DNA from: Hyaloraphidium curvatum
Taxonomy: Eukaryota > Monoblepharomycota > Hyaloraphidiomycetes > Hyaloraphidiales > Hyaloraphidiaceae
Reading direction: 5' to 3'
Length of the DNA stretch: 64,000 bases
NCBI GenBank assembly: GCA_025558095.1
Contig: JAIVFI010000003.1
Coordinates: forward strand, 868,001-932,000
The position numbers and the translations under genes were made by a program. Under the pieces are notes generated by a model. That model did no database searches. It saw only the letters and a program-made list of their open reading frames with translations, and had not been told where the DNA came from. Shown here one piece after another: positions 1 to 64,000 of the stretch; the first letter of the stretch is position 1; each line of letters starts with the position of its first letter.

Positions 1-1284
1 GCCTGCTCCTCGAGCTCCACCGCCGCGGCCTTCTTCCCGCGCGCGAGGTCGGCCGCCGAGGGCCCCTTGCCCGCGGCCTTGATGGCCGCCACGGCGCCCT
101 CGACCGCCCCCCGCACCGCGGCGGCGTCGTCGGCGACGACCGAGATGCCAAACAGCCCCGTGTCGGAGTAGCTCGCGCTCACGGCCTCGACCGTGACGCC
201 CTTGCCCGACAGCTTCGCGAACGGCGCGGCGGCCGACCCCGACGGCACGGCGTACTTGACCCTCGGCGCGCCCGAGCCCAGGATGCCCTTGAGCACCAGC
301 GCCGCTGCGTGGTCGGCGGTGCCGAACGGCACGCCCTCGGTGGCGACGACGTAGCGCGACGGCCCGGGGGCCTCGATGCGGGCTTCGCCGCCGTGGTAGC
401 TCGATGCGGCCTGCGCGGGCGCGCCCGAGCCGAGGTCCGCCCCGCGGAGCACGGCGTCGACCAGCGAGACGAGGTCCTCGTGGTCCACGCCGGCGCCGAC
501 GACGGCGAGGTTCTCGGGGCCGGCGGTCTTGGCGAGGTACTCGAGCACCTTGGTGCGCGTGATCTTCTTTGCGCTCTCGGGGGCGGCGAACAGCGAGTTG
601 CCCAGGCCGCCGCGGAAGGCGGTGCGGTGCAGCGCGTCGGCGACCACCGTGGCGGGGTCCGCGAGGGCGGCCTGGGTCTCGGCGGCCACGTCCGCGGCCA
701 CGTCGGCGAACTGGTGGCGCACCATCAGGTTGGCGAGCACCTGCGAGAGCAGGTTCGGGACCACGTCGACGCTGTGCACAACAAGCGGGTGAGCGGGATC
801 GCGGGGGCGGGGGGCGGGGCGACGCACAGGTTGTCGCGGAGGAAGTCTGTGCCGACGACGATGTACTCGCGGGTCAGGGCGGCGTACGGGTAGTTGCCCA
901 TGAGCTCGGCCTCGCGGGCCTGGCGCAGCGCGGTGCCCTCTGCGGTGTCCTGCGCGAGCATTGCAGGGAGGCGTCAAATTGGGAGCGAGGCGCGCGGATG
1001 GCCCCGCCCACCTTGAAGGTGTAGTCCTTCAGGAAGTGCGACACGCCGGGCGCATCCTTCGGCTCGAAGCGCGAGCCGGCCTTGAGCACCACGGCGACCG
1101 AGCTGGATGGGCCGGGCAGGTCGAGCGTGGCGACGGTGACGCCGCCGGCCTTGGAGACGGCCTTGGGCGCGGCGGCGGCGGCGGCGGGCTGCGCGCGCTT
1201 GATGTTGACCACCAGCGGCGAGCGGGAGGAGGGCAGCACCGCGTAGCCGCGCTTTGCGACCAATTGGGCCGCGTGCCGCTGCAT
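1..1284 (-). CDS. QCR2: Cytochrome bc1 complex core subunit 2 (partial, 3' end missing)
   Basis: Core protein 2 of mitochondrial respiratory complex III, a non-proteolytic M16-peptidase-fold subunit on the matrix side of the inner membrane. Exons read 1284-1012, 949-828 and 771-1, joined by 62- and 56-nt GT-AG introns with frame kept. About 388 residues are visible and no stop is reached, so the C-terminus lies off the left edge. The N-terminus is a typical matrix presequence (Arg/Ala-rich, no acidic residues in about the first 25). Family landmarks are the early GVSHFLKDYTFK segment, the R-EAEL-GNYPY-A--TREYIV block after intron 1, and an Ala/Gly-rich second half. No HxxEH zinc site is seen, as expected for a core protein. 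It is divergent from the RING gene, about 350 bp apart. Confidence 0.9.
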
Positions 1285-1631
1285 CGTCGCGGATGGGAAG
1301 GAGGTGGCGCACAGAGCAGGAGGAGGGTTAGGAGAAAACGCTATGTATGCGGGAGGGCCGCGGCAGGGCCGCGGGCGCCAAGGTTAGAGCCCAACTAGGG
1401 AAAATCGCGCGAAACAAGCTCCGCTCGACCCCCGAATCCAACGGGTTTCCGGGCCCGCCACGGCGTCCGCACTGCGTGGGGTGGGCTACCGCGGTGCAGC
1501 TTAGCTCGCGGAGTGGCCGGCCGGGGTCCGTCAGCGGGATCCGCAGCGTGCGCGCCCGCATGCCGCGGCCGCGTGACAGGCGCATGCATTGCGGCGCGCG
1601 GGTCGGCACGCACACCGGCAACGGCGCCGCC

Positions 1632-3089
1632 ATGCGCGGGGCGTGCGTCGGCGGTGCGCGGGAGGGCGGCAGGCGCGACAGGGCGCCGCGCGGGGCCGCC
1701 GGACGCACCGCGCTGCCGCCGCCGGCGGGGCTCCGAACGCTGCTGCTGCTCGCCCTGCTGGCCGCCGGCGGCCGCTCCTCCACCGTTCCGACCCTTCTCC
1801 ACGAGAGCCCGCGGCACGCGGCCCCGAGTGCCGCCCAGCCCGCCCCGCGCGGACCCCGGTCGCCCCCCGCTTGGCCGGACGCGCAGGCGGAGCCGCCCCT
1901 CCCTCCACCGCCGCCGGCCTGCGCGACCCGCTTCCGCACCGCGTCGGCGCACCTCGCCGCATACGCGCCCCCCGCGGACCCGCCGTTCGACACCCCTTCG
2001 TTCCCAGACCCGAGGGACGTCGTGGCTGCCTCCCGCGCCTCGCGCCAGCCCCCGCTGACAGTCTCGCCCGCCCTCTTCGGCTACTGCATGGAACCGGGCC
2101 TGCCGGTGTGGGGCTCGCTGGTGAGCTTCCTGGGCGCCGCGGACGGCTGCCGCCCGCTCCCCCTGCGCGCCGAACCGGGTCCGCCGCGGATCGCCGTCCT
2201 TGGGAGGGGCAACTGCTCGTTCGCGGCCAAAGCGTCCAGGTGCGCCGCGGCGGGGTACGGCGGCATGCTGGTGTTGGACCGCGGGCCGGCGGCGGACGGC
2301 AGGGAGGGGTACCTGTTCATGGACACGGACGGCCGCGGTGTGCCGGACCCGGGGATCGCGGCGGCGCTCGCGCAGGACGACGCCGCGGAGCGGATCGAGG
2401 AGCAGCTCATGCTGGCAGCGGCGACGGAGACGGAGCTGGCCGTCGTCTTCTTCCTGGACCCGCACAACCCTCCACGCCAGACTCGCCGCCCGGAATCCCC
2501 CTGGCCACCCTCTGACAACCCTCCCCCCCCGCGAGACCGCTCCTTCCCCCCCTCCGACACCTTCTGGCCCCCCTCTCACCCACCCCGCCGGCGCTCCCCC
2601 CCTTTCGCCCTCGCCTCGGCCCTCCTCCCCCTCGTCACCCTCCTCTCCGCCTTCACCTCCCTCCTCTCCCTCGCCCTCCTCCTGCTCGCCGCCGCCCGCA
2701 CGTACCGCCGCACGGGGACCCTCGACGCCGACGCCCTCATCGAGGAGTTCGAATCCGCCGCCTCCCGCGCCCTCCGCGGCCCCGCGATGCGCGGCATGTC
2801 CGGCCTCCACCGGCTCCCGCTCCGCCCGCACCCGGGCGGCGACTCCGGCGCCGAGGGATGCCCCATCTGCCTGGACGACTACCCCCCCTCTTCCCTCGTC
2901 CGCGAGCTCCCCTGCGGCCACTTTTTCCACGCCGCGTGCGTCGACCCGTGGCTCGCGGAGCGCAACGGCGTGTGCCCGTGCTGCAAGGCCGACGTGGAGG
3001 GGATGCTCGAGGCCCACGGGAGGGGGCTGGGGTGGAGGGGGAAGGTGGGGGGATGGTGGAGGGAGGTCAGGAGGACGTGGACGGTTTGA
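1632..3089 (+). CDS. PA-TM-RING type E3 ubiquitin ligase
   Basis: Single-exon gene, about 485 residues from the ATG at 1632. In-frame ATGs at 1347, 1560 and 1584 would crowd the divergent QCR2 start. Order of parts: a hydrophobic Leu-rich stretch near residues 36-49 that could be a signal peptide or anchor; a protease-associated-like segment around 186-220 (IAVLGRGNCSF-AKA); a Pro-rich linker; a transmembrane helix around 325-355; and a RING-H2 finger around 410-452 (CPIC, then CGHFFHAAC, then CPCC). This is the architecture of RNF13/RNF167-like ligases of the endosomal and vacuolar membranes, which ubiquitinate membrane cargo. The substrate cannot be read. The start codon is the least certain part. 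Confidence 0.82.
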   Translation: MRGACVGGAREGGRRDRAPRGAAGRTALPPPAGLRTLLLLALLAAGGRSSTVPTLLHESPRHAAPSAAQPAPRGPRSPPAWPDAQAEPPLPPPPPACATRFRTASAHLAAYAPPADPPFDTPSFPDPRDVVAASRASRQPPLTVSPALFGYCMEPGLPVWGSLVSFLGAADGCRPLPLRAEPGPPRIAVLGRGNCSFAAKASRCAAAGYGGMLVLDRGPAADGREGYLFMDTDGRGVPDPGIAAALAQDDAAERIEEQLMLAAATETELAVVFFLDPHNPPRQTRRPESPWPPSDNPPPPRDRSFPPSDTFWPPSHPPRRRSPPFALASALLPLVTLLSAFTSLLSLALLLLAAARTYRRTGTLDADALIEEFESAASRALRGPAMRGMSGLHRLPLRPHPGGDSGAEGCPICLDDYPPSSLVRELPCGHFFHAACVDPWLAERNGVCPCCKADVEGMLEAHGRGLGWRGKVGGWWREVRRTWTV

Positions 3090-3165
3090 CGTGATGGGGG
3101 GTCTGCGTCGCGCTTCGCAAGCTTCGTCGATTGGCACTCTAGCATACATTCGATACCACGCGCCG

Positions 3166-4161
3166 TCAATCGCCGTCCTGTGGTGCCGGTGCCGGTGCAG
3201 CGACCGGACGAGCGGGTCGGGATTTCGCCCTGGGTCGCCGCGCGTGCGGGGGGGCGTCGCCGTCCGGGCCGCTTTTCGCAATCCGCGGGGCCGTCGCGTC
3301 GGAATCTCCGCCGTGCACGGCCTCCCCTGCATCCTCGGTCCGCGGATCGGAGGAGTCAGTCGGTGACGGCGCGCCCGCCTCGTCCGCGGCCGGCCTCTCC
3401 GCCGGCTCCACACCCGAAGCTCCTCCCACGCCGGTCTTCCGCGGCGGCGCATTTTTCGGTCCCGGGCCGATCCGTCCTTTGGGGGCGGCAGATCGCAACG
3501 GCGCGGCGGGAGGCGGTATCCGTGGCTTCGGCTCCGGCGATGCCGGTTCGGCGTCCGCGTCTTTCGCGTCCGCCGCGGATTCCGCGCCACCGCCGTCCGC
3601 AGCTTTCGCAACCCCGTCCGCGCGGCCGGAAACTCCATCCTCCGAAGATCCGGGATCGTCCCTCGTCGCGTCCGGATCCGGAAACGCCTCCGCGTCCGCA
3701 CCGTCCCCCTCCTCACCATCCCCCGGCCCAGCCCTCAGCCTCTCGCTCCACCCCGGCCCCACCTTATCCCCCCACCCTTCCCCACCGTCCCCCGTCCAAC
3801 CCGCCCTCACATGCCCGTGCAGCGCCCCCGTCGGCATCCCCGCGCCCCCTTCCACCCCGCCCCCCGCGCCCACGTTCCTCAACCGCTCCGCTATGTCCCT
3901 CTCCAGCTCCCCGGGGTCGAACTGCGGCACGAACATCCCCGGCCCGCCGTCGTTGCCCGACGGCGGCCGCGCTTTCCGCAGCAAGGCGTCGATCCTGTCC
4001 CTCTCCGCGCGCTCCTCCCGGGATTCGAGGCGGCCCGAGGGCAGCCTGCGCCGGGGGAGCCGCCGCGGGGGGGTGAGGATGTACAGGACGAGGAGGAGGA
4101 TGAGGCATAGGAGGAGGGGCTGCAGGCGGCGGCGGAGGGCGAGGGGGAGGTCCTTGGGCAT
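3166..4161 (-). CDS. Hypothetical single-pass membrane protein with a disordered tail
   Basis: Intronless, 331 residues. A short basic N-terminus is followed by one strong transmembrane segment (about residues 13-30, Leu/Ile-rich), then an Arg-rich patch. The long remainder is low-complexity Gly/Asp/Glu/Pro/Ala and looks disordered. The positive-inside pattern suggests a type II protein whose tail lies in the lumen or outside the cell. A short charged segment around residues 45-95 (EERAERDRIDALL and LERDIAERLR) could form helices. I recognise no family. The gene converges on the RING gene with a gap of about 75 bp. The composition could come from GC-rich drift, but the Met-basic-TM start and the uninterrupted frame support a real gene. 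Confidence 0.5.
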   Translation of the reverse strand: MPKDLPLALRRRLQPLLLCLILLLVLYILTPPRRLPRRRLPSGRLESREERAERDRIDALLRKARPPSGNDGGPGMFVPQFDPGELERDIAERLRNVGAGGGVEGGAGMPTGALHGHVRAGWTGDGGEGWGDKVGPGWSERLRAGPGDGEEGDGADAEAFPDPDATRDDPGSSEDGVSGRADGVAKAADGGGAESAADAKDADAEPASPEPKPRIPPPAAPLRSAAPKGRIGPGPKNAPPRKTGVGGASGVEPAERPAADEAGAPSPTDSSDPRTEDAGEAVHGGDSDATAPRIAKSGPDGDAPPHARRPRAKSRPARPVAAPAPAPQDGD

Positions 4162-4443
4162 CGCGGGACCGAGGTTGCGGGGAAGGAGCGGGAGACGCGG
4201 GGGGCAGCCGCCCGGCGGGGATCCGCGAGAAGAGATATCAGGGAATCAAAATCGCGCTTCCATTTCGGAGATTCGCGGCCGCGGAGGGCCGCAGCGGTCG
4301 GAGTGTCTTGCGGGAGCGGACGCGGAGCGATCACGCGACGCGGGAAACGTTCTGCCGGCAGCCAGCACGGAGGACGCCTTGCCGCCTTTGGTGGCATTCC
4401 GGACATTGTCTGCTTTCTGCCAGCCGCCGTGCCGCCCTTCCCC

Positions 4444-4924
4444 ATGGCGGACGGCAAGCCCGCCGACAAGGCAAAGGACGCCGACCGCGCCGCGCACCTC
4501 AACATCTTCTCGGACGACGGCTCGTTCCTGGAGCGCTTCAAGCTGCTCAAGGGCGAGGAGGACGCGAAGAAGAAGAACGAGGCGTCGCTTAGGAGGTGGG
4601 CGGGCCGCCGGGGGGCGAGATCGAGTGTCGCTGACGGGCGTTCCACGCGTTTCTCCTTCTGTCCAGGAAACGGGATTGGGAAGAGGCGCTGGTGCGTGCT
4701 GGCTCCATCTCTCGACAGCGTTTTCTGACGCGATTCGCCCCACGGTTCCGCAGAAGAACCGCAAGAAGCGGGCCAAGAAGGCGGACGACGCCGACGGCCC
4801 TTCGGGCGGCACAAAGGCCGCGGACGGCGACACCAAGGCGGCGCCGTACGTCAAGATGGTCAGCGACGCCGAGAAGCTGGCGGCCAAGGAGGCGGGATCG
4901 GGGGTGCGGCCTCTAATGCGATGA
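4444..4924 (+). CDS. Small Lys-rich protein containing a 25-nt microexon
   Basis: Exons 4444-4595, 4667-4691 and 4754-4924 encode 115 residues. The middle exon is only 25 nt; both introns are canonical (GTGGGC and GTGCGT donors, CAG acceptors) and the phases close. The protein has an SFLERFKLLKG motif, a Lys/Arg-rich helix spanning the microexon (KKKNEASLRRKRDWEEALK) and basic NRKKRAKK-type segments that look like nuclear localisation signals. The SFLxRFK motif recalls the telomerase RNA component interacting RNase (TRIR) family, but that is a weak resemblance. The role is unknown; nuclear RNA association is only a guess. It converges on SEN54, with 23 bp between stop codons. Confidence 0.6.
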
Positions 4925-4947
4925 CGCCCGCGGGGCCACGCGCGGGG

Positions 4948-6258
4948 TCACTTTGGCGCCGGTGCGGCCGGCGCCGCAACCTGCGGGCCGCGCTTGACGA
5001 CGCCCTTGGCGGCCTGCTTTTCGACCTTCACCGGCGCGCTGTCGAGCCCGATGAAGGAGACGTTGCCGCCGTCGACGAGGGCCACCACCGTGCGGGCCTT
5101 GTCGCCCTCGCGGCGGCGGGAGAGGAGGCTGCGGACGTCGCGCAGCGAGAGCGCGCCCGACGATGGTCTGCTTGGAGGGGTCGGTCAACGGAGGGGCGGA
5201 CGGAGGGGCCGGAGGATACCCACTTGACGACGGCGACGTGGTAGTCCGGCGGGCCGGGGTCCTTCCGGCGGAAGGGCGTGCTGGGTTTGTACACGTCGAA
5301 GGTTGGCAACATGGCCGGGGGTTCGGAATCTTGCCCCGAAGGGGGATCGCCCGTGAACCGCGGGACGATCTGCAGCTGCGGATACACGCTCTGCGGCGCT
5401 GTTCCAAAGTCAGCATCCCCGGCTGCGGCAGCAGAAGATTCGCCGGCGCTTACTTCGCGGCCGGAAGAAGCTCCCCAAAAGAGTCGTCAGCCTCCCGTAC
5501 AGCCATGTCCACAGCTTCCAGGCGCGCGCGACTACATCAATCCAATGCCGCCTCAGAATGAGTCCGTTGCTCTGGTCCGCCCGCGCCGCGGAAGCGGGCA
5601 CCAACGCGCCCTCCGATCGCGGCTGATGCCGCCTGACGACGTACCCCAGCCTCTTGAGGTACCCGTAGACCGCAAACTCCTCCAGCGTCAGCCTCTTCTC
5701 CCCCCCCTCCCCCCCCTTTCCCCCAAACACGATCGAATACGCCTGCTGCATCGACACCGGCGCGCCCCCGGACGTGAGCACCAGCGCGTTCTGCTCCATC
5801 AGGTACAGCGTCTCCTCGGGGAGCAGCATCGTCACCGGGCCCGCCGAGGTGCCGGCCGACTTGAGGTGGTTGCCCCGGGGTTCCGAGACGGAGGAGACGC
5901 CGTACGGGGTTTCGAGCTTGGCGTGCATGGCCTGCTTGCTGTACGGATCGCGGCGGGGCGTTGGTACGTTGGGTTCCCGAGGGTGGAGAGGCAGGTGCTC
6001 ACGCGGAAACGACCCGATCCTCCTCCAGCACGAGCTTCAAACTCCGCAGCGACGTCTCCAGCGCGTCGCCCTCCGTTTGGACCTCCTCCACGGCGTCGGC
6101 GGCGGTCCCGCGGAGGAGGTTGCTCGGATCCCTGAGCCGAGCGTGAGTGGGACGTGTTGGGGCGTGTAAGCCCAGGCCCACCGCGATTTGTTGGTAAAGA
6201 GCACCGAGTAGTCGACGGCCAGGTCATCTTCGTCCTCGGATTCCTGGGGTTTCGCCAT
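4948..6258 (-). CDS. SEN54: tRNA-splicing endonuclease subunit Sen54
   Basis: Structural subunit of the tRNA intron endonuclease, which pairs with the catalytic Sen2. Exons 6258-6182, 6131-6003, 5938-5454, 5398-5224 and 5167-4948 (introns 50, 64, 55 and 56 nt) give 361 residues. The N-terminal tRNA_int_endo_N2-type domain is clear: YLMEQNALVL, then a QAYSI segment, then LTLEEFAVYGYLKRLGYVV. The C-terminal domain holds FDVYKPSTPFRRKDPGPPDYHV and ends in a strand-rich VVALVDGGNVSFIGLD block. Intron 3 has two in-frame acceptors; I chose the one giving 55 nt because the other gives 31 nt. An in-frame ATG at 6285 is possible, but MAKPQ at 6258 is simpler. The stop of the giant gene at 6410 lies 151 bp upstream of this start, on the same strand. 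Confidence 0.9.
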
Positions 6259-6375
6259 CTTTGCGAACGTCGAGGTCGTTAACAATACAACAAAGAAAGG
6301 AGACTAGGGAAATCCCTCGAGATACCCCGCATCCCCCGAAACCCTGAAGACAATAGCCCGGCAAACGGGCCCCAA

Positions 6376-6387
6376 GGCCTTTCGGCC
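6376..6387 (-). other. GNRA-tetraloop hairpin just 3' of the TnpB/Fanzor-like stop codon
   Basis: On the minus strand this reads GGCCGAAAGGCC, a perfect 4-bp stem closed by a GAAA tetraloop. It starts 23 nt after the stop codon (6412-6410) of the giant gene, in the G-rich 150-nt spacer before SEN54. In TnpB and Fanzor loci the guide (omega) RNA overlaps or follows the 3' end of the nuclease gene, so this is where such an RNA would be sought. The stem is short and could arise by chance in GC-rich DNA. Confidence 0.3.
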
Positions 6388-6409
6388 ACCTTACAAAACC
6401 CCCCATCCC

Positions 6410-9400
6410 TCACTCGACCTCGACGCAGAAGCCGCGAGGCCGCCTCCCCCCCATCACGCACTCGTAAGCCAGGAGGTAGAACATGTTGAGGGACGCCGAA
6501 ACGTCCCGGTTCCACATCACGTGGCATAACCAGCACTCTGCGCGGCAAGATGCAGAAGGTTAGCTCGCGACTCTGGGCGGAAATGACGTGCGATGCCCAC
6601 TCTTGACCCCCCAGACGTACTTCCGCCTCTCGACAAAGCGCGACATGGCCATGGTCAGCTTCGTCTCCTGTGCGACAATGCGACGTGAGCAGGCGTCGCG
6701 CCCGAGAGAGCTCATCCCTTCCCCACCTTGCACGAATAGCACATCATGGAGGTGTGGTACTCCCGGACCGAGAACCACCAGAGGTACCGGATGAAGACGC
6801 CTCCGGCCCGGTCAACGCACCGAGGCGCGAGCGACAGGGCGCGGAAGGCGACGGAGAGCTGCGGCGGCGATCGCGATGAGAGGCGCCGCGGGAGACGCAT
6901 GCTCGCAGACGGCAACTCACGCGCATCAGAGGAGTGCTGGGGGTTCCTTTGACGTGGGGCCAAACGGCATCTCCCAGAGCGACAATCTGGGCCACGGCAA
7001 CCTTCACCACCACCTCCTTGACCGCCTCCCCTCCACCGTCCTTGTCGGGCGGCTTCTTCTTCCGCCGGAGCCTCGGCTCGTCGGCGATCTCCATGACCTG
7101 GACCCGGAACCGCTTGTCCGTCTTGGCCATCTCCTGGAGAGCCTCGGCGGCTTCGGCGGACACGCGCATGTAGAACGGTTCCGTGACCTCCTTGACCAGG
7201 TCCTGCAGGGCCGACTTGGCGTTCCGCGAAGTGCGCAGGTGCAGGTCCCTGTCGAGCGGGAAGCGGGATTGTGAGCGGAGCGGCGGTGCGTGGGCCAAGG
7301 CAGGTAGTTCACCTGAGGCGCGCCTGCTCGTAGAACTCTATAGAGAGAAAAGAAACGTGCTGTCAGACGACGGGTGGTGCGCAACGCGCGCGTGACTCGC
7401 CGGAAATCCACGGCCTCGAGTTGATGATGCACATGAGGCGGAGCATGAGCATGTCCGGATCCGTCGTCTTGGAAGTGGGGATGTTGGACTCGAAGAGCTT
7501 GAGCCCGATGTCCCGGATCTTGACGACGCGATCCCGCGGAGGAGGAGCTTCCACACCGGCCTGGGGCACGTCCGCGGACTCGGCATCCACGTCCATGCCC
7601 ATGGTCGATTTCTTGCCCTTGCCCCCCTTGCCGAGGCGCTCGGCCACCTCCACGGGAACGTAGGCGAACTGCAGGCGGCCGGCGGAGATCAGGGACACGG
7701 GAAAGAACAACGCGGCGATGGAGGCCAACCTTCATGACGTGCGCCTTCTTCCACTTCTCCGAGATCTTCTGGTACGTCACGAAGCCGGCGGCGCGGCGGT
7801 AGACGTCGAGCGGGATGGTGCAGACCGCGATGAAGGTGCCGTCGATGGTGTTCGGGAGGAGACCGAGCCCGCGGAAGAACTGCTGCTTGGTCGGCTCCTC
7901 GCCCGGCTTCTTCAGTCCCTCGTCGTTGACGTAGACGGGCTCGCAGTCGAAGTACGTCTTGGTGTAGTCCTTGAGCTTCTCGACCCTAACCCTCTCCTCC
8001 TCGGTCGCGTCCCGCAGCTTGGCGCGAGCCTGCTGCTCCTCGGTCGGCTTGCGGTGCTTCGGGAGCATCGACTTGTCGGGATTGCCGGGGTACCTCTCCG
8101 GCTTGTACCCCGCCATGGTGTCGGGGTGGGAGCCGAAGGGGAGCTTGGGCTTGGGGACCTCGGGCTTCTCGGGCCGCACGTTCCGGAACTGCGGCTGTCC
8201 GCCCTGGTCCCCGAGATCGAGCTCAAGACCGTAGCCGTCGGCGCGGGCCTTCATGCGCGCCACCATCTCCGAAGTCGCGAGCCGTTCTTTGCCGCTCACA
8301 TGCACGACCACCTCCCGGCCGCGGTGCGTCTTGGTCTCGCGCGAGACGTAGACGACCTTGGAGACGCCGTTCCTCTCGCAGTACAGGGTGGTCAGGCGAG
8401 GGTTGGGGTCTCGGACCTCGCCCGTCCGGTGGTCGATGACGACGTTCCTCTTGAGCATCGCCATCACCCCTTCATACTTGTCCTCGTTGAGTATGCGAAT
8501 CATGGTGGGGATCTCGCGCTGTCCGGCGTCGCCTCCGATCTTGTCCGGCTCGGCGAGTTTCGGGTAGTCGTTCAGCGCGTCGTTGAGGACCTCTGGAGGT
8601 TCAAGACGGATTAGAATAGGTAGAGTTGCGACCGAAACAAAACCTCACCGAGTCCCTCCTTGCACCTCTTCTTGTACGCCTCGTCCCGGAGCTTGAGCTT
8701 GTCGAGGTCGTTGGCGGCCTTGCGAGGTCCATCGAGCCATTTGCCGTCCGCATCCACCCGGTGCAGCGTTAGGTCCTTGAAGATGGGAACGGCGCACGTG
8801 GGGTCTGCGTACAGCCCCACGAACTCGCGCCGGACGCGGCCGCCTCCGTCAATCTCGTCCTGGAACTTGCTCATGTCGAACACGCTGCTGGAAAGGTGAC
8901 CAAAGTTGTGCACGAACAGGGTGGCCGCCGCGCTCTGATCGGCGTGGTTGATGGGGTTGACCTTGGCGCTGCAGAGCGACAAAGGTCAGCACGGGATCGG
9001 CGGCGATCAACAGCGTCGACATACCCCTTGAGGACCTGGAAGAGCGTCGACTTCGAGTAGTAGTGCATATGGGGGGAGATGCTGTACTCGGGGCCAAGCG
9101 GGTACTGCTTAGGGGGGCGCGGAGGAAGGCGAGGAAGCTTGGCGGGCTTCGGAGGTTCGGGAGGGGGCGTCTGCGCCGGCTTGGCGGGCTTGGCGGGCTT
9201 GCCGTCTTTGCCTGCCTTGCTGGCCTGGGGAGCCGGAGCCGGAAACGCCGGAGAGGAAGGAGGGGAAGGGGAAGGGGCGAAAGGAGCAGAGGATGAGGAA
9301 GAGGAGGAGGGAGAAGGAGGTCCTGCCGGGGCAGGGGCAGAGGCGATTGCAGCGCCGCCCGAGGGGCCGGCCGCCGCCGCAGCCGCCGTCTTGGCTGTCC

Positions 9401-12400
9401 TCGCGGGCTGCACGCGCGGAGGAGGCGTTTGCGACGAAGAGTCGACGCGGTGTCGGGGCTTGGGCAAGGGGAGGTCGCGGATGGCGACGTCGGTTCGACC
9501 GATGGCCTTGAGCTTGGCCGCGAAGCGGGCGAGATGGCGGCCCGCCGACTTGAAGCCGCTTTTGTAGCCCTTCTGCACGCCGCCGTCCGAATTGGCCTTG
9601 ATCTCGAAGGTTCCGTCGGGCCCTTGCTCATTTTCGGCTGACGTCGAGGCAGAGGAGGTCGGCGGAGGTGCGGAGGTGCCCGTGCTGGCGGCGGCGGGAG
9701 CAGGCTCGTTTTGCTGGCGTTCTTTCTCTCTCTCGTCAGCCGCAGCGCTCCGCGCATCCATCAGCAACTTCCGGTGAGGTTCAAGGAGCCGGAGGAGGGC
9801 AAGGCGCACGGGCATGCAGCGCGTGATCTTGATGTGGTCGGCGCTGCGGCGCTTGCGCTTCTTCTTAGTCCCGTCCTCGGCGTCCGCGGCTGCGGCTTCT
9901 TGAGCAGCAGCAGGCGCGCCGCCGCCCGCGGGGAGACCCTCGGCCTCGACGTCCGCCATCTCCACATCCTCGTCCTCGTCCTCGTCCTCATCATCGTCAT
10001 CGCCGTCGTCGCCGTCCGCCTCGGCGAGATCGTCGCTGCGCTCGACCTGAGCCTTCTTGCGAACGCCGGGCGCCTGAATCTCGAGCTTCCCGGTGCGGAA
10101 GGAAGTCAGTTTCGCGGAGACGAGCGCGGCAGTCGCCACAGGCACCTTGCGCACGTCGTCCTCCGTGGCCTCGCCGGCGGCCTGGTACGGAACGTACGAG
10201 AGCATGGCCGGCTTGCCCATCTCGGGATAGAGCCGAGGATCGGCGTACTTGTACCGCGGGTGGCTCCAACGCTTGCCGTTCATGGCGTTGGCGAGCTGCT
10301 TGAAGTACTCGAGCCTGTTGTCGCACCACGCACTGTACGCGTCCTGCGGGAGACCGTGTGTCAGCAGCGCGAAAAGAGGCTTCGGGTGGCAAGGCAACGG
10401 ACCTTCCGAGTCTCGTGCTCCTCGCCGTAGCCCACGTAGACCTCGTGCGTGAACTGGCCCTTCCGGTCCGGGTGCTCCGTCTCCATCTTGAACGACCAGG
10501 TGTTGAAGAGGTCCGGAGGAGGATTGGGGAGGACGAGCTGCGGGCGATCGAACGTTTAGGCAGCGCAAGCGGTGGCAGCCAGAGCCGCGGTAGCTCACCT
10601 GTTTGGGGGTTCGGAGCTGGTCAACGACCTCGGGATCGAACCGATCGAAGAGCGCGGATATGGTCTTCAGCACCGAGACGACCTTGTCGGCGTCCTCCTG
10701 CGTCATGTCGGTGCGGATGTGGCCCTTCCGCTCCGCTTCCTTTTGCGCTGCTTCGGCAGCCTCCTCGAACTGCTCGGCGATCTCCTTGGCGTCCTCGATC
10801 GACAGCTCCTCGTCGTCGTCGTGGTCATCGTCGTGGTCATCGTCGTGCTCGTCGCGCTCGGCGTGTGCAAGTGCCTCGGCCTGTTCGGTCGCCTCCGCCT
10901 CCTCTTCCTGCGCCTCCTCGTCGTCCTTGTCCTCGGCGATCCCCATCGGCCGGCGGCCCACGGTGATGAAGGCGAGGTCGACGTCGTCCGGCTTCATGTT
11001 GCGGTTGAACGCCTCGCGCGCGCGGGAGGCGAGGTGCTTGACCTTCCTGGGGTCGGCCTTGGAGGAGAGGAGGAGGCAGCGGATCACGGTGGTGATGAGC
11101 GGGCCCGAGGCGACGAGCATGTTGCAGAGCGCGGTGAGGTATCGGTCCGCCGTCTGGGCAAGGGCCTGCGAGGTCCATGATTGGGCATGGTCAGGGTGGG
11201 ACGGGGCTGGAGAGCCACGAGGACGCACCAAGTCCGTGACGCCGTAGTCGTTCTTGACCTTGTCGTCCAACAAGCCCTTGTCGATGACCTCCTGGACCGA
11301 CTTGCGCAGGCGATCGAAAGTGTTGCGCACGCGCACCTTGTCCTCCTCCGAGACGTTGGACTCGTTGAACGAAAACTTGATCTCAGGGTCCCGGCGAGCA
11401 ACTGAGGATGCCGATAAGCATCGTGCCGAGCAAGCGGCGCAAAATGCGAGACCAACCCATCTTGAAGAGCGCACGCATCGAAGACGACGACATGGCGAAG
11501 TCAAAGTCGTCCGGAAGATGGGCGACGAAGTGATTGACGAACATCTGACTTGCTTCCGTATCTGCGCGGCTGAGGTTGGACATCCCCCGTTTCCAAGGCC
11601 CGAGCAGGTCGCGAAACATGGGCAAGACGAGGGATTCGAGGGCCACGTGGGGCCTCGCAACGTAACGTTCCTGCATGAGCCGCAATCAGCGCGATCGGAT
11701 GAGCCGGCGCGGCACGACCCACGTGGACGCGGAAAAGCTGCTTGCCCTCGGGGTCGAGCTGGTTGGCGAGCGACTCGGCCCACAGCACCGTGGCGAGCGA
11801 GCACCCCTTGTCGTGCTTGTCGCCCTTGCGCCCGCACGAGATGCACTTTTCCTGCGCGCGACCGCGGCCCGCCTGCGCGCCGTCCTTGATCACCGCCTCG
11901 GGAATGTCGCCTGCAGTGTGCCGCGTGCCCGTCAGGCGCGCCGCGGCGATGTTCCGGTCCTTCTTGAGTGTGATGTCGGTGACAAGCGGCAGCCCTGGGG
12001 AAAAGAGCGTCAGTCTCGTTCATTGCGATGGCGAGTGATGCCTCACCGTGCGCGATCGCGCTCTCCCTCGCGCGGAAGAACTCCGCCGCATCGTAGACGG
12101 GAGGGAAGAAGATGGCGGGGCCCGGAGGGGGGTGGAAGCGCTTCCGATCGTCGTCCTCGCGCTCCCGCGCCGTCGTGCGCTGGGCTCGCTCGGTGCCGAT
12201 CCTGCGGAAACGAAAGGGCTGTCAGATCGCACGCCGCAGGCGATCGGCCGAATAGCTGGCTTACCGGAAGCCGCGGACGAGGTCCTCGGGCACGCCAGCC
12301 TTGAGCGCCGCGTGGACGATCGCCTCCAAATCCTGGCCCTTGACCGAGACCTCTGTGCCATCCCCCAACTTGAAGGTAGCCCTTCCATGCTCCCGCTCCT

Positions 12401-15400
12401 GGTGCTGGCCGATAACACGGTCGGGCTCGAACAGCACGCCGCGCGCCGCCATCGAAACCAGTTCCCGCGGGTAGCCGCCGCAGTGGATGCAGTAGCCGTG
12501 CTCCGCGGCCGCGGAGGTGCCGGCCTGGATGCCGCACTTGAAGTTGAGCATTCCGAGGATGTTGGAGAGCGCGACAAGCGCCTCGCCCTGGATGGCAAGG
12601 TGGTGTAGGGTCGTGGCAGCACACTTGGGCGTCTGAAGGCAGAATCCCACGGCCGGCTCGGTGCGGTGGAAGATGTTGTGGGGAAGCGCGGAGTAGTACG
12701 ACTCGAGGTGCGCGCGGATCTTCGGCAGCCAGGCGAGCCACCTGGCAAGTGTGTCGGCGTCAGCTTCCGCCTCGTCGAGGTCCTTCTTCAGCTTCTTGAA
12801 GCGCTCGTCTGCGGACTGAAAAGCCCTCCGTAGCCCTTGGTAGCCGGTTTGGCGGCCCAGCTCGGTGCGTATCAAGTCGTTGCGCGCCTCGCGACTGCCA
12901 GGATCGATGCCGCGCCTCTCGGCCTCCCGCCTCACGAAGACGTCGTACTCGTGCCAGGCCTGCCGCGCAGCCCGCTCGGCATCTTCGAAATGCCCACGCA
13001 GCTCGGCCACGCGCTTGTTGCGCTCGGCAGCGTTCTCCTCCGAAACGATCTTGCACTGCAGAAAGAGGTCGTGAAGGCTGCGGAAAGCACCCAGGGTGGT
13101 GGCAGGGAACGGCCTCTGCGTTGCCCGGCCGTCGAGGGTCCAGATAACGTCGGCGTGCTTGAGGCTATCCGCGGCCCGGATTATGCCCTCCTCCTTGGTG
13201 AGGCGCTCCGAAACGCTCCCGTCGGCGGTGCCCTCCGGCGGAGCCCGGATGGCGGCAAAGCCTGCCCGAAGGTTGTACCAGAAGTCCCAGGCGCAGCGAC
13301 GGAGCCGGATGCATTCCGCCGACTTCACCTGCCGGAGCTTCGCCTGCTTGTTCTTCTCCGCCTTGGAGAGCGCTTCCCTCTGCGCTTTGGAAGCCGAGGA
13401 CCTGCGCAAGGGGTCCAGGGCCTCCTCGACGAGCCGCTCGAAACCCGGTCCCGGTTCCTTTCCCGCCAGCTCGGCTAGCTTGTCGGGCACGTGCACGCCT
13501 CCTGCGCCGAGATCCTTCAGCCTGCCGACTAGCTCCTCGACCATCTCCCGCAGAATTAGCCGCTTCTTGGGCTGCAGCTCGCCCTCCTTGGCGAGGCAGT
13601 CCCTGGGGAACACCTCAGCAATGAGCAGCTCAAACCCCCTTCGGTCTTTCGCCCTCATGATGTCGTGGAGGAGGAACTCGTTTGCCAGGTTGTGGCCGCC
13701 GTTCCGAAAAGGCTTGCCGGCCAGCTTCTCGGCAATCTTCCGCACGATCGGGCCGTAGATTTCGTCCGCCGCGAGCATGTCGATATCTTGGCCTGGAAAG
13801 AAGTCATCCACGATGTGCCTGACAGTGAGGGACGGGATCGGCGCCCTCTTGCCCGCGGGAGCGCAATTCATCTAGCGGGAAGGAGCCGAGTCAGCTGAGA
13901 ATCCAAGGCAGCGGACGCGGAGTACCCACCCGGAGTTGCATTCGAAAGCGCTCGTCCCCTTGCCGCTTGATCTCGGCCTCCTCTTCCGCCAACATGGCCC
14001 GGATGTTGAGATTGCGCCTGAGAAGCTCCGGGACCGGTATCGCGGCAGCGCCTTCTCCACCAGCCTCCTCCGTTCCCGCCCCGCCGCGAGGTCGCTTCGG
14101 CGGTGGGCTGTTGCCCACGGAGGGCGCGGCGCTGTGCACGGGCCCCGGAGGCCCGGTCCCGCGGCGCACCTCCTTCAACGCGCGGTGCTCGAGGTTGGTC
14201 GAGGTCTGCACGGCGGGGTGGTCAGGCTGACGGAAATGGTGCAATAGACTGGGAGCCAAAACGCACGTTCTTGGAGGCCACGGCATTGAAAGGCTGCTCG
14301 CGGTGGATAGACCCCGGCTGCCTGTCGTCCATGCCAACGTAGGGCAGCTCCTCGCGGCTGGGCACCGGCTCCGCTCCGTCGTCGCTCTGATTAGAGGCGG
14401 CGAGTCAGCTTTGGTCCGAGCTCGAGAAGGCGGCAACCCACCACCGGGTTGCTGGCAAAGTAGGCCCCCAGGAAAGAGTCGAGCCCACGATCGCGGTGCA
14501 GGTACGGATCGAGCTTGTGGCCTTGCTGCACGCCGAGCCGCTCCGCGATGCCGGTGATGCCCTTCTTCTCGTAGATCCGACGGACGTCGGCGACGGTCTG
14601 CATCGACGACCGAGACAGAAGGTACTCAAGAAGCGACCAGAGCGGCGACACGTTGCCGAAGCCGTTACGGAAGAGCTCGAGCACGGACTGAAGAGGATGT
14701 CCGTCAGGCAAACTATGCAGCACAGCGCGCGCGCAGACACCCACCGCGACGGGAGGAGGGCCCACGGGCTCCGGCTCCAGGCGACTCCCGGGGAGCTGCG
14801 CGGCAACCCGCCTGTAGTCGCCGGCCGAGATCAGCAGCTGTGGTCCAGATGTGCCGAAGTCGCTCTGTGCGGGCTTCGGTGAGCAGGGACTTGCTAGCGG
14901 CAAGCATGGCGAAGCCAACCTTGATGAAGATGGCGCCGAGCTCGGTCCAGCCAGGAAGCACCCGGGAGTTCGGTTGCGCCCGAAACGTAGCAAAATGCCG
15001 CACATCCCGTGCGGTGTCCTGGTCGATCTCGAGGCCCTTTCCGTGCGCCCAATCGATAAGGCCGAAGAAAAGCCGGCGCCCGAGCTCGTAAGCGTGGTAC
15101 TTGAGGATCTCCAGACCGAAGACGGGATCGCCAGCACCCAGATTGAGCAGATGGGCCTGAACGGCCGCAGGAGCAGCGAAGCCCATCAAAGTGCAGAGGC
15201 CATGACAAACGAGGTGCACCCCAACTTCTTTCAGCCGGCTGTCCATGTAAAGCTTGCCCGCAAACGCTTCCCATTCGTGAAGACCGGCTGACGGCAGGTG
15301 CCGACGCTCCAGCACGTTGGCCTGGTCCGCGACGGTCTGAGCGGCGGCGCCCACGTCCGCGTCGGCCGCCGGGATGTCGCGGGGCTCAGCGGCCTGTGCC

Positions 15401-16369
15401 GTCGGCTGACCATACGTTAGGCCGGCCAGCTCTTGGTCACGTACGGCCTTGACCAGGTCGGCGCTGCCTATGCCGTAGCGCTCCCGTGTCTCCCCGACAA
15501 TACGCTGGATGCGCTCGCGCTGCGCACGGGAACAGCAGTGAGCCAAATGCGCAGTCTGCGCACTCCCGGAACTTACATGGAGGCAGTACAGCATGAGGTT
15601 GTCGACGAGCGGGTTTGCTCGGTGAGATAATCCCCCGACCTCGTTCGTAAGGAGAATCCTGACGTCCTGGTCCTTAAAGACGTCGGCGAGCTTGCCTTCT
15701 GCCAGAAGCAGCTCGCGCACGCCCTTTAGGCCGCCGCTGGCGAACTTCTCGAGCAGATCTGCCACCGACTTGAACACCACGTCCACGCGTGCCAAGAGCT
15801 TGCGGCGGTCCTCGGGATCGCGGATCGCCTGCACCGCATGCCTGAATAGATCCGACGGTTTCTGAGCGCGGCGGAAGAATGTCAGCCTCGGTTATGGTCC
15901 GCCGATGGAAGTTCACCACCTCCGGGTTGCTCAGCGGAGGCCTCCTGAACACGTAAGCCTCGTTCAAGTCGACGCCGCCCTGGAGGAACCGTTCCCTTCC
16001 GGAATCCGTCCTGCTCGGCCCGGCGGATGGTGGCTGCTGGAGAGCGGCCTGCTGGAGAGCGGCCTGCTGGAGAGCGGCCGGCGATGCTGGCCGTGCGACG
16101 AGGGACGCGGCCGGTGGGACAAGTGGCGCGACGCCGCCGCGGCCCCGTCCCCTCGGCTGCGTAGCACCTCGCTGGGCGGCGGGCTGGGGGTTAGCAGATC
16201 CACCGCGTCCGCCTCTGGGCGCGGCAGCGGCAGGTGCGGCCGGCGGAGCCGAGGCGGGCGTGCCCGCGCCCCCGCCTCCGCGGGAGGCCCCACCACGGCC
16301 GCCGCCACGCCCTCCGCCGCGGCCACGTCCGCCGCGTTGAGATCCGGCGCTGGAAGAGCCGCGAGTCAT
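6410..16369 (-). CDS. Giant multi-exon protein with a TnpB/Fanzor-like C-terminal nuclease signature
   Basis: One gene of 22 exons, about 2,916 residues, with phases consistent at every junction. Exons: 16369-15917, 15861-15577, 15519-14920, 14864-14442, 14386-14282, 14226-13930, 13871-12265, 12201-12047, 11994-11723, 11670-11457, 11401-11229, 11165-10599, 10537-10403, 10343-9025, 8968-8649, 8592-7730, 7668-7386, 7337-7313, 7248-6921, 6858-6727, 6667-6601, 6537-6410. The N-terminus is an RGG box. Mid-protein there is a C-x2-C-x6-H-x3-C motif (about 1359-1373), Asp/Glu runs and a KKKRKRR patch. The C-terminus carries the TnpB/Fanzor pattern: ALGDA-W (about 2791), EYHTSMMCYSC (first CxxC, about 2848), then CWLCHVMWNRDVSASLNM (second CxxC, about 2876; RuvC-III Asp about 2886). 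D2370 (RDPNPRLTTLYC) is a weak RuvC-I candidate. The middle matches nothing I know. Least certain: the donors of exons 5 and 17. Confidence 0.7.
16034..16078 (-). repeat. Three exact 15-bp tandem units inside exon 1 of the giant gene
   Basis: CTGCTGGAGAGCGGC on the plus strand is repeated three times without change. On the coding strand each unit gives an Ala-Leu-Gln-Gln-Ala-type block, so the repeat expands a Gln/Ala linker just after the RGG box. The unit length is a multiple of three, so copy-number change keeps the frame. The lack of any mismatch suggests a recent expansion. Confidence 0.85.
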
Positions 16370-19300
16370 GGCTGATGGGCGCTGCTGGCGTTCTCGCACG
16401 CGTCGTGCCGCAAGTGATGAAGGGCGCCGACACGGCGCGCCTAACCCAAGGCCACGCGTCCAGACGCGTCCAAAAGCCCTTCGCAGTTTCCGTTTCCAAA
16501 CAGTTCCACAGCAGCCTGCCGCTCGGCTCGCCCTCCCTACTTGCCAGGGGCTCACCAGCCGGAGCCGATTGACCGGGGGTCCCGGCAACTCCGCCACGCT
16601 CGGACCGGCGAGCGGGATCGGACTCCCGCGTCCCCGCGAAAGCTCCCTGCACCGCTACGTAGAGGCTGGGAGATTGAACGCCAAGGAGCTCGCGCTCGAT
16701 TCCGCTCTTCTTTCGATTCGGCTGCCAGCTTCGAGGGGATTCCCGCCGCGCATTGTCCTCGCGCCGGCGGATGCCAGCGCGGCTCCAGATACCCGGTCCT
16801 TTGAGCTCCAGAGGAGGATAGCCGCGACCACGGGACCTCCGTTGCTTCCAATGTTTCGGCGAGGCGAGACGGTCAAGCAACGGATGCGGTGCGGGATCCT
16901 CAGCATTGGCCCCTGAACGGCCCGAATCCTCCTGGAATCGTTTTTCCTCGCGGCATACCGGGAGCTCGGCCACCTTTCTGTGGAATGCCTGCGGTGGCAG
17001 GTCGCGGAAAGGAAGTTTCCATGGTTCGACAGTACCGCGGAGCTTCGGCCGTCATATCGGCGGTGATCGGGCGCAAAAGGGAGCCGCGCCGTCGGCATCG
17101 CCTTCCAAGATGCGTTTGGCGCCGTCTAGGTGTCATTTCAACGGGGATGCGCTGCAGGTCGAGGGGTTCGTGGCGCGGTCGTCTCGAGGCAACATCAAAC
17201 ATCGATGAAGTCGCTGATTTGCAATCTCTTCATGTACGGCCAGACCAATGCATCTCGAGAAACTAGCTTGGGCCGCCCGTACTTCGGTCAAGTTGTCTCC
17301 AACCTCCGTTGCCTGAGGAGCGTTGCGCCGTTCCGAGCTGACCCGGCGACCCCAAGGCTATGCCTTCAATAATACTCACGCCTGCCAAACCGCGCCCGCG
17401 GGCTGTCCGTCACTCTCTCCTCTCGTCTCGATCACCGTCCAGAACCTCTCTAATGGTTTACGTCGGGCTCATCTGTGTCCCGCGGAGTGGAGTCCGCCTC
17501 GTAGCGTTGTTCAAGCGAGAGGCAAGCTAGATTCCTGCATCCGGCGGTGATCGTCGGGCAGATCCTTTGGTTAGTGCCTACGTCCACCATCCACTAGGAT
17601 TGCTCCGTTTTGGCATCGTCGGCATCGCGTGGAAACGTCAGGGCTTCCGCTGCTGGTCGCAGTCGAGGGCTGCTCTGCAGCCTTATCGCGCCACGCGGCA
17701 ACAAGGTCTGGGGCATCGCAGCACGGCACGGCGTCGCACACCTCGGAGCAGCAGCCGGGACCACGTCAAACAGGACCTTGTGCTTGCCATCCACCATGAG
17801 CACGCACGAGACTGGCGGCGAACCGAGGGATTGGAATACCCGAACCAGCCATTGCGAGTCGGGCGCCGAGGCGGCAATCGCCCCGACCGCTTCAATGGTC
17901 TTCATCCCGCACAAGTGTACGCAGAGCAAATCATACACCTCTACAACGGTTTTTTGCCCTTCAAGCTCTCGGAACCGCCCCAGGATTGACGATGCAGGCG
18001 CTTGACCGTTTTGGCTGGGAGCATTCCCTGCCTTCATCTGCCCCCAACTCGATCAATACCTCTGTTCCGACATTGTCGATACGATATAGCACCCAAAAAC
18101 TCGTGCTAACCGGGCGGATGTGGTCGGGAACGCGCTGTATCTTGCCCAGTTGTTTGTTCCATCTCGGGGAGAAGCGCATCCGGACGATCCCTGCAGATAC
18201 ACGCACTGGCAGTACAAGCAGTGCATGCTTGTTCATTGTCATCACCCGGACTCGCCGATTGGTTCTCCATCTCAGTAGCTTTTGCCGTTCGGCTGGACAC
18301 GCACGTCCGACCTCCCCCAAAGCATACAGTGCGTACTTCCATGCTGGGAAGATCTACAATAGCGATAGTCTGCCAGAATGAGATCACAGATATGCTGTTT
18401 CTTTTTCTGGGCCCGTGGTGACCGCAGCTTCTCACTTTTGGCTTGTCAAGTCGTTTCCGGTGAACGGTCTCGGCTGGCGAGAAAGGGGCACCCACCCAAA
18501 AGCCAGTCCACGAGGCAGGTCGCAGCAAAGCCGGCCCGGCAAGCATGTCAAGAATGAACGGGCATCCACTTCATACCCTGCACTTCAGGTTCCCATTCCG
18601 AGTGCACGGTGTGGGCCTCCTTGCATCTGCGGTCCTCCGGTGCATGCCGTTCGGAGCAGGCAGTCTCCCGATGCTCGATTCTGCTGTACCGTTATGTGGA
18701 CGTTCCATCTCAATGGAGGGAATGATGGCAGGTGTCATGATCAGGCTAGGAAAACTCAAGGTGTGGTTCAGAAATCCGAGCTACCGTCCCATCTATGCGT
18801 CTTGATTGGTGCTGCACGCCTCCTTCGATTGCGTTGTAGGCACTTGGTTGATGATTTCTTCACGTTCAATGCGGCTGGAAGCAAACTCTGGGGCATGTCA
18901 AGACTCTGGTAACGTTGCCTACGAGAGGCGGAATTGGAGGCCATGAATACGGCACTTAACGACAAGGAAGCCAGGAATCAGTCCCAACATGGATCATAAT
19001 GACGCATAAAATGGCTTTCTGAACCGAAGCATCAGTGCTCCAGTGTCTGTGCCGATAGCGAGAGTCAGCTTATGCTTCCACTTTGCAAGATTCACGGCAT
19101 CGATCACAATGACGAGCTTATCAGCATCCATGTTTCGACGGTTTCGGCTATCAGCGTAGGTTTCGTGGCCCAACAGCTTCTCTCCCTCCCCGGCATGAGC
19201 AGGGAGATGCCGGACTGTGACATAGGTCAAATCAAGATCTCGCCATGGATCGCACCAGCGCGTGACAAGGCGCGTGCCTCCTGCCACCGGCAATGGCAGT

Positions 19301-21092
19301 CTCAACAAGCCGTTTTGCTGTGCGTGATCATCCTCGTCCAATAGACTGACGAGCTCCATGATCGCCGCGAGGAGGGGGGCTCAGTCTTCAAGCTGATAGA
19401 GCCAGGGAATCAGGCACGGCCCCGTGCTGCGTAAATTTGATTCAGCGGACCGAAAAATCCATTGTGAAACGACGGTGGCTTGCTTTGACCCAGGCACGGG
19501 TGAGAAAAGGGTTGGTTGACTTTGTCCTCGGGCGGTCCACGAGTTTGGCTTTGGTCCACGAGGACGTTGCCCGGCCGGTCCACGGCCACCGCTTCTGGTC
19601 CACGGCCACTGTTGACGGTCTACCATTTGCACGAATGGCCCACGCCGGGGTTCTCTGGTCTGCCAAACCTGAAGCGGTCCACGACTGCGCGGACGGTTCA
19701 CGGAAACCTGAAGTGGTCCACGACTGCACGAGCGGTTCACGGATGCCCCAAAATGGTCTACGGCGATGCGCAGGTGGTTCACCGCCGCTGTTTCCGACTC
19801 GTATCAGCGTCCTTCACGCGGAACATTCCGCCGACCCCACGGGGCATCTATGGCCGCTGCCGCGCGCTCTACGGTGCTCCAGAGGGCGGCAAGGAGTCGG
19901 GGTCCGAGCTTCGCCCCGCGCGGACCGGAGCGCCAGGACTTGGGAAGCCGGAGATATCCTTCAAACTGCCGCCGGCCCCGCTCGTTGAGGCTGCTCAGGA
20001 AGCGCACGGTCGTGTCGCCCGAATCGTGCGAGTAGCCACACAGTGCCGCCGCACGAACAAAGCGATCCGCGACTATTGCGATCTTGGCGCCAACTGATGT
20101 GCGGACGAGTCGCAAGACTGCCCGGAGGGACGGCCAGGCCGCATAGGGCCCGTCTGACGCCCACAGCGGGGTGCGTGCGCCCGAGGCGTCGGCCGCCCAG
20201 TGATCGGACCATTTGGACCTAAGCCTTTCGACGAAGCACCGGGTGCGGCGCATCTCTGCGCTGTCTACGAGCTGTTCACCGCTCATCAAGGAGAATCGGC
20301 GCACGGCAGGTGCACAGTAGCGGCCGCAGCATCCGCAAGATCGGAGCACAACTCAGCCGGAAGGACTGCTTGCGTAGTGAAGACAAAGGAAAAGCGACGC
20401 AATGCCATCTCCGAGATTCAAACAGCAATCAGACGCTTTGAGGCTGGCTCTCGCTGCAATCAGGCTGGGCGATGGTGTTGCAGGTGCAAGAGATTCGGAG
20501 CAGGAGTCAGCCGCACCCACAAGCCGGCACAAACACCAAACATCAGTGCTTCCGAAACTCTTCCATGCAGCCGTCATAATCTAATCTCCGGCAGTTCAAG
20601 TGTGCAGCTGCGGTCCATGGCCCCGGCGGACATCCGACAAAGGAACGGGCAATTTGCCCAAAGAAAGGAGCCGTTCGGGGCGAACCAGTGTGGTCTACAT
20701 GTTAGCTACTTTGAATCTCACGGAATTGGCTTGCCTAAACAGTGGGACTGTGCTCTTCTGGAGTCTTTGGCAAGGAAATGCTGTTCGGATGGAATTCGAG
20801 ATCGTCGCAAGTGTTGCTCGGGCGGCCAACCGGGCGGCCAGCGCGCGCGCGCCCAACGTTCTAGCCCCACACAGCCAACTCTTTTGAGACGAGGGTGCCG
20901 CCGCCGCGCCGAATCCTACGGGCCGCGTCGCTCCAAAAACGTGCGTTGGAAGCGCGGTGTCGGGTCGCCGGCCAGGAAGCGCACCGCGTCCGGCGCGCAG
21001 CACGCCCACCATGTTCGCACCGGCTCACACCGGCGGATCCGCATTTGCCCCGCAGCTCCCGCCGATTCCGAGTCTTTCCGCAGTTTGCCAGG
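16370..21092. other. Gene-poor 4.7-kb stretch with no gene I can support
   Basis: Between the start of the giant gene and the zinc-finger gene I find no recognisable protein, tRNA or rRNA. The sequence is visibly less GC-rich in places than the genes around it. Three minus-strand open frames look somewhat protein-like but match no family and do not splice together convincingly: 18037-17594 (contains VVEVYDLLCVHLCG and VSCVLMVDGKHKVLFDV), 19359-18994 (contains DLDLTYVTVRHLPA) and 20349-19804. They could be decayed or lineage-specific genes. A 20-bp-period repeat lies at 19534-19796. Part of the interval must also hold the promoter of the giant gene. Confidence 0.5.
19534..19796. repeat. Degenerate minisatellite of about 20-bp period with a GGTCCACG core
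   Basis: The octamer GGTCCACG or a close variant (GGTTCACG, GGTCTACG, GGCCCACG) recurs at 19534, 19553, 19577, 19597, 19617, 19637, 19657, 19676, 19695, 19715, 19734, 19755 and 19776. Spacing is 19-21 bp, with one 24-bp step. The remainder of each unit is diverged; two alternating units share CGACTGC-type tails. The period is not a multiple of three, so this is not a coding repeat. It may be an old tandem array or a cluster of protein-binding sites. Confidence 0.8.
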
Positions 21093-21934
21093 ATGACAAA
21101 GTCCGCGAAACCCACGGCGCCTGCGAAAAAGGTCGTCAACTCGCTCCCCCTCCCGCACAACCGCATGAAGGTCAACTGCCACGCCGGACACACCGGCTGC
21201 GCCGAGTACAACATCATCGACGAGCCGCCGAACAGCACGGACCGCAAGGCCTACTTCGTCCAGGAGGTGGCGCCGCTCACCGTCAGCATCGTCGAGCAGC
21301 AGGAGGTCAAGCACGGGCAGAACCACTGCAGGTTCCGCAACACCATGCTCGGCCCCGACGGCATGACCTGCACGCGGTGCAACTGGACCTTCGGGACCAA
21401 ATCCAGCGCCCAAGGCGTGGGTAGATCGCACGCTGTCGGGCACGGACGGCACTGACGGTCCGGCAGCACGAGATTTGTCCCTCGAAACACTACCGCTGCG
21501 CGTGCTGCGGCTCCGGCTTCACCACCCTCCGCAAATTCCTCGATCACTGCAAGACCGCGCACCACATCAGAACCAGGGCAGGCTGGACCGTCTACCCGCA
21601 CGGGCAGGACGTCGAGCATGCCGAGGAGGAGGTCGGTTATGTCGAGGAGGTGGTCGGCTACGAGGACTACGGCGGGCCCGCGGCTGGCTACCACAACACC
21701 GGCGGGCAGGGCGGTGACGGCGGCCCGGAGCAGAGTGGGTCAACGGAAGCGCTGTTTGAAGTCGCCCGCTCAACGAAGGCAAAGAAGGCGAAGAGGAGGA
21801 CGCGCAGGAGGTCTAGTCGCCGGGGAGCAGGAGCCCGTCGAGGCCACGCCGCCTCGCCGATGACAGATCGAGACCGGGGTAGAGTCAGGGCTGTCCGCCA
21901 CGAGGCGAAGGAGATAAAGCCCAATGAGTTCTAG
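21093..21934 (+). CDS. C2H2-type zinc-finger protein of unknown role
   Basis: Exons 21093-21416 and 21467-21934 around a 50-nt intron (GTGGGT donor) encode 263 residues. The first half has scattered Cys/His (VNCHAGHTGC and CTRCNWTFG). Exon 2 opens with HEICPSKHYRCACCGSGF and ends the finger with LDHCKTAHH, a C-x2-C-x12-H-x3/4-H arrangement. The rest has Gly/Tyr-rich near-repeats (EEVGYVEEVVGYED), then a strongly basic tail (KKAKRRTRRRSSRR) suited to nuclear localisation or nucleic-acid binding. I do not recognise an orthologue. The ATG at 21093 starts MTKSAKPTAPAKK; upstream frame is open but unlike protein. The transposase remnant follows in the opposite orientation, 74 bp away. Confidence 0.65.
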
Positions 21935-22007
21935 TGATGCATGATGCCTGCCGAGGCGCAGTCAGCGCCTGAGCCAGTATACCGAAAGCAGTCCCTCGAG
22001 CCGTCAT

Positions 22008-22643
22008 CTAGGTCACGATACCCGAGCGTTGTCGGCCGGCGGCCGGCTCGCTAGCGAGAATCTGCTCGTGGAAAGCAATGTGCCTCTCCGGCTGCGCCGC
22101 AGCCTCGGAGCTGACGTATCTGACCTTCTTCCGCACGATGCCCTGCCTCCGCAGCACCGTGGAGACGTGCTGCTGAGTGACGGGCACACCGAACCTGGTT
22201 TCAAAGTCCTTCGCCAGTCGCGCCTGGGTGACCGTGACCCGCTCCAGGGCCTCCTTGGCCAACCATGCGGCCCGTTCAGGAGTGACCTTAGAGCTGGTCG
22301 GCGCCCGGCGGGGCTCCTTTTCCTGCGGGACAGCGGCTGCTTCGGCCTGCCAGCGGAACAGGGTGCTGCGATTGATGCCGAAGAAACTGCATATGTTCGG
22401 GACGGGGATTTCGAGCCCATTCTTCATGCCGAGGGCAACTTCCCGACGGTCCACGAGATGCCGGGACATCGCGGGAGTTGTGTCGGTGATGATACCCTTC
22501 CGCAAGGTCCTAGTCTCGACTGTGGAACAGTAATGGTCGCGACGCCGTTTTTGAGACGCGACCAAACAACCAACATTCCTTCTTCGCGATGCCGAAATCG
22601 AAGCGTTCGAAAGTCGGTGCGTGTCCTGCTGCCTCCCTCGCAC
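22008..22643 (-). pseudogene. Truncated IS630/Tc1-mariner-type transposase remnant (DNA-binding half only)
   Basis: An open frame of 211 codons whose part from about 22470 to 22060 resembles the N-terminal helix-turn-helix pair of Tc1/mariner/IS630 transposases: SRHLVDRREVALGMKNG, then ICSFFGINRSTLFRWQ, then a second domain with TQARLAKDFETRFGVPVTQQHVSTVLRRQGI and a trailing AFHEQI. In intact elements a catalytic DDE/DDD domain of about 150 residues follows. Here the frame stops shortly after and nothing downstream resembles it, so this is a broken copy or a domesticated DNA-binding fragment. The 5' part of the frame overlaps the start of MRT4 on the other strand and is probably not transposase. 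I could not identify terminal inverted repeats by eye. Confidence 0.65.
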
Positions 22644-23540
22644 CGCCCTGCCTCTTTTCTGAAGCTTGCGGCCCAGTCCCGCTCACGCGGACCAAGAAGA
22701 AGCCCGCCGCGGCCCGGAAGCAGGACCTCGTCCGCCGCATCCAGGACGCCCTCTCGCTGTGCGACTCGGTGTGGCTCCTCTCTGTGGACAACATGCGGAA
22801 CGAGTACCTGCAGGAGCTGCGTGGCGAGTGGAAGGGCAAGGGGACGATCTTCTTTGGGCGGAACAAGGTCATGGCGCGGGCCATGGGGGATTCGGCAGAG
22901 ACGGAGTACAAGGAGGGGCTGAGCGAGCTGACTCCCGTGGGCATCGAATGGCGGTTTCTTTCGGCAAGCGGAAGCTGACGTTCGGCGTCTGTTCTTGTCG
23001 GTGGCAGCGGCTCAAGGGGCAGGTCGGCCTCCTCCTCACCTCCCTCGACCCCGACGCCGTTCTGGAAACCCTCCGTCAGCAATCTTCCCAGCGATCATCT
23101 TACCTCCGCTCCGGTAATGTCGCCCCGCGGACGGTCGAGCTCCCCGCTGGCCCGCTCGTCCGCGGCTTCGGCGACGAGGTCGAGCCGGTCCCGCCGAGCC
23201 TCGAGGGGCAGCTCCGGAAGCTGGGGATGCCGGTGCAGCTCAAGAATGGGAAACTGGTGCTGTTGGAAGACTATACCGTGTGCGAGGAGGGGAAGGCGCT
23301 GACGGCAGATGGGGCGCACATCTTGGTGGGCGGCCTACGCTCGTCGGATAGCGGATTCAAGGCTAACGGACGGATGCACGACAGAAGCACTTTTGGACGG
23401 AGCTCGCGCAGTTCACCGTCACCCCCTTGTCCTACTGGCGGAACGGGGAGGGCGTCGTGGTCCTGCAGGAGGACGGTGCTGATGGGGAGGGCGAGGACAG
23501 CGGGGTGGAATCCGGGGAGGAAGCTTCTGACATGGAGTAG
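22589..23540 (+). CDS. MRT4: Ribosome assembly factor Mrt4 (uL10/P0 paralogue)
   Basis: Nucleolar factor that occupies the P0-binding site of pre-60S particles until P0 replaces it. Exons 22589-22616, 22677-22936, 23008-23325 and 23385-23540 (introns 60, 71 and 59 nt) encode 253 residues. The start MPKSKRSKVV is the near-invariant Mrt4 N-terminus and is split by intron 1, which fixes both start and splice. Further landmarks are the Asn-Lys-Val block FFGRNKVMARAMG, YLRSGN, QLRKLGMPVQLKNG, LLEDYTVCEEGKALT and an acidic tail. The length fits the yeast and human proteins. The first exon encodes only nine whole codons. The start lies inside the opposite-strand frame of the transposase remnant, so the promoter region abuts mobile-element debris. 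Confidence 0.93.
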
Positions 23541-23668
23541 AGATGATTGTGCTGTGCTGCGGTATCGGACTATGATCGATGAATTGTGTTTGCAGAGTGG
23601 CCGGGTTTCCCGATGCTCCTGAGGATCGCCGCCGACCCGGGTGTCTCCCAGCTTTTATCCCCGACGCG

Positions 23669-25125
23669 ATGATGGACGCTTCGAAGGAACTCTCCCGCCA
23701 GCTCGCCCAGCACGCCATTTTGGCCGCCTATGCCCTCTACGCGCGCGCCACGGACCGCCTCGACGCGCCCCTCCTCCGGTCGCTGTTCACCTCGGACTGT
23801 GAGATCGACATGGGGGCCGTGCGCGGCAGCGGGCACGAAGCGCTCAAGACGGACATTCTCCGGGCATTCGCAACCCAGCAGCATGCCGTCTCGAATGTCA
23901 GGGTGTTGCTGAGCGCGGACGGGAGGGAGGCACGGACCGCGGCAACGCTCTCTTCCCGCTCGCTACTCAAGCCCCCCAAATCGGACTCGTACTTGCTCAT
24001 GATGATGCACGCAAGGTATTTGGACGAGTGGAAGCTCGAGGCGGACGGACAGTGGCGGATTTCCAAGCGAACGCTTGTGCACGATCTCGATACTGCGACT
24101 CCTGTGGCCGACGCGTCGTGGACCTCCGTGCGGGACCCAAGCGATCCTTCGTACGCCTTTTTTGGCGACGCGGACCTGCGTTCGGCTTCGGCTCCCCGCA
24201 ACATGGAGGATCTCTACGACTGGGAGGCGATCACGGAACGCCTCACGATCCAGAGCCTTGCCCGCGACTCGCGCGACGGGGCCGCAATCGCTAGATGTGT
24301 ATGGCCAGACTCCGGTGCCGCCGTTCCCAAAGCTCCCTCGAGCGGCCCCTTTTCCGCACCCGCGCCAAACTTGCACCTGCTCTCGCACGCGCTGATCGTC
24401 CGAACCTCGCCAACCACCGCCAAGACGGAAACCTACGCTGTCGGATCCGGCTTCTACCCGAACGAGGAGCGATGCGCGTGGGGGAGATACCTCGACTCGT
24501 GGGAAAGGCGGGGAGATGAATGGCGGATGGTGTCCCGGGGATACGTTCAGGACGGCGGAGTGGCTCGCATTCCGTCAACTGTGGTCGGGAGGTACCTGCC
24601 CAAACTCGAACATCTGAGAAAGCCGGGCGTTGGAAGCCGCGGGGAGTGGCTGGGCGCGAAGTGGAAGGCGAGGCGGGCTGCCCAAGCGCTCTCGGCAGAC
24701 CTTGCGGCGATCGACCGCGGGATCGCCGAAGCCTTTTTGTTTCCCGATGCAGCGCCGGAGACTACCTTCCACGCGTCGTACGTGGATAGGGCGGAGGAGC
24801 TGGAAGGAGTTTCCGTCCGCCTGCACGCGATCGTAAAGGGGATCGCTTTGCAGGCGGGCAAAAGGACGGTCAAGAGCGCCACAGTGGAGGCCGTTTATGC
24901 CATGGACGGCGCCGCTCCCAGGTTGATGTGAGTTCGATTCGGACCTCTTCTCAGGGGCATTAATCCGACGCTTCGCGCTGCAGATCGAGAACCGCCCTGG
25001 AGCTTCACTCGCACGAGGCCGCGCAGCCGCCGGCGATGCCGTCCAAGCTCCGGAAAGGGACGAAAGGAAATGATGACCCCGAGTTTGCGCACTTCACCCG
25101 GAAAGAGGCGGAAGCAAAACTGTAA
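23669..25125 (+). CDS. Double SnoaL/NTF2-like domain protein
   Basis: Exons 23669-24927 and 24984-25125 around a 56-nt GTGAGT-CAG intron give 466 residues. Without the second exon the frame would stop misleadingly at 24931. Residues about 1-150 form one SnoaL_4-type unit (AAYALYARATDRLD, LFTSDCEIDMG, YLDEWKLEADGQWRISKRTLVHDL) and about 190-330 a second (DWEAITERLTIQSLARDSRDG, then RYLDSWERRGDEWRMVSRGYVQD). This fold is found in small polar-substrate isomerases and hydrolases; the reaction cannot be deduced. The exon-2 tail is basic. The start was set at the second of two candidate Mets, where the helix begins (MMDASKELSRQLAQ). Confidence 0.8.
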
Positions 25126-25239
25126 TGGGACAACAAATGGCTTTATCGCAATAAGTGGTATCTACATGAGGAGACGTATCGATTCACCTTAGCTATAATC
25201 AACCTCAAGAAGAGCAAGAAGAGTAGATTGCCAGCTGCT

Positions 25240-26280
25240 TTACTCTGAATGTCCGAAGTGGATCTGGCATTCGACGAGTGAAGCCACCTCGTCGTCGTCG
25301 CCCAGCAGCACTTGGCCCGAGTGCACCCCGTCATCATCCTTGAGCAAGAACAGGAGATCAAAGGCCCAGCGCTTCAACTTGTAGGGGAACGACTCTTGTT
25401 CCATGCTCGGAATGAGGTGGACGACGGTTCCGTGACTGTGTCCGAGGGGCCGGTTGAGAATGGACACCAAAAGGGCGCAGAATTGCATGAGCATGTAAGA
25501 GGCGGCTGGAAAAAAAACATGAAACAAGGCATGCGCGGGAATCTGCAGGGACAGACGGCTTCAGCATAGGGTGACGATATGGTTCGCACGTCGTGCCCAT
25601 ACCTTGGAAAGGACAGCCTCGTTTCGGTCGCACGTCCCTTCAACAGCCCCCATGAAGACAGTGGAAAGTAGGCTGCTCGCGATCCCCAAAGGCACCATCC
25701 AGTGCTTGACGTAGCCGCAGTGGGGGTGAGAATCCAGGAGGCCGAGCGGGAAGATCGCGAGAAGCGCAAAGACCAGTCCGATCAGGCTCATCCCGCCCAG
25801 CGTCGCGTAGTAGTAGATCGGGCTGCCAGGGAAACGGTTGTGCTGGCCAATGATGCCGAGGCACAGGATAAAGGCAACGACGGTCGCCATCGTGCCCCTC
25901 GCGAGGCGGTACAAGGCCAGCCTCAGGCCGTGCGGTGCGATCGGCCCGCCCAGGCCGCGGAGCCATTGGTCCAGCACGATCTCTCCGAGAGTGACGGCCA
26001 TGAGCGCCGCGGGAACCAGCATGGTGCTACCGTCGAGGGTGCACGCCGCGTACTCCAGCGTCGTCGACCAGGAAACGCCGTAGTGACACGAGAAAGAGAA
26101 GACGCCGTTGAGGAGGAGCAACGCCCCGGCGAGTCTCATGGAGTGGGCCCGGTGATCGGAGAGGAACGTGAAGAAGCCACAGACGATGATCCAGAGGGCA
26201 GACACGCTGTTCATTAGCTCGTGACTGTCCCAGCGGGACTCGCAGCTTCCGCGGTGGTGAGGGAGATCGAGGTCGGCCAT
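25240..26280 (-). CDS. Alkaline-ceramidase-like (CREST superfamily) membrane hydrolase
   Basis: Exons 26280-25603 and 25542-25240 (60-nt intron, GTATGG donor) encode 326 residues with about seven hydrophobic segments. Spaced polar residues match the metal-site pattern of the CREST superfamily (alkaline ceramidases, PAQR receptors, Per1): Ser and His in one helix (FSFSCHYG, H about 66), Asp in the next (CTLDGSTM, D about 83), and a late His pair (AHALFH, about 230 and 234). Alkaline ceramidases hydrolyse ceramide in ER/Golgi membranes, but the substrate here is open. The start MADLDLPHH was chosen because the upstream frame is unlike protein. It is divergent from eIF2-gamma, with 161 bp between starts. 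The C-terminal 60 residues are soluble and acidic. Confidence 0.65.
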
Positions 26281-26441
26281 GACGGGTCGGAGGATGTAGT
26301 CCCGTAGCAAGTTCTCCGCTTGCTTGAGTATCGAAAGAGGAGACGCGGGGCAGAAGGTTCCAATGTCGGAGTCCAGGATGGTGACACGGACAGCAGCGGC
26401 GTCCAAGGGTTCGGACACATTGACTTTTTCGCAGAGCAAGG

Positions 26442-28210
26442 ATGACCGCGGCGCCGGGCGAGCGGGTTCCGCTGCCTCCGCAGCCGGAAGACATTGACGT
26501 GACGACGCTCACGCCGCTGTCCCACGAGGTCATTCTGCGGCAGGCCACCATCAACATCGGTGGGCGTCGCGTCGGAGCGGCCTGCGTCTCCACACACTGG
26601 ACCTGACCGAATGCCCGTGCGGTCATGCTTCGCCCCGAATCAACGTTTGCAGGAACGATTGGGCACGTGGCGCACGGAAAATCGACGGTGGTGAAGGCCA
26701 TTTCGGGGGTGCAGACCGTCCGGTTCAAGAACGAACTCGAACGCAACATCACCATCAAGCTGGGCTATGCGAACGCCAAGGTGGAGCGGGAACGATGTGC
26801 TGGGGATGCACTGGGCGATGCTGAGCGTTTTGGTGGTGGCAGATCTTTAAGTGCGACAACGAGGCGTGCCCGAGGCCGGGCTGCTACAAATCCACGCGGT
26901 CGGACGTTGCGGACGATTGGCCCTGCCCGAGGTTCGGGTGCGGCGGGAAGATGAAATTGCTGCGGCATGTTTCCTTTGTCGACGTGGGTATACTTCTTCA
27001 GCATAGGTCTTTTGGCACCGCTGAACGCGCTTCCAGTGCCCCGGCCACGACATTCTCATGGCCACCATGCTCAACGGCGCCGCCGTCATGGACGCTGCCC
27101 TCCTGCTTATCGCGGCGAACGAAAGCTGCCCGCAACCTCAGACTTCGGAGCACTTGGCCGCCATCGAGATCATGCGGCTCCAGCACATCCTCATCCTCCA
27201 AAACAAAATCGACCTCGTCAAGGAGACCGTGGCCTTGGAACAGCACAAAACCATCGTCGAATTCGTCAACGGTGATTGGCGACGTGGGCCCCGCTGAAGG
27301 CGCTGCTAACCCCAGTCTGCAGGTACCGTCGCCGATTCGGCGCCCATCATACCCATCTCCGCCCAGCTCAAGTACAACATCGACGTCATCAACGAGTACA
27401 TCGTCAGCAAAATCCCCGTTCCCGTGCGCGACTTTACCAAGTCGCCGAAACTGATCGTCATCCGGTCCTTCGACGTGAACAAGCCGGGCGCCGAGGTCCA
27501 CGAGCTCAAGGGCGGCGTGGCGGGCGGCAGTATTCTCGAGGGCGTTCTCCGGGTCGGCGACGAGATCGAGATCCGGCCGGGCATTATCAACAAAGATGCC
27601 CAGGGCAACATCCGGTGTCGCCCGATCTTTTCCCGCATCATCACCCTTTTTGCCGAGACCAACGACCTCAAGTTTGCCGTGCCCGGTGGCCTCATCGGTG
27701 GGCACTTCTCGTCTCGGAGTTTGTGCGTCTTCGTCTCACACGGATCTGGCAGGTGTCGGCACCAAGGTCGACCCCACTCTCTGCCGTGCCGACCGTCTTG
27801 TCGGCCAGGTGCTCGGTTCCGTCGGGCAGTTGCCCGACATTTTCACCGAGCTGGAGATCAACTACTTCCTCCTCCGCCGGCTTCTTGGCGTCAAGTCTGA
27901 CGACAAGAAGCAGACCAAGGTCGCCAAGCTCGCGAAGCAGGAGATTCTCATGCTGAACATTGGTAGCACGAGCACCGGAGGCCGCGTGACGAGCGTCAAG
28001 GGCGATCTTGCCAAGGTCGTCCTCACGAACCCGGCATGCACGGAGATCGGGGAGAAGATCGCTCTTAGTCGGCGCATAGACAAGCATTGGCGGTGAGGAG
28101 CAGCCGGGCTTGCGCTGCAAGAAGTCATCTAATTGTTGATCTTTCGCAGGCTAATCGGGTGGGGCAAGATCACGAACGGGAAGACGATCGAGCCCGATAA
28201 CGTCAAGTAG
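26442..28210 (+). CDS. GCD11: Translation initiation factor eIF2 subunit gamma
   Basis: GTPase subunit of eIF2, which carries initiator Met-tRNA to the 40S subunit. Exons 26442-26559, 26653-26780, 26843-26983, 27037-27271, 27323-27697, 27753-28092 and 28150-28210 give 465 residues. G1 is GHVAHGKST (about 43-51); the zinc knuckle is intact ([11 protein letters not shown] and later CPRFGCGGK); G3 is [15 protein letters not shown], split by an intron at the Asp/Cys border; G4 is NKID. Domain II/III landmarks [24 protein letters not shown] and RLIGWGKI are present. The short N-terminus (about 39 residues before the P-loop) lacks the long extension of yeast Gcd11. Introns are 93, 62, 53, 51, 55 and 57 nt. 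Confidence 0.96.
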
Positions 28211-28332
28211 AGATGCTGGATGTATTCTTCTCGGTCATGGAAGCCGAATGAGCCGTGCTGGGTCGAATGCTCGGGAGAACTGATCCCGTTCTCCGACGGA
28301 AGTGTGGCGGAGCAGGTGCGCAACCACAACCA

Positions 28333-29661
28333 ATGTCAAACTCCGGGACTCTTGGCAGACGGAAGCGCCTGGTCGTCCCGCCAGCCGGCGATGAAGATGA
28401 AGGCTACTTTTCGATGCAGCGCCGCGCCGGGTCCGGGGAGGCACGGGCAACGGTGTGCGAGTCTCCCGTAGATCTGGCGCCAAGGTCGCTCGGGTGGGAG
28501 GTTTCGGGAATCGCGGAGGGCCCTCGGAAGACCTTTCGTCTGCCGCAAGAGGTCGTTCTTTCCATCCTGGGCTGCGTGGACAACCTGTCGGCGCTCTGGA
28601 GCTACCGCTGCGTGAACAGCGCGTTCAGGGACGCCGCGGAGTTTCTCGTTCTGCACCGGTTGAAGGAGTATGCCCTCCATATGGTGGCGCCAACTTCTCT
28701 GCGGAGGCGCCGGAGAGGCGCCGATGGCGTCGAGTTCGGCGATGAGGACGAGCCGACGCTCGCGGGGCAGACCGACTTCCTCATCGATTCGTACGATCCG
28801 CTGGGGTACTTCTCCTTCAAACCCGATCCTTTGATGTGGAATGGATTCAGCGGGCACGGGGCGTCGTCGTTCAGGATCTACATTTCTCACAAGAGCACCG
28901 GGAACGTGGTGTCTCTGTGGGACCTTGACGTGGACGTCGGGACTCGGCCTGCAAACCCTGCCGCCGCAAACCAGGCATCAGTATCGTCGCGGAGATCTTT
29001 TGCCGTTCGCGGCAACATTCTGGTGCGCTTCGATTTCGCCTGGCCGACCGCAGAGGGTTCTCCCTCCGGAGTTGTTTCCGAGGCACCGCAATCACCCGTC
29101 GATGTGCTCGACACTGGACTGCCGGAAAATGTCGCTTCAAGTTCGTCGTGGCTGGAATGGTTGTTTGAATTGTTCAGCAGCCGATCCAGATCGACGACCC
29201 CGGCCCAGCCTGCAGGCAGTGGATCTTTTGCGGAGCTTGTCGTCACTCCAGGGCGCCTCTTTAGAGCTCTTGCACCGGTCGGAGTGTTGAGACGCAGGAA
29301 AACGGTGATCCGGCGCCGTAGCACGCAGGACTCTGTTTCGTGGCTACGTCCGATGGCGATCGAAGAGGCGGTCTCGTACCTGGAGCAATCGGTCAGGATT
29401 CCCCTCGATTACCTGCACCACAGGGACAACTTTGGTGTCCTCTTGGACTGCATTCTCAAGGACCGTTCGGTCCTCAGAGGCGGTCGACTGGAGAGGATGG
29501 AGGACAGCGAGCTGGTTCGGAAGTGGTCGAGCGCTCCCGACGAGGAGAAAGCGGCTGCAAACGGCCTGATGCTGCGGCCCTTGGAGTCCTTTGGCGCTGC
29601 AGGGATGCTGATCTGGTGTATCTGGGCCGGCCTCGTTGTGGCAGGCGTAGGCAGCATCTAA
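28333..29661 (+). CDS. F-box-like protein with a C-terminal hydrophobic segment
   Basis: Intronless, 442 residues from MSNSGTLGRRKRL. About residues 65-105 carry an F-box-like helix set (FRLPQEVVLSILGCVDNLSALWSYRCVN), the Skp1-binding module of SCF ubiquitin ligases. The middle is a strand-rich region without recognised repeats (YFSFKPDPLMWNGFSGHGASSF and later VRFDFAWP), which might bind substrate. The last 20 residues form a hydrophobic segment (AAGMLIWCIWAGLVVAGVG) consistent with a tail anchor. An upstream in-frame ATG at 28255 is less likely, being close to the eIF2-gamma stop. The stop codon overlaps the stop of the convergent phosphodiesterase gene. Confidence 0.6.
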   Translation: MSNSGTLGRRKRLVVPPAGDEDEGYFSMQRRAGSGEARATVCESPVDLAPRSLGWEVSGIAEGPRKTFRLPQEVVLSILGCVDNLSALWSYRCVNSAFRDAAEFLVLHRLKEYALHMVAPTSLRRRRRGADGVEFGDEDEPTLAGQTDFLIDSYDPLGYFSFKPDPLMWNGFSGHGASSFRIYISHKSTGNVVSLWDLDVDVGTRPANPAAANQASVSSRRSFAVRGNILVRFDFAWPTAEGSPSGVVSEAPQSPVDVLDTGLPENVASSSSWLEWLFELFSSRSRSTTPAQPAGSGSFAELVVTPGRLFRALAPVGVLRRRKTVIRRRSTQDSVSWLRPMAIEEAVSYLEQSVRIPLDYLHHRDNFGVLLDCILKDRSVLRGGRLERMEDSELVRKWSSAPDEEKAAANGLMLRPLESFGAAGMLIWCIWAGLVVAGVGSI

Positions 29662-30746
29662 TGTAGCCGAGATCTCCATAATCTAACTCCGACCCAGACG
29701 AGATAGAGAGCAGCTTGCACGCCGAGCACGCACAGCGCCCCGGTTGCAACTCCCAACCGATAATGATCGTGGTCCCACAAGCTGCGGTGGGCCGGGACTC
29801 CCTCCCATCCTTTTGTGGCCTCGGTGTCCATCTCACGATCCAACACCTTCCTCGTTTCCTGGCCCCAAGCTTCTCGCAGAGCATGGCCTCGGAATTGGAG
29901 TGGAACATCAAGCCCGAGCGCAAATAGGATCGTCGGGGCAATGTCCGTTATGGTGATGGGGCGAGTCGTGAAGACGCGGGAGGATGCCGGTCCCGCTATC
30001 GATTTAAAGGCCGGTGAACTCAAAATGAGCCTCGTCGTGAGGCACGAGTTGGTGAAGAAGCCGTGATGCTTGCCAGAATCGTCCCTTCCATGATCCGAGC
30101 ACACAATAACCAAGAAGTCGTCCCGGTCCGCGATGCCCACTTCGCGGTAGGCATTCAAGATCGCAGAACATTCGTCGTTGGTCCTCTTCAAGGCCTTTTC
30201 CCACGTTCCAGACGCGTGGTAACCAGCTGCATGACAGTCCTCGTCCACGTCATCAAGATGGACAAAGACGCAGGACGACGGTGCGTCTTTCAGTGTTCCG
30301 ACGAACTCGATGACCTCCTTGGTCGTATTCGGGTCCGTCCGGCCGTGTACCTTGGCCGTGAAGCAATCGTCGGGCTTCAATATCTCGTTAAAGCCAACCC
30401 ATGTGTAGAAGGCACCGAGAGCGGCGTCCGGGAGCTCCCTCCTGATCACGGAGAACACGTGCGGCATGAAGTGTCGCTCGCCCTCAGTGGACGACACGAC
30501 GGGCCGTGTTCGAACGTGGTTGTTCGAGTCTATCCCGTGTATGTGCGGTTCCGTCGACGTGAAGAGGCTAGTCCAGTTTGGGTACGAGTCCGAGGGAAAC
30601 ACTGAGCGGCACTGGTCGCTCCAGATCCCATTCCGCGACGCGAGCGCGTGGAGAGCGGGGAGATTGGCATCAAGGCTGTACGGAGCCGGGATGGCGGCCG
30701 GAAGCCCGTCGATGCCCAGGATCAGGACATGTTTCGCGGTCGCCAT
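29658..30746 (-). CDS. Type I phosphodiesterase / alkaline-phosphatase-superfamily ecto-enzyme
   Basis: Intronless, 362 residues. Metal-ligand motifs of the superfamily are in order: VLILGIDGLPAA at the N-terminus, SVFPSDSYPNWTSLFTST with the nucleophile region, HLDDVDEDCHAAGYH (Asp and His ligands), and VIVCSDHGRD plus a following His-Gly. This suits hydrolysis of phosphodiester or pyrophosphate bonds, as in nucleotide pyrophosphatases and GPI-modifying enzymes. A C-terminal transmembrane helix (about 335-355, LGVATGALCVLGVQAALYLVW) ends in a short basic tail, so the enzyme is probably membrane-anchored. No clear signal peptide precedes the catalytic domain, so topology is uncertain. It is convergent with the F-box-like gene. 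Confidence 0.8.
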   Translation of the reverse strand: MATAKHVLILGIDGLPAAIPAPYSLDANLPALHALASRNGIWSDQCRSVFPSDSYPNWTSLFTSTEPHIHGIDSNNHVRTRPVVSSTEGERHFMPHVFSVIRRELPDAALGAFYTWVGFNEILKPDDCFTAKVHGRTDPNTTKEVIEFVGTLKDAPSSCVFVHLDDVDEDCHAAGYHASGTWEKALKRTNDECSAILNAYREVGIADRDDFLVIVCSDHGRDDSGKHHGFFTNSCLTTRLILSSPAFKSIAGPASSRVFTTRPITITDIAPTILFALGLDVPLQFRGHALREAWGQETRKVLDREMDTEATKGWEGVPAHRSLWDHDHYRLGVATGALCVLGVQAALYLVWVGVRLWRSRLH

Positions 30747-30787
30747 CTAGGGGGGCGAACGTGTTTCGACTCGATCGCGCTCGATCA

Positions 30788-32221
30788 TCATTCTCGTTCG
30801 ACCTGCACAACGCAGACCTCGTCGAACCAGCTCCAACCTTCGGAACCATCTCCGCGACCTTGGCAGCTGCTTTCGCACGTGTAGACGAGCACGGTGCCGA
30901 AGTCCATCCCCGCGTCGATCCCCCTGGGGTTCACAGGCGCCTGCTTCCCCTTCCCCTTCCCCTTCCCCTCCGGCTTCGAATCCGCAGAGATCGAGGTGTG
31001 GTCCATCATCCGCAGCGTGGTAAGCACCGAGGGCATGACTTGGAACTCGTACGCGCGCTTTCCGCCGCACCGCGGACACCGAGGCACGGAGGCTGGTGCG
31101 ACCGGTTCAGAAAAGAACGTCGGCTCGCCTTCGTACCGCAAGGCCTGCTCCGGGGCGCGCTCGACGACCTTCTGGAAGGTGCGGAAGATCTTGCTCATCC
31201 CCTTGGGGTAAACTGCCTTTTCGTACTCTTCGGGTCCGAGCTTGCCGTCCACGTCGGGTAGATCTAGGTCGGCGGCGGACGCCTCGGCGAGATCCATCGC
31301 TTGTGGAGCATCCTTTGGCCGATTCTCTTCGGATGCATAGTCGTAGTCCCAGTCGAGAGCAAAGCAAGGCAGAGACGGAAGCGTTGACCACGCTTGCTCC
31401 GCAACGGCGGTGTCCTCGACAGCTTCCTCGGTCGGCAGAACAGATGCCACCGAGGCACCAAAAACTTTGTGATCCTGCTTCGCCGCACCGTTTGCCGAGG
31501 CGGTGCCCGCTGCTTGTGCGTATGACGGCCGCTGTTTGCCAGCAGCCGAGGCCTGTTTCTGCTTCTGTTCCCGCAGGGAAAGCAAGGCGTCCAGATCGTC
31601 CTCCAGTCCAGTAGCAGAGGCTTTGCCAAAAGCCGTCAATGGCTTTGAACCGAAGCCTCCCTCTTCGTCATCGCTGTCCTGGCCGCCGAATGCTGGAACT
31701 CCAAACTCCGCTGGAGCTACCTTTACGGGCACTTCAGGCTTGCTGAACTCCTTTGCAGAAAGATCCGGCACGGCCGCATCGTGTGCCTGTCCTTCTTCGT
31801 CGGGTTTTGGCGTCGAAACGTCCCGGTTGCTTGCCGCGGGTCCTTTCCGGTCTGCTGTCGGCCTCTTCTGACACCTCAGAGCCCGCACACTGCCGTCCTT
31901 GCCGCTGCACGCCCCGGAATTGCAGCCAAACACAAACATGCAGCGCCCTTCGGCCCCGGTCATGGGCGCTTCGAACTGGCAGACCAGGTTCCACATGTCA
32001 GACCTCCCGCACGCTCCACAGCGGGCAAGCGACGAGGGCGGGAAAGATCCCGGGGCCGAGGGGAAGGAAGCGGAGCCTCCAAACTTCGAAAGCTCTTTGG
32101 CATTGCTCTCCAGCGGGTCTCCCGCAAAGGCAAGCTGCGAGGTCTCCATTGCCGGCCAGTTCCAGTATTTACGTTTGTTTGGTCGGTCTTCCGTAGTCAC
32201 CTGTCCTGTGTATCCGGGCAT
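30788..32221 (-). CDS. TSR4: PDCD2/Tsr4-type ribosomal protein chaperone
   Basis: Tsr4/PDCD2 proteins bind nascent uS5 (Rps2) and aid 40S assembly. Exons 32221-32201 and 32134-30788 give 455 residues. The 66-nt intron has no stop and keeps frame, so an unspliced reading of 477 residues is possible, but spliced MPGYTGQ-LAFAGDPLESN followed by SKFGG fits the family better. The N-terminal zinc module shows ARCGACGRSDMWNLVCQFEAP and CMFVFGCNSGAC with RALR. The middle is low-complexity. The C-terminal PDCD2_C domain is clear: YPKGMSKIFRTFQKVVERAPEQALRY, then PRCPRCGGKRAYEFQVMPSVL, and MDFGTVLVYTCESSC. It shares a 15-bp spacer with the divergent uL5m gene. Confidence 0.88.
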   Translation of the reverse strand: MPGYTGQVTTEDRPNKRKYWNWPAMETSQLAFAGDPLESNAKELSKFGGSASFPSAPGSFPPSSLARCGACGRSDMWNLVCQFEAPMTGAEGRCMFVFGCNSGACSGKDGSVRALRCQKRPTADRKGPAASNRDVSTPKPDEEGQAHDAAVPDLSAKEFSKPEVPVKVAPAEFGVPAFGGQDSDDEEGGFGSKPLTAFGKASATGLEDDLDALLSLREQKQKQASAAGKQRPSYAQAAGTASANGAAKQDHKVFGASVASVLPTEEAVEDTAVAEQAWSTLPSLPCFALDWDYDYASEENRPKDAPQAMDLAEASAADLDLPDVDGKLGPEEYEKAVYPKGMSKIFRTFQKVVERAPEQALRYEGEPTFFSEPVAPASVPRCPRCGGKRAYEFQVMPSVLTTLRMMDHTSISADSKPEGKGKGKGKQAPVNPRGIDAGMDFGTVLVYTCESSCQGRGDGSEGWSWFDEVCVVQVERE

Positions 32222-32236
32222 CGCGTCACGCGCACG
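32222..32236. promoter_or_regulatory. 15-bp spacer between divergent start codons of TSR4 and uL5m
   Basis: The minus-strand ATG of TSR4 ends at 32221 and the plus-strand ATG of uL5m begins at 32237. Core promoter elements and 5' leaders for each gene must lie inside the other gene's transcribed region, or transcription must start almost at the ATGs. Both genes serve ribosome production, one cytosolic and one mitochondrial, so co-regulation is plausible but not shown. Confidence 0.7.
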
Positions 32237-33449
32237 ATGTCCGTGTCGCTCATCCGGCGATCGCTGCTGATGGGGGCGCGGCGGCTTGCCACGGTCGCCG
32301 CTCAGCAGCCGCTGGAGGAGCCGCCGGAGCAGCCCGGCCCGGGCGACGCCTGGCCGCCCGAGCCGGAGCCGCAGTTCGAGAACGCGATGCTGCCGACGTC
32401 GCCCTCGACGCGCATGTCGCGGCTTGAGTTCCACTACCTGAACACGCTGCGGGAGGACATGATGATCCTGCAGTACGACCACGCGTCGCGCATCGTGAGG
32501 AACATCGACACGAACCCGGAGTGGATCCACGGCATAAAGGCGCCGGACGACATGTTGTCCAAGCTCTTTTCGGTGCAGAACCCGATCCGGCGCGACAGGG
32601 TGCCCGGCGGCGGCATCAAGCGATACGGTGGGCCTCTTCCAATGCGGCGTCATACCGTCCGTTGACGCCCTCCTCGCAGGCCCGCCGATGCCCACGTCGC
32701 GCCCGCTTTTCCTCTCCGTGCCGATGAAGCGGCCATTTTTAAACCCGATCGACTACAGCTCGCACAAGCCGGGCCGGGAATGGCGCATCCTCCCCACCGA
32801 CCCCTTCCCCTATGCGCCCCTCGCCTCTCGGCTGCCCAAGATCGAGTCCATCACCCTCTACTGCTTCCCCAAACTCGCGAGCCAGAACAAAATGTCGGTG
32901 CTGCACGCCATCATGGCCCTGCAGAGCATCTCGGGCTGCAAGGCCGAGCCGTATTTTGCCGCGCACAGCGACGCCGCCCTGGGCATCAAGGCCGGCCACG
33001 TCGCTGGCGCGGTTTCGACCATCGAGGAGGGCGACCGGATGTGGAGCTTCCTGGACCGCTTCGTGAACTGCGTGCTCCCGCGCGTGCGCGAGTGGGAGGG
33101 GTACAACGGTCGGCAGGCGTGGAAGGACAATGGCGAGATCCGCCTGCACCTGGATGCCCAGGCCGTCGGCTACTTCCCGGAGATCGAACCGTACTTCGAC
33201 CAGTACCCGCAGCTCCACGACATGGAGATCTCGTTCCAGACGACGGCCAAGTTCCGCAACGAGGCCATCTCACTGCTGAGCGGGTTCCAGATCCCCTTCC
33301 TGGACAGGGAGACGGAGCTGGCCACGCTGGAGCAGGCCAAGAAGGCGGCGGAGTCGAAGGATCCGTTTGCAAAGTTCCGCACCAAGAAGCGACAGGCGGG
33401 GATCAACGCGCGCGGCACGGCGAGCGTGACCAGGGCCAAGCGGAAGTGA
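32237..33449 (+). CDS. MRPL7: Mitochondrial large-subunit ribosomal protein uL5m
   Basis: Exons 32237-32627 and 32680-33449 (52-nt intron, GTGGGC donor) give 386 residues. A matrix-type presequence (MSVSLIRRSLLMGARRLATVAAQ) precedes a mitochondria-specific N-terminal region. The uL5 core follows: IESITLYCFPKLASQNKMSVLHAIMALQSISGCKAE, the loop VGYFPEIEPYFDQYP, and ISFQTTAKFRNEAISLLSGFQIPF. The core contacts 5S-site elements of the mitoribosome. The C-terminus is a charged helix and a basic tail. Length matches fungal MRPL7 rather than short bacterial L5. Confidence 0.93.
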
Positions 33450-33556
33450 GATATAGATGCAGATGCTTGATGCCTCGAGATATACGACGATTCTTTTCAA
33501 CAGTGTGTCTCGAGTCACTGCCGCGACTCAGCCCACTCTCGCTTGCGCGCACAAAT

Positions 33557-34781
33557 ATGGCTCCAGTCACCGCAGAATCCTCGAAGCCGGTCCGATGGGG
33601 CGCCGCGCAGGTTCCCCCGGTGCCCTTCGAGTCGATTCCGAGGAGCGTCTCGGGCCCCGCCGTCTGGTCCGGGCAGGAGATGGAGAAGGACCCCTCGCTG
33701 TGGAGCTCCAACCTCACCCCCGAGGAGGTCGACGAGGTGTCCAAGGCCGCGGACGCGTACCTCGCATCGGGAAAGGAGCTCAAGGACATCGCGGAGGCGG
33801 ACTTTCCGCTGCCGACGCTGGGGAAGAAGCTCGCGGGTATCAGGAAGGAGCTGTTGGAAGGCAGAGGATTCTTCGTGCTCAAGGGCCTGCCGGTCACGGA
33901 ATGGGAGCGGGAGAAGCAGATTGCGGCGTACATGGGGATCCTGAGCTCGTTTGGAGACTTTCTGCACCAGAATGGCAAGGGGCACATCTTGGGCCACATC
34001 AAGAGCCTGGGTGTGACGTTCGACGCCAAGACTGCGCCTTCCGTGCGCCTGTACCAGACGGCGCAGCGCCAGTTCTTCCACAGCGACAGCTGCGACATCG
34101 TCACGCTCCTGTGTCTCCAGGTTGGCCTCTTGCGCAGCGGCTTCTGACCGGACGGGACTCATGCGTCGATCCAGGTCTCTGAAAAGGGCGGCGAGTCCAT
34201 GCTCACCTCCGTCGGACAGTTCTACAACTCGCTGAGGGAGCAGTACCCGGACGAGCTCGTCAAGATCCTCTTCGAGCCTTTCTACCGTGACAAGAAGGGC
34301 GAGATCGGCCCCAACGACGCCCCCTTCGAGCTGTCGGCTCCGCTTTCATACTTTGATGGACGGCAGATTGTTCGCTACGACCGCAACTTCATCCGGACGG
34401 CGCAGCGACACCCTGGCGTGCCCCCGCTGACCCCGGAGCAGGAGCGGGCGTTGGATGCCTTGGACAAGGCGGCGGAGGACAACGCGATGCACATGGTCCT
34501 CGAGGTGCGTCGGCAATGGGTTGCGGTTGAGAAGGCGCGCCTGACCGATCCGAATTCCGCAGGTCGGGGACCTGCAGTTCGTGCACAACCCCGGGCTGCT
34601 GCACGACAGGTTGGGGTTCACGGATACGCCTGAAAAGACGAGGCACCTGCTGCGGCTGTGGGTGTCCACCGGCGGGCTGGGAGGGTGGAAATTGCCTTGG
34701 GACCCCGAGGCCACGCAGCGTCCGCGCGGCGGATTCAAGGTGGAGGGGGTGCCGGACAAGGTGCCGCTGGTGGAGGAGTGA
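33557..34781 (+). CDS. TauD/TfdA-family Fe(II)/2-oxoglutarate-dependent dioxygenase
   Basis: Exons 33557-34120, 34175-34504 and 34563-34781 (introns 54 and 58 nt) give 370 residues. The metal triad is visible: HSDSCD (His and Asp), then a distal His in FVHNPGLLHDR, followed by an Arg that would hold 2-oxoglutarate (TRHLLRLW). Upstream fold landmarks are GFFVLKGLPVTEWEREKQ and LGHIKSLGVTFDAKTAPSVRLYQT. Fungal members hydroxylate taurine, xanthine, carnitine-pathway or other small acids; the substrate cannot be decided from sequence. No targeting signal is evident, so it is probably cytosolic. The family call is firm. Confidence 0.85.
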
Positions 34782-35472
34782 TGGATTTAGAATCCCGATG
34801 GATGGCTCCCTGCGGCGTCCCAGAGGCGATCTGGATGGCTTCCAGGGGGCGTCCCAGAGGCCATCTGGAGGCGCCCTGCACTTGATGATCTTGTTGCGTC
34901 TACAATCCACGTTCTCTGCCTGCAAAAACACTCTAGAATGCTACTTCAAACGTGCCCGATACTTTGCGCTGGGCGATCTGGAGTCCACCCTGCGACAAGG
35001 GATCGCAGGAGCGGAGGCGGAAATCGCAGTGGAGCGGGTTGATGACTTGTTTGGCGGCTCCGCGCATCCCGCGGGTCTAGATTGCAGCGAGATACACCTC
35101 CCCCGTCGCCTTCAAGGACCGGGAGAGGCCGAATCGGTGCGCATACGCGTCTCCGAGGCGGTCCCGAGGGTTGCTGACGGCGCCGCCCCGCCCCCGCTGC
35201 CCCGCGCCACCGTCCCGCCGCGGCGCGGCTATCTGGTGCCTGAACCTTGGCATCGCGCGCATCACGCCGCGGCCGCGCGCCGCCCGCCGTCGGTGCGTGT
35301 CGCGCCGGCTCACATCACTGTCCCGCCGCGTTTGCTGACCCGTCCCGCCGCGTGCGGCCACGCAGGACACTTTGTTGCGTCGCCACACCTGCGCGCCCCC
35401 CATCCCCCGAACCTCCACGCGCAGCTTGCCGCAGGAGACCGCCGTTGGGTCCCGTCGCCCGACATTCCCGCG
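34782..35472 (+). other. Intergenic region upstream of glutamate synthase
   Basis: A 691-bp spacer. Its 5' end holds an imperfect 33/34-bp tandem duplication (34801-34867). The half next to the glutamate synthase ATG is very C-rich on the plus strand and open in the same frame as the gene, but the translation is Arg/Pro/His-rich with no conserved feature, so I read it as promoter and 5' leader. No TATA-like element stands out. Confidence 0.45.
34801..34867. repeat. Imperfect 33/34-bp tandem duplication
   Basis: Two adjacent units, 34801-34833 and 34834-34867, both begin GATGGCT, share GGCGTCCCAGAGG and end ATCTG. They lie just after the stop of the dioxygenase gene. This looks like a recent local duplication; no function is implied. 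Confidence 0.75.
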
Positions 35473-38400
35473 ATGGGGGTGATCTCGGAGGAGGGCGTGC
35501 TGCCCGTGGGGGCCGCCGCCGAAGTGGACTATGACGACGAGAAGTTCGTCTCGTGGGCCGATGCGATCCCGCAGGCCGCCGGCCTGTACGACCCGCGCGA
35601 GGAGCGCGACGCGTGCGGCGTCGGCTTCCTGGTGCACATCAAGGGCCAGCCGTCGCACAAGATCCTGGCCGAGGGCAAATTCCTGCTCTGCAACATGACC
35701 CACCGCGGCGCCGTCGGCGCCGATGCCCGCGACGGCGACGGCGCAGGCGTCATGTGCGGCATCCCCCACGACTTCTTCGCCGCGCAGGTGGAGTCGGCCT
35801 TCCGCGTCAAGCTGCCCCCCAAGGGCCAGTACGCCGTGGGCAACCTGTACTTCAAGCCCGAGAAGTCGGTCCGCCAGGAGTGCAAGGAGAAGTTCGAGGA
35901 GATCGCCGAGTCGCTCGGCCTGACGGTCATGTGCTGGAGGCCCGTGCCGAGGGACAACAGCATCCTCGGCCCCGCTTCCAAGTCGAAGGAGCCCGTCATC
36001 GAGCAGCCCTTCGTCTGCGTGGCCAACCAGGACCCCAACGGCGAGTTCGACTACGCCAAGTTCGAGCACACGCTGTACCTGCTGCGCAAGCAGTCCATCC
36101 ACGCCATCGGCTTCAAGAAGTGGTTCTACATCTGCTCGCTCTCCAACAAGAACCTCATCTACAAGGGCCTGCTCGCCCCCGTCCAGGTCTACTCCTACTT
36201 CAAGGACCTGACGGAGCCCGAGTTCAAGACGCACTTTGCGCTCGTGCACTCGCGCTTCTCGACCAACACCTTCCCCTCGTGGGACCGTGCCCAGCCCATG
36301 CGGTGGTGCGCGCACAACGGTGGGCCTCCTTCAGCCGGCTTCCTCTCCCCTGCTGACGCGCCCGCCGCCTTCCAGGTGAAATCAACACCCTCCGCGGCAA
36401 CAAGAACTGGATGCGGGCGCGCGAGGGCGTCATGCACTCGGACTCGTTCCCCGGCCAGCTCATCAACAGCCTCTTCCCCATCATCGAGGAGGGCGGCTCG
36501 GACTCGGCGGCGTTCGACAACGTCCTCGAGCTCCTCACCATGTCGGGCGTCTTCTCGATGCCCCAGGCCGTGATGATGATGATCCCCGAGGCGTGGCAGG
36601 ACCACCCCGAGATGGAGGCCTACAAGCGGGAGTTCTACGAGTGGAGCGCGTGCCTGATGGAGCCCTGGGACGGCCCGGCGCTCATCACCTTCGCCGACGG
36701 GCGCTACGTGGGCGCCGTGCTGGACCGCAACGGTCTCCGCCCGGCCCGCTACTACGTCACGGACGAGGACATCATGATCTGCGCGTCGGAGGTCGGCACG
36801 GTCAAGATCGCCCCCGAGACGGTCACGGCCAAGGGCCGCCTGCAGCCCGGCAAGATGCTGCTCGTGGACACGGAGGAGGGCCGCATCGTCGACGACGCCG
36901 AGCTCAAGAAGCAGGTCGCCACCTCCAAGCCCTTTGGCGAGTGGATCACCAAGAACATGTTCTCGCTCGAGGACGTGGTCGAGTGGGCCAAGAGGTGGGC
37001 TTTTTTCAGCGATCCGAAGCCTCGGGTTCCTGACGCTCGTTCCGTCCAGGTCCGGCCGCTACAAGAACGCCGTCCTCGACCCGCACTCCGTCTCGCAGGA
37101 CCCCCGCATGCGCTGCTTCGGCTTCACCATCGAGCAGCTCAACATGCTGATCCAGCCCATGGTGCAGGACGGCAAGGAGGCGCTCGGGTCCATGGGCAAC
37201 GACCAGCCCCTGGCCTGCATGTCGCAGATGCCCAGGCTCATCTACGAGTACTTCAAGCAGCTCTTTGCGCAGGTGCGTTGGCTCCCGCGGACGTAGGCGG
37301 AAACGTCCGCTGACGCCGATCCGTTTGCGCAGGTCACGAACCCCCCGATCGACCCCATCCGCGAGGAGATCGTCATGTCGCTCGGCTGCTACGTCGGCCC
37401 CGAGGGCAACCTGCTCGAGATGTCGCCCGAGCAGTGCGCGCGCCTCTTCCTCCCCGCTCCCATCATGTCGGTCGAGGAGCTCAACGTGATCAAGCAGATG
37501 GAGCGCTTCAAGCCCGGGTGGAAGGTCGCCATGATCGACATCACCTTCCCGCGCAGCGAGGGCCGCGAGGGCTACCTGCTCTGCCTCGACCGCGTCTGCG
37601 CCGAGGTCTCGCGCGCCATCTCGGACGGGTACAAGATCGCCGTGCTCAGCGACGCCAACACCGGCCCCGAGCGCGTGCCCATCTCGGCGCTGATCGCCGT
37701 CGGCGGCGTGCACCACTACCTGGTGCGCAACAAGCAGCGCAGCCGGATCGCGCTCATGCTCGAGACGGCTGAGGCCCGCGAGGTGCACCACTTCTGCGTG
37801 CTCCTCGGATACGGTGCCGATGGAAGTGAGTTTCCCTCCAGGAGCGCCCTTGTGGACCGTGCTGATGCCTTTCCCTTCAGTCTGCCCGTACCTCGCTCTC
37901 GAGTCGATGACCAAGCTCCGCCGCGAGGGTCTCCTCCCCAACACCCTCACCGAGGAGAAGATCACGTACAACTACAAGAAGGCCGCCAACAACGGTATCC
38001 TCAAGGTAATGTCCAAGATGGGCATCTCGACCCTGCAGTCGTACAAGGGCGCGCAGATCTTTGAGGCCGTCGGCATCGACTCGAGCGTCATCTCGCGCTG
38101 CTTCGCCGGCACCGCCTCGCGCGTCAAGGGCGTGGGCTTCGACGTGCTCGCGCTCGACGCGCTGACGTACCACGAGTACGCGTGGCCGACCCGCGAGACC
38201 GTCATGGTCGACGCGCTGCCCGAGGCCTCGGACTACCACTGGCGCAGCGGCGGCGAGAACCACATGAACTCGCCCCTCTCGATCGCCAACCTGCAGGACG
38301 CCGTGCGCCGCAAGAACCAGGAGGCCTACGACGCCTACTCGCGCGAGGTCCTGGAGCAGGTCCGCAACAGCACCCTCAGGGGCATGCTCGACTTCAAGAC

Positions 38401-41400
38401 GGACCATGTCGTGCCCGTCTCGATCGACGAGGTCGAGCCGTGGACCGAGATCGTCAAGCGGTTCTGCACCGGCGCCATGTCGTACGGCTCCATCTCGTGG
38501 GAGGCGCACACGACGCTCGCCATGGCCATGAACAAGCTCGGCGGCAAGTCCAACACCGGCGAGGGCGGCGAGGACCCCGAGCGGTCCGCGTCGGTCGTCA
38601 ACGGATACAGGCTGCGCTCCGCTATCAAGCAGGTCGCCTCGGCCCGCTTCGGCGTGACCTCCTTCTACCTCGCGGACTCGGACGAGCTCCAGATCAAGAT
38701 GGCCCAGGGCGCCAAGCCCGGCGAGGGCGGTGAGCTGCCCGGCCACAAGGTGTCGGAAGACATCGGCAAGACCCGCAAGTCGACCCCCGGCGTCGGCCTC
38801 ATCTCGCCGCCCCCGCACCACGACATCTACTCGATCGAGGACCTGAAGCAGCTCATCTACGACCTCAAGTGCTCGAACCCGTCCGCCCGCGTTTCGGTCA
38901 AGCTCGTGTCGGAGGTCGGCGTCGGCATCGTCGCTTCGGGTGTCGCCAAGGCCAAGGCCGACCACATCCTCATCTCGGGCCACGACGGTGGCACCGGCGC
39001 CTCGCGCTGGACCGGCATCAAGTACGCCGGCCTACCGTGGGAGCTCGGCCTGGCCGAGACGCACCAGACGCTGGTGCTGAACGACCTCCGCGGGCGTGTT
39101 GTTGTCCAGACCGACGGCCAGCTCAAGAGCGGTCGCGACGTGGCCATTGCTTGCCTGCTCGGTGCCGAGGAGTGGGGTTTCGCCACCGCTCCTCTCATCG
39201 CCATGGGCTGCACCATGATGCGCAAGGTATGCCGGTCGTTGCCTTGGTTTCTTCTTTTGCTTACCAGCATTCCTCGTTCAGTGCCACCTCAACACCTGCC
39301 CCGTGGGTGTCGCCACGCAGGACCTCGAGCTGCGCAAGAAGTTTGCCGGCGAGCCCGAGCACGTCATCAACTTCTTCTACTACGTCGCCGAGGAGCTGCG
39401 CAAGGTCATGGCGTCGCTTGGCATGCGCACGATCAACGAGATGGTCGGCCGCACCGACCTGCTCGTGGTCAACCCGGCGCTCAAGAACCCCAAGACGCGC
39501 AACCTCGACCTCTCGCCCATCCTCGTGCCGGCCTTCTCGCTCCGCCCCAACGTTGCCACGTACAACGTCAGCAAGCAGAACCACCTGCTCGAGAAGCGCC
39601 TGGATAACAAGCTCATCGAGGCGGCCAAGCCGGCCCTCGAGAGCAAGAAGCCCGTCGTCATCGACGCCGAGGTCGTCAACACCGACCGTGCCCTCGGCAC
39701 CACGCTCTCGTACCACGTGGCCAAGACCTTCGGCGAGGACGGCCTGCCCGAGAACACCATCCACGTGATGCTCAAGGGCTCCGCCGGCCAGAGCATGGGC
39801 GCCTTCCTGTCCTCGGGCATCACGCTCGAGCTCGAGGGCGACGCCAACGACTACGTCGGCAAGGGTCTTTCGGGCGGTAAGATCGTCATCTACCCGCCCA
39901 AGGTCTCCAAGTTCAAGGCCGAGGAGAACATCATCGTCGGCAACGTGTGCCTGTACGGCGCAACCGGCGGCAAGGCCTTCTTCCGCGGCGTCGCCGCGGA
40001 GCGCTTCGCGGTGCGCAACTCGGGCGCCACCGCCGTCGTCGAGGGCGTCGGCGACCACGGCTGCGAGTACATGACCGGCGGCCGCGTCGTCATCCTCGGC
40101 GGCACGGGCCGCAACTTCGCGGCCGGCATGTCGGGCGGTATCACGTACGTCCTGGATGAGGACCGCACCTTCAAGAAGCGCTGCAACATGGAGATGGTCG
40201 AGCTGACCACCTTCGAGGACGACACCGAGGTCGCTTTCGTCAAGGGCCTCATCCAGGAGCACTTGGATCTGACTGGCTCCGAGGCCGCCAAGCGGGTGCT
40301 CGACAACTGGGCTCAGATGCAGGCCAAGTTCGTCAAGGTGTACCCCTCGGACTACAAGGCCGTCTTGGAGGCCAAGAAGAAGGCCGCTGCCAAGCCTGCG
40401 CCCGCCCCGGCCGAGGTCAAGAAGGCCGAGGTGAACGGCCAGGCCAACGGCCACAAGGAGGCCGCGCTGGGCGACATCGAGGAGTCGATGCCCGACGTCC
40501 AGGCGCTGAAGAAGCGCCAGGAGGTCATCGACAAGGTCAAGGGCTTCATGAAGTACAAGCGTGCGACGGACCCGTACCGCAACCCGCGCAAGCGCGTGAA
40601 GGACTGGAAGGAGATCAACGCACGTCTTGACGTGGACGACCTTCGTGTTCAGGCCGCTCGCTGCATGGGTTGGTGTTTCGTTACGTGGCGGCCTCCGATG
40701 GTTTGGTCTAACTCTGCGTTCCAGACTGCGGTGTGCCGTTCTGCCAGTCCGACACTGGGTGCCCCATCGGCAACATCATCCCCAAGTGGAACGACCTGGT
40801 CTTCAAGAACCAGTGGCAGGAGGCCCTGGAGCGCCTGCTCATGACCAACAACTTCCCGGAGTTCACGGGCCGTGTCTGCCCGGCTCCCTGCGAGGGTGCT
40901 TGCGTCCTCGGCATCAACGAGCCTCCGGTGTCGATCAAGTCGATCGAGGCCGCCATCATCGACCGCGCGTTCGAGGAGGGCTGGATCGTTCCCACGCCCC
41001 CCAAGTACCGTACCGGGAAGCGCATCGCCATCATCGGCTCGGGCCCCGCCGGTCTCGCCGCTGCGGACCAGCTCAACAAGGCCGGCCACAGCGTCACTGT
41101 CTACGACAGGAACGACCGCATCGGCGGGCTGCTCATGTACGGCATCCCCAACATGAAGCTGGACAAGCGCATCGTCCAGCGCCGCGTCGACCTCATGGCG
41201 GCGGAGGGCGTCGAGTTTGTTCCCAACGCGTACGTGGGCAAGAACGTTGACGGCCGCAAGCTCAAGGCGGAGAACGACGTCGTCCTGATCTGCACGGGCG
41301 CCACGTGGCCCCGCGACCTCAACATCCCCGGCCGCGAGCTCAACGGCATCCACTTTGCCATGGAGTTCCTGCAGAAGAACACCGCCAGCCTCCTGGACTC

Positions 41401-42243
41401 GGAGCTCACGGACGACAAGTACCTCAGCGCCAAGGACAAAGACGTCATCGTTATCGGTGGTGGTGACACGGGCTGCGACTGTATCGGCACGTCGATGCGT
41501 CACGGTGAGCAGCGGTCGCTGACGGATCCCTCAGTGGCCGTTCTAACCTGCTCGGTCTGCAGGCGCCAGGAGCGTGACCAACTTTGAGCTCCTTCCGCAG
41601 CCGCCCATGACTCGCGCTCCCGACAACCCGTGGCCCCAGTTCCCCCGCGTGTTCAAGGTCGACTACGGCCACGCCGAAGTCGCCGCGATCCACGGGCAGG
41701 ACCCCCGCGAGTTCTGCATCCTGTCCAAGGAGTTTGTCGGGGACGGGAACGGCAACCTTACGGGCGTCAACACGGTCCGCGTCGAGTGGACCAAGGACGA
41801 CCGCGGCGCGTGGCGGATGAAGGAGATACCCGGCAGCGAGAAGTTCTTCAAGGCTGACCTCATCCTGCTCTCGATGGGCTTCCTCGGCCCCGAGAACGAC
41901 CTGCTGAAGCAGCTCAACGTCAAGCAGGATGCGCGCACTAACATCGCTACCCCGAAGGGCAGCTACCGGACGTTCGTGGAGGGCGTGTTCGCCGCGGGAG
42001 GTGCGTTCCAGCCGGCCAGGTCGCCTTTCGTCCGTTGCTGACCGTGCGCACGCAGATTGCCGGAGAGGGCAGTCGCTCATCGTTTGGGGCATCAACGAGG
42101 GTCGCCAGGCGGCACGCGAGGTCGACATCTACCTGATGGGCAACACCCGGTTGCCCGTCACGGGAGGTATCGAGCAGCGGCCAGTCGAGTCCCTCGAGGT
42201 CATGAACCTCGTCGAGACCGACACGTCGAACAAGTCTCACTGA
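35473..42243 (+). CDS. GLT1: Glutamate synthase (NADH-GOGAT), fused large and small domains
   Basis: Converts glutamine plus 2-oxoglutarate and NADH to two glutamates. Nine exons (35473-36319, 36376-36994, 37050-37272, 37333-37825, 37881-39226, 39282-40668, 40725-41504, 41563-42000, 42056-42243) give 2,106 residues, normal for fungi. The class-II amidotransferase Cys is C48 ([11 protein letters not shown]), so residues 1-47 are the propeptide. FMN-domain blocks include GYGADGICPYLALE and [12 protein letters not shown]. The [3Fe-4S] ligands are C1171, C1177 and C1182 (CTMMRKCHLNTC). The beta-like part has [12 protein letters not shown] and CPAPCEGAC cysteines, then [13 protein letters not shown] and GGGDTGCDC nucleotide-binding folds. 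Introns are 55-60 nt. The gene is very GC-rich with strong codon bias, as expected for an abundant enzyme. Both strands carry long shadow frames. Confidence 0.97.
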
Positions 42244-42526
42244 AGCCAGACTTTTGGACATTGGACTGCTGACAAATCGACATTTGGAAGCGAGCGCCGC
42301 CAGAAGATCGGGGCTATGTGATCCTCAGAGACGGTAGACGGTGGCGCGGAGACGGTGGGGTGGGATCTCTAGTCTTTTCGTGGTGTTGTACACATCGGAT
42401 CAATGGGATCATTCGATGAAGCTCGCGTGCTATGATCATGATCAAGCTTGGGGTCGGACTGTTTGACAGGGCGGGGCTTGGTGACCGGCGCCAAGGAAGC
42501 AGCTCAGCACTCCTCTTCTTGAACCG

Positions 42527-43721
42527 ATGTCCTCGGGGGAGACTTGCAAAGAGGCCACGGTCGTGTTCTCGGCCTCCGTGTTGAGCAGCCTCATCTTCCA
42601 CGGTGCCGACGAGGAGTCGGAGGGGATCCTCTACGGAACAGCGTCTACGGCTTTTGCACGCGTCCTAACGGACGGTGCCGCCGGCGATGGCGTCGGGAGC
42701 AGCATAGCTGGTGCATCACACGACGGCGACGCGTCGCAGACGGCCGACGGGCTCACCGCGGACACCACGATCGGTGGGCCTTTGAGGCCGTTACCCTCCC
42801 CCGGCGAGCAGCTTACGCGACCCGAACCCATTCCTCTCGGCACCGAAACTTCCAGTGGTGACGCATGCAGCGCGTTTAGGGTCATCCTTGAGCTTCTATG
42901 ACCATTTGGGGCGGTTGAAGAACGAAAAATTGGCGGACGCGGCGACCGGCCGGGTGGGTGTGTCCTCGCGCTTATGGAGGAGATCGAAGCTGATTCTTTC
43001 CGCCGAACACCGCAGGTTGTTGGATTTTTCAGGTTTCGGCGACGTTTCCGGCCGCCTGCCGTTGTTTCCCTGCGAGAGAATGCCGTCTATGCCGCTCTGG
43101 CCAGCCGCCTTGTCCAACAGGCGGACGCGAAGCGCTCCAGCGGCGGTGCAGCGCCAATATTGTCGCGGGCAGGATCTTTGCCATCGGGAAACGCTGCGGC
43201 CGATGCCTCCGCGCGGGATTCCGCCCCAGTCTTCCTGCTCATCACCTCGTCGACCACGGATTCCAAATCTATCCACAACTTTGACTATGCCTGCTTTCGC
43301 AAGAGCTCCTCGTGGGTACAAGGCTATGGTTCGCAGCCAATTTGTGTCCTGATCCCGGCGCGGGCTTGGCAGTGACGCTCTTTCCCGGATATCGATATCG
43401 ATCGCAAACATCCACGCAACCCGTTCAGAGGATGCTTTCGCCTCGGTCCTGAGGTAGGTTGTTGCAAGCAGTGCAGGCTCGCACGTTCTGACGGGTCTCT
43501 CCAGATCGTCTGCTTTTCCTGCCTTGGAACGATCGATCTCTGCGGTTCAATACGCCGGTTTCGCGGACCAGCTTGAATCGGTCGCGAAGGCTTCCTTGGA
43601 GGGTTTGAAATCAGCGTCGAATGACCTGGCCAAGGTCCAGGAGGACTACTTGAGGCTCGTCGCATCCTTGGAAGCGATCAAGGCAAAGGGGCGGAAGGCG
43701 AAGAGGACCGAGGCCAGATGA
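42527..43721 (+). CDS. Abraxas/ABRO1-like (FAM175) MPN-minus scaffold protein
   Basis: Exons 42527-42773, 42856-42953, 43016-43311, 43373-43453 and 43505-43721 (introns 82, 62, 61 and 51 nt) give 312 residues. The pattern follows the inactive-MPN Abraxas family: VVFSASVLSSLIFHGADEES with EGILYG; then LGSSLSFYDHLGRLKNEKL; VVGFFRFRRRFRPPAVVSLREN; APVFLLITSSTTDSKSIHNF; and a strand (LSRISISIANI). No JAMM zinc motif is seen, as in Abraxas. The C-terminus is a charged helix (FADQLESVAKASLEGLKSASNDLAKVQEDYL cut here for length: about residues 250-295) suited to coiled-coil pairing with a BRCC36-type deubiquitinase. Human-type C-terminal SPxF is not visible. Function as a BRISC-like scaffold is inferred. 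Confidence 0.72.
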
Positions 43722-44214
43722 CGTGCGGCTTGGGGACATATATACTCGCACATGGTCGTTGTTGGAGACTAGAATGTGGTCTTGTGGGTTTAATGGGGCG
43801 TATGTCCGTGCGTCAGACCGTCGCGGGGCGGAAGAGGGGGCTAGCCACTCTTCCCGGGTCGCTCGAATTCGCCTCCTTCCCCCCTCCCCCACGGAGCCCC
43901 CCGAGGCTCTCAAACCGTTCAGAGTGCGCATCTATTTGTCGCGCACCCGGCGCGGCCCGAGGATTTTCGGCGGCCGGGCCGGTGCGGGCGACAACTCGGT
44001 GTTCACACTGGCCTCCGCACGCGCCGCACAGGAGCTCTTAGTCTCGCGCACCGAGTGCAGCCCCCGAAATGCTTGTTTGGGAGGACAATGCTTCGTCGTG
44101 TGGGTGTCTCGGCTTCGGCCGGACGCTGCTGCTGTTCTCACCGAGCGGGACCAAACAGCCACCCTCCCGGACGGCGCGGACTCTAGGGTCCAGGTGATCT
44201 CGCCGTTCGCCACC
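43722..44214 (+). other. Intergenic region before the NTF2-like gene
   Basis: A 493-bp spacer. The frame of the downstream gene stays open through it, but the translation has no conserved feature and there is no clear intron, so I read it as promoter and leader. Nothing else is recognised. Confidence 0.4.
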
Positions 44215-45785
44215 ATGGAAGACGACAGGAAGCTTGCCGTGGACACCACCGTCCCCGACGTGGAGGAGTCATGGTGGGCCCCGTCCGGCGCGCTTGCGGG
44301 CCAACTTGGCCAACCTCGAGTGCCTCGCAGGGACTCGCTTCGGCAGGCCGTTTTCATGCCTGGGACCCCGCTGCCCACTTTGCAGTACCTCGCTTCGGCG
44401 TTCTTCGCCGAGAGCTCGGAGATTGTCTTCCTCGCGACGGGCGTCGTGCTGAAGGGGCCGGCTGCCATTCTGGAACTGTTCAAGCAAACCGCTGCGTCCA
44501 GCTACGGCGTTGACGCACTGCAAAACGAGATTATCAGTCAAGTTAGCGGGACCGACGTCGTGTCTGGACGCCGGACCATGGTCGAGACCGTGATCTTTGG
44601 CCTCGTGCACGACCAGCCCATTTCGTGGCTGCTTCCGGACGTGAAGCCCACAAGGAAGCGCATCGTGTTGCCCATGGTACCGTACATGTGCGTGGTTGGT
44701 CCAGTGCGGCAGTTTACTCTTCTTTTTGGCACAGGACATCAACGTTGCGTTCGGCACCGACGGGCAGACCGGAAGGAAGGTCGTCACTTCCGTCCGGGTC
44801 TTCTTCGACCTCGGATCGGTGATGCGCCAGATCGGGCTGCTGCCGCAGTCCCTCTACTGCAAGGCCAATTCGTCGGAGACGACGCTCCCAGTTGTCGGAG
44901 TCCGCGTGGCCGATCCCCTCACGGTCAACCGGAAGCCTTCCCCGACCGACGAGGAGGAGCGTCCCGCCGGGCCTCGCGTGAGTCTCTTGCATTGTGGTGG
45001 AAAGAAGACCTTAAGCCAACACCTCTCCGCAGTCGCACATTGTGTCGCCCCAGAAGATGAAGGAGTCTCGCGTCTTCTCAGCCCCCGCCGATGAACCGAT
45101 CCGCACAAGCACGCGGATCTTCCAGAAGCCTACCTCGGACGTGTTCAGCGACAAGACGGAGCCCCTGCGGACCTCGGTTCCCATCGACCCCCGTCGCTAC
45201 GAAACTCATGTCAACGTGTTCAACCCGAATGAGACCCCGGTGGAGGAGGGCGAGAAGCCGGGCAAAAGGCTCGTGGCGGTCAACCCCAACCTCACGTCCC
45301 ACATGGCGACGCTCGGGATCTCAGCTCCGCCGCCGGACCAGGATGCCGACACCTTCAAGCCGACCCGGAAGCTGGTCGGGGACCCGACGAGCCGGATCTC
45401 CCCCGACGAAAGGGAGGAGACGTTCAAACCCCAGAAGAAGCTCTTCATGGACCAGGCGAACAAGCAAGCGCCGTCTGCGGACGAGGCATTCCACCCGAGC
45501 TTGAAGCAGTTTGGCCTGAGGAACAAGAACCAGATCAACATTTCCGGCCCCACCGAGGAGGAGATTGCGGCGCAGCAGGCCGCGGAGGTTCGAAAGCCGC
45601 GGAGGAACGAGAGCCAGATCACGCTGTGGGGGGCGCCCGGCAACCTGACGCCGAATGGGTCTACGCCCGAACGACCAAGCTCGCGGTGCGTACTTTCCGT
45701 TTCTCTAACTGGGCTGTGACGTGACCTCTCTTCTTCCAGTGTGCTGCGCCCGCCCGGCGGCGGCTCCACGCTCACGCTGTCGTGA
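44215..45785 (+). CDS. NTF2/SnoaL-like domain protein with a Jupiter/HN1-type C-terminal motif
   Basis: Exons 44215-44676, 44735-44977, 45033-45685 and 45740-45785 (introns 58, 55 and 54 nt) give 467 residues. Residues about 50-215 look like an NTF2-fold domain: LQYLASAFFAESSEIVFLATG, a conserved DVKPTRKRIVLPM, and VRVFFDLGSVMRQIGLLP before a disordered linker. The second half has repeated short charged motifs (TEPLRTS, DTFKPTRKL, ETFKPQKKL). The last exon encodes only about 15 residues, ending VLRPPGGGSTLTLS, which matches the RVLRPPGGGS core of Jupiter/HN1 microtubule-associated proteins. Splicing joins the Arg to this core. Intron 1's donor was chosen for phase; the nearby GTGCGT donor breaks the frame. 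The combined role is unknown. Confidence 0.7.
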
Positions 45786-45943
45786 AGTCAAAGTCGCCGA
45801 ACCATCAACCTATCTCATGGAGCCGAAGAGAAGATCGCCGTATCTTCCAATGCAGTTTCTACTCTTTCCAGCATGTATACGTCGAAAAGATTCATCGAAA
45901 TCAACCAGCAACGTGTTTGCGGCTGTGGCGCCGTGGAACCACA

Positions 45944-47365
45944 ATGCACTCGCCAGAGGACCGCTTGATTCCCGCCATTGAACGGGACCGGATACCGATA
46001 TCGCTATGGCGGAACATTCCTCTGCTGGTCGTCTCGGGGAATTGGATCGCGATGGCTTGCGTCGTGTTCCTTCCGGTCTACGCGTTCGAGCCGTCGTCGC
46101 CGAGCCTGTCGCCCGAACACACATTTCTTGAGGAGCCTTCGGCATCCGGACTTGCCTTGGTCGAGTCCATGACATTTTTGGGCTGGATGATCGGGGCCAC
46201 GTGCCTCTCGATGCTGTCCGACGCCTTTGGTCGGCGTCCTACCATGCTAGTGTCGGGCTACCTGATATCGAGCTTCCTGCTCATGTCGGTGCTGGTGCTA
46301 GAGCGTGGAGACGTCCTGGGTTTTGCGATTTTTCGAGCTGCCCTCGGATTCTGCGTCGGAGGGGGCGGTCTCGTGGCCTTTTCGCTCGGCATCGAGGTTT
46401 ACGGCCCCGAAGTGGAATCGCACACCGGATGGGGAGCCGTGCTGTTCAACAACAACTTTGCAATCGGCGGCTCCGTGCTCGCCGCATTTGCGTATTTTGT
46501 CCCGGACTGGCGGTTCATGACGGCGGGCGTGGCCTTGTTCCAGATCGCTCTCGTTACCGCTTGTCTCTTCCTGGCGCCTGAGTCGCCGACATGGCTGGCA
46601 GCGACGCAGGATGGGCTCAAATCCGCATCAGCTGCCACAAACGGCGATTTAGCTCCGGGCAGTACGACATTTGGTGATTTCCTTCTCCCGGAATTTGCCC
46701 GGCCCCTGCTCCGACCTCCTTTGGCAACCCGGCTGGTTCTTCTGTTCTCGGTCTGGTTCACCGCGGTACACGTGTACTATGGCATAACGTTGGATGCCAC
46801 GAATCTTGGCACCGACGGCCCGGACGCGACCGGTGGCACGCCACCTACCGGGCTCTCCTTGTACCAGCTTTCGTTCCTGCTCAACTTGCTGGCCATCCCC
46901 GCGCAGACCTTGAGTGCATTTGCGATCGCCAGGATCGGCGGGCCACGGACATTGGTGCACAGCTTCTGGCTCAGCGGGGCGAGCTTCCTCGCAACCGCTT
47001 GCGCTGCTCAGTTTGGCCTTTTGCGACTGGCCAGCGCGTTCGTCACCGTGGGATCGTTCTTTGAAAACCTTGCCTTCTGCGCTCTGTACTCCGCTACCGC
47101 CGTCATGTTCCCCACGACGGTTCGGAACACTGCGATGGGGTGGCTCGCGAGCGTGAGCAAAACGGGAGCAATGCTTGCTCCTGTCGTGGTGCATCAGATC
47201 GGAGGCAAGAACTTGGCCGTGCCATTCTGGATCTTCAGCTCCATGTCCTTCCTCTGCGCTTGCGTGATGCACTTCTTCGGCTCTGTGTGGTTGGAGGAGG
47301 AGGCAGGGGAGACGGACGAGGATCTTGGTCGCGAGGACGAAGACAACGAGGGACCGTCCATGTAG
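45944..47365 (+). CDS. Major facilitator superfamily transporter (SLC22/organic-cation-like)
   Basis: Intronless, 473 residues with about 12 hydrophobic segments. MFS motif A is seen after TM2 (SDAFGRRPT), preceded by a large loop between TM1 and TM2 (PSSPSLSPEHTFLEEPS), as in SLC22 and SV2-like carriers. The ALGFCVGGGG and YGPEVESHTGWGAVL segments correspond to TM4-TM5, PESPTWL closes TM6 (a hallmark of sugar and organic-cation carriers) and TAVMFPTTVRNTAMGW resembles the C-half motif of organic-cation transporters. The C-terminus is acidic and cytosolic. The substrate cannot be predicted. The start MHSPEDRLIPAIERD was chosen over an upstream in-frame ATG overlapping the previous stop. Confidence 0.85.
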   Translation: MHSPEDRLIPAIERDRIPISLWRNIPLLVVSGNWIAMACVVFLPVYAFEPSSPSLSPEHTFLEEPSASGLALVESMTFLGWMIGATCLSMLSDAFGRRPTMLVSGYLISSFLLMSVLVLERGDVLGFAIFRAALGFCVGGGGLVAFSLGIEVYGPEVESHTGWGAVLFNNNFAIGGSVLAAFAYFVPDWRFMTAGVALFQIALVTACLFLAPESPTWLAATQDGLKSASAATNGDLAPGSTTFGDFLLPEFARPLLRPPLATRLVLLFSVWFTAVHVYYGITLDATNLGTDGPDATGGTPPTGLSLYQLSFLLNLLAIPAQTLSAFAIARIGGPRTLVHSFWLSGASFLATACAAQFGLLRLASAFVTVGSFFENLAFCALYSATAVMFPTTVRNTAMGWLASVSKTGAMLAPVVVHQIGGKNLAVPFWIFSSMSFLCACVMHFFGSVWLEEEAGETDEDLGREDEDNEGPSM

Positions 47366-47518
47366 GGACGTTTTGGCGGACGTGAGGTGACGTTGGCGCA
47401 TGGGAGCCATTGTCGAGGAGATGATTGAGATGTTGTGGTATTTCTGATTTCTGAACATAGATCGCGCTCTCGCCTGGGTATCGACCGACCGTGCAAAAGA
47501 CCCGGGAGCAGCCCGCGG

Positions 47519-48929
47519 TTAGTCTCCCTCGGGCATAGCACCCGGAGGCGGTGGAATCCAAAAGGCCTGGCAATCAATGAGCGGTCAGCACGTGAGGGCG
47601 GATAATGGCAAAGCCCCCAAGAGATCTCCGACCGCGCGAAAAACCACCACGGCATTCTACCGCGAATCGTTTTCGACATGATGGGGAAACAGCGGGTCGT
47701 TTGGGTGCGCTGATGGCGCTGCTCACCAAGTTCGCATCCGCAGACGCCGCCATGTTGAACTTGGGGTTGTATGCCACAACCTTTGACCCCTCGGTGTGTC
47801 CGTCCAGAGAGCAAACGAGCTGCTGCGACTTGATCTCCCAGAAGTGGACTTTGCCGTCTTGCGATCCTGGAAGGAACAGCTTGTTGGTTCAAGCTGCCCT
47901 CGTGAGGACATCGGTGAAACTCACCACACATCGCGAACTTGGCGTCAGGGGTGAAGTCCGCGTGAAGATCGAGAGCGGCTAGATTCTGGTGGCCCGTGAG
48001 TTTTGCCACCAGTTCTTTGGGATCCAAGCCGCTGACTACGTAGAGCTCTGGCCCGTTGGTCGAAATGAGAATGTAGTTTCCGTCGTTCGAGAACTTGATC
48101 CCAGTCCATGTAATGTCCGTTTGCAAATGGTGTGTAGGAGCACCCGTCACAAAGGGCCCGTTCTCAAAACTGGCGATATCATAGAGCCGTATCACTTTAG
48201 ACTGCAAGGCTATGGCAAACACCTTTCCGGAGGGATCGAAGGCGACGAGCGGATTCCCGTTTGGGACCTGCATGAAGCCCTGAGCGTTCTCCGTCCGAAG
48301 GTCCCAGAGCCGTACGCTGCTGTCGCTGGCGGCGGAGATGAATCGGTCGTCGAGAGGAGACATGTCCAGGGAAGTGACGCTTTGGAGCAGCCGCGATCAG
48401 ACTCGCAAAGCGCGACCGCAGTGTAGATACCCACTTGCCCTGGTGTCCCTTGAAGTAGCGGATGAATTTGTTGTCGTGGAACGACATGTACCGAATCGCG
48501 TCTGCGAGACTGGGGTCAGTTGGGACCTTGGGACCCGAGGGTGCTCGGCACACCGTCTTCCTTCGTGGACGCATAGATGATGCAATTCTTGTGGTGGGTA
48601 AACTTGGCGAGATTGCAGCCGTACTTCTTGCTGTTCGAAGTCTTTACTTTGCTGTGAACGCAGAGTGGGCGAGCGTTTCCGGAGACCAGGGCTGCCCTCA
48701 CGTTCCGCGCTCGCAATCGTACAAATGCAGCGACTCATCGTCCGAAGATGTAACGCAGAACTGTCCCGTATGGTCGAAGTCGATCGAGTTGATGTGTTTC
48801 TTGTTGTCGTGGAAGACGGCACCTTCCCTCGAGCTTCAGACCGCATTGTCACGTGGAAACACGCGATGAGGCCGCACCGACGACTAGTTTGCTCAGGGAA
48901 TCTCTCGTCAAGATTCCTGGGTCCTCCAT
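47519..48929 (-). CDS. SWD2: WD40 protein Swd2/WDR82
   Basis: Shared subunit of the COMPASS H3K4 methyltransferase and the 3'-end processing machinery. Exons 48929-48878, 48822-48702, 48651-48554, 48501-48435, 48379-47925, 47866-47727 and 47566-47519 give 326 residues. Landmarks follow WDR82 closely: INSIDFDHTGQFCVTSSDDESLHLYD, SKKYG, RYMSFHDNKFIRYFKGH, SLDMSPLDDRFISAASDSSVRLWDLR, FDPSGKVFA, GIKFSNDGNYILISTNG, DGKVHFWEI, and the C-terminal NPKFNMAASADANLAFWIP. Introns are 55, 50, 52, 55, 58 and 160 nt; the last is the longest in the window. Start MEDPGILTRDSLSK matches the family's short N-terminus. Divergent from the thioesterase gene (about 200 bp). Confidence 0.92.
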
Positions 48930-49132
48930 GGGCGCGACGTGGCCTCAGTCCGGCCACCAACGCGCCCTCGATCACTGCGTCGCGTTGCGGCGCTCCGATC
49001 ACACCTGTCGGCTCGGCAACGGACTGCCTCCCACCGCGCATCGCCCCGCTTGAGCGACAGAATCGCCTCTTCGGCGATTGCTTTTCGCTCATCGGCCCCA
49101 TCGAGCGACAGAAAGGCCGCCAGTTCTCTGCC

Positions 49133-50163
49133 ATGGCTTCTCAAACCTATTGGGACGAAGCGCTGAAGTTGGAGAAGACCGGGCCCGGACGCTACGTCGT
49201 CACCATTTCGGGGAAGTCGGCCTTGACCAATGTCAACAAGAGCGTTCACGGTGGCTACGTTATCGGGCTCGCCGCCAAGGCGATGCAGGAGGAGCTGAAG
49301 GCCGTCGCTCCCATGCACCTGCTTCCCGTGGCCCTCAACACGTCGTTCTGCGGATCGGTTTTCGAAGGAACGCCATTGGAGCTCATCGTCGAGGTCTCGA
49401 AGCAGGGGAGGAGGTTTACTTTTCTACGCTGTCAGCTGCGGCAGAAGGGCGCGGTGTGCCTGGACGCGAACGGGTGCTACGGAGCCCCCTCGGAATCCCG
49501 GGACGGCAGGGACGACTACCGCACCGGCGCCTACGCCAAAGTGCAGCTTCCTCCGTTCGAGCAGTGCAAACCGTACGAGAAGGTCATGGAGGACCTGGGC
49601 GTCCAGCCCCGGGTCGACCGGCCCGAGGACTTTAGGATCCGTGCCGTCGATCCCAAGCCCGTGGGCGAGCTCGTCTCGAAGTGGATTCCGCGCCTCGAGT
49701 CCCTGGGCAAGACAGCCGGCGCCAAGGACGTCGATCGCGAGGTCCACGACTTCAAGACCGAAGCGTACTGCGGCTTCACGGACCAGAGGCCGCACGACGT
49801 CACCTCCGTGATCTATTTCACCGATTTTATCCCCCCGCTGAACTTCTCCATGTCGCTCCGGCCGCACATCCCGAACCGGAACCACTTCTGGTTGGTTTCC
49901 TCCGCCGCTCCGCACTTCACGAGGCTAACCGATTCATCAGGGACTGGACGACCATCTCATACAGCGTCAATTTCGTCAACCCCGTTCCTCCGACCCCACT
50001 GATCGCGATCCGCGTCGAATGCGAGATCCTGCAGGATACGGACGAGCGCCGGTGCCTCGTCCAGAACATGGCGATCGACCCGGTGTCCGGCAAGGTCATC
50101 TGCGTGGCAAGGCAAGCAGCACTTGCCACGCCATACCCGATCCGGGGCGCGGAGAATCTTTGA
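49133..50163 (+). CDS. Double-hotdog thioesterase-like protein
   Basis: Exons 49133-49890 and 49941-50163 (50-nt intron) give 326 residues. Two hotdog-like halves are visible: N-terminal VNKSVHGGYVIGLAAKAMQEEL with a following strand-rich block (LIVEVSKQGRRFTFLRCQLRQKG), and a second half with SVIYFTDFIPPLNFS and WTTISYSVNFVNPVPPTPLIAI, then RCLVQNMAIDPVSGKVICVARQAAL. This is the 4HBT_3/TesB-like acyl-CoA thioesterase family. The HGGY segment sits where family members place substrate-binding residues. Fatty or aromatic acyl-CoA hydrolysis is likely but the substrate is open. The first start MASQTYWDEALKLEK lies inside a longer open frame that overlaps the WDR82 leader. Confidence 0.75.
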
Positions 50164-50192
50164 AAGTATGTGCGGGCATAGATGGAGACGAA

Positions 50193-50549
50193 TCATTCCT
50201 CGAGAGAAGACAGCTTGGACGCAATCTCGTCTGAACCGAGTCCGTGGATCGCAACTGTCTTCTCCCTGTCCTTGTGGCCCCGCACTAGCTCTACCGAGGA
50301 CTTTGGGATCCCGAGCAAGTCCGCGACTGTGACCACGACGTCCTTGTTTGCTTCGCCCTCCCTGGCGGGTTTCCGTGTCCGGATCTCCAGGACTCCGTTC
50401 GCGTAGCCGACACCCTCCGTCCGGCTCCCGGGCTTGACGTGGAGCTGAAGCATCACAGGCTTTGCCTTTGACGACATCGCTCGTCGAAGGGCTCCGAATG
50501 GCATTTGCAACGGGGAAACGTTCGGCGCGCATTCTAGTCCGCGCGGCAC
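50193..50549 (-). CDS. DUF167 (UPF0235/C15orf40-like) protein
   Basis: Intronless, up to 118 residues; starts at 50549, at MPFGALRR or at MSSKAKP are all possible. The conserved core is LQLHVKPGSRTEGVGYANGVLEIR, then ARPARE-like spacing here as KPAREGEANKDVVVTVADLLGI, ending SSVELVRGHKDREKTVAIHGL. The fold is a small alpha/beta protein of unknown function, conserved from bacteria to man. The N-terminal extension of the longest form is basic and could be a mitochondrial signal, as proposed for other eukaryotic members. The stop is 30 bp from the convergent thioesterase stop, and the gene is divergent from the sirtuin with an 83-bp gap. Confidence 0.85.
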   Translation of the reverse strand: MPRGLECAPNVSPLQMPFGALRRAMSSKAKPVMLQLHVKPGSRTEGVGYANGVLEIRTRKPAREGEANKDVVVTVADLLGIPKSSVELVRGHKDREKTVAIHGLGSDEIASKLSSLEE

Positions 50550-50632
50550 TTGCTTGACACCCTCACCTCAAGGACAAACAACGGCATCGTCAGTCCATCG
50601 ATTGAGTCCCGCTCTGTCCCGTCTTATCCGCA

Positions 50633-52342
50633 ATGTCGGGTGCCGATGCGTCCCCGCCGAACGTATTCGCGGGCCACCGCGAGTCCGAAGAGCCCTTGGA
50701 GCCCTACGAAAGCTCCGACGCCCCCAGCGACCCCGAGGACCCCCTGGAGCCCTACAAGAGCGACGACGAGCCGACCGAGGATGAAGTCGAGGAGATCGTT
50801 CCGCACCGGGTCGCGGGCTCCGATTCCGACGGCGAGGGCGGCGCGAATCCGCTCATGGCGGCGCTCCGCGCTTTGGGGCTGAGCTCGCCGGGGAGGGCGG
50901 CGGGGGACAAGGTGCTCCCCGAGCCGACGGTCGCGGCGGTCGCCGAGTACATCAAGGAGAAGAAGCCGCACAACGTCGTCGTCATGTGCGGGGCCGGGAT
51001 CTCGACAGCGGCCGGTATCCCGGACTTTCGGACCCCCGGCACCGGACTCTACAGCAATCTCGCGGAGTACAAGTGCGATTGCGTGCCGGGATCGCGGTTC
51101 CCGTCGCCTGACCGAGTATTGCCTTGTCCAGCTTGCCGACACCGGAGGCCGTCTTCGAGATCAGCTACTTCAGGCACAACCCCCTGCCCTTCTACCACCT
51201 CTCTCACCATCTCACGCCCGGGCGCCACCTTCCCACCATGACCCACTACTTCCTTGCCTTGCTCGAGGAGAAAGGCGTTCTCCGCCGGATCTACACGCAG
51301 GTAAGGCGCGCTCTGTGACTCCGCCGATCGAGGCCAACCATCGGTCTCAACGCAGAACATTGACACGCTCGAAACCCTGGCCGGCGTTCCCCGGGAAAAG
51401 ATCGTCGAGGCACATGGCAGCTATGGCGCCGCGCACTGCGTCGGCGGCTTCGTCGACCCCGCCGTCGAGACCTTCCTCGGCGAGGGCGGCAGGCTCAACA
51501 CGACGTACTGGTCCACGGACCCGCGCACGGCGCGGCGGGGCTGTGGCGCGGCGTACGACACGGCGCTGTTTGCCCGCAAGGTGCGGGAGGGCAAGGTTCC
51601 CCTGTGCGAGCGGTGCGGCGGGCTTGTCAAGCCGGACATTGTGTTTTTCGGGGAAGGCCTTCCGCGGCGCTTCTTTGACCTCGTCGAGGTGGACTTTGAC
51701 CCGGACTCGTGCGACCTGGTCATCGTCATGGGCACCTCGCTGCTCGTGGGGCCGTTCAACCAGCTGCCGTACATGGCGCCGCCGCGGGTTCCGCGGCTGA
51801 TGCTGAACATGACCCCTGCGGGCGGGTTTGACTACTCGATCCACCGGCCGCCGTTCCGGGACGCGTTCTGGAAGGGGCCCTGTGATGAGGGCGTGGTGGA
51901 GCTCGCCAGGGCGCTGGGCTGGGAGGAGGATCTGAAGCGGATGTTCGAGGAGGGGAGGGCGGAGCTGAGGAAGCAGTGGGCCGAAGCGGCGGCTGCCGGG
52001 GCGGAGGCTGCGCCTACAGAAGGTGCATCGGCTGGAGGCGCCGCCGAACCTACAGAGGCCGGCGGTCCAGTGGAGAGCTCCCCTGCGGCCACGCCGCAAC
52101 CGGAACAGGCGAATGGGGCCGACTCGACAGGGACCTCGAGCACCTCGTCGCCCACGGGCCCATCGACCGAAGCCCGATTCAACGTCTACAAGCCCCACGG
52201 CACGCAGATTATCACCTCGGGCGGGGTCGTGATCGAGGAGGTTCTTGAAGACGAGGCGGAGCTGGAGTTGTCGGCCAGCGACCAGGCCAAGGTCGACGAA
52301 GCGGTTGACGCGATTCTGCTGGCGGGATTGAAGCTCAAGTAG
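50633..52342 (+). CDS. Class-I-like sirtuin (NAD-dependent protein deacylase) with an altered zinc site
   Basis: Exons 50633-51072, 51132-51300 and 51356-52342 (introns 59 and 55 nt) give 531 residues. An acidic N-terminus precedes the core: [21 protein letters not shown] (119-138), QNIDTLE (203-209), catalytic His223 in EAHGSYG, then C287-x2-C290 before [10 protein letters not shown], and [11 protein letters not shown]. This resembles SIRT2/Hst2. The usual first zinc pair is abnormal: C231 is present (AAHCVGG), its partner four or five residues on is missing, and an insertion of about 30 residues brings a lone C266 (RRGCGAAY). The C-terminal 150 residues are Ala/Glu/Ser-rich and then acidic. 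Deacylase activity is expected but unproven given the zinc change. Confidence 0.88.
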
Positions 52343-52506
52343 ATCAGCCAGACTGTTTCATGCTGTATCGATTGATTTCCTGCGTTGCATCCCCTGATGA
52401 CACTCGGCGGAGGATCGCCCCTCTGATTTCGGGCCCGGCGGATTCCAAGCCCCGACAACTTTCCCTCCTCCCCATACCCCTCTGGCCTCGCTTCGAGCGG
52501 ATCGGC

Positions 52507-54021
52507 ATGAACCCGCCGACGTCGCCCGTGCCGCGGCGAGTGCTCGCGACGCCGCTGCTCGGCGACCCGCCGCCGCCGCCGCCGGGGGTGCCGCCCGCGC
52601 CGAAGCCGCTGGCGCTGGCCACGCTGGGCCCGGGCGGCTTCGCGGGCGCGGCGCTGGGGCTCGCCGGCCTGCCGTCCCCGCGGACATCATCGCTCGGCGC
52701 CGGCAGCGACGCGTCGCCCGCCAAACCGCCCGACGGCTACGCGGCCGACAAGGGGGACAAAGGCGGCCGCGGCTCGGCGCTGGCGCGATTCATCATGCGG
52801 ACATGCTCGGTCGACGTCTCCGCGCCGCTGGCCGCCGCCTCGGACGCGCTGCGGGCGGCCGCTGGGCGCGCCAGGGCCGCCGTCGGCTACCGGGATACCG
52901 GGAACGGCGAGCGCAAAAGCTTGCTGCCCTCGCGGACTTTTTTCGGCGGCCGGCGGTGGAGGCCGAACGTGTGGACGCTGCTGCTGTACCTCAACGTGCT
53001 GCTGGCGCTGTGGCACATCGGGACCGCCTCGTGGACCTATTTGTCGTGCCGGGCGTGGACGGACGGGTGGTGGCGATCCGGCCACGAGCCGTGTCCGTAT
53101 CCGGGGGGAACGGTGGGTTGATGCCCTCCAGGAAACGAGTCGGTTGCGCTGACGTGCCCCGTTTGACAGCGGCTGCCGAAGGACTACGTGCCCGTGTGCC
53201 CCGAGCGGCAGCAGATCCCGCGCGTGGCACAATACGTCTTCGATTCGTCCATCAGGCCGCGCACCTTCACCTTCTGGAACTACCTGTCGGTCAAGTCGGC
53301 CAAGAAGCAGCTCGGGACGGACCTGATCCTGCTGCACTACCCGCACCTTCCCCCGACGGGCCCGTGGTTCAAGCTCGCCAAGCGCCACGTCACGCTGTCC
53401 AAGATCCAGGTCGTGGACATCTACGCGTGGTCCCTCGTGGAGCTCCAGAAGCGCCTGGGGAGCATGTACCTCTACGTGGTGCAGATGCTCCAGAACGGCG
53501 GGCTGTACCTGACCCCGGACACGGTCGTGCTGCGGCCGCTGGACGACCTTCTGCACCACCGCCAGGTGTTTTTCCAGACCACCTGCGAGGGGGAATGGTC
53601 GCCCAACATCTTCCTCGCGACCCCGGGGTCCGAGTACATGAAGCGCTGGGAAAAGGCCCTGGCCAGCAAGTGGTACTGGCTCGGCTGGTGGGTCGGCCAC
53701 CCCGGCGAGCGCGGCGGGCTGGGCACCCTCGCCAGCAGGATAGGCAAGTACATCCCCGAGGAGGTGCGGACGCTGCCCATGGACCGGCTGCGGTCCGTTG
53801 CGGACGACGCGGTGTGGGACTTTCTGGACGCCGTGGGCGGGCCGGACGGGAACCTGACGGCCATCATGGTGCTGCCACGGGGCGACGACGGGGTGGGGAA
53901 GGCGGTGAGCAGGGACGAGGCGCTGCGGGCTGTGGGATCGAGCAAGGTGGCGATGGCGCTGATCGACGAGGACTGGGAGGACGTCAAGGAGGTGCTGCGG
54001 ACCGTGGGCATAGGGAGATAG
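52507..54021 (+). CDS. Type II membrane glycosyltransferase, GT32/A4GALT-like
   Basis: Exons 52507-53112 and 53170-54021 (57-nt intron) give 485 residues. A long Pro/Ala/Gly-rich cytosolic N-terminus leads to one transmembrane helix (about 155-176, WTLLLYLNVLLALWHIG), then a lumenal domain with paired Trp/Cys. The catalytic region reads VVQMLQNGGLYLTPDTVVLRPLDDLL. This corresponds to the GGIYLDTD-x-V-L-x-x-L motif of alpha-1,4-galactosyltransferases and Och1-type mannosyltransferases, but the first Asp of the DXD is a Thr. FLATPGSEYMKRWE and LASRIGKYIP also fit the family. Golgi location is inferred. The stop is followed 113 bp later by the FkbM gene on the same strand; both encode membrane-anchored enzymes. 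Confidence 0.72.
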
Positions 54022-54134
54022 CACGGAGAGTGTCGCAGAGCGGTGTGCAAGAGTGTGAGCCCGATCGCGTCGATCCCCCGGGTTGATGATTCGATGATTC
54101 GAAGGGGCCGGTCCCTTGGGAACTGCAAACGGAC

Positions 54135-55497
54135 ATGGCGTTTCCCCGTCTCCCGCGGGGCCTGCTGCGGCTCATTGCCCCAGGAATCCTCATCTTGATA
54201 TTCTGGCGGATATACATCGCCCGCCAGGCGGACGACGGGCCGTCCCCGCCCCTCGTGGACGTGCGCGACCCCGGCTCCCCGCGCGGCCGCGACGCGTCCC
54301 TGCCCCCGGCCGCCGGCGGGCCGGACCGGACATTCGGCTGCCAGCTTCATCTGCTGCAGCAGCCTCTACGCGCGGTGCGCGTTTCGGGCGGGATCAACGG
54401 ACGCACGCCGTACAACATCTTCCTCCACGCGCCGCTCAGAGACAAGCACATAAGCGAGCAGTGGAGTGTTTCCGGGCGCCCATCTTAGGGTCTGGACGAC
54501 TCATATGTGTCCGTAGGCTTTGGCTCTCGAAGGGAACGCAGTTTTTCGAGGATGGGTACCAGGAGGACTTTGCCAACGCGGTCGAGGTGGTGCAGAGGGT
54601 CACGGGGAAGGAAAAACTGGTCGTGCTGGACCTGGGGGCGAACATTGGGCAAGTGGTTTGCCGTGCGATTGGTGGGATGGGAGATTGACGTGCTGGCCTG
54701 CAGGTTACACGCCCTCTTCTTCGGCAAGGTGCGCACTCGCCCGCGAAAAGCTTACTTCGCCCTTCTCAACCCCTCATCCACAACGGCGTTGCCGTTAACG
54801 CACCTTTCCTGTCCAGCTGGGCCACACGGTTCACGCTTTTGAGCCGCATCCCCCCAATTTCCGCCTCCTGCAGTGCTCCGCCTTCCTCAACGGTTTTGAC
54901 CCCGCCCTCTTCCACCCCCACAACCTCGGGATTGCTTCCAACCCCAGCCGCAAACGCGCCTGCATCCAGATCCCCGAGGCAGACAACCAGGGCAACGCCG
55001 TGATCTCGAGCTCCCTGGAACCGTCCCGCTCCGGCTGCCCAGTGGGCTCCACGGCCGTCAACCTGACCACCCTGGACAGCTTCTTCCTCTCCGCCACGGC
55101 GCTCGCCTCGCGGCCCGTGGACATTATGAAGATGGACGTGCAGGGCATGGAGCACGCCGTCCTCCTGGGCGCCTCGACGCTGATGACGATGAGCCCGCCT
55201 CTCTTCCTTTTCTTCGAATTCGAGCCCTTGTCCATCCGGAAGCAGGGCGGGGACCCGCTCGAGCTCCTGAGGAGGCTGAGATCGTACGGGTACTCGCAGG
55301 GCTACATCATGCCCGGATCCGGCGTCGAGGCAAAGTACAAGACCAAATCCTTCATCGGGCTCGAGGAGGACCTCGCGGCGGGGAAGCTCGGCGGGATGGT
55401 GGACCTGGTTGCCGTGCACGGCAAAGTGGGGAAGGAGCTGGGGGACCTCTGGGGCAATGCGCGCAAGCCGAACGGAGAGCTGAAGGACGACGCATGA
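54135..55497 (+). CDS. Membrane-anchored FkbM-family methyltransferase with a 25-nt microexon
   Basis: Exons 54135-54460, 54517-54648, 54704-54728 and 54817-55497 give 387 residues. A type II anchor (about residues 14-28, LIAPGILILIFWRIYI) precedes a lumenal region. The SAM-binding motif I is VVLDLGANIG, which continues LHALFFGKLGHTVHAFEPHP only when the 25-nt exon is included and intron 2 uses a GC-AG pair (54649-54703, GCAAGT donor, 55 nt). Later blocks MKMDVQGMEHAVLLGA and FLFFEFEP match Methyltransf_21. FkbM enzymes O-methylate sugars and other hydroxyls. Introns are 56, 55 and 88 nt. Pairing with the upstream glycosyltransferase suggests glycan modification, which is inference. Confidence 0.8.
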
Positions 55498-55757
55498 TTT
55501 TGTTCATGTCCGATCCGCGCTCGGTTGCAAGCCCACGATCGATACCGAGCCCTTTGCATACGGTCCCGAACAAGAGTTTGGATCGTGCAAGTACCGTGCG
55601 CTCCCCTTGAAGCGACTTGGTACGCCGGTCCGTCAGATTTCGGGAAAGGCGATTGCTCACTCTCCAGTATCTACTCAGGTACCACCACACACGGGCCAGA
55701 CCTGTCATACAAAGAACCCCAACCCCCAAGCGTCGAATGCCGGCTACGTGGCGTGTG

Positions 55758-57342
55758 CTACATCTCGTGCACTAGACGATCGATCTTGGACGCCAGGTCC
55801 TCTCGAGTCAAGGTCCTATTGACGCCCACGGTCCCTGCCGTGGAGCTAATCTCAATGTCGTCTGGAATCCGTGGTGAACCGCTCTGGTCAGGGACAATGT
55901 CTTCGCACGGTTGTGCGTTGCCAGGTTCCCCAACATCCCCGCGCAAGGTTGCGCCTACACTTTCGTGTGCAGGCGCCGCGATCTTGGATTCTCGAGGTTG
56001 AGCTCCACGGATTCGGCTCTCAACCAATCTCGGCACTCGGCCGATCGAGAACACGCAAAGCGAGTCCACAATGTTGACAGGGATCTGCACGACCAGTTCG
56101 TTCCTGCGATCGAGGTTTAGGGAGGCGCACGAGAGCGACAGAGAGCAACTCACTGTCTTGACGTCCCAACGGCAACTTCAACAATCCACTGCACTTCAAA
56201 AAGAGCCCCCCTGGTTGTGCGTGCTCCGGGAGGAATGGAAACGTCGAACGTGTAGCGTGAGCTGTCACCCGCGGCTACGCCTGGGAAAAAAGCCTCCTCG
56301 GCAAAGGATGGGGCCGCAAATCGCTCCGTCCAAGGTACAGGAGTCTTTGCAAGGAAGGTGCCGGGTTTGCCAACGTTGGTCCCCGTGGTGTAGTTGGTCT
56401 CCGTCGCCGGTGCGACATCCGTGCGGAGTGCCGAGTGCTTGGCCCCTTCCGTGCGATACGTCGCCAATCGGCGCATCAACGTGATGCGCCCCGTCGTCAA
56501 CTTGACTTCGCTCCAGTTGGCCACTGCGATTTCCACAAGTCCTCTCGTGCCCGTCGTCCACGCGCCCTTCTCGCCACCGGTCAAGACCGCCGTGGCCCGC
56601 ATCCCAACCCATCCCTTTGCCTTGGCCCAAGGCATGCGGCCTGAAAACTCGCGTTTGGCGCTTTGCGACGGACCCTTTGGCTCGCTCGAAACGCCCGGAT
56701 AGAGCCCGCGACTGAGGATGTCAACAACAGGTCCAACGACTTCGATCTCTTGCGCGTGGATCAGCCGAGCAGTCCCACCCAACCCCATGATTCCGGCTAC
56801 GACGTAACGAATTCCTCCGAAGCGATCGCACCAGTACGAAGGGGGGCAAGGGGTCTGCTCTCCTTCGGGAGCGCAGTTCGTCGGGATGCGCAGCCTGAAG
56901 GCGAGCGCGGTGGATCCGGTCTTGGCCCTCTGGTCATCCATCTCCGAGGATCGAAGCTGGAGAGAGATAGAAGCGAAAGCTCGTCGAGAGACTTCAGATT
57001 TACCCGCCCCGCATGTTTCTACGGATTCGTGTGTGAGGGAGTTCTGTCTCCGAACTCTACGGCAACCGCCTCACCTTCAAACCCAACGAGATCTACGGAG
57101 ATGTCTCCGAGCGAGACTTTGGAAGCAGACGAGCGGATGACATGCAGCGTGCCTGTTACTTCCTCGCCCGCGACGAACCGGGTCCGTTCGACATGTATCT
57201 CCAAAGAGACCGGGCCCTGCGAACTCTTCACCGAGGGCGGGTCCGCACTGCAAAGCAGTGCAAGAAGTGCACTGTCCGCAGGGGAAGCTTCCGTTCGAAT
57301 GCTCGGGCGCGAGTCGGCGCTGCCAGGGGACGGCGTGGCCAA
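55758..57342 (-). CDS. Arrestin-fold (alpha-arrestin-like) protein
   Basis: Exons 57342-57075, 57018-56154 and 56103-55758 (introns 56 and 50 nt) give 492 residues. The N-terminal arrestin sheet starts about residue 45: VSLEIHVERTRFVAGEEVTGTLHV, then ISVDLVGFE, continuing after intron 1 into a basic strand. FRLRIPTNCAPEG and CPPSYWCDRFGGIRYVV correspond to the PPSF/Y and IRY segments typical of arrestins. The second sheet has AVANWSEVKLTTGRITLMRR, TFDVSIPPGARTTRGALFEVQW and LVVQIPVNIV. No PPxY motif for NEDD4-type ligases was seen, so an adaptor role in cargo ubiquitination is not established. It shares a 712-bp divergent spacer with the Treslin-like gene. Confidence 0.75.
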
Positions 57343-58054
57343 GGACTAACAGACGGCATTCAGAGAAGGGGACCGGGCTGGCCGAAGGGCGCAACTCACC
57401 GCGGGCTTTGAAACTATCTCGTCCGGAGATATGCCCGGGTCCATCGTGGGGCACCTCTGATCGCCCGGGGGAATTAGACGTGTTGTTTACTACTACGTCG
57501 TCGTCGGATGTGTGCTCGTTCCCCCCGCTCTGCCGTTCAAGGCCTCGGCAGATTCGAAAGCACACTTCACTGGCCTTGACAATCATCCTTTAGATTGAAG
57601 AATGCTGCATTGCTTCTACACTCGCCAGTCCAACGAGTGGCTTGGCTTGGAAACAGTCTTCCCCCGGTGAGCCAATAGGCAACTCTCCTATAGCAAGCCT
57701 TTGCCAGGAGTTGCTTTTGACTGCATTCGATCTCCGTGAGTACTGCCTGCACCCGCGTGGCTGTCGGGGAAACCGATTCGGTGATGACGGGAAACCTCTT
57801 CATAAAACCTCCTCGTCACTCACGACTCGAATTCGTTGGCTATTGTCCTCCCTCCCCTGCGTTCCCTGCCTTTGGCGCCCAGCGCACATGTTAGCTTTCG
57901 GTCTACGCGTCTAACGCCGGCCGGTCGGGGCGGGACTTTGACGGAGGGCGCGCGCGGAGCCCCGAGTCCGGGCGGACGACGGACGCGGCAAGGCAGCCAC
58001 GACGGCGGAGGACCATCTTCGGGCTCCCGGAAACACTACCGCACTTTCGGCAAC
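57343..58054. other. Divergent intergenic region (arrestin-like / Treslin-like)
   Basis: 712 bp between two divergent start codons. No gene, RNA or repeat is recognised. The frame of the plus-strand gene is open from 57836, so its true start could be upstream of 58055, but the extra residues are low-complexity. Confidence 0.5.
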
Positions 58055-61000
58055 ATGCTCACCGTCGCGGCTTCTCCCGGCGTCGTGCACCGGCCCGCGA
58101 TGTTGGCAGTCTTTGTCATCGATGTCGGCGCGTGCCCGGTCGCGGCAGACGCACTCATGTGGGCCACACGGGTCTCTCTGGCCGTCGCCCGCGTGTCACT
58201 GCATTTGAAGTCGGCAGATCCGAGGTTGGAGGTGGCGGTGGACGTGTTTTCTACCCGCGAGAGACCGTCCTTGGCCGTCCCGCGGCTGCGCCATTCGCGG
58301 CCGGACTCTGTGCTGAGCTCGCTGCCGGAGCTCCTCGTTTCTGCTGTCCGGGGCCTCCCCAACAGCAGCAGAACTGCCGGAACGCGGCTGGAGGCGTTGG
58401 ACATGCGGCTGCGGGCCCTGCAGGGTGCCGCCGGTTGGGACTCTTCGACTTCGATGGATCCGATACCAGCGCAGTCGCCCCTTACGGCGAAACACCGCGG
58501 ACACGGAGTCCACAAGAAACCGTTGTCGGAGCAGCTGACCTCGGAGTCGGACCGCGTGGGAGTGCTCAAGAGGCTGAAGGCTATGCCCCCGAGCGCTGTA
58601 CGGCACCACGTTTTCGTCATCTCCGATGTGCCGACCGGTGCCGAATGGTTCGGTGGCACCGCATCGAATAGCTCGGAACGTACGAGACGCCAGCTGCAGG
58701 ATGCCCTGCTCGGCAAGGACGGCATCAACTGGGCAACCTGGACCGACTTCCGGGTCGCCCTTTCCTGGCTGCCGCTTTCGCCCCCGCCGGATCGGACGCT
58801 GGAAGCTGTCGTCAAATGCCTCGGAGGCTGCATGGTGCCTCTTCCGTGGCTTACCTTGCCCGAGACTTGGGTTCCCTCCGGTTCCGTTTTTGGTCCCAAA
58901 AGGCCTCGAATGATTGAGCGCGAGTTGGGCCGCGTCGCGATCACAAAGGGAATTGTGCCCGTGCTCGAGGATGACGAGGACGAGCGACTTGTCGTGGAAG
59001 CTCACGGCCGATCGTTTGCGCTGCATGGGACGCGGTTGGGTTCCTGGGAATCGGCCGCGACCTTGTTCGCGGACAGCGGGGTTCCTTCTTTGCAAGCGGA
59101 GCTACCCATTACCTCTTCGCCGGACTGCCCTGCCTTCATCATGCAATCCATACCGGACTCATTTCCTTCCGAGCTTTCTTTCTCGTGCGACGATCGGACA
59201 TTTTCGCTCCATCTGGACGGCGGCGTGGCCGTTTTGCTTGCGCAGGACGCAGGGCCTGGAGCAGCTTTCGACGATCGCTTTGACGAAGCGGTCGATCTCC
59301 TTCGCTGCATGCCCTCGCAACTTATGCCCGTGCCTGGCCGGAGTTTGTGCACCTCGCCCCTCGCTAAGGCGCATCTTCGGTCGCCACAACCCTACTGCAA
59401 AACACCGCTCAAGAAGTCCTGGGGCGCGGATGAACTCGCAATGGAGGAAGATTCGTCATCCGCCGAGGCCAAGAATGCGGCAGACCTCGTCAAACTGTAC
59501 GAGGCCTGGTACGAGCATGCTGCTTCGGGTGACGAGGTGGGTTATGTTGTTTTGTCACCAAAGCCCCCGCCGAGTGACTTGTGCACTGCCTTAGGGCTCG
59601 CTATCTGGTTTGGCGGAGTTTCTCAATGGCCAGGTTCCCGCCTTGCAGGCGTTGGGTCCGCAGATCGCCGTCGAACTTCTGGACCTACTCCTTGTCCCAA
59701 TGTCTGCGGTCTCGGAAGCCGACACTATCCCGGACGAAGGCATGGTTGACGGGTCGGATCTTGTCGTGACCGAGCAATCTTTTCGGCTGCTCAGCGCCTC
59801 CGCGCTCGATAGCAATTATCGGGCCTTGGAGACTGCGGTCCTTGAGGCCGTCGAGTCCCAGGGATCGCAAGGCGATGCTCTGGAAGCCGCGGCGCGGCAT
59901 TGCTGGGCGACCAAGGTTGCTGCATTGCAGGCAATGCTGCTGCTGCACCTGGAAATGCTCCGGATTTCCCTTCAGTTGGAGGTGCCTCTGCCGCAATTCG
60001 ACGAGCCCGAGAGCGCTCTAGGCAGAGAAGGAAAGAAAGCCAAGAGCCGGCCGCGGACCGGCGAATCGCTGCTCAAGTCAAGAATCGACGACCTGCTTGT
60101 GGATTTGCGCACCGAGATCGGCATGTACGATCCGCCGATCACCGAAGAAAGCGAGCCCGAGAAGCCTCCGGTGGATTTAGAACTGCTCCGACGGCTTGTC
60201 GGTGGCTACGATTGCCTCGGGCCGGACGCACGGCGCTGGTGGAAGGAGATCAAGGAGATGATTGCCATGGACGCACCGTTGGAGGACGCTCCGGTCGGCA
60301 AGCCTTGGGCTGAAGAGGAGCCGATCAAAGTCGAGGTTGTTCCGGCCCCAATCCCCGCGTTTGCCCAGCAAGAGCGGCGGGTCAACCGGACGTCTTCCCA
60401 GTCTTCGGTTTCCTTGTCGGCGGCGTCTGTTTCCCTCCCAGCCCGCGCCGACTCCGTTGGTTCCACTGGCTCGCACGCCTCGGCGGCAACCGTGGAAGGT
60501 TTCCTGCAGCATCGCGCAAAGCAGCGATCGGGAATCGGGGGCGGACGGATGCTTCAGATTGACGTCGGGCAGATTGGCAGCGGCAGGATGCCTGGGAGGG
60601 GACGAGACGGCAGGAAGAAGGCCAGCGGCGGGAGGCTTGAGGCTCCCCAAGGCATCCGCATTGGGGCCAAGGTGCGTTGCCGATGCGACCCACCAACGAA
60701 AGGGCTCTGATCCAGGACTCAGAGCCCCTTCAAACCAATCAAGCCATCCGCCAAGCCCCCCATGATTCCGCAGCACAAGCCGCAGACCAAGATTCCGGCC
60801 GCCGCTTCCCGGCCGAAGCCGGCAGACGAGCCAGCGTTGCTGGTTCCCGAAACCCCGGCAGCATCGAAGGCGCGGCGCAAATCCTCCGCCAAACACACCC
60901 CTGTTCGTGCCGTTCGTGACGAAGAGTGGGAAGTGCGGCGCCACACCCCCGACGAGTTTGCGAGGCGTCTGCGCGGTGATGATGGACCCGTCGTGCTCGA

Positions 61001-61184
61001 AAGGAAGCGCAAGGATCGGGATTCTTTCGGGCGGACGGGACCAGAGTGGGAGCCTGAGCCGCCGGCGAAGGCAGGGAAGATGAAGGAAGGGACGGCTGTC
61101 GCTGCGGAGGAAGTGGAGATTGCTAAGGTCAGGAAGCCGAAAGGGGCCAGGCGGGCGGTGGACGATCTGCTTGGGTTGCTGTAG
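58055..61184 (+). CDS. Large protein, possibly a Treslin/Sld3-like replication-initiation factor
   Basis: Exons 58055-59536, 59595-60671 and 60723-61184 (introns 58 and 51 nt) give 1,006 residues. The N-terminus starts as a vWA-like strand (MLAVFVIDVGACPVAADALMWATRVSLAVARV), as in Treslin. The middle has globular strand-rich parts without known motif. Around residues 600-640 the segment ARHCWATKVAALQAMLLLHLEML resembles the core helix of the Sld3/Treslin domain that binds Cdc45. The C-terminal third is Ser/Lys/Arg-rich with many SP/TP sites (HTPVRAVRDEEW, RRHTPDEF), suited to CDK control. Each feature is weak alone; together they suggest Treslin/TICRR, but I would not exclude an unrelated nuclear protein. 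Confidence 0.5.
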
Positions 61185-61285
61185 CGACAACGCAGAAATT
61201 GCAGAGACCTGCATCCAAGTCGCACGTTGCGTATTGCAAGAAGGCCAAGAGCCACATAGCATTACCGTGCCCGAGCAAAATTACA

Positions 61286-64000
61286 TCAACTACCGTGTTT
61301 CAGCACCTCCGCCACAACACCTTGCGTATAGATCGCGTTCTCTTCGAGCTCTTCCATAAGTGCCATGATGTCCGACAGTGTCGCATTCAATTCCTGAGCC
61401 GGGCTCTTCAGACTGCCGGACCGGTGCCGGGCTTCGGCACCGGCACCGGTTTCATTTGCACCATGCAAATCCTTCTTGTCAAATGCCGAAGCTTCCGAGA
61501 CGCCGAGCTGAGCGCTGACGCGCTCGTCGGTCCGAATCGTGAGCGTCGACGGCTTGTGCAACGATCCCTCTGACTCTCCGCGCGCCAACCCACGCAACCC
61601 CTCTTCCTTCGCCGCCGAAGAAGAGGGCACAGTCCCTTCCGAGTCCGCATCCCCGTCGGTACCCGGTGCAGCCGCTTCTTCGGTGGCGGAAGCATCTCCC
61701 TGTAAGCCATTGACAATGTCCAGTGTCCCTTCAGAGTCGCTCGGACTCTCCCCAACTGCAGGGAACACATCCGAGCTCCGAGCCGAAGTCGCACCTCCCT
61801 CGCCATCATCGGCTTCTCCCGCTATGGCCAAGGAAGGTTCCGTTGTGGCCATCGGCGTCCCCGATTCAACCACATCAGTTCCGTTCTCCACGCCCTCCTT
61901 TCTAGCATCAACCTTGTCTTCAGGGGTAATGGGTCCGTTCTCGGTCGCAGGAACGCCGTTCTCGGTTGTAGGAGATGCGGAAATCAAGACATCCTGTTTC
62001 GACCCGCCACCCTCCGCGCCCTGGTCCGGTTTCTTCTTCCGTTTCCGCTTCTCCTCCATCTCCCGCTGGTGCCGCTCTTTCTTTTCCTTCTCGAGCTTCC
62101 GTGCCCTGGCGTTTTCGTTCTCCAGCTTGGCCTGCTGGTATTCGACGCAGAACTTCCAAAAGATCCCAAAGAATTCCTCGCTGGGCATTTTTGCCGACTC
62201 CTCACCGAACATTGTACACAGAGCGTCGTAGTCGGCATCGATGCCATCAATCTTGGAGGTAAGGTCGTCAAGGAACGAGGCGGAGCTTGCGTGGAACTCC
62301 TTCATGATCCTTTCGAAGTCCCCCGCGTTCTTCTTGGTCGAGCGCGACAGCTGGTTGAGAAGCACCTCAAGCTGTTCAACGCCATGCTTGATCCGGACAA
62401 GGATCGCACGTAGGTCCGCCATTGTCACGCGGGTCCCATCCTCGACATCCACCAGCTCGTCGGTAAAATTGAGAAGATGCGGCATCTTGTCCTCAAACAA
62501 CTGGGCAAGATAGTGGAGCAGAGTGTACTTGCGATCTTCAACCACCGTGGATTTGGTATCCCCGAGCCGCAGGAGTGCATCGAGCTTGAAACCATACGTC
62601 GGCCCACGTTTCCCGTTCAGAAAGTTTCCCAAGCCAAGAATGACCTTGAGCACGTCGGCGAATTTGGGATCGCGGGAGCTGATCAAGTAGCCACCGCGCT
62701 TGACCTCGATCCGCTTGACCGCGCTCTTGTTGATGGCATCGATGGCACGCCGGATCTTTTCGACCATTTCTGCGCCGTCGGCTGCCCCTTCCTCCAGAAA
62801 CCACGCCCGGAAACCCAGCGCCCTGAGGCGAGCCTCGTAGAAGGGGATCTTCGAAACCGAGTACATGAAGCGTTCCGCCGGAGCAAGCGATTGCGGATCG
62901 TCCTCGTGCTGTGAGAGCACGCCAAGCTCATCCTCCGTCGGCACAAACTTGAGCAGCTCAGTAATGAGCTGCGTAGGAAGCACCGCGTCGTCGACTTTTG
63001 ACATCGCTTCGACTAGCTGCTCGGAGCTCAGCTTGGAAGCCCTCAGAGTGATGTCTGTGCCCCAGTGTCAGATACCCCGAAGCAAGACCACCAACCAAAG
63101 CGAACTCACTAATATTCTGGGAACGCTTCGAGTCCAGGAACGTGACCTTTGTGGCGGCTGTGGGCTTCGTCGCGGGATCTTCCTCTGGCACCTCCTTCTT
63201 GACAAACTCGGCGGAGAAGACCTCCTCAAGCGTCTCGTATTCCTTGAGAAGCTTGCCCTCGAGAGATCGTTCGTCGGTGGTTGGCTTCGCGAAGGGTTCC
63301 GAGAGGTGCGTCCAAACGGTGTTGCGAATCTGAAACGGGGAAAGTTTGGTCCAGTTGAGCGACTTGACGTTCTTCTTCGGCTTCGGGACGCCCCAAGACC
63401 ACGGTGCAGGCGGCAGCGGATGACCGGATTGGATACCGGGGGGAAGCGGCGCTGCGGGTGGCGGCGGCGGGCCGGGCGGGCCCGAACCAGGCGGCGGCGG
63501 AGGTGGCGGTGGTCCCTGCAACACCTAGTCACTCAACATGGGCCTGAACATGTGTGCGAGAGCATACTCACGCCACTGGAAGGAGGAGGCGGGGGCGGAG
63601 GTGGCGGACCACCACCGGGCATTGGTGGCGGGGGCGGAGGAGGAGGAACGCCGCCGGAGATAGGGGGCGGAGGGGGAGGAGGCGGGATCGACGAGCCCGG
63701 CATTGCGGTTTGTGGGGGCGCTGCAGGAATGCTGGAACCTAGTGCGAAGTCGACGGCTATCAGACGGCAGGGAAGAAAATGCACGTCAGGGACATACCCG
63801 ACGGCATCGGCGGTGGCGGTGGAGGAGGTGGAATGGTCGATCCCGGCGCTGTAGGAGGCGAGAAGCATAGAGCGCGATCATTAGACGGCACTACCATGCG
63901 GCCGACATCGGAGGCATACCCGGCAACATCGGCGGCGGCGGTGGAGGAGGCGGGATCGACGGGCCGGGAACAAAAGGAGGTGGTGGTGGCGGAGGAGGAA
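61286..64000 (-). CDS. Formin (FH1-FH2), 5' end missing
   Basis: Actin nucleator/elongator. Exons seen: 64000-63920 (continues off the edge), 63848-63798, 63738-63572, 63515-63110 and 63054-61286, with introns of 71, 59, 56 and 55 nt. FH1 is a run of poly-Pro blocks, each on its own small exon and separated by G-S-x-I or M-P-G linkers. FH2 starts with VKSLNWTKL, has FLDSKRSQNINI, LVEAMSKVDDAVLPTQLITELLKFVPTEDE, MYSVSKIPFYEARLRAL, the GNFLNGKRGPTYGFKLDALLRL dimer/actin-binding block and LLHYLAQLFEDK. A basic coiled coil (KLEKEKKERHQREMEEKRKRKKK) follows, then an acidic disordered tail. No clear DAD is visible at the C-terminus. Any GBD/DID lies outside the window. Confidence 0.93.

Follow-up and report, generated by a model that had tools for sequence, protein, structure and literature searches.

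The window, a 64,000-nt stretch of a Hyaloraphidium curvatum contig, carries on its minus strand a giant gene (16369–6410) whose predicted product of 2,864 aa ends in a RuvC-type residue set and a Cys4 zinc ribbon. Upstream of it lie a truncated transposase and further transposon sequence (Table 1). A small gene (~5410–6300, minus strand), which starts MAKPQESEDEDD, sits directly 3′ of the giant gene and resembles by eye the Sen54 subunit of the tRNA-splicing endonuclease.

Table 1. Features of the giant gene and its surroundings in the window.
Feature	Position	Strand	Remarks
Giant gene, predicted Fanzor1 type	6410..16369	-	24 exons; gene model and exon pattern common to the contig 13 paralogue (L037)
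Exons 1–8	15917-16369, 15577-15861, 15445-15519, 14920-15393, 14745-14837, 14442-14687, 14267-14386, 13930-14205	-	
Exons 9–16	12265-13871, 12047-12201, 11723-11994, 11457-11670, 11229-11401, 10599-11165, 10403-10537, 9025-10343	-	
Exons 17–24	8649-8968, 7730-8592, 7401-7668, 7313-7337, 6921-7248, 6727-6858, 6601-6667, 6410-6537	-	
N-terminal module	14267..15861	-	92% nucleotide identity, introns included, to a contig 5 copy
RuvC-I Asp, D2283	8528..8530	-	GGDAGQRE; DPG/DPN in paralogues; invariant column, 7 members
Rearranged catalytic Glu, E2789	6760..6762	-	six residues ahead of first zinc Cys; invariant column
Cys4 zinc ribbon, C2796, C2799, C2824, C2827	6503..6741	-	approximate span; exons 22–24
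RuvC-III Asp, D2834	6503..6505	-	WNRD; invariant column
Two small hairpins, candidate guide-RNA scaffold	6376-6387 and 6356-6370 (6356..6387)	-	within ~60 nt after the stop; weak statistics
Apparently non-coding stretches	18665-20355 (91%), 17643-18461 (85%); together 17643..20355	-	colinear with contig 23 element
Truncated IS630-type transposase	22041..22533	-	N-terminal helix-turn-helix part, DDE part missing; 96.6% identical to contig 23 element; tblastn E=5e-11
Probable 5′ end of element, TACTGTTCCAC	~22533	-	common to window and contig 23

The giant gene was re-modelled without the exons of the earlier reader, using splice-signal scores and the codon bias of the window's long open frames. 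This independent dynamic-programming model gives a continuous coding path from the ATG at 16369 to the stop codon at 6410–6412 and, refined with paralogue information, became the final single open gene model. Its 23 introns measure 51–82 nt, 22 of them GT–AG and one GC–AG. The original prediction of one gene of 2.9 kilo-residues in phase over this span is borne out, with 24 exons in place of the 22 proposed. The first modelling pass missed a 25-nt microexon (7313–7337); a GC–AG intron at 7338–7400 is assumed because the microexon then fits in frame, an assignment that is a choice and not a proof. The microexon, the 67-nt exon at 6601–6667 and the exon 21/22 junction all recur in the contig 13 paralogue (36% identical), so the C-terminal exons are independently supported. 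A microexon of the same size is found at the same place in the paralogues of contigs 13, 15, and 23.

Exons 1–8 are the least certain part of the model. Since an in-frame ATG opens exon 9, a shorter protein of ~2,190 aa is possible, and with it an arrangement of two genes in which exons 1–8 encode an element protein of their own and that ATG (13871, MNCAPAGK) is the start of the Fanzor protein. The ATG opens the exon exactly, right after the AG, and the contig 13 paralogue matches the window protein strongly only from residue 1312 on. The N-terminal module also has a copy of 92% nucleotide identity on contig 5 (G000 C5:414051–415700), downstream of a DDE_3 transposase, where neither a giant body nor a zinc ribbon was found nearby and no Fanzor C-terminus is detectable. 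Two genes are nonetheless unlikely: a clean 58-nt GT–AG intron links exon 8 to exon 9 in frame, and without splicing the upstream frame would reach a stop just ~19 nt short of the exon 9 ATG, which leaves no room for separate transcripts. The compared exons of the two module copies contain no stop, with a dN of 0.063, a dS of 0.164, and a dN/dS of 0.38.

The C-terminus of the window protein holds a RuvC D-E-D set and the zinc ribbon, the latter within the string EYHTSMMCYSC...CWLCHVMWNRD. A string of this type occurred in none of 20,000 shuffles of the window protein. Seven C-termini from the one genome were aligned: that of the window, two from contig 2, and one each from contigs 11, 13, 15, and 23. 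In all seven, the residues D2283, E2789, C2796, C2799, C2824, C2827, and D2834 are invariant (D31, E537, C544, C547, C572, C575, and D582 in the numbering of the window fragment). The Fanzor/TnpB-like motif string noted in the original prediction is thus present and conserved in the family. Its proposed RuvC-I residue, Asp2370, corresponds to about D2315 in the present numbering and is ruled out by the alignment, which places the catalytic Asp at D2283; the other two catalytic residues are numbered here E2789 and D2834.

Several details of this region are those of Fanzors. E2789 stands six residues before C2796, the Fanzor-specific position of the rearranged RuvC-II Glu, defined as Ealt in PMC10711439; ordinary TnpB places its Glu differently. 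The ribbon has the Fanzor1 flanks TS-x-x-C and RD (TSMMCYSC...CWLCHVMWNRD). Two other features depart from the published patterns. The RuvC-I motif, near-exclusively DPG in Fanzors, is DAG in the window protein, DPG in the relatives on contigs 13, 15, and 23, and DPN on contig 2 and in two sister families, A and B, described below. DPG is not strict, because the accepted Fanzor1 of Spizellomyces punctatus (SpuFz1) has DPN. The distance from D2283 to E2789 is 506 residues, outside the published Fanzor pattern D-X(125-275)-[TS][TS], and it is roughly 315–410 in correctly read paralogues.

Profile searches agree with the proposed TnpB/Fanzor affinity of the C-terminus. The window sequence matches PF07282 with E=3e-4 (21.3 bits, under the 26.3 cut-off) and the NCBIfam guided_TnpB profile with E=1.3e-4, and PF07282 is found in all seven family members, in some above the Pfam cut-off. 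Against the whole PDB, the family profile has as its top match the Guillardia theta Fanzor1 (E 1.6e-6), with SpuFz1 at E 2.4e-4. This last value overstates its significance, because an unrelated MYND protein scores about equally and ~1e-4 is not strong alone in that search. The SpuFz1 match extends beyond the ribbon to a common C-terminal RPxxF. With the ribbon removed from the profile, two PDB hits remain under E=10, of which SpuFz1 is the first, at E 0.11 in two colinear pieces. One piece lies at DPNKRD, the site of the catalytic D383 of SpuFz1 (numbering from PMC11423790; offset calculated from the fused chain), and D2283 is the predicted equivalent of D383. By itself the window C-terminus has diverged too far for phmmer: a single-sequence search gave no match in PDB.

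Two AlphaFold runs on a single-frame paralogue, covering its RuvC region, reached a mean pLDDT of 42–43, too low for a fold search, so the RuvC fold is predicted from motifs and profiles. It could be argued that the giant is an unrelated protein that ends in a zinc ribbon and a chance RuvC-III-like string, given that the window sequence by itself yields just sub-threshold hits and that the AlphaFold models are of low confidence. This is very improbable in view of the D, E, D and four Cys invariant across the seven members and of the first rank of Fanzor1 for the family profile even without the ribbon.

The window and contig 13 paralogues are homologous over ~1,500 residues (E 1.7e-42). In a PDB search, a profile of the region just ahead of RuvC did not recover the WED domain of Fanzor and gave only chance matches; TDG-like strings are visible there by eye only. 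A Sigma70_ner match in the middle part of the window protein was rejected as an acidic low-complexity match. The family profile found no relatives among viral contigs.

The surroundings of the gene are those of a transposon. In a search of the whole genome (31.9 Mb, 55 contigs), some 30 DDE_3 transposases were found, and on contigs 13, 15, and 23 one lies 10–15 kb upstream of the giant gene. For these three, the closest full relatives, and for the window gene, the transposase is upstream on the same strand. The four pairings in four loci are not chance, because the estimated probability is <1% per locus with ~30 transposases in 32 Mb. The transposase of the contig 2 elements likewise matches the window at 22050–22250 on the minus strand (tblastn). 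The sister elements have a DDE_3 transposase above the cut-off and the window copy keeps the N-terminal part alone; since the DDE part is missing, the window copy is probably immobile. In contigs 12, 15, and 23 the 3′ end of the element lies ~75 nt past the stop codon; it is not recognisable in the window, though the 5′ end is.

The upstream and coding parts of these elements appear to differ in age. Upstream sequence is 85–96.6% identical between the window and contig 23, while identity falls to about one quarter in the C-terminal protein regions, so the elements look chimeric, with near-identical upstream sequence joined to old, diverged giants. The shared upstream blocks were considered as coding cargo and rejected, having no clear codon periodicity. 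On contigs 13 and 15, a 5.1-kb block upstream of two diverged giants is 95% identical (G000 C13:328798–333873 and C15:361031–366121). Its first ~4.5 kb are almost identical and lack codon periodicity, and the block is possibly a recently inserted or exchanged piece.

At a probability of about 0.7, we favour placing the window gene in the Fanzor1 lineage, as a giant that occupies the 3′ end of a large DNA transposon of the IS630/Tc1 type which has probably lost its mobility. The link of the gene to the transposon is supported by the neighbouring transposase and the upstream element sequence. The original prediction had also considered a domesticated derivative, and a protein that derives from a nuclease, works for the host today and was left behind as the transposon around it decayed would account for several features: the body of the window protein is single-copy, the adjoining transposase lacks its DDE part, and 2,864 codons remain open across 23 introns. 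Yet identity to a sister element reaches 97% in the upstream sequence, which implies that decay may be recent and that the frame may have had no time to break. The relatives, moreover, sit in the same kind of element, and two families of such giants have been amplified in IS630/Tc1-type elements. Domestication is thus improbable and the reading as a transposon-borne giant Fanzor1 is retained.

The two amplified families, A and B, are compact elements with an IS630-type transposase and a giant Fanzor-type protein each, present in at least 15 copies (10 of family A and 5 of family B). Three compared copies of family A are 99.9% identical over 8.6 kb, and copies of this family have TA target duplications, imperfect terminal inverted repeats of ~15 nt, and a transposase whose DDE motifs appear intact by eye. 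In both families, one stop-free frame spans the transposase into the giant (808 and 790 codons, respectively). These frames are alignable for 427 residues past the transposase at 36% identity, with pN (0.48) below pS (0.66). A similar transposase–giant continuity is found in the gene models of the contig 2 pair. In the well-aligned parts of three paralogue pairs, dN/dS is about 0.18–0.39, which shows purifying selection; these values are biased downward because well-aligned columns alone were kept.

We read the frames of families A and B as a putative transposase–giant–Fanzor fusion, although the product may instead be processed or alternatively spliced. In such sister elements, a single protein would probably both move the element and carry the nuclease. 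A broader proposal, tentative and somewhat short of even odds, is that these genes represent giant Fanzor1 systems of a new class. An IS630-type transposase and an RNA-guided nuclease would make up one polypeptide of ~2,500 residues in families A and B; the window gene and its relatives would be split versions with large bodies, and guided cutting would be coupled to transposition through the added regions.

By analogy with TnpB and Fanzor, the window protein would bind a guide RNA transcribed from the hairpin-bearing stretch that separates the stop codon from the element end and would cut guide-matching DNA with its RuvC site. Guided cutting would help the element to persist, for example if a cut at an empty site is repaired by copying the element into it again. 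Ahead of RuvC, the ~2,200 residues probably comprise WED/REC domains together with large additional regions in which Cys clusters and acidic linkers occur. The proposal of an OMEGA-type nuclease at the end of a huge polypeptide accordingly stands in part: a Fanzor-type C-terminus with catalytic and zinc residues is present on the 2,864-aa protein, and guidance and cleavage are inferred.

The candidate guide-RNA scaffold consists of two small hairpins after the stop codon (Table 1), a layout also found at the loci L041, L042, and L043 on contigs 12, 15, and 23. The stem of the second hairpin has some compensating differences between the window and these three, which are close to each other, so the comparison is effectively n=1. 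Shuffled sequences fold nearly as well. A 37-nt non-coding block in the 3′ untranslated regions of families A and B (L044 and L057) is 92% identical and hairpin-capable, and the proteins of the two families are far more diverged than this block. As suggestive leads for an omega RNA, the hairpins and the block fall short of evidence of one.

Known Fanzor1 proteins are mostly 600–700 aa (PMC11423790) and reach ~800 aa (PMC10711439), whereas the giants here have about 1,900–2,900 aa, 10–23 introns, and large N-terminal regions without known domains. The original statement that no member of such size has been described is upheld for open-licence papers, in which no larger protein, giant Fanzor, or transposase–Fanzor fusion was found. 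With SpuFz1 and the Guillardia Fanzor1 (GtFz1), the giants share the RuvC D-E-D set, the position of the Glu six residues ahead of the Cys4 ribbon, the TS before the first Cys, the C-terminal RPxxF, and carriage by DNA transposons, including Mariner/Tc1. The transposon-borne giants with DPN share this RuvC-I motif with SpuFz1; the window protein differs in its DAG and in its D-to-E spacing (506 versus 158 residues). The bacterial TnpB proteins, including IS607 TnpB, have a similar zinc ribbon and RuvC-III, but the guided_TnpB match covers only the C-terminal ~50 residues and the window Glu is in the Fanzor position. The Mariner-type Fanzor elements PGv-1 and PUl-1 (Bao and Jurka 2013, PMC3627910) likewise have a Tc1/mariner-type transposase, a TA target duplication, and a Fanzor1 inside the element. 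There, Fanzor1 is described as a protein distinct from the transposase, in contrast to the one open frame of families A and B.

These giants would extend the Fanzor size range three- to four-fold, within one genome where recently multiplied transposons carry giant Fanzor-type proteins. They make testable a long-open question, namely what a TnpB/Fanzor nuclease does for a transposon when joined to the transposase. Family A, whose copies are nearly identical and whose frame is open, provides material for testing the role of the nuclease.

Other large genes of the genome have features of their own. In the contig 2 giant L038 (2813–6850, minus strand), a stretch with GDCLFESV resembles an OTU protease (PF02338 E 0.029, below cut-off); in the other contig 2 copy this stretch seems to be lost at its Cys, and no OTU-like match was found in the window protein. 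On contig 5, L040 (G000:C5:334501–344500; 1073–5586, minus strand) is another large TnpB/Fanzor-like gene. Its upstream part resembles an XPG/FEN1-type nuclease (PF12813 below cut-off), and it has the RuvC-I motif GLDVG and a PF07282 ribbon above cut-off.
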